From positions 1 through 23,538 of IMG/VR virus record IMGVR_UViG_3300030104_005934: a stretch of DNA of 23,538 nucleotides. One strand, 5' to 3'. Below, piece by piece: positions 1 through 23,538 of the stretch. Within the stretch, counting starts at the first letter, position 1. Each line of letters begins with the position of its first letter. Made by a program: the position numbers and the translations under genes. The notes under the pieces were generated by a model. The model saw only the letters and a list, made by a program, of their open reading frames with translations, was not told where the DNA came from and did not search any database. The stretch comes from a virus.

Positions 1-556
1 GTAATTCACCTTTTCTTTCTAACTCTTGTAATCTACCTGCTTGTATTGCTCTAGCTCTTTCATTAGCTGCCTCTTGTTGTCCTATCGATGCAGATATTCT
101 AGCTGCTTGTTGCGTTTGTTGATTAGCTAATGATTGCGCTAAAGCAGCTATACCGCTACCACCCGCAGCACCTCTAAAACTACCAAGTATATCAGCTCTA
201 GCTTGAGCGCCTTGTTCAGCCATAAAATCTGCTTGCTGTGTATTAACCCTTAAATCTTCCATAGTGTTTTCCATACCCGTGTAAGGATTTTGTACGTCAG
301 CATATATATTGCTAGTATCTAGACCTTCATAAGCTGCTCTCATTTCTTCATATTGCTTTTGTGCAGCTCTTTGTTGTCTTTTTCTTCGTCTACTACCAAA
401 AAGACCACTAAGCAAACTTGCTCCAGCAGAGATCATCATCATTTGTGGTCCACCTATAGCAGTGCCTCCTGCTGTTGCGCCTCCTGCTGCCGCGCCACTA
501 CTAAATAAGCTTGCAAATATATTTTTTACAGGTGAATTTTTTGTTTTATCTTCCAT
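1..556 (-). CDS. Internal virion (DNA-ejection) protein, N-terminal part
   Basis: The reading frame starts at an ATG at 554-556 and runs off the left edge after 185 codons with no stop, so only the N-terminus is here. Residues 19-54 are rich in Gly, Ala, Ile and Leu, ending in a basic stretch (SRRRKRQQR, 55-63), like a membrane-active segment. From about residue 60 the protein is Ala-, Gln-, Glu- and Arg-rich and probably helical (for example SLANQQTQQAARISA). This composition, and the position right after the tail-ring and nozzle genes, matches T7 gp14-like or P22-type ejection proteins, which leave the capsid and help build a channel across the envelope. The assignment rests on composition and gene order, not on a recognised catalytic motif. 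The leader is A/T-rich with no Shine-Dalgarno. A phage structural protein of another kind remains possible. Confidence 0.6.
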   Translation of the reverse strand, partial: MEDKTKNSPVKNIFASLFSSGAAAGGATAGGTAIGGPQMMMISAGASLLSGLFGSRRRKRQQRAAQKQYEEMRAAYEGLDTSNIYADVQNPYTGMENTMEDLRVNTQQADFMAEQGAQARADILGSFRGAAGGSGIAALAQSLANQQTQQAARISASIGQQEAANERARAIQAGRLQELERKGEL

Positions 557-605
557 TATAGTATTTTATATATTTATTATCACAGTTTTCACTGTTTTTT
601 TACTT

Positions 606-2000
606 TTAACTAGTTGTTACAACCGCTGTTATAAATCTACTTACATCTATCGATATTGTAGTTTCTTCAACTTTAGAACCACACTCGATAACCTCTATAT
701 CACCAGTTACAGTTACTGTTTGGCCAGAACCATTAATGTTTACTACTTCGCCACTTTCTAAAGATGCTGTTCCGGTAAATCCTACGGTTCCTCTTGAATG
801 TCCATTACTAGCCTCGTTATAACTAGTCAAACCAGTAACAACTCTTTCTGTTAAATTTATACTACTAACAGTTGTATGGTCTACCATTATACCTCTTGCA
901 ACAACAAGTTCAAGATTATTAGCAGAAGAAGTAGCAGCGTTAGTAACAGCCGTTATAGGTGTTAATTCTGCTTTTAAATTACTCACTTTAATATCCCAAC
1001 CAGTCATTTGTTTTATTTTTTGAGGTCCAAAAGCAAAAAAACTAACGTCAGTATCCCCTTCTAAAGCGTCAGCTTGACCTACGTTAAAGTTTATTATACC
1101 CTCAAAAGATCTAGTAACAAGCTTTGTCACCTCGTCTATTGTAAGTGTAATTTTACCTATTCGTTTTACGGCTTTTTTAGCTAGTTTTAATATTGATTTT
1201 TCAAAATCTGTACCTTCTGATTCTATAGAAAACTCTCTTCCTTCTGTAACAACAGTATTAGCTGTAACATTACTACCAGTTACAACCATACCAGCTTCAA
1301 TACCATCAGCATTATCTATTGAAAATCCAAATCTATTATTAGTTGTTTCACCCGCAAAACCTGTAGCTTTTATATTACCTATTGTTCTACCAGTAATACT
1401 AGTTACAAAATCATCTGCTTGAGGTTGTCTATCTATTCTAAAAGCACTAGTAGTAGCGTTTGCTGTTAAAGTTAAAGTAAATGATGTTTTTGGTATTGGT
1501 TTACCTATTGTACCCTGTAATATACCTGGTTCAAATTCTCCTGCCATACTAGTAAAACCAGCATTACTACTTGTGTCAACAACTGTAAATAAAGCTGATT
1601 GAGTTAAAGTTTGAACTATTCTTTTTCTTAAAAAATTAGAAGTAGAACCAGTACTAGCATTAACATCTATATCGCCAGCTTCATCTTTAACTTCTATATA
1701 ATCAGCATGCTCAGAATCAAGAGATGGATCTGTAACTAAATAAACTTCATATTGATCCGCATCTGTAACAGGTGGAAAAACAATAATACCTGTATAACCA
1801 GAAGTAGATGCAGAGCCTTTTAAAAAAGTTTCGTTAGCTTGAAATTTTTGAGTTACAAAATTATAATAGTTATTATCTTCGTTTTTAACAGATAAGTAAA
1901 AACCAGCGTTGTTATCTCCAGATATAGAAAAGCCTCTAACTTCTCCAGCTGCAGAAATGTTAGACGTATCTAAATTAAATTGTTTTATTATTTTAGCCAT
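606..2000 (-). CDS. Beta-rich virion protein, probably tail-associated, function unknown
   Basis: This 464-residue protein begins six bases after the stop of the giant nozzle-like gene and precedes the ejection-protein gene, so it sits in the tail module. It is rich in Thr, Ser, Val, Gly and Ile with short alternating beta-strand patterns and has no signal peptide or transmembrane segment. The N-terminal 120 residues (with YNFVTQKFQ, and TGIIVFPPVTDADQYEVYL near residues 70-90) form the part I recognise as recurrent in marine phage contigs. Residues 265-310 contain a basic helical patch (KSILKLAKKAVKRIGK) followed by more strands. I do not recognise an enzyme motif. It could be a tail hub accessory, a decoration protein or a base for fibres. 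The start is supported by the short spacing to the upstream stop. Confidence is high that it is a gene and moderate that it is structural. Confidence 0.7.
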   Translation of the reverse strand: MAKIIKQFNLDTSNISAAGEVRGFSISGDNNAGFYLSVKNEDNNYYNFVTQKFQANETFLKGSASTSGYTGIIVFPPVTDADQYEVYLVTDPSLDSEHADYIEVKDEAGDIDVNASTGSTSNFLRKRIVQTLTQSALFTVVDTSSNAGFTSMAGEFEPGILQGTIGKPIPKTSFTLTLTANATTSAFRIDRQPQADDFVTSITGRTIGNIKATGFAGETTNNRFGFSIDNADGIEAGMVVTGSNVTANTVVTEGREFSIESEGTDFEKSILKLAKKAVKRIGKITLTIDEVTKLVTRSFEGIINFNVGQADALEGDTDVSFFAFGPQKIKQMTGWDIKVSNLKAELTPITAVTNAATSSANNLELVVARGIMVDHTTVSSINLTERVVTGLTSYNEASNGHSRGTVGFTGTASLESGEVVNINGSGQTVTVTGDIEVIECGSKVEETTISIDVSRFITAVVTTS

Positions 2001-2006
2001 ATTTTA

Positions 2007-5000
2007 TTATTTGCTACTTTCAGTTATTTCTGCTGAAACAGTAAACATTTCAACTTTTTCTTTAGAATTATTTTCAAATTTAGCGTTAGCATAGTAACCT
2101 AAAAGATTAGACATGTTAACTATTTTGTTTTTAACAAAGAAACAATAATCTGAAGCTTGAGGCATTGTGCCACCAGTCTCTACCTCTATAGTATCTCCAC
2201 TAATAAAAACAACTTTACCAACTTGTGTAATATTGTTGTTACTATTAAAATATATAGTGTCTCCTTTTTGCATTGATACATTTATTTCGCCAGAAAAATC
2301 TATAAAATTACCATTAACACTTTCAACTACACCTAAACCTTGTATTTCAAGAGCGCTAAAATCCGTTGTTTTATCTACAATAGAATCAACACCTTTAATA
2401 TAGTTAAACCATTTCTTTTCTTTTTCTATAAACTCATTTAAACTACCTTGCGCTTGATCAGTTGTAATACCACTAACATACCAACCGTCTTTTGCTATTG
2501 CGTTATAATATTGTTCATCACTTATACCAGTTGCTGTATCTGTAGCAAAAATATCTATTTTAGATTGACTACCTTCATAAGTTAAAGCGTGAAAACTTTT
2601 TATACTACTAGGTGCTTCGTTTAAAACAACATCAATACTTGAGTTTGTGTATTCTCCATAAAAAGTATTTCTACTTACATTATATTCTTGTCCTTGCACG
2701 TAGAAACTATCAACATGATGCTGATATAATTTACCTTTTTTAACGGTAAAATAATCATTAGCACAGCTTAAACCGTTTTCAGGCACAAATGATTTAAAAC
2801 TAACCCAACCCCTTACGATTTCTTTAAATGAAACTGTTACAGGGTTTTCAGCAGAGTTTACAGTTAAGTTATATTGATCTTTTTTATCATCATAACTTCC
2901 AATTAATTTTCTACTTAACTTTAGGTTGTCTCTAAACCAGTCTTTCATACCAGCGTCAGATATAGGTGTTAACCCGTCTTTTGATAATCTAATAACAGCA
3001 CCTCTTACTTTGTCAGTAAAATAAGTTCTATAAGATTCAGATGCAAATGACTCTGGGTTTTTAGATATACCATATTCACCAACAAAAGGTCTAGACTGAC
3101 CTAATACTCTATTAGTAGCAACTAGCTGTGGGTTTCCATCTGCTTCAAAAACAGCGTCTTTACTTGCTAGTATTTGTAAAACTTTATCTTCACATAAAGT
3201 TATTAAATCAGTGTTTCTAGCATGTAATTTTTGTATACTACCATAAGTTGGGTTTATATCTTTTGTAATTTTTTCACCAGCTATAAATTGATTTAAATTA
3301 TTTACACCGCTATTAGCATTGTATAAACCAGAATATATTAAACCATACTTTCTATGTTCTTCTTTGTAGTTTGAAAACTCTAATGTTGTAGACGCTTTAA
3401 CTCCATTTGCCATAAATGGAAGATTAAAACTATCTCTAACTCTATTTGATTCAACACCGTTTCCAAACGAAAAGCAATTATACCAATTTAAAGTATAAGA
3501 AGTTTTTAAGGTGCTTAAGTTTTCTAAAACATAAATTCTATTTGTGTAAAAACCGTTAATAGCGTCTCCATAAGCACCTTCCCAACCTTGAATAGTTACA
3601 GTTATAGAACTTCCATCTGGCTTATGTATTTTTATTGCGTCTCCAATATTAAGACCTTTCTTTTCATCACCAGGACCAGGTATAATATCACTAACTTTAA
3701 CAGCGTGGCCTTGACCACTACCGCTCGTTTGGCCTGGTAATAGAAACGTTGAACCACCCCAAGCAAAGTTTATATACCAACCAGGTGTACCCACAGTGCC
3801 ATCTCCATTTAAACCAAGCGTGTTAGCGGTACCATTATAACCAACGCTATCAACTGTTGTTTTTGTAATAGAAATACCTGGAGTTGCTGATGATACACTT
3901 GAACCTAATGGTATAGCTATATATTTATTTTCTTGTGTAAAAAACAAAGGATTATACCCACTAGCCTCATAATACACATCTAAAGGTGTGTTTTCTTTAG
4001 GTTCTGTTTCCCATATAGCTGGATTACTAGGCATTACAGCTTCTCTTTCTATTTCTTCAACTATTTCTAAATTATAAAACACAGGCATTATACCAGGCGT
4101 ACCACCTACAATACCCATATCTTCATCAAAAACACCATAACCATGATTAAGCGGGTCTTGTGCATTTAATCTATTACATGAATACTGCGAGTAACCATTC
4201 ATTGTTGGTTGTTTAAACACCATGTTTTGAGCGGTTGTAGGTAAGTTAGTTTTTATATCATGAACAGTTATTTCTAAACTTGTAGCATTTAAATTTAAAA
4301 TAGTTCTATAACCACAAAGATGTAGTCTAAAGTGAGTATTGTGTTCTGTTATTTTCCAAATTAAAAGCTCTTCAAACCCAGCAGCACCATTAAAAATATG
4401 ACCAGCAGCAGCGTTTGAATGTGAATATAATATTAAACCTGTTTTTATTACAACGTTATTACCGTCTGCGTCTGTAGCATTTAAATCATCAACACAAATA
4501 TAACACTTACTACCAGACGTTGCATGAGTTGCTTTAGGAGTTGTTGACTGTGAACCACTATAAGCAGAATGTGCTTTTGTTAAAACAAGCCCTTCTTCTA
4601 TTGGTCCTATTGGCCCAGCAGGATTCCAACTTATAACAGGAAGATTTTGGGAGTTTACAACGGTTAACTCGTAGTTGCTAGTAAAATTTGGTGAAAGTTG
4701 GGCAGATCTTTTTTCCGTGTTAGGACTCCAAGTGCTTTCAACCGTACCATTTGGCCATGTATCACCTGATTCATCTTCAAAGTATGGATTTGTAGGGTCT
4801 TCAAGAACATCTTCCCAAAGCCAATTATTAGTTCCTTCTCGTTTATATCTTATCGACGCATACTGATTATCACCAATAACGCTGTAAACTTCATTTGTAG
4901 GATCTTCTTTAAATCTAAATTTATTACCAGTATTTAAAGCGTTAACAAGTTTTATAGTGTTTTCAATGTCATAGTTATTATTACCACCGTCTGTTCCAAT

Positions 5001-8000
5001 GTTCCAGTAGTTACTTTGACTCATTTCATTACTATGAACATGTAGCACTTTTGTGGCTCTACCCATAGCATCATAGTTAGAGTTTCTTAATATTCCACCT
5101 GCCGCTATATCTAGTTTTAATAATCCAGAACTAGCGCTAAAACCTTGATTTCCTAACGCACCAATAACACCAGCGCCAGCAAATCCAAAATCCATGCCAC
5201 TTAAAGAATTTAAATATTTACGTTTAACTTTAGGACCGTTGTCAATAAACCAAACCGTGTTATTTTCTCTTTCATCTTTTTTCCAGTTATGACTATCTGC
5301 TAGTCTAGCTGGGTTTTGTATATCTTCTTTAGTCCAAGTGTTTACAGAGCTATTAGCTACATATCCAGGTGGTAAAATACCATACCAACCATTACCACTA
5401 TAATCTTGATTAGCTGAATTAGTATCTCTACCAACAGTTATAACTGCTAATTCAAATTTCCAATGAGCACTACCAAAAGCCTGTTTGTAATATTCAGATT
5501 GTGAAACTCCACCAGCTACATCGCCAAAAACATATTGACCAACATTAATATTTGCACCTATATTACCACTAGCATTTGAGTTATACTCTGACATTTCAAA
5601 TTCATTAGGAGCGTGTAGATAGTTTCTAAAATATGGCGCAAATCTACCAAAATCTTCGTTGTATTGTCCTAATGACTGACCGGTTAGTAAAGCTCTATGG
5701 GTTGTTTTATGATTTGAATTCATAGAATAAAGTCTTCTAGACAACAATGTTCTATAATTAGAACTTAAATTACCACTCAGTTCACTGGTTAGTATATTGC
5801 TACCAATAACTCCATCAGCGTTTATTTTTATAAAAAACTTACCGTCAAATTTAGCAGAATTTTCTACTTCATACCTATATATGTTAACAGTAATATTATC
5901 TTGTATAGAACTTACATTGTTTACATCGTCTACAATAAAATTAACATCAGGTCCTAAAACTTTTTCTAAAAATACTGTGTACTGTGAAGACGTTAAAGTA
6001 ACTCCTTGTTGTCCAAAATCACTTTTTATTTTAGTTATTCTATATCTTTCAGAAACTACATTTGTTATTGTGTTAGAAAACTCTATATATAAAACGCCAT
6101 CCTGATCATCAAAACTCGTACTTACAGAATTTGTAAACTCTTCATAGTCCATTTTAAAAGTATTTTTTCCTTCTAATGGAAAAGTATTGTCATTAATGCT
6201 TTGAGAAAATATATTTACAGCTGGAGTAGAAGAAGTGTTGTGTGTTAAACTTTCTATGAGTAATTTTTTCTGTTTTATAAAATCTGGCGCTTCATTTTGT
6301 ATATCTAAAACTTTATATCTAGCTTCTTCTACTACTAAAGTTTCTTTTTCTATACCTTTTTTTAATATTAAAAAATCATCAATATTTACTTTATTTACAT
6401 CTGAAGAAGGAAAAGAAAGCCATATTTGATTATCTTCAGCATTATAAAACCTATCCATAGCCATGTTGTAGTATTCGCCAGAAGTTTCTTTTATAAAAAA
6501 CTTAAAATACTTTAAATCATCTGGAAAGTTGTTATTGTTAAAAGATACTGATATTTTATTTTGTTTATCACTAAAAGCTTTACCTAATTTGTTGGTGGCT
6601 GTAAAATTAGATATTACAGGCGTTTCTCTACCATATTCGTCTACAAAAACAGCACCTATTTGATAGTCTCGTAAAGATTTTATAGAAGGTAAAGGTTTTT
6701 CGCTTATAGATTCACTTAAAATACTAAAATTAAAATCAGGATAATAATCTTCATTATTATATTTTAAATCAAAACCTTGTTTGTAGTTAGCGTACACTAT
6801 TCTACTTCCAACAACTTCTTGTGCTAACGCTACTTTAGGTACGTTATCCCAAGGTCTTATTAGTTGGTTGGCGTTAATAGCTTTATATATTTGCTCGTTT
6901 TTTATAGTATAAGTATCTTCGTCCCAAGCATTATTATTATTTAAAATAGCGTTAGGCGTTATTGTATCAACAACATAAAGATTAGTAGATGTATCCTCTT
7001 TGTATATTATATCTATTTCTTTAACACCATCTGGAATATTTTTCTTAAAATCACTAACTTCAATAGATGTTATTCTATTTGACATACCTAAGTTATAACC
7101 TTTTTTAGGATGGTAATCAAAGTTTCCTGGAACAAAAGCGACTTGAGAATATGGTGATATAGCAGAGTACTCGTTATCCTGATATCTATATCTATATGCT
7201 ATTCTTGGTAATTTAAATTCAAATATACTTAAGTTTTCATCATATCTATCTACTACGTAGTTTAGTTGTGATAAACCAGGTGGGGTGCCTTGTGTTGGAA
7301 GTGGTATTGAAGTAACTCGTACTTTTAAATAAGGATTTAAATTGTCTATTCTACGTATTGAAAAACTATTTACTCTACCTACAAAACCTCCATTATTTAT
7401 ACTAGCACCCTGAAGCATTATTTTGTTATTGTAACTAGAAGAGGGGTTGTAAGGATTATTAGCGTTTAACATTGGGATAGTATAGTTAAGCTGACCAGGT
7501 TCAAATTTAAACGTAAAAGTTTGAACGCCGCTTGTTGTTCTATCGCCAGTATTATAAAGCCTAACATTATGGTTGTGATTTGTTATATTTAAATTAGCTG
7601 CTCCAGTATGAACTTGTACCGAGTACTTACCACTATCGCGCTCTATATCTAAAGTCATTTCATAAGTAGCACCGTAAACAAAATTAATAGTACTACTTGT
7701 AAATTTAGCCCAACTCTGACCACCGCCATAAGCAGTGTCAACATCAATTCTATCTTGAGCAGCGTTGTATACAAAATAATTAGGACCGTGATGTGAAGTC
7801 CAACTTCCCATAGTCGGATTTGTAAAGTTAGGGTTGTTATTTAAAGTATAACCAGAACTAGAACCCATAAAACTATTTAAATGATCTTCTAATATTTTAA
7901 CTTTAAAATTAAAATTAGTTAAAGGAACAACTGGCTGCTCGTCATAATTTTGACCTTCAAAAGCTTTTATTACTAATTCATCACCTACGTTCCAGGACAA

Positions 8001-9638
8001 TTCAAAATCATTATTATCATTTATATCTGTAAAAAGTCTAAGATAAAAAATATCGTTTAACGATAAGTTTACAAAATCATAATCACCGCCGACAATAGCA
8101 TCTTCATCAGAAGAACCAGGCGGGGTAACATGTGTTATTGCTGTATATGTTTCGTTTAAGCTTCTTTGAGTATTTAATTTTATTAATGGAGCTAAAACTG
8201 GTTGTTTTTTAATAACAGTAATATGTTCTTCTTTTATATCAGTTTCTATTTCGTTGTGTTCATTAATAAATTGAGTATGAGTAAAATCAGAGCTAGTACC
8301 TTTTATTGATCTAGGTATATTTATTTTTTTAGGTTCTGTGTAGTTGTCTGTAAAAAACAACATATCATCTACTATATTTATACCTGTTATTAATCTTTGT
8401 CTTGAAAAATTTAAAACTTCATCTGTTGAATCTATCAAAACAGGTGTTATAGTTTTTGATTTATTATCATATTCTACTATACAACTATTAACTTGTGATG
8501 GCACGCTAAGAACTTGTCTAACAGAAATATCTTCAACTACACCATTAAAAGCCCCATCATTATATAAAACTATTTTACCAACATTACCAGATCCTTGTAC
8601 CCATCTTTTAGTGTAAGTTCCAACACTTTCTTCTAGGTGAATATTTGTTTGGGATGGCGTACTGCCTGAGCCGTGATTTGCTAGTATAAATTGACCAGAA
8701 CCACCAGTTGTAATAGTGTATTTTATTTCATACTCATTTCCTTGTATAATTTCAGGTACAGTAACACGAGCGTAGCCATAGTCAGGTTGTGCACCGGCTT
8801 GAAAAACATTGTTGCTAATTGTCCAACTAGTACCAAACCCGCCATATATATCCCAATCGCTGTCTATAAAATTTACAAGTAAATCATTTCCTAAAACTTC
8901 ACTATCCATTGGATTTAGCTCTGATATAGATATACTATTAATACTTAAGCTTTTTCTATAAACTGTTCCGTTAACAAGTTCAAACTGAAGTCTCATTTCA
9001 GTGCTATTGTTATTTGAAGCTTGATTAAATGTAAAAATGTTAACGTATTTATCAGTATTGTTTAAAATGTAATTGCTAGATGAACTATCATTTAAAGGTC
9101 TGTAACCAGAGTTACCAGTGTTAATACCGGCTAAAAATATTTTAATATCACCTTGAGAATCATTGTTTTTAAAATCTTTTATATCAACTTCTACTTTGTA
9201 TCTTTTTCCGTCTTCTAAGTTAAATGTGTTTGTTCTAAATCCCGGATATGTTGTCGGGGTAGCCCCAGGTACAATATTTGAATTAATAACAACACCATCA
9301 CCAGTAAAATTATTAGAAAATGAAGAATCACTAACAAAGTTAGACTCGTCATCAAAATACATGTCTGGCAATATTTGTTTTTTGTTATCTATAAGATAAT
9401 AAAGCTTATCGTTTTTTTCATCTGAAACGCTACCTACACAAAAAGCATCATCTCCAATAAAATTTTGGTTTTGAACTAATGTATTACCAAGTATATTTTG
9501 CACTGTACCAACGTCAGATTCTTCTGATGTTGACACTTGTATGTTCATTGCGTCTCTATATTCACCGTTTGGAACAAGTCTTTCATCAAGATCTTTGTTC
9601 ATTTTACCACCGGTAAACTGATTCTTAATCTCTGGCAT
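2007..9638 (-). CDS. Giant tail nozzle / stabilisation protein (T7 gp12- or P22 gp10-like), with inserted carbohydrate-binding-like domains
   Basis: At 2543 residues this is the largest gene here, uninterrupted. It opens with FTGGKMNKDLDERLVPNGEYRDAMN (about residues 8-32) and then GTVQNILGN, the beginning typical of nozzle proteins that form a beta-propeller ring at the distal end of short tails. The propeller signature resumes with IVEYDNKSKTITPVLID (387-403) and ITGINIVDDMLFFTDN (417-432). Near the C-terminus is VRGAVIRLSKDGLTPIS (about 2205-2225), again typical of the family. Between these blocks are inserts with the look of galactose-binding-fold (CBM-like) modules: about 94-243, 250-376 and 598-766. 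T7 gp12 is near 800 residues, so this protein is roughly three times as long. The middle third (about 1300-1950) is Gly-, Asn- and Thr-rich with no motif I can name. The gene starts three bases after the TAG stop of the adaptor gene. It probably closes the DNA channel and may also touch host glycans through the inserts. The nozzle call is firm on motifs and order; the glycan role is inferred. Confidence 0.8.
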   Translation of the reverse strand: MPEIKNQFTGGKMNKDLDERLVPNGEYRDAMNIQVSTSEESDVGTVQNILGNTLVQNQNFIGDDAFCVGSVSDEKNDKLYYLIDNKKQILPDMYFDDESNFVSDSSFSNNFTGDGVVINSNIVPGATPTTYPGFRTNTFNLEDGKRYKVEVDIKDFKNNDSQGDIKIFLAGINTGNSGYRPLNDSSSSNYILNNTDKYVNIFTFNQASNNNSTEMRLQFELVNGTVYRKSLSINSISISELNPMDSEVLGNDLLVNFIDSDWDIYGGFGTSWTISNNVFQAGAQPDYGYARVTVPEIIQGNEYEIKYTITTGGSGQFILANHGSGSTPSQTNIHLEESVGTYTKRWVQGSGNVGKIVLYNDGAFNGVVEDISVRQVLSVPSQVNSCIVEYDNKSKTITPVLIDSTDEVLNFSRQRLITGINIVDDMLFFTDNYTEPKKINIPRSIKGTSSDFTHTQFINEHNEIETDIKEEHITVIKKQPVLAPLIKLNTQRSLNETYTAITHVTPPGSSDEDAIVGGDYDFVNLSLNDIFYLRLFTDINDNNDFELSWNVGDELVIKAFEGQNYDEQPVVPLTNFNFKVKILEDHLNSFMGSSSGYTLNNNPNFTNPTMGSWTSHHGPNYFVYNAAQDRIDVDTAYGGGQSWAKFTSSTINFVYGATYEMTLDIERDSGKYSVQVHTGAANLNITNHNHNVRLYNTGDRTTSGVQTFTFKFEPGQLNYTIPMLNANNPYNPSSSYNNKIMLQGASINNGGFVGRVNSFSIRRIDNLNPYLKVRVTSIPLPTQGTPPGLSQLNYVVDRYDENLSIFEFKLPRIAYRYRYQDNEYSAISPYSQVAFVPGNFDYHPKKGYNLGMSNRITSIEVSDFKKNIPDGVKEIDIIYKEDTSTNLYVVDTITPNAILNNNNAWDEDTYTIKNEQIYKAINANQLIRPWDNVPKVALAQEVVGSRIVYANYKQGFDLKYNNEDYYPDFNFSILSESISEKPLPSIKSLRDYQIGAVFVDEYGRETPVISNFTATNKLGKAFSDKQNKISVSFNNNNFPDDLKYFKFFIKETSGEYYNMAMDRFYNAEDNQIWLSFPSSDVNKVNIDDFLILKKGIEKETLVVEEARYKVLDIQNEAPDFIKQKKLLIESLTHNTSSTPAVNIFSQSINDNTFPLEGKNTFKMDYEEFTNSVSTSFDDQDGVLYIEFSNTITNVVSERYRITKIKSDFGQQGVTLTSSQYTVFLEKVLGPDVNFIVDDVNNVSSIQDNITVNIYRYEVENSAKFDGKFFIKINADGVIGSNILTSELSGNLSSNYRTLLSRRLYSMNSNHKTTHRALLTGQSLGQYNEDFGRFAPYFRNYLHAPNEFEMSEYNSNASGNIGANINVGQYVFGDVAGGVSQSEYYKQAFGSAHWKFELAVITVGRDTNSANQDYSGNGWYGILPPGYVANSSVNTWTKEDIQNPARLADSHNWKKDERENNTVWFIDNGPKVKRKYLNSLSGMDFGFAGAGVIGALGNQGFSASSGLLKLDIAAGGILRNSNYDAMGRATKVLHVHSNEMSQSNYWNIGTDGGNNNYDIENTIKLVNALNTGNKFRFKEDPTNEVYSVIGDNQYASIRYKREGTNNWLWEDVLEDPTNPYFEDESGDTWPNGTVESTWSPNTEKRSAQLSPNFTSNYELTVVNSQNLPVISWNPAGPIGPIEEGLVLTKAHSAYSGSQSTTPKATHATSGSKCYICVDDLNATDADGNNVVIKTGLILYSHSNAAAGHIFNGAAGFEELLIWKITEHNTHFRLHLCGYRTILNLNATSLEITVHDIKTNLPTTAQNMVFKQPTMNGYSQYSCNRLNAQDPLNHGYGVFDEDMGIVGGTPGIMPVFYNLEIVEEIEREAVMPSNPAIWETEPKENTPLDVYYEASGYNPLFFTQENKYIAIPLGSSVSSATPGISITKTTVDSVGYNGTANTLGLNGDGTVGTPGWYINFAWGGSTFLLPGQTSGSGQGHAVKVSDIIPGPGDEKKGLNIGDAIKIHKPDGSSITVTIQGWEGAYGDAINGFYTNRIYVLENLSTLKTSYTLNWYNCFSFGNGVESNRVRDSFNLPFMANGVKASTTLEFSNYKEEHRKYGLIYSGLYNANSGVNNLNQFIAGEKITKDINPTYGSIQKLHARNTDLITLCEDKVLQILASKDAVFEADGNPQLVATNRVLGQSRPFVGEYGISKNPESFASESYRTYFTDKVRGAVIRLSKDGLTPISDAGMKDWFRDNLKLSRKLIGSYDDKKDQYNLTVNSAENPVTVSFKEIVRGWVSFKSFVPENGLSCANDYFTVKKGKLYQHHVDSFYVQGQEYNVSRNTFYGEYTNSSIDVVLNEAPSSIKSFHALTYEGSQSKIDIFATDTATGISDEQYYNAIAKDGWYVSGITTDQAQGSLNEFIEKEKKWFNYIKGVDSIVDKTTDFSALEIQGLGVVESVNGNFIDFSGEINVSMQKGDTIYFNSNNNITQVGKVVFISGDTIEVETGGTMPQASDYCFFVKNKIVNMSNLLGYYANAKFENNSKEKVEMFTVSAEITESSK

Positions 9639-9641
9639 GTA

Positions 9642-11207
9642 CTAGTGTTTTATTTGTTTCGACTTACCTCTAAGTATTTGAGTTAATTCTTCTAATTTAA
9701 TATTAGATAATCTTAATTTTGCTTGCCTTGTAGCCGCAAACTTTTCTTTTTTAAATCTTGGTGCTAGCTGTTGGTGTATTGGTAAAGAAGATGTAGATAT
9801 TATAGCGTGTGCAATATGTTTATACATAGCTTCTTCAGCGAATTTATGAACTTGCATTTCTTCTTCGGTACCAAGACTATCACTTATATAGTCTAAGATC
9901 ACAGTTTCTCCTGAAATATTAGAGCTAAAATGTATTCTACCAAGTCTTGGGTCTATATAAAAACTACCATTAGTTTGAGAGTGCGAAGGCTCTAAACCAT
10001 ATCTTTCACCTTCATTTGGCCAATATACATTATTTTCATAGTCTTGGTATTCATTAATACTATTTTCAGAAGGATCTTGTGATTTGTAATTATTCCAAGT
10101 AGAAGAGTTTTTTTCGTTACCAACAGGTGTTATTAAAGTTGAATAATTTGAAGAAGATGTTAAGATTACATTATCTACGGAATTAGCTAACATAGGCACA
10201 CCATCACCACCTAAGTTTTTAGCGGAATGCTGTGCGCTTGATGCTACTGTAAAATCAACAAACATTACAATAACAACATAAACAGTATCTACGTTTTTAA
10301 CATTAATATTTAATAATTCTTTAGTTGCAGAAGTTGAACCAGCCGTATTTGGCCCAACCCACTCAACATAACTAGGTTGTTCACTGCTTGTTACTAAATC
10401 AAATATTGAAGCGTTAACATTGTTACTTCTTAAGCTTTCAGCCCCAACACCAGCGTTGTTTGAGTTATTTATATAATTGTTTTCTGGTACTTGAGTACTA
10501 ATACCGACTCTTACTGTACCAATATTTATAGCACTTATAAATTCAACAGTATCAGCTACACCGTCTGCTTTTATATCTAAAAAATCCATATCAGAAACAT
10601 CAATAGCCTGATAAGCAGTATTTACCCTACCGTTTTGATACGCGCTAGCGCCTGTTCGAGTATGGTAGCTTGTTTTTAATTTACCATCGCTAATCGCCAT
10701 ACCACCTTCATACAAATTTGTTAAACTGTTAGTTGGTGTTATAGTTTGCCAATCATCAGTAATTGGTGTTGAAGAAAAATCATAATTTTTTACTAAACCA
10801 GAAACAGAATCTACGGTAAAATCGTAAATACCATCACTATCTTGTTTTATTTGAAAAGGATTATTTGTATCTTTTGTTGGGTATAACATGTGTTTTATAC
10901 CAGCGCTATCAACAGAAGATATTTTAGTATAATTAACATAATCATGAGGAAGAGGCATTACAAGTGTTGCTGGAACATCTATTTGTTGTGACTTTATTGA
11001 CTTAAATGTATCAAATGAAAATTCTTGCAAAGCCCTCATTGCATGAAATTGAATATCTAATTTATTTATTTTAGGTATTATTTTATTTTTACCAACATAA
11101 GCAACTTCAAATTGAGCTATTAGCTCTTGTAAAGATATAAATTGATAATTACCAAAGTCATTACCTTGATAATAATTTCTTTGTGTAGTATTGTCTAATA
11201 ATCCCAT
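9642..11207 (-). CDS. Tail adaptor / ring protein with an inserted beta-sandwich domain
   Basis: This 521-residue protein lies between a second adaptor-like gene and the nozzle gene. Residues 1-135 form a helical start (ISLQELIAQFEVAYVGK, then DIQFHAMRALQEFSFDTFKS) and a PLPHDYVNYTKI block. Residues 355-521 hold FYIDPRLGRIHFSSN and a helical C-terminus (EEMQVHKFAEEAMYKHIAHA) ending in a basic tail. These two parts look like one compact adaptor protein of a type recurrent in marine phage contigs. Residues about 137-353 look like an insertion: NYDFSS, ISDGKLKTS and a C-terminal VDNVILTS resemble a carbohydrate-binding (galactose-binding-fold) module. Position suggests a ring joining portal and nozzle, comparable to T7 gp11 or P22 gp4. 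That function comes from order rather than a catalytic or fold-defining motif. The gene begins four bases after the upstream stop and ends in TAG. Confidence 0.7.
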   Translation of the reverse strand: MGLLDNTTQRNYYQGNDFGNYQFISLQELIAQFEVAYVGKNKIIPKINKLDIQFHAMRALQEFSFDTFKSIKSQQIDVPATLVMPLPHDYVNYTKISSVDSAGIKHMLYPTKDTNNPFQIKQDSDGIYDFTVDSVSGLVKNYDFSSTPITDDWQTITPTNSLTNLYEGGMAISDGKLKTSYHTRTGASAYQNGRVNTAYQAIDVSDMDFLDIKADGVADTVEFISAINIGTVRVGISTQVPENNYINNSNNAGVGAESLRSNNVNASIFDLVTSSEQPSYVEWVGPNTAGSTSATKELLNINVKNVDTVYVVIVMFVDFTVASSAQHSAKNLGGDGVPMLANSVDNVILTSSSNYSTLITPVGNEKNSSTWNNYKSQDPSENSINEYQDYENNVYWPNEGERYGLEPSHSQTNGSFYIDPRLGRIHFSSNISGETVILDYISDSLGTEEEMQVHKFAEEAMYKHIAHAIISTSSLPIHQQLAPRFKKEKFAATRQAKLRLSNIKLEELTQILRGKSKQIKH

Positions 11208-11211
11208 TTAT

Positions 11212-12081
11212 TTATTGTTTTTCTTGTTGAATTTGAGCACCTGTTAGTTGGGCACCTACTTGTGTTAATTGTGGTTTTTCTATAGCAACACCAGCTAAAG
11301 TTAATATTCTATATACTAACTCTGTTTCTTCTGAAGCGTGTAATTCAAAATCAGTAGAAGAAGTTGAATTATATAATGGTTTGTCATTTACAACTACATA
11401 AGCCCAATTAGGTTTTTTAGGTTTTCTTGTATAAAATATTTGTATTAAATCTGGATAAACTCTTAAATTACCATCATTACCAACAAAAGTCTTTTCAGAA
11501 CCAGTATAATTATTGTCTTGGTACCACCTCGTTGGATAGGGATGTATTTGAATACGCATTGCTACACCATCATCAAACATACTGTAAGTTGGGGTTGTAT
11601 ATCGATGTTTTCTGGAAGGACTCTCCCCATCTCGTTTTAATAGCTTTGTACTATTATGTAGGGTTAATTTATTACGATCAATATATTCTGCTTCTACACC
11701 TGTATTAAAACCTTGGCTTTTGTAAGTAACCGTAATTTTTCCAAGTCTATATAGATCAGCACCTCTTTGTTCAGGTTCAGATTTATGCATATGATTATAT
11801 AAATTCATCCAACCAGCACTATTTACAAGTTCACACCTGCTTGGTGAATAAGTTTGAAATAAATTAGTTTTTTCTCTTAAGTTTTTTATTTTATCCGCGT
11901 AAATCTCTGTAGTACCAGGTAGTCTTTGAAACTGGTCTAGATCATAAAAATATTGCTCAAATATTTCCATCTGAGCATGATCGGCTAATAAGTTAAACTC
12001 TTGCGGAGTTATATAACCTCTTTGTTCTTTGTTAGCTAGAACTAAAACTTTTTGATATACTGCGTCTATACTTATTGCCAT
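11212..12081 (-). CDS. Putative head-tail adaptor / ring protein
   Basis: The 289-residue product starts MAISIDAVYQKVLVLANKEQ and continues with PQEFNLLADHAQMEIFEQYF, a helical N-terminus I recognise as recurrent in marine phage structural clusters. Conserved-looking blocks follow: SRCELVNSAGWMNLYNH (about 80-96), IQIHPYPTRWYQ (about 176-187), and FELHASEETELVYRILTLAG near the C-terminus. A helix rich in Gln closes the protein. It sits four bases before the other adaptor-like gene and after the capsid and 278-residue genes, the place where portal-binding ring proteins are normally encoded. No transmembrane or secretion signal is present. The upstream leader (TAAAAAATAATT before the ATG) is A/T-rich without a Shine-Dalgarno. 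It could equally be a head-closure or neck protein. The exact ring position cannot be decided from sequence alone. Confidence 0.65.
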   Translation of the reverse strand: MAISIDAVYQKVLVLANKEQRGYITPQEFNLLADHAQMEIFEQYFYDLDQFQRLPGTTEIYADKIKNLREKTNLFQTYSPSRCELVNSAGWMNLYNHMHKSEPEQRGADLYRLGKITVTYKSQGFNTGVEAEYIDRNKLTLHNSTKLLKRDGESPSRKHRYTTPTYSMFDDGVAMRIQIHPYPTRWYQDNNYTGSEKTFVGNDGNLRVYPDLIQIFYTRKPKKPNWAYVVVNDKPLYNSTSSTDFELHASEETELVYRILTLAGVAIEKPQLTQVGAQLTGAQIQQEKQ

Positions 12082-12104
12082 AATTATTTTTTAGTTTGTA
12101 GTTA

Positions 12105-12126
12105 CGATCGCCCCATAGGGCGACCG
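12105..12126 (-). other. GC-rich stem-loop between two late genes
   Basis: On the minus strand the arms at 12126-12118 and 12113-12105 pair over nine positions (one G-U wobble) around the loop TATG. The element is strikingly GC-rich in an AT-rich intergenic gap of 58 bases. It lies after the stop of the 278-residue protein gene and before the adaptor start. No U-run follows on the minus strand, so it is not a classical terminator. An mRNA 3'-end stabiliser, a processing site or a weak attenuator would fit. Confidence 0.45.
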
Positions 12127-12139
12127 CTCTACAGTTTGA

Positions 12140-12976
12140 TTATTGATTTAATCTTTTTTCAATATTGGAGTAAATTTCCATACCTTCATCAGTCTTAAAC
12201 CAATGCGCTAACGCGGTGTATGGATGCTCGTCAAAAGGTACTGACATTAACTTTCTACCATTAGAAGCCCATAAAAAGTTTCTTTGATCATCAGATAATT
12301 TAAGTATACCAAATTCAACAGCTTTAATACCAAAATTTCTAAGTTGAACATTATCATCAGAAGCTAATTCTAAGAATAAAACAGGATTGTTTTTAGCATA
12401 AAGCAACAAATCTCTTTTAAGTTCTTTAGAACTCATGCTAGATACCTTAGAACCATACTCTACACGCATAATAGCTTCTGCCATATCAACATCTATTGTT
12501 TTAGCTATATTAAGTGCTTCTAATTCTAGTTCTAAAACTTCTAGTTCATCAGCAGCTTCTACTTCTGGTTTCCACTCTTCAAATAATACGTTTCTTTGAG
12601 GGTGGTATAAAGATAGTAACTTTTGTAAAGTTTGTTTATTTCTTGGAACATGAAGAGCTCCATTTCTAAATATAATATGTGATAACCTTTGATCTCCTTT
12701 CATTTCATCTACAAAAGGTGTTTTTTGATTTTCACAATATTTAAGTTCTCTTTCGTATCCTTTTTCTTCGTCAAAAAAATATATGCCCGCAGATCTAACC
12801 ATGTAAGACAAAGGCTTTCTTTTTCTACTTAAATAATAAACCCTATCTTTTATTTCCCAGTTAGGTTTTTTTGTTTCAACTTTTTGTGTTTTTAAAACTG
12901 TATTATCAACAGTTTCTGTTTCTAGACCAAAAGCGTTTTTTGCTCTGTCTATAATTGTTTTTTCTTTTTTTGCCAT
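12140..12976 (-). CDS. Conserved late protein of unknown function following the capsid gene
   Basis: This 278-residue protein has a basic N-terminus (MAKKEKTIIDRAKNAFG) and a predicted mixed fold: strands around YMVRSAGIYFFDEEKGYERE (58-77), then VFRNGA-like and LSLYHPQRNVLFEEW. A Glu/Leu-rich helix follows (ELEVLELELEALNIAK, about 143-158). The C-terminal half is helical, with ASDDNVQLRNFGIKAVEFG and FLWASNGRKLMSVPFDEHPY. I recognise the pattern as recurrent in marine phage contigs but know no function. Cys occurs only once (YCENQKT), so a zinc site is unlikely. The gene stands between the capsid and adaptor genes and is bracketed by a terminator upstream and a GC-rich stem-loop downstream, so its message may be controlled separately. 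A head-completion or capsid-binding role is a guess from position only. Confidence 0.65.
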   Translation of the reverse strand: MAKKEKTIIDRAKNAFGLETETVDNTVLKTQKVETKKPNWEIKDRVYYLSRKRKPLSYMVRSAGIYFFDEEKGYERELKYCENQKTPFVDEMKGDQRLSHIIFRNGALHVPRNKQTLQKLLSLYHPQRNVLFEEWKPEVEAADELEVLELELEALNIAKTIDVDMAEAIMRVEYGSKVSSMSSKELKRDLLLYAKNNPVLFLELASDDNVQLRNFGIKAVEFGILKLSDDQRNFLWASNGRKLMSVPFDEHPYTALAHWFKTDEGMEIYSNIEKRLNQ

Positions 12977-12999
12977 AATATAATATATAATAAAATTAA

Positions 13000-13035
13000 T
13001 AAAATAAAAGGCCGAGGCCGAAGCCCCGGTCTTTT
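13000..13035 (-). terminator. Intrinsic terminator with UUCG tetraloop after the capsid gene
   Basis: On the minus strand, arms at 13035-13023 and 13018-13006 form a 13-position stem with one mismatch (A-C) and one G-U wobble. The loop at 13022-13019 is TTCG closed by C-G, the exceptionally stable C(UUCG)G tetraloop. The stem is followed by TTTTATTTTATT, giving the U-rich tail of a rho-independent terminator. It begins ten bases after the capsid stop codon. Because the stem starts with an A-run, the reverse orientation also ends in a T-run, so it may work both ways. Confidence 0.85.
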
Positions 13036-13044
13036 AAAAATAGT

Positions 13045-14511
13045 TTACTTCATTAACATAAAGTTGTTAGCACCTTGAGTAACTAAACATCTTTCTGATA
13101 ACATGTGTATTTGCATCACATCTAAAGCAGATGTAGCAGCACCAACAGAACCAGTAACCCAAGTTTTCATTCTTCGGTCATCAGTTTGTGAAGCTCTATA
13201 TCTAACGTGTAAGAAAGGACGTCTAACAGCTGCCCCAACAGTTTGATCATAAACTGAAGAAGAACCAGCTGGTATAATAACACCTCTTAACGCTTCAGAT
13301 CCAGCAGTTGCATTAATACCACCTCTTGTAGCTTTGTCATTTAAGTATCTAAAGTCAGACTTATAGAAGTCATAAGAACCTCTTCGGAAACCAGAGAAAC
13401 CTAAATTAAGTGCCATGTCTTCAGAGTTGTTAAATACTCCGTAAGAAGTACCACCAGCCCCATAAGAGTTCATTGCAGCTAACATGTCATCCATTGCTAA
13501 ACTAGTAGCTCTGTTTACGAACATCATGTTTTCTTCAATAGCACCTTGCTTATCAAACTCAGCTAAAATAGCATCAAACTCAGCTAAATCAGTAGCAGCA
13601 TTAACACCAGTAACACCAGTAGTAACGTTACCTCTTTGCTCAATGGCATAGAATAAACCTTCAGTACCAGCATCACCTTCTGGAGATAAACCTAGTTCAC
13701 CATCAACATTAGTTGAATTAGAACCTGGAATAGACTCAAGCATTGCCATTTCTAAGTAATCAGTAAAACGAGCTCTTGTGTCAGCTTCAGCTTTTAAGTA
13801 CCATAAGTACCCAGAAGCACCACCTTCAGAAGAAACTTCAACCCAACCAATTCTACCAGCATCAGATCCAGATACTTCATAGTAATCTTTCATAATGATA
13901 GGCTTGTTAGTAAAAGTTTTAAAGTCAGGCTCGTTAGCGCCTCTTGTAGTTGAACCATCGTAGCTATCACCTTTCTTAAATTCAGAACCGATAACTAATA
14001 AAGTAGCTGCACTAGCAGTTTCAGAGTGACCAGTTAAAACATCTTCGTCATAAGCTCTAAGACCAATAGCAGCACCATCAACAGCTGTAACTAAACATCT
14101 AGATACTTTACCTGGAGTTGAAAGTAATACGATATCGTGATTACGAACACCATGTGTAGACGTAAGTGCATTACCATCTATATCTGTAACGCTTGTAAAT
14201 TTACCTTTTGCGCCAGACGAAGATACGTTACCATCTAAATCTATAGTACCTATTAAAGAAATATGTAATCTTGATTGCTCAGACCATATAACTCGATCAG
14301 AAGTCATTGCTTCTTCTGCACCTACTTGATTAAGGAAACCAGAAATTGTTCTAGGTCCGAAAACCTCAGCTTCTTTTTCCATTAACTCAGGTAAGTACTG
14401 TTGCGCCCAACCTTCAGTTGAGCTTGTTGTAAAATCGACGTAATTTGTAGATAGTGCTTGTTGCTGTGGAGCAGGTACACTATTCAAACTACCTCCTGCA
14501 GTAATTGCCAT
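13045..14511 (-). CDS. Major capsid protein (HK97-fold type, inferred)
   Basis: A 488-residue protein, close to the size of coat proteins in crAss-like and related phages. The N-terminus is flexible (GGSLNSVPAPQQQ), followed by EGWAQQYLPELMEKEAEVFG (33-52), where HK97-type coats usually have their first ordered helix. The middle is beta-rich and Gly/Ser-rich. Later come a helical block (EFDAILAEFDKQGAIEENM), SGFRRGSYDFYKSDFRY and a C-terminal domain with VRYRASQTDDRRMKTW and MQIHMLSERCLVTQG. It lies directly after the scaffold-like gene and before a strong terminator, the usual place for the most expressed virion gene. I see no cleavage signal or protease gene between portal and coat. The leader is A/T-rich with no Shine-Dalgarno. 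The coat call is from order, size and pattern; the fold is inferred. Confidence 0.85.
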   Translation of the reverse strand: MAITAGGSLNSVPAPQQQALSTNYVDFTTSSTEGWAQQYLPELMEKEAEVFGPRTISGFLNQVGAEEAMTSDRVIWSEQSRLHISLIGTIDLDGNVSSSGAKGKFTSVTDIDGNALTSTHGVRNHDIVLLSTPGKVSRCLVTAVDGAAIGLRAYDEDVLTGHSETASAATLLVIGSEFKKGDSYDGSTTRGANEPDFKTFTNKPIIMKDYYEVSGSDAGRIGWVEVSSEGGASGYLWYLKAEADTRARFTDYLEMAMLESIPGSNSTNVDGELGLSPEGDAGTEGLFYAIEQRGNVTTGVTGVNAATDLAEFDAILAEFDKQGAIEENMMFVNRATSLAMDDMLAAMNSYGAGGTSYGVFNNSEDMALNLGFSGFRRGSYDFYKSDFRYLNDKATRGGINATAGSEALRGVIIPAGSSSVYDQTVGAAVRRPFLHVRYRASQTDDRRMKTWVTGSVGAATSALDVMQIHMLSERCLVTQGANNFMLMK

Positions 14512-14531
14512 AATTTTGTAATTTTAAATTG

Positions 14532-15710
14532 TTATTTATTATTTTTAATTTTAAACTTCAAATCAGAAGAATCACTACCTAACACTTTAAACTTCATACC
14601 TCCTGCTTCAATTTTTCCATGAGCTTGTCGTGGATTCATATCTACATTTTTAGATTTAGCGACACTATCTTTCATAGCATCAGCTTTACCTTGTTCGTAA
14701 AAGTGTTTTGCAACAGCATCTGCATTCATTGCTGTAAATAAAGATTTATGATAACCCTTAGCATCTGATAATGTAGAATTTTTATCTAAAAACTTTTTAG
14801 TAAAATTATTTATATCACTTTGAGTTGTTTTAATCTCTTCAGCATTGTTTACGTTAAACCTGTATTTTTTATCACCGACATTGTATTCAAAACCTTTGAA
14901 CTTGTCGTTAAAAACTTGATTAGTTTTTTGTGTAAAAATTTCAGAGTTCTTTTTAACTGTTTTTTGAGTTGCTTCTGACTCTTTGTTGTATCTATTAAAG
15001 AAATCTACAGCTTTTTGTTGTTCAGGCGTGAGCTTTGAACCAGCTTTGATTTCTTCATAGTATTTGGACTTTTGCCCGTCCAAGTGGCTTCTAGCACTGG
15101 CAACTTGCTCTTTTAATGCTAGTTTTTTTCTTTGTATTTCTCGTGCATCGTCTTCTTCTTCGTCGTAAGAAAAAGAGTCTTCCATAAGAAAGTTTATTTC
15201 TTCATTTGTTAAATGAGGTTTTGTTTGCTTGTAGTATTCATATAATAAATTTTGATCATTTAATTTTGAATAATCTTGATTAAGCTTAACATAATCACTT
15301 AAATCACCACCAGTTTCATCCATAAAATCCATTAACTTTTGTATGTTTTCTGGTAGTGGTTCTCCTGTAGCTTCTGCTTTTGCTACAGCCTCTTCAACTT
15401 CTTCAACCGTTGTTTCAATAGGCTCATCTTCTTCTTCAGTAATTTCTTCTAATACTGATTCTTCTTGTGCTTTTGCTTCCGGTTGTACTTCTTCTTGTTT
15501 TTCTGTGGGCTCGGCATCTTTAGACTCTGCAACCACTCCGCTGTCGTCAGCGTTATCTTCTTTAGTTTCATTTTTTTCTTCTTTTGGTGTTGGTGGTTTA
15601 TCTAAGTTTACTTTTACAATGTTATCATCTTGTGGAGTTTCTTTAACTTCAACTTTAGTAACATTTTCTTTTGTAGTCTCTTTGACTACGTTTTCTTTGT
15701 TTTCTTCCAT
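14532..15710 (-). CDS. Acidic scaffold-like protein
   Basis: This 392-residue protein stands between portal and capsid genes, the normal place of a scaffold or assembly protein. Residues 1-150 are extremely rich in Glu, Lys, Val and Thr (for example EEITEEEDEPIETTVEEVEE) and probably disordered. Residues 150-330 are charged and helical with coiled-coil character (REIQRKKLALKEQVASARSH). The C-terminus is basic (SSDLKFKIKNNK), like the coat-binding tails of known scaffolds such as that of P22. No Ser, Asp or metal protease motif is evident, so a fused maturation protease is unlikely. Function is inferred from location and composition. It might alternatively stay in the virion as an inner-head protein. 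The leader upstream of the start reads TATTATATT, lacking a Shine-Dalgarno. Confidence 0.7.
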   Translation of the reverse strand: MEENKENVVKETTKENVTKVEVKETPQDDNIVKVNLDKPPTPKEEKNETKEDNADDSGVVAESKDAEPTEKQEEVQPEAKAQEESVLEEITEEEDEPIETTVEEVEEAVAKAEATGEPLPENIQKLMDFMDETGGDLSDYVKLNQDYSKLNDQNLLYEYYKQTKPHLTNEEINFLMEDSFSYDEEEDDAREIQRKKLALKEQVASARSHLDGQKSKYYEEIKAGSKLTPEQQKAVDFFNRYNKESEATQKTVKKNSEIFTQKTNQVFNDKFKGFEYNVGDKKYRFNVNNAEEIKTTQSDINNFTKKFLDKNSTLSDAKGYHKSLFTAMNADAVAKHFYEQGKADAMKDSVAKSKNVDMNPRQAHGKIEAGGMKFKVLGSDSSDLKFKIKNNK

Positions 15711-15737
15711 AATATAATATAATAATAATTAATAAAT

Positions 15738-18155
15738 TTACTTAGGGTCAAACGAACCTAAATTAAATCCTCCATCTAGTATATCATTACCTGCGGATTC
15801 AAAGTTTTTAGGTGGTTTACCACTTTTTCTTTGGTCAATCATTTCTGATTGTTGTGTAGCTTGTATTTTTGTTCTTTCGTCTTTTCTATCTTCTTTTTCT
15901 TTTTCTCTATTTTTTATACCTTGTATTTCAGCACCTTTTAATTGCATGTTATATTGAAACTCTAAAGCCATTAACTCTTTTTTAAGCTGCGCTTCTGCTT
16001 GCATTTTTTGAGCATCTATTCTAGCTTCTATTTGCATCAACTCTGCTTTACTAGAGTTTAATGCTTGATTTTTCTGTACATCAGCTTGCGCAGCCGCTTG
16101 TGCAGCTTGAGTATTAGACTGTGTTTGTGCTTGTATATTTTCTAATTGTAATCTTCTATCTTTCTCCTCTTTTTTCTTTCTACGTATTTTAAGTAATTGA
16201 TTTGCTAGTTTAATATTACGTGTTTCTCTAAGATCAATAGCGTCTTCAAGTTCTATACTTTTTTGTTGCAACGCCATTTGTATATTGTTTTCAAGTCTAG
16301 CTTTTTCTTCTTCGTCTGGCTGTAGCTCTAAAAATATTCCAAAGTCATAAAGATGTAGTTCTTTCATTTCTTCTAATGTAGCAACATTGTGAGCACCTAT
16401 AGCTTGTATAAAAGCATCAGCTGTTGGAGAATATTCTAATATATCAGATATTCTAAGTGATAAACACTCCGCTGTTTCAGCTGTTAAAAATAAACCAGCC
16501 TGCAATATATGCCTAGTAGCTGTATTACTATTTGCCGCGGCTAATTTTTGTACACCAACTAAAGCGTTTTTATCTGGCATACTACCATCTCTAGCTTCAT
16601 TTAATCCGGTTACATCACGTATCATTTGTAAGTAGTAATTATAATTAGCAATTAAAGCTTGCATTTTATTACCACCACTACCACTTGTTATTTCTTGAAT
16701 AGGTACTTTACCAGGATTCATATCACCCTCACTTGTAAATGATCTACCAATAACACTACCTGTTTGGAAAAACATATTTAAAGCTTCTTGCGGGTTGTAA
16801 TTAGTACCATTACCTAAATCAACTTCAGCTAAACCATCGGCATCTAAATAAACACCATCTGGTACCATACGCGACATTACTTGTTGTAGTTTTAAATGTG
16901 TTAACTGTATCATATCAGCAAAACCAGTTATACGCTTAACTAGCGAGTCAATTCTACCATCATACATTCTAGGCGCAACAATAGCATAATTCATTTTTAC
17001 TTTAGTGTAATCACTTTTTGGCCTCATCATATTACTAGCTATTTCCCATTTAAGTAATTTATCTGTACCTAAAATAACAGCACCTTCGTAAAGAACTTCT
17101 ATAGATCTTAATAATCTTGAGTAACCACCTTCTTTGTTTTCAGGTGGATTAAAATTATCATCTTTAGGTATTATTTTATCAGCACCAGTACCAGTTTCTT
17201 TTATTTTATAAACTTCATTCATATAAGTTTTATAATTAAAATATAAAACTTGTATTTTATTATTATCTTCTTTATCTGAACTGTACCTACTTCTATTACT
17301 GTTTCTGTGATAAGATTTGTTATTCATTATATCTTTTAAATCACTTTCTGTTAAATGTGGAAACTGCTTTGCCAATTCATTAACAGGTATTGATTTAACT
17401 TCTCCAACATAATATACATCTTCAAAGTAAGGTGAATCTGTATATGAATAAACTAAATCTGCTGGATCAACATAATCTATCGTAACACCTTCTGATGTTG
17501 TAAAATTTGTTTTAACAGCACCAATACCTAAAACTGTTAAATCATAATAAAATCGTTTTTTTGTTAACTCGTAATTGTTACCTTCAAATAATGTATTTAA
17601 AGCTTGTTCTTCCGCTAGTTCTACAGCTTGTTTATAAGTTAGCTGCATATGAAGTTGTAATTCTTCTGGTGTTTCTGGTAATTCTTTTTCTTCGCTTTCT
17701 CTAGTGTTTACACCAAAATTTTCAGCAGCAAATTGATCAAATTCTTTATACTGCATGTCATTAAGTATAGACTCCATGTACTTAGTTCTTTTTTCTATAC
17801 CATTAGGTGATTGCGAAAAAGCTTTTATATCATATGTTCTTTCAGCTATACCATTTACCACTATATCTACAAATTTAGATATAATTGGTACTGGTTTCCA
17901 GTCTAAATTTAAATAGGACAAATCACCGTTTATAGATAACTCATCCTTATATTTTTGTATTGACTGCTCGCCTCTAGCGTATAATCTTAAATTATGAAAA
18001 TTATTATAATTATTTCTATATCTACTATTATTCGCATCATTACTAAACCATTCCGCTTCTATAGCTTTAGCTATTTTTAAACCATAATCATAACTTAACT
18101 TTTCAGCATCACTAACCGTTTGGCTTGGAAAATAACTTTTACTAGAATATGCCAT
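15738..18155 (-). CDS. Portal protein with long coiled-coil C-terminal tail
   Basis: The 805-residue protein begins two bases after the large terminase stop, the classic terminase-portal pair. The central region holds the block MIRDVTGLNEARDGS and KNALVGVQKLAAANSNTATR (about 508-548), which in portals covers the stem and crown-side helices lining the channel. Residues about 612-770 are almost entirely charged or Gln/Ala-rich helix (QAQTQSNTQAAQAAAQADVQ and LKKELMALEFQYNMQLKG), fitting a barrel- or crown-forming coiled coil at the inner face of the vertex. The length matches the long portals of crAss-like phages and exceeds T7 gp8 (about 536 residues). It should form a dodecamer at one vertex, take DNA from the terminase and seat the adaptor ring. 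The identification is based on motifs, size and gene order. Confidence 0.85.
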   Translation of the reverse strand: MAYSSKSYFPSQTVSDAEKLSYDYGLKIAKAIEAEWFSNDANNSRYRNNYNNFHNLRLYARGEQSIQKYKDELSINGDLSYLNLDWKPVPIISKFVDIVVNGIAERTYDIKAFSQSPNGIEKRTKYMESILNDMQYKEFDQFAAENFGVNTRESEEKELPETPEELQLHMQLTYKQAVELAEEQALNTLFEGNNYELTKKRFYYDLTVLGIGAVKTNFTTSEGVTIDYVDPADLVYSYTDSPYFEDVYYVGEVKSIPVNELAKQFPHLTESDLKDIMNNKSYHRNSNRSRYSSDKEDNNKIQVLYFNYKTYMNEVYKIKETGTGADKIIPKDDNFNPPENKEGGYSRLLRSIEVLYEGAVILGTDKLLKWEIASNMMRPKSDYTKVKMNYAIVAPRMYDGRIDSLVKRITGFADMIQLTHLKLQQVMSRMVPDGVYLDADGLAEVDLGNGTNYNPQEALNMFFQTGSVIGRSFTSEGDMNPGKVPIQEITSGSGGNKMQALIANYNYYLQMIRDVTGLNEARDGSMPDKNALVGVQKLAAANSNTATRHILQAGLFLTAETAECLSLRISDILEYSPTADAFIQAIGAHNVATLEEMKELHLYDFGIFLELQPDEEEKARLENNIQMALQQKSIELEDAIDLRETRNIKLANQLLKIRRKKKEEKDRRLQLENIQAQTQSNTQAAQAAAQADVQKNQALNSSKAELMQIEARIDAQKMQAEAQLKKELMALEFQYNMQLKGAEIQGIKNREKEKEDRKDERTKIQATQQSEMIDQRKSGKPPKNFESAGNDILDGGFNLGSFDPK

Positions 18156-18157
18156 AT

Positions 18158-20371
18158 TTATTTTATTATTTGTGAATTATTTCCTGCATTATTATACTTG
18201 GAAATATTTATGTTTAATTTTGGTTTTTCAACCTTTGGGTTTGGTGCGTATAAATGCCTATTGTTTGCCATTATAGCTAAACCAGAACTTATAGTTGCAT
18301 CAAATTTTGTTCTTTTGTTTATATCAAATTTAGCCCAATCGTTTAACAACTCATTAAAATATAAATCACCAACGCTACCATCTTGCCGTAATCCAACGTG
18401 ATCTTGTATGTACATTTCAATTGCTGCTGCGTGGGCTTGTTTTATATCTTCGCTAGAGTTAGGTATACCACCTATTTCTTTTTCTGCAACAGATAATTTA
18501 TTCCAAACTTTATCTGGTCTATTCATACTAAATCCTCTGTACCCTCTACGTCTTAAATAGTACAACAACCTTGGTTTATTGTTCTCTGCTAGTATTGGCA
18601 TACCATAAAAAACTAATGCCATTAATACATCTTCAAAGAATATTTCAGCTGTAGGTGGTCTTGATAAGTATTCTAAAAAGAAGCTGTTCGCAGGAGCGTC
18701 CTCCATACTAAACCTGGTTAAGCCGTGTAATGCTCCTTTAGATCCTTCTCCATCTACAGTCCCTGATATATCATAAGAGTCACAACCAAATGCTCCCATG
18801 TGTTCATTACCAGGATATTTTATACCGTTTTTAAGTACCACTCTATTTTGTAATCCAGATTTTGGAACCCAACTAACTTTAAATCTACCTTTTACATCTG
18901 GATAAAATATAACTTGAGAATCTTTAACTCCATTTACCCACTGAAAATTACCAGTTGTAATACCAAGTGTTCTAGACATCTCTTCGTTGTAATCTATTTG
19001 CTCGTATATTTTTGTTAAATTAAATATACTGTTTTTTGTTTCATCTCTAAACGCATGCTCTTCAGTTCTAGGAAATTGTCTGTAAAATTCATTTAAAGCG
19101 TCTTGATCATCTTTTAAACCATCTACTTCGTTTTGCCAATTATCTACTACACCTATATCTATTAGTTCACCATCTGGGGCAAACATGTCGACGTTAGGAG
19201 TAGAGAATACTGGAACTCCGTACTCGTCAATAAATCCTTCGTAGTTCCATTCCATTGGGATAAACAAAGAATATAAACCAGATTTTGTCTGACCATTTCT
19301 ATTTCTTTTAGTGACATCTGATGCATTGTATAGTTTTTTAAAATTGTCTCCACCTTTATCTAGTGCGTTTGAAGTTGAGCCCATCATACATTTACCTATA
19401 ATCCTACTACCTAACCGTAAACATGTTTTTGTAACTCTCCAGTTATTTAAAATATTATCGGGTCTTTCCCATTTGCCGCTTTCATCATGTACTAATAACG
19501 CTAGTTTCTCACCATCATAACTATTATCTCCTGTATTTTTCCAGTCAATAGTTGTATCTAAACCTTCTAGCTCTTCTAGCTTTTCGTTGCTAGTTATTTT
19601 TTTTCTTGTAAACTTGCTAGCTGGCACTCTATATGCTAACTCTGTTTTAGGTCTATCCATACCATCTTGAATAGGTTTAAAGAAAAATGGATAATTTATA
19701 CTAATTGGTACTACTTTATCCGTAAACATTTTTTTAGCATCAGCACCTGTTTTAGATAGTATACCATATCTACTATCACTTGCAAGAGTAGCTAAATTAA
19801 CTGTTTCGGCAGAACTCATAAAAGAAAAACCACTACGTCTGTTTTTTAAATAACACATACCATAGCATCTTTTGTCTGCCTTGCAGGCTTCCCAAAATAT
19901 AAAGAACAATCTATTTGCTTCTCTAAAATCAGGCGCACCAACGTCAATTTTACTCCACTGTAAATACATGTAGTGCGCTCCTACTATATAAGTTGGTTTA
20001 CCGTTATTCATAAACCAAAAACCTTCTTCTCTACGTTTAAATTCTTCGTCTATATAGCTGTACCACTGTTCTTTTTGTTCTTCTGGATACGCTCTCCAAT
20101 CAAATATGTTTTTTAACCTAGCTAGCTCTTTTGGATACTCTAATTTTTGCCACTTGTTTTTAGGGTGCACGTACACTGATTTCGGTTCAGCCGGCAACCC
20201 AATTCGCAGATTTTGAATCTCCACCACTTGTCCAATTTTTCCAGTTTTAGAGATAACCACGATGTCATGTTCTTTATCATATCCATATTTCCATTTTTTA
20301 GATTTGTTAAGACGACTAATAGTCGTTCGTTTAATAGGTTCTATTATTTTAACTAAACTTTGCTCGTACAT
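18158..20371 (-). CDS. terL: Large terminase subunit (ATPase and nuclease)
   Basis: This 737-residue packaging motor protein has an N-terminal ATPase and a C-terminal RNase H-like nuclease. LKNRRSGFSF (175-184) sits where Walker A belongs but lacks the usual GK[ST], with arginines instead. ALLVHDE (291-297) is a clear Walker B with the catalytic Asp-Glu pair. GSTSNALDKGG (331-341) resembles the coupling motif. Nuclease acids are plausible at D531/D534 (GCDSYD), E596 and D691 (FDATISSGLAIM). The start overlaps the upstream stop by one base (TAATG), so translation is probably coupled to the candidate small subunit. An N-terminal extension of about 110 residues precedes the ATPase, making it longer than T4 gp17 (610). 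The identification is strong. A coupled partner gene lies upstream and the portal gene downstream. Confidence 0.93.
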   Translation of the reverse strand: MYEQSLVKIIEPIKRTTISRLNKSKKWKYGYDKEHDIVVISKTGKIGQVVEIQNLRIGLPAEPKSVYVHPKNKWQKLEYPKELARLKNIFDWRAYPEEQKEQWYSYIDEEFKRREEGFWFMNNGKPTYIVGAHYMYLQWSKIDVGAPDFREANRLFFIFWEACKADKRCYGMCYLKNRRSGFSFMSSAETVNLATLASDSRYGILSKTGADAKKMFTDKVVPISINYPFFFKPIQDGMDRPKTELAYRVPASKFTRKKITSNEKLEELEGLDTTIDWKNTGDNSYDGEKLALLVHDESGKWERPDNILNNWRVTKTCLRLGSRIIGKCMMGSTSNALDKGGDNFKKLYNASDVTKRNRNGQTKSGLYSLFIPMEWNYEGFIDEYGVPVFSTPNVDMFAPDGELIDIGVVDNWQNEVDGLKDDQDALNEFYRQFPRTEEHAFRDETKNSIFNLTKIYEQIDYNEEMSRTLGITTGNFQWVNGVKDSQVIFYPDVKGRFKVSWVPKSGLQNRVVLKNGIKYPGNEHMGAFGCDSYDISGTVDGEGSKGALHGLTRFSMEDAPANSFFLEYLSRPPTAEIFFEDVLMALVFYGMPILAENNKPRLLYYLRRRGYRGFSMNRPDKVWNKLSVAEKEIGGIPNSSEDIKQAHAAAIEMYIQDHVGLRQDGSVGDLYFNELLNDWAKFDINKRTKFDATISSGLAIMANNRHLYAPNPKVEKPKLNINISKYNNAGNNSQIIK

Positions 20372-20646
20372 TACTTAGATCTACCTTCTGCGAATCCTTT
20401 AAAAGCTTTTTTCTCTGTCTCTTTAGGTGTTTTGCCCTCAAGTAGTTGTTCTTCTTCTTGGATTCTGTTAAGTATTTCAAATGCGTCAAATATAGCTAGT
20501 TTTTTAGTAGCTGCCGCGTTTTTAAGTCTATCTGCTGATATATCATCGTCTGAATCTACTATTGCTTCTCTAGCTACCTTAATCAGCTCTTCAACTGCTT
20601 TGTGCCCAGCTTGGATTATATTCTTCTTCGTCTCCTTGATATTCAT
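20371..20646 (-). CDS. Candidate small terminase subunit
   Basis: A 91-residue, almost wholly helical protein starting MNIKETKKNIIQAGHKAVEE, with a central block LKNAAATKKLAIFDAFEILN (about 41-60), a charged helix, and a basic C-terminus (FKGFAEGRSK). Size, charge and location immediately before the large terminase fit a DNA-recognition small subunit, which would form a ring that selects the packaging site. I chose the ATG at 20644-20646 because the protein reads as a clean helical sequence from there. An in-frame ATG at 20692-20694 would add 16 hydrophobic residues translated from inside the co-chaperonin gene. Even with the shorter start, the gene overlaps the co-chaperonin gene by 56 bases. 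Its stop overlaps the terminase start as TAATG. No helix-turn-helix is obvious, so the role is inferred. Confidence 0.6.
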   Translation of the reverse strand: MNIKETKKNIIQAGHKAVEELIKVAREAIVDSDDDISADRLKNAAATKKLAIFDAFEILNRIQEEEQLLEGKTPKETEKKAFKGFAEGRSK

Positions 20647-21181
20647 ATTTAATTGTAATAAAATTAGATAAAACTCTATATAGTCTTTCACCATCTACTA
20701 TAAACTCATATTCACTATTTGGCATAAAACCAACTAGTTCATTAACCTTTACTGTACCGTCTGAATATTTAACAACACCTTGTAATGGTTTTTCAGATTC
20801 AATATTAAATTGATCTACTGCTTTTAAAGGTTTTACAAAACAATAACCTTTTGGAGCTATCCACTTATCATTTCTTTTGTACAAAAAGATTTGATCGTAG
20901 TTTATAAAATAAGTAGATTCGTCAAAGTAACTTCTACTATTTTTTTCTACACCACTCATGTCGTGCCATCTACGAAATACATTGTGGTGTACTACAACTG
21001 TATCCCCAGCTTTTATATCTGTCTCACCAACAATTGGAGTTGATACGACAATAGCTTCTCTATTTACATATTGATGATTAAATATTTCAGTGTTAACTAT
21101 CAACTCTGAGTCTCCAATCTTTTTTTTATTGTTATATCTTTTTCCTTTTGGTGTTACAACAAAGTTGTAAACACTTTTCAT
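20591..21181 (-). CDS. GroES-like co-chaperonin with tandem domains
   Basis: The 196-residue protein contains two GroES-type beta-barrel patterns. Domain 1 (4-102) has YNFVVTPKG, a polar loop carrying the hydrophobic tripeptide LIV (27-29, like the GroEL-binding mobile loop of GroES or T4 gp31), then IKAGDTVVVHHNVFRR (56-71) and YFINYDQIFLYK (91-102). Domain 2 (108-181) repeats the layout in shorter form: GYCFVKPLK, LQGVVKYSDG, NELVGFMPNSEYEFIVDGER and VLSNFITIKYEY. It seems to lack the mobile loop. Such phage proteins replace host GroES so that the host chaperonin can fold the phage coat protein. The gene sits just before the terminase genes, overlaps the previous stop as TAATG, and runs 56 bases into the next gene. 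The family call is from visible motif order; the duplication is my reading. Confidence 0.72.
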   Translation of the reverse strand: MKSVYNFVVTPKGKRYNNKKKIGDSELIVNTEIFNHQYVNREAIVVSTPIVGETDIKAGDTVVVHHNVFRRWHDMSGVEKNSRSYFDESTYFINYDQIFLYKRNDKWIAPKGYCFVKPLKAVDQFNIESEKPLQGVVKYSDGTVKVNELVGFMPNSEYEFIVDGERLYRVLSNFITIKYEYQGDEEEYNPSWAQSS

Positions 21182-21402
21182 TAGTACTCTAGGTTATATT
21201 CTACAGATACAGCCATATTTTTGTTAAAGTCTTTCCAAGGTAGTACATCTTTTTTCTTTTTAATATATATAGAAAACTTATCGTCTTCTTCTATAATATC
21301 GCAAATAGTATGTCCACCGTAAACCTCTTGACCAACAGCATAGTGCATAGCGTCGTTCTTATAGTCTTTACCAATACTAATCTTCCTTATTAACTTCGCC
21401 AT
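21181..21402 (-). CDS. Small conserved protein of unknown function next to the co-chaperonin
   Basis: This 73-residue protein reads MAKLIRKISIGKDYKNDAMH at its start and NKNMAVSVEYNLEY at its end, with predicted strands around YAVGQEVYGGHTICDI and FSIYIKKKKDVLPW. There is no signal peptide or transmembrane segment. I recognise the pattern as recurrent beside GroES-like genes in marine phages, but no function is known to me. It overlaps the coiled-coil gene upstream by 26 bases and the co-chaperonin downstream by one base (TAATG), so all three are probably translated as a coupled set. The start is preceded by AAAAGAAA, an A-rich leader usual for Bacteroidota. A single-stranded-DNA, chaperone-accessory or regulatory role would be guesswork. 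Confidence 0.65.
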   Translation of the reverse strand: MAKLIRKISIGKDYKNDAMHYAVGQEVYGGHTICDIIEEDDKFSIYIKKKKDVLPWKDFNKNMAVSVEYNLEY

Positions 21403-21667
21403 TTTCTTTTGGATAATTTATAATACCATCTTGAATGTTAATGTCAGAAGTTCCATAATCTTTTTCAAATTCTTTTCTTAACTCTCCAACACCTTCTTGT
21501 AAAGCAGATATATGGTGTAGTAACGCGTGTTTTCTAGTTTCTACTTGACCTATTTCTATTTGAGATTTATTTATATCATTAATAAGCTTTTGAACTTTTT
21601 CTAATTGTTCTTTAGTTATTTTTTCTGCTTTTGGTTTTAAGTCTACTACTTCTTCTTTTTTTGTCAT
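21377..21667 (-). CDS. Small coiled-coil protein, unknown function
   Basis: The 96-residue product is strongly charged and helical from residue 14 to about 68 (KAEKITKEQLEKVQKLINDI, SQIEIGQVETRKHALLHHIS). A short tail follows with YGTSDINIQDGIINY (about 71-85). The heptad-like spacing of Ile, Leu and Val suggests a dimeric or tetrameric coiled coil. I recognise the type from marine phage contigs but cannot assign a job. It follows the beta-rich orphan gene after a 30-base A/T gap and overlaps the next gene by 26 bases, ending in TAG. It might be a virion-assembly chaperone or a partner of the co-chaperonin, judged only by position. Confidence 0.65.
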   Translation of the reverse strand: MTKKEEVVDLKPKAEKITKEQLEKVQKLINDINKSQIEIGQVETRKHALLHHISALQEGVGELRKEFEKDYGTSDINIQDGIINYPKENGEVNKED

Positions 21668-21697
21668 TTTATTTAATTTAAGTTAATTTAATTTATT
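21668..21697 (-). promoter_or_regulatory. AT-only intergenic leader with tandem 9-bp repeat
   Basis: Within this 30-base gap the plus strand carries TTAATTTAA at 21673-21681 and again at 21683-21691, separated by one G. It is one of the few non-overlapping junctions in the upper half of the cluster, so it could hold a promoter or a translation leader for the chaperone-terminase block. A Bacteroidota-type -7 box (TAnnTTTG) is not evident. AT-rich sequence easily gives such repeats by chance. Confidence 0.25.
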
Positions 21698-22465
21698 TTA
21701 ATATTCTAACCCAAGTCTTAATTCTATTGGATTTTTTAATATTAGATGTTCGTCGTCATCTATTTGTGCACTAACATCTTTTACTGTCATTGTTGTTGCG
21801 CTATCTACAGATACAACCTCCATTTCAACTGTACCTGTGTGACCTATTACTATATCACCAGGTTGAAAAACATTTCTAGGATCTGTGCCATCTGTTGTTA
21901 TTTGAACTGCTGCTGTAGAAGCCGCTTGATTACTACCCATGTTAAGAAGTACATCTGTACCATAATCCTGTGCAGCGCCGTGGGCAGTTGCCATCATGTA
22001 TATTGTTTGAAAACCTGTCCTAGTAACATGTGGTTCTCCTTCTAAAAATACAGTAAAACCTCCGTCACCTACATAATCACCGCCATCAGCCTTACCACCA
22101 GCTTGATATGTATTATAAGTAGTGTCTCCATTTAACATAGTTTCTGACGCGTCTATAGCAAAAAAACCTATTAAGTTTCTTCTAAATGTAGCCGCAATAG
22201 CTGTTGAACTAGCAGCATGAGCAGTTAAATCAGCTGGTGCAACGCTGTTTATACCTTTAGCAAAGTAAAGCTCTATATCCGAATTATTACCAGTGCTACC
22301 GTTTATACCTATTAACGTAAAAAATAGCGATCTTAACTCAACACAACCTACGGGTATTTCTATTGGTACCCAGTTAAAAAGTATATCATTACCACCACTA
22401 GCACCCGCAAACGTATGAATAATATCTGGTTTTACTGTTTTTAAAATTTTATTTCTTGAAATCAT
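21698..22465 (-). CDS. Beta-rich orphan protein, possibly a virion decoration protein
   Basis: A 255-residue Gly-, Ala- and Thr-rich protein without transmembrane or signal segments. The first 60 residues have alternating hydrophobic strands (DILFNWVPIEIPVGCVELRS). The C-terminal third (about 200-255) contains FQPGDIVIGHTGTVEMEVVS, then TTMTVKDVS and ELRLGLEY, which looks like a small SH3-like or OB-like barrel. The overall composition resembles phage head decoration or fibre-base proteins. It lies away from the other virion genes, between the holin and the coiled-coil gene. The start follows an A-rich leader (AAAAAAATG) without a Shine-Dalgarno. I do not recognise a named family. The gene itself is well supported by length, codon content and spacing. 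Confidence 0.6.
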   Translation of the reverse strand: MISRNKILKTVKPDIIHTFAGASGGNDILFNWVPIEIPVGCVELRSLFFTLIGINGSTGNNSDIELYFAKGINSVAPADLTAHAASSTAIAATFRRNLIGFFAIDASETMLNGDTTYNTYQAGGKADGGDYVGDGGFTVFLEGEPHVTRTGFQTIYMMATAHGAAQDYGTDVLLNMGSNQAASTAAVQITTDGTDPRNVFQPGDIVIGHTGTVEMEVVSVDSATTMTVKDVSAQIDDDEHLILKNPIELRLGLEY

Positions 22466-22469
22466 TTTT

Positions 22470-22856
22470 TTATTTTTTTACTTTTTCTAGTGATCTACCG
22501 CCAAAATAAGCGCCAATCACAGTTATTAATACTAATTGCAAAAGGTCTATATAAGAATCTTTTACGTTAAATTTTAATGCACCAGCATCAATAAATATTA
22601 ATAGCATGGTGCATACTATTAAAAATATTAAAACCATTGGCCTAACATTTTTACTAAGCCATGAATCAGATTTTAAATCTACTTCCCAACGAGCTGTAAT
22701 ATTTTTTTCCATTTCAACTTCGTAGTTAGCAATTAATTCTTTTATTTTTCTTTCTGCCTCTAACTTCTCTTCCTTTGATGTGTGTAAATTATCTATAACA
22801 CCACCTACTCCTTTCACAAGGTCTGCCGCTCCACCAGAAAATAATTTACCTAACAT
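22470..22856 (-). CDS. Holin of the 3TM superfamily
   Basis: The 128-residue membrane protein matches the phage/GTA holin 3TM pattern. It has an N-terminal amphipathic, Gly-rich segment (LGKLFSGGAADLVKGVGG, 2-19) and a charged helix (TSKEEKLEAERKIKELIANY, 26-45). The diagnostic block ARWEVDLKSDSWLSKNVRP (55-73) follows. Two clear membrane helices lie at about 73-90 and 103-119, and the tail is basic (SLEKVKK). Holins collect in the inner membrane and open holes at a set time, letting a murein enzyme reach the wall. The gene is separated by one base from the two-TM protein gene upstream and four bases from the next gene. No recognisable endolysin is in the window; it may be upstream, or the HEXXH protein may contribute. 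Confidence 0.8.
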   Translation of the reverse strand: MLGKLFSGGAADLVKGVGGVIDNLHTSKEEKLEAERKIKELIANYEVEMEKNITARWEVDLKSDSWLSKNVRPMVLIFLIVCTMLLIFIDAGALKFNVKDSYIDLLQLVLITVIGAYFGGRSLEKVKK

Positions 22857-22857
22857 A

Positions 22858-23079
22858 TTATTTGTTTTTTACTTTTTCAAACGAACTGATACCAAAGCAT
22901 CCTAGTGTTACCCAAACAAATGAATTATATATTACTTCATTTATTACTAGTTCTCCATCTACGAATATAAAACTAGTTACAAGATCTGCTATAGCAAATA
23001 ATACCATTACCACAAAAGATGCAAATCCTACTATATTTTTTTCGTTAATTTCGTTTTTATCTTTAAATAAGCTCCACAT
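22858..23079 (-). CDS. Small two-TM membrane protein of the lysis cassette
   Basis: A 73-residue protein with membrane helices at about 16-39 (NIVGFASFVVMVLFAIADLV) and 49-65. It ends FEKVKNK, very like the holin's LEKVKK end. I chose the ATG at 23077-23079 because it lies one base past the upstream stop and gives a compact membrane protein. A longer in-frame start at 23163 would add 28 basic residues that lie inside the upstream gene and look like out-of-frame translation. Being next to the holin, it could be a second holin, an antiholin or a regulator of lysis timing. I do not recognise a named family with certainty, and the role is inferred from topology and position. Confidence 0.6.
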   Translation of the reverse strand: MWSLFKDKNEINEKNIVGFASFVVMVLFAIADLVTSFIFVDGELVINEVIYNSFVWVTLGCFGISSFEKVKNK

Positions 23080-23080
23080 A

Positions 23081-23515
23081 TTATACTGTTCCGTTTTCGT
23101 TTCTGTTATTAGCTTCTTTTTCCCACGGGAAATCTTCGCTACCCGCTTCTCTCGCAACACCATCTACAATTATCATATCTTTACCATTTATAGTTTGTCT
23201 TGGATATACTTTACCATTATATGTTACACTATCATCAGTATAAGCAAGTTTACCAAGCTTCATATCTGTAGAGTGACGCATTTCATGGTTTATCACTTGT
23301 CTTTCTTCTTGACTACCTGGTATTATTTTATCACTTATATATATACTACCATCCATGTTTGCCTCACCTAGTATACCTTCGTCTAGTGGCTTTCTTATAA
23401 CAGGTGTACCAGGTATCGAAGATTCATCACCGGCATCTACGCCAAAACGCATTTTTGTTTTAATTTCACCGCGAATAGCATAATTACCTTTTCTTGATCC
23501 TAGTTTAAATCCCAT
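23081..23515 (-). CDS. HEXXH-motif putative metallopeptidase (zincin-like)
   Basis: A 144-residue protein whose central helix carries VINHEMRHSTDMKLG (74-88). HEMRH (77-81) is an HEXXH zinc-binding, catalytic motif and D84 lies three residues beyond. FPWEKEA (129-135) offers E132 or E134 as a possible third ligand. Residues 50-65 (GEANMDGSIYISDKII) and the PGTPVIRK region look like conserved lead-in strands. There is no signal peptide, so it would act in the cytoplasm, in the virion, or after holin opening. It sits at the head of the lysis cassette, one base from the two-TM gene. Possible substrates are a host protein, a capsid precursor or the cell wall. The motif is visible; activity and target are unknown. 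Phage zincin-like proteins of similar size recur in marine contigs. Confidence 0.62.
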   Translation of the reverse strand: MGFKLGSRKGNYAIRGEIKTKMRFGVDAGDESSIPGTPVIRKPLDEGILGEANMDGSIYISDKIIPGSQEERQVINHEMRHSTDMKLGKLAYTDDSVTYNGKVYPRQTINGKDMIIVDGVAREAGSEDFPWEKEANNRNENGTV

Positions 23516-23538
23516 TATTTTTTCTTTTTCATATTATA
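23515..23538 (-). CDS. Possible C-terminal end of an upstream gene
   Basis: In the frame that ends with TAA at 23515-23517, the last codons in the window read Tyr-Asn-Met-Lys-Lys-Lys-Lys-stop. This stop would overlap the peptidase ATG as TAATG, the same junction used twice elsewhere in this cluster. Only seven codons are visible, so it may instead be an A-rich leader for the peptidase gene. Confidence 0.3.
   Translation of the reverse strand, partial: YNMKKKK

Follow-up and report, generated by a model that had tools for sequence, protein, structure and literature searches.

The window, meaning the whole stretch of DNA analyzed here, is a linear viral fragment, 23,538 bases long, whose genes run on the minus strand in the order GroES-like protein, terminase, portal, scaffold-like protein, major capsid protein, two small virion genes, a 521-aa virion protein, a 2543-aa muzzle protein, and a 464-aa protein, with the scaffold-like and major capsid names assigned by gene order. 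Judging from cultured relatives, the host would be a marine bacterium of the Bacteroidota. Upstream of the terminase, the related contigs L105 (1503–3065) and L107 (6563–8128) have an apparent GroEL of their own (520–521 aa). Between the window and its relative L052, divergence is strong in the middle of a 289-aa virion protein and over the initial ∼65 residues of the protein after it (11434–11918, minus strand; ORF 11212–12081); the 289-aa protein is 53% identical between the two while the surrounding DNA is ∼90% identical, and by this sequence comparison the diverged stretch is likely a recombination tract. In Cellulophaga phage phi38:1, endosialidase-chaperone and tail-protein genes lie upstream of the terminase, and the window's fragment stops close to that region. 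On contig L013, a fibre-like gene of 711 aa precedes one of 264 aa, both of them also upstream of the terminase and beyond the stretch covered by the window. The first-pass annotation had pointed out that no separate fibre gene is visible; given that the 23.5-kb linear fragment is truncated and that these fibre-like and tail genes fall outside it, this carries no weight.

The large ORF at 2007–9638 (minus strand) matched phrog_14478 (E = 9e-126) and contained the Pfam crAss_MUZ_C domain (PF25729; 2394–2675, minus strand; 31.7 bits versus a cut-off of 27), and an alignment of its N-terminal relatives matched residues 13–157 of the crAss001 muzzle gp44 (hhalign, P = 3.4e-5, probability 72%). A PDB sequence search with the muzzle gave no match and did not find gp44. 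Given the PHROG match, the muzzle C-terminal domain, and the N-terminal alignment, this ORF is, on sequence grounds, a crAss-type muzzle protein of the gp44 type. The crAss muzzle is thought to govern genome release. The name nozzle protein, given previously, suits the N-terminal part, which corresponds to a T7-type nozzle, and not the protein itself; the part of the muzzle that joins the ring and forms the propeller resembles the T7 nozzle (PMC10172136; Bayfield et al., 2023). Directly upstream of the muzzle gene, the 521-aa virion structural protein (9642–11207, minus strand; phrog_13977) would by its position be a ring protein; a sequence match to the crAss001 ring proteins was not found, and assignment to a particular ring protein failed.

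Within the muzzle, residues 1300–1860 (4059–5741, minus strand), the central, crass-domain part of the protein, make up much of the remaining extra length relative to phi38:1 and vary among other relatives too. The last ∼100 muzzle residues form a separate small gene (∼120–140 aa) directly after the muzzle in many relatives (L009, L010, L013, and others), and are fused to the muzzle in the window, L001, L003, L006, and L020. Genes slightly downstream of the muzzle in L020 (∼21691–21792) and L045 (∼19857–19949), outside the window's contig, had weak matches to Peptidase_S74 (endosialidase chaperone).

Three modules are located in the N-terminal part of the muzzle, all encoded on the minus strand. 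M1 (residues 86–242; 8913–9383) is inserted in a hairpin between YYLID and IVEYDN, M2 (residues 243–379; 8502–8912) follows as the second insert in the same hairpin, and M3 (residues 590–768; 7335–7871) is inserted between KVKIL and LKVRVTSI. The strand CIVEYDNKSKTITPVLIDS (residues 386–404; 8427–8483) after the first insertion site is conserved in relatives with and without inserts. The motifs and coordinates from which the first-pass annotation had recognized three inserts were right, with YYLIDN at residues 80–85, IVEYDNKSK at 387–395, and GKRYKVEVDI, GNEYEIKYTI, GATYEMTLDI, ISVRQV, and FSIRRI all present in the ORF, although the Trp- or Asn-led start ascribed to each module was a loose description.

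We examined whether these segments are insertions by measuring, in a set of 80 homologous loci, the distance between conserved anchors flanking each site, where site 1 is the turn between KLYYLID and CIVEYDN (generally (I/V)xEYD) and site 2 is the M3 site in the region that follows. Site 1 spans 303 aa in the window and 139–194 aa in 8 of 80 homologues, and elsewhere, where measurable, it is 4–76 aa long and holds no module. Site 2 spans 207 aa in the window and 3–83 aa in most homologues, with module-sized inserts in 13 of 79 (192–222 aa in 11, 417–425 aa in two). Query coverage likewise dropped from ∼80 loci in the flanks to 1–20 inside the modules. The phi38:1 muzzle (1324 aa) lacks M1, M2, and M3, and crAss001 gp44 has only a short turn in place of M1 and M2. 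As most homologues have a short turn at the insertion sites, the possibility that these segments are integral to the protein in all homologues is excluded, and sequence comparison confirms M1, M2, and M3 as insertions. M1 homologues sit at the same site in L045, L059, L052, L094, L086, and L097. Another loop, immediately following site 1, holds different inserts of tens to ∼400 residues in L008, L015, L036, L050, and others; these follow the xVFVD strand (window residue ∼404) and have a repeated small beta-barrel-like pattern, GMxVxG... TxVxxI.

An empty site for M2 was found in L052, whose muzzle start is 93% identical to that of the window and whose DNA is 92–96% identical to the window on either side of the first site. 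L052 runs straight from the end of M1 (SISELNPE) into SQANSCIVEYDN, with M2 exactly missing, in frame. Together with the site lengths among the 80 homologues, this supports the earlier proposal that a single ring protein at the tail tip holds three inserted modules. Given that M2 was found at this place in none of the 80 homologues and in no contig besides the window's, the more economical explanation is that the window's lineage gained it, although L052 may instead have lost it.

The first-pass annotation had proposed structure prediction and a fold search for the inserts, and for M2 these gave a beta-sandwich that matches CBM structures. The AF2 model of M2, built from the alignment of its own family, was mainly beta (pLDDT 86.6, pTM 0.82); a mixed alignment of all modules had placed M2 relatives on M1 or M3, and was left out of folding. 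In Foldseek searches against the PDB, the best matches included a phage tailspike domain (5w6h), a hyaluronan-binding module (4d0q), a porphyran-binding CBM (8xmz), and CBM16, CBM22, CBM4, and CBM29, with E-values of 1e-5 to 1e-4, and of 3e-5 to 1e-4 for several CBM structures, probability 1.00, and TM 0.5–0.6, and the list also held non-carbohydrate jelly rolls such as Eph receptors. Predicted viral proteins structurally matching M2 include tail fibres and minor tail proteins. Given the TM values and the presence of non-carbohydrate jelly rolls among the matches, this fold is no proof of sugar binding. The AF2 model of residues 1–830, built from full-length relatives, had a mean pLDDT of 61, with M1 and M3 beta-rich at moderate to low confidence (M1 pLDDT roughly 60–80). 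Its best PDB matches included tandem CBM22, Vip3 C-terminal domains, and the Bacteroides surface glycan-binding protein SGBP-B, all of them whole-model matches that are not assignable to a single module. The modeling thus supports M2 as a CBM-like jelly roll, while for M1 and M3 the carbohydrate- or galactose-binding-like fold proposed for all inserts is only suggested by these lower-confidence, whole-model matches, and both are probably CBM-type jelly rolls. By sequence, Pfam CBM_4_9 (PF02018) had no match in the window or 16 related records at E ≤ 1 and none by hmmscan, other Pfam models had no match on any of the three modules, and sequence searches of PHROGs and the PDB returned no family for the modules.

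Profile–profile comparison indicated that the M3 and M2 families are related (P = 3e-6), and M1 less clearly so. Among themselves, M1, M2, and M3 are 22–33% identical (z 1–4), and tandem duplication of one module was rejected given these values. M2-type modules also occur elsewhere: L022, L030, and L083–L088 carry one in the gene immediately upstream of that for the muzzle, and L049 carries one close to the C-terminus of its muzzle, beginning with the same SEVLG segment, so that this module type is reused in three protein locations. M2 relatives were not found in cultured phages, and none were confirmed in 84,980 prokaryote genomes. A tree built from the conserved core placed the window with L001–L004 (100/100), with cores 67% identical. 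M1 shares only 24–28% identity (z about 0–4) with the first-site module of these sisters, and M3 only 26–30% with the sister modules; M1 comes closer to the modules of L045 and L097, at 43–48% identity, even though these two loci share only 49–50% core identity with the window. Given such low identities to sisters despite the 67% core identity, the modules appear to turn over far faster than the muzzle core, through either replacement or much faster divergence. The patchy distribution of M1-type modules suggests exchange between lineages; alternatively, an ancestral M1 may have been replaced in L001–L004, which would also be a replacement.

A further module slot is located in the upstream virion protein. 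Gap lengths between its conserved ends point to an insert of ∼230 aa in the window (10023–10853, minus strand; slot span 276 aa), with the gap measuring 279 aa in the window, ∼200 in many relatives, and 48–59 aa in most insert-free relatives, and at least three unrelated module types occur there. The phi38:1 counterpart (283 aa) has no insert. We consider it conceivable, at somewhat less than even odds, that at least two virion proteins of marine crAss-like phages contain fixed slots for modules, which recombination refills from a common stock of CBM-like domains, and that host-surface recognition resides on the gating muzzle and is changed by cassette exchange. The slots would then be, with the same reservation, the propeller hairpin, the following muzzle domain, the muzzle C-terminus, and the middle of the upstream protein.

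Given their tail-tip location, fold, and rapid turnover, the most likely role of the modules, as far as the models indicate, is contact with host surface glycans. Our main reading, to which we assign a probability of roughly 0.6, is that the muzzle gained plug-in accessory modules that would bind host surface or capsular polysaccharide. Two surface loops would hold the modules, with the N-terminal propeller hairpin carrying M1 and M2 and the following domain carrying M3. If the muzzle is hexameric as in crAss001, up to 18 modules would be displayed at the tail tip of each virion, in addition to those of the upstream protein. They could bind the surface or capsular polysaccharide of the marine Bacteroidota host via many weak contacts, which would draw the muzzle up to the membrane ahead of its opening, and a module swap would alter which glycan is tolerated or recognized while leaving the gating core unchanged. 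Glycan contact at the tail tip had been proposed before; it is a reading of predicted fold and location, with Pfam CBM_4_9 giving no match.

It is unlikely, though worth weighing, that the modules instead play a purely structural part as jelly-roll or Ig-like domains without a ligand, lending the muzzle stiffness or fastening it to the protein upstream. The crAss001 muzzle already has Ig-like domains, for insertions at other places in the muzzle the only stated effect is on surface properties (PMC10172136), and sequence searches matched the modules to no CBM family. However, a clamp with a structural role should be conserved, whereas module type differs between close relatives at 67% core identity and one module is absent from the 93%-identical L052. 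Less probable still is that the modules have a protein on the host surface as their ligand instead of a sugar, in the manner of receptor-binding jelly rolls such as the Eph ectodomain: in Foldseek, the matches close to the CBMs include Eph receptors along with further jelly rolls that bind proteins, but carbohydrate-binding modules or tailspike domains make up the majority of the best M2 matches. An assembly chimera was also considered for M2, given that M2 at this site is known from a single contig and that L052 joins the end of M1 directly to the downstream strand, but is very improbable, since the insertion is in frame and ends at loop positions, the L049 module starts with the same SEVLG segment though elsewhere in the muzzle, and M1 and M3 are independent of this question. 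Exchangeable CBM-like domains in the N-terminal part of the muzzle represent defined, expressible pieces for receptor-contact tests. In the literature searched, coverage of which was incomplete, we found no report of CBM-like modules in the muzzle propeller region and the neighboring virion protein with an empty-site pair.

Variation in muzzle length by insertion is already known: the crAss001 muzzle gp44 has 1371 aa, and insertions within the crass and IG2 domains are reported to change muzzle length, although the propeller region is not among the variable sites listed there and carbohydrate is not mentioned in the text (PMC10172136). The window muzzle belongs to the same family as gp44 (Pfam PF25729, N-terminal profile match), and both genes are directly downstream of a gene for a ring-protein-like product, but gp44 is much shorter than the 2543-aa protein of the window and has the short turn at the M1/M2 site. 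A cultured homologue is gp097 of phi38:1 (Callevirus, Pervagoviridae), which has the same gene order and aligns over residues 1–83 and ∼800–1120, and differs from the window muzzle in its length and in lacking the three modules as well as the upstream insert. The structures of CBM families 4, 16, 22, and 29, 8xmz, and 4d0q share the jelly-roll fold with M2 in Foldseek, but at 8–16% identity and with no sequence-family match. The best known analogue of such a modular muzzle is the evolved Dit of lactococcal phages, in which CBM inserts restored adsorption to exopolysaccharide-bearing hosts (PMC10688798), and lactococcal phage CBMs bound host cells (PMC6669499). As in the window muzzle, carbohydrate-binding-type inserts occur there in a conserved tail-tip ring protein of some phages, are absent in close relatives, and are also present in other virion proteins. 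A CBM-type insert that close relatives lack, as in the evolved Dit, is likewise indicated in the window by L052, the site lengths, and the M2 fold, as an analogy only, with a muzzle rather than a distal tail (Dit) protein as the carrier. Tail type and hosts differ as well, and binding and adsorption effects were shown for Dit, whereas the window is known from sequence and models. The comparison suggests that the domain decoration known from siphophage Dit proteins may also occur in the tail of a crAss-type podovirus.
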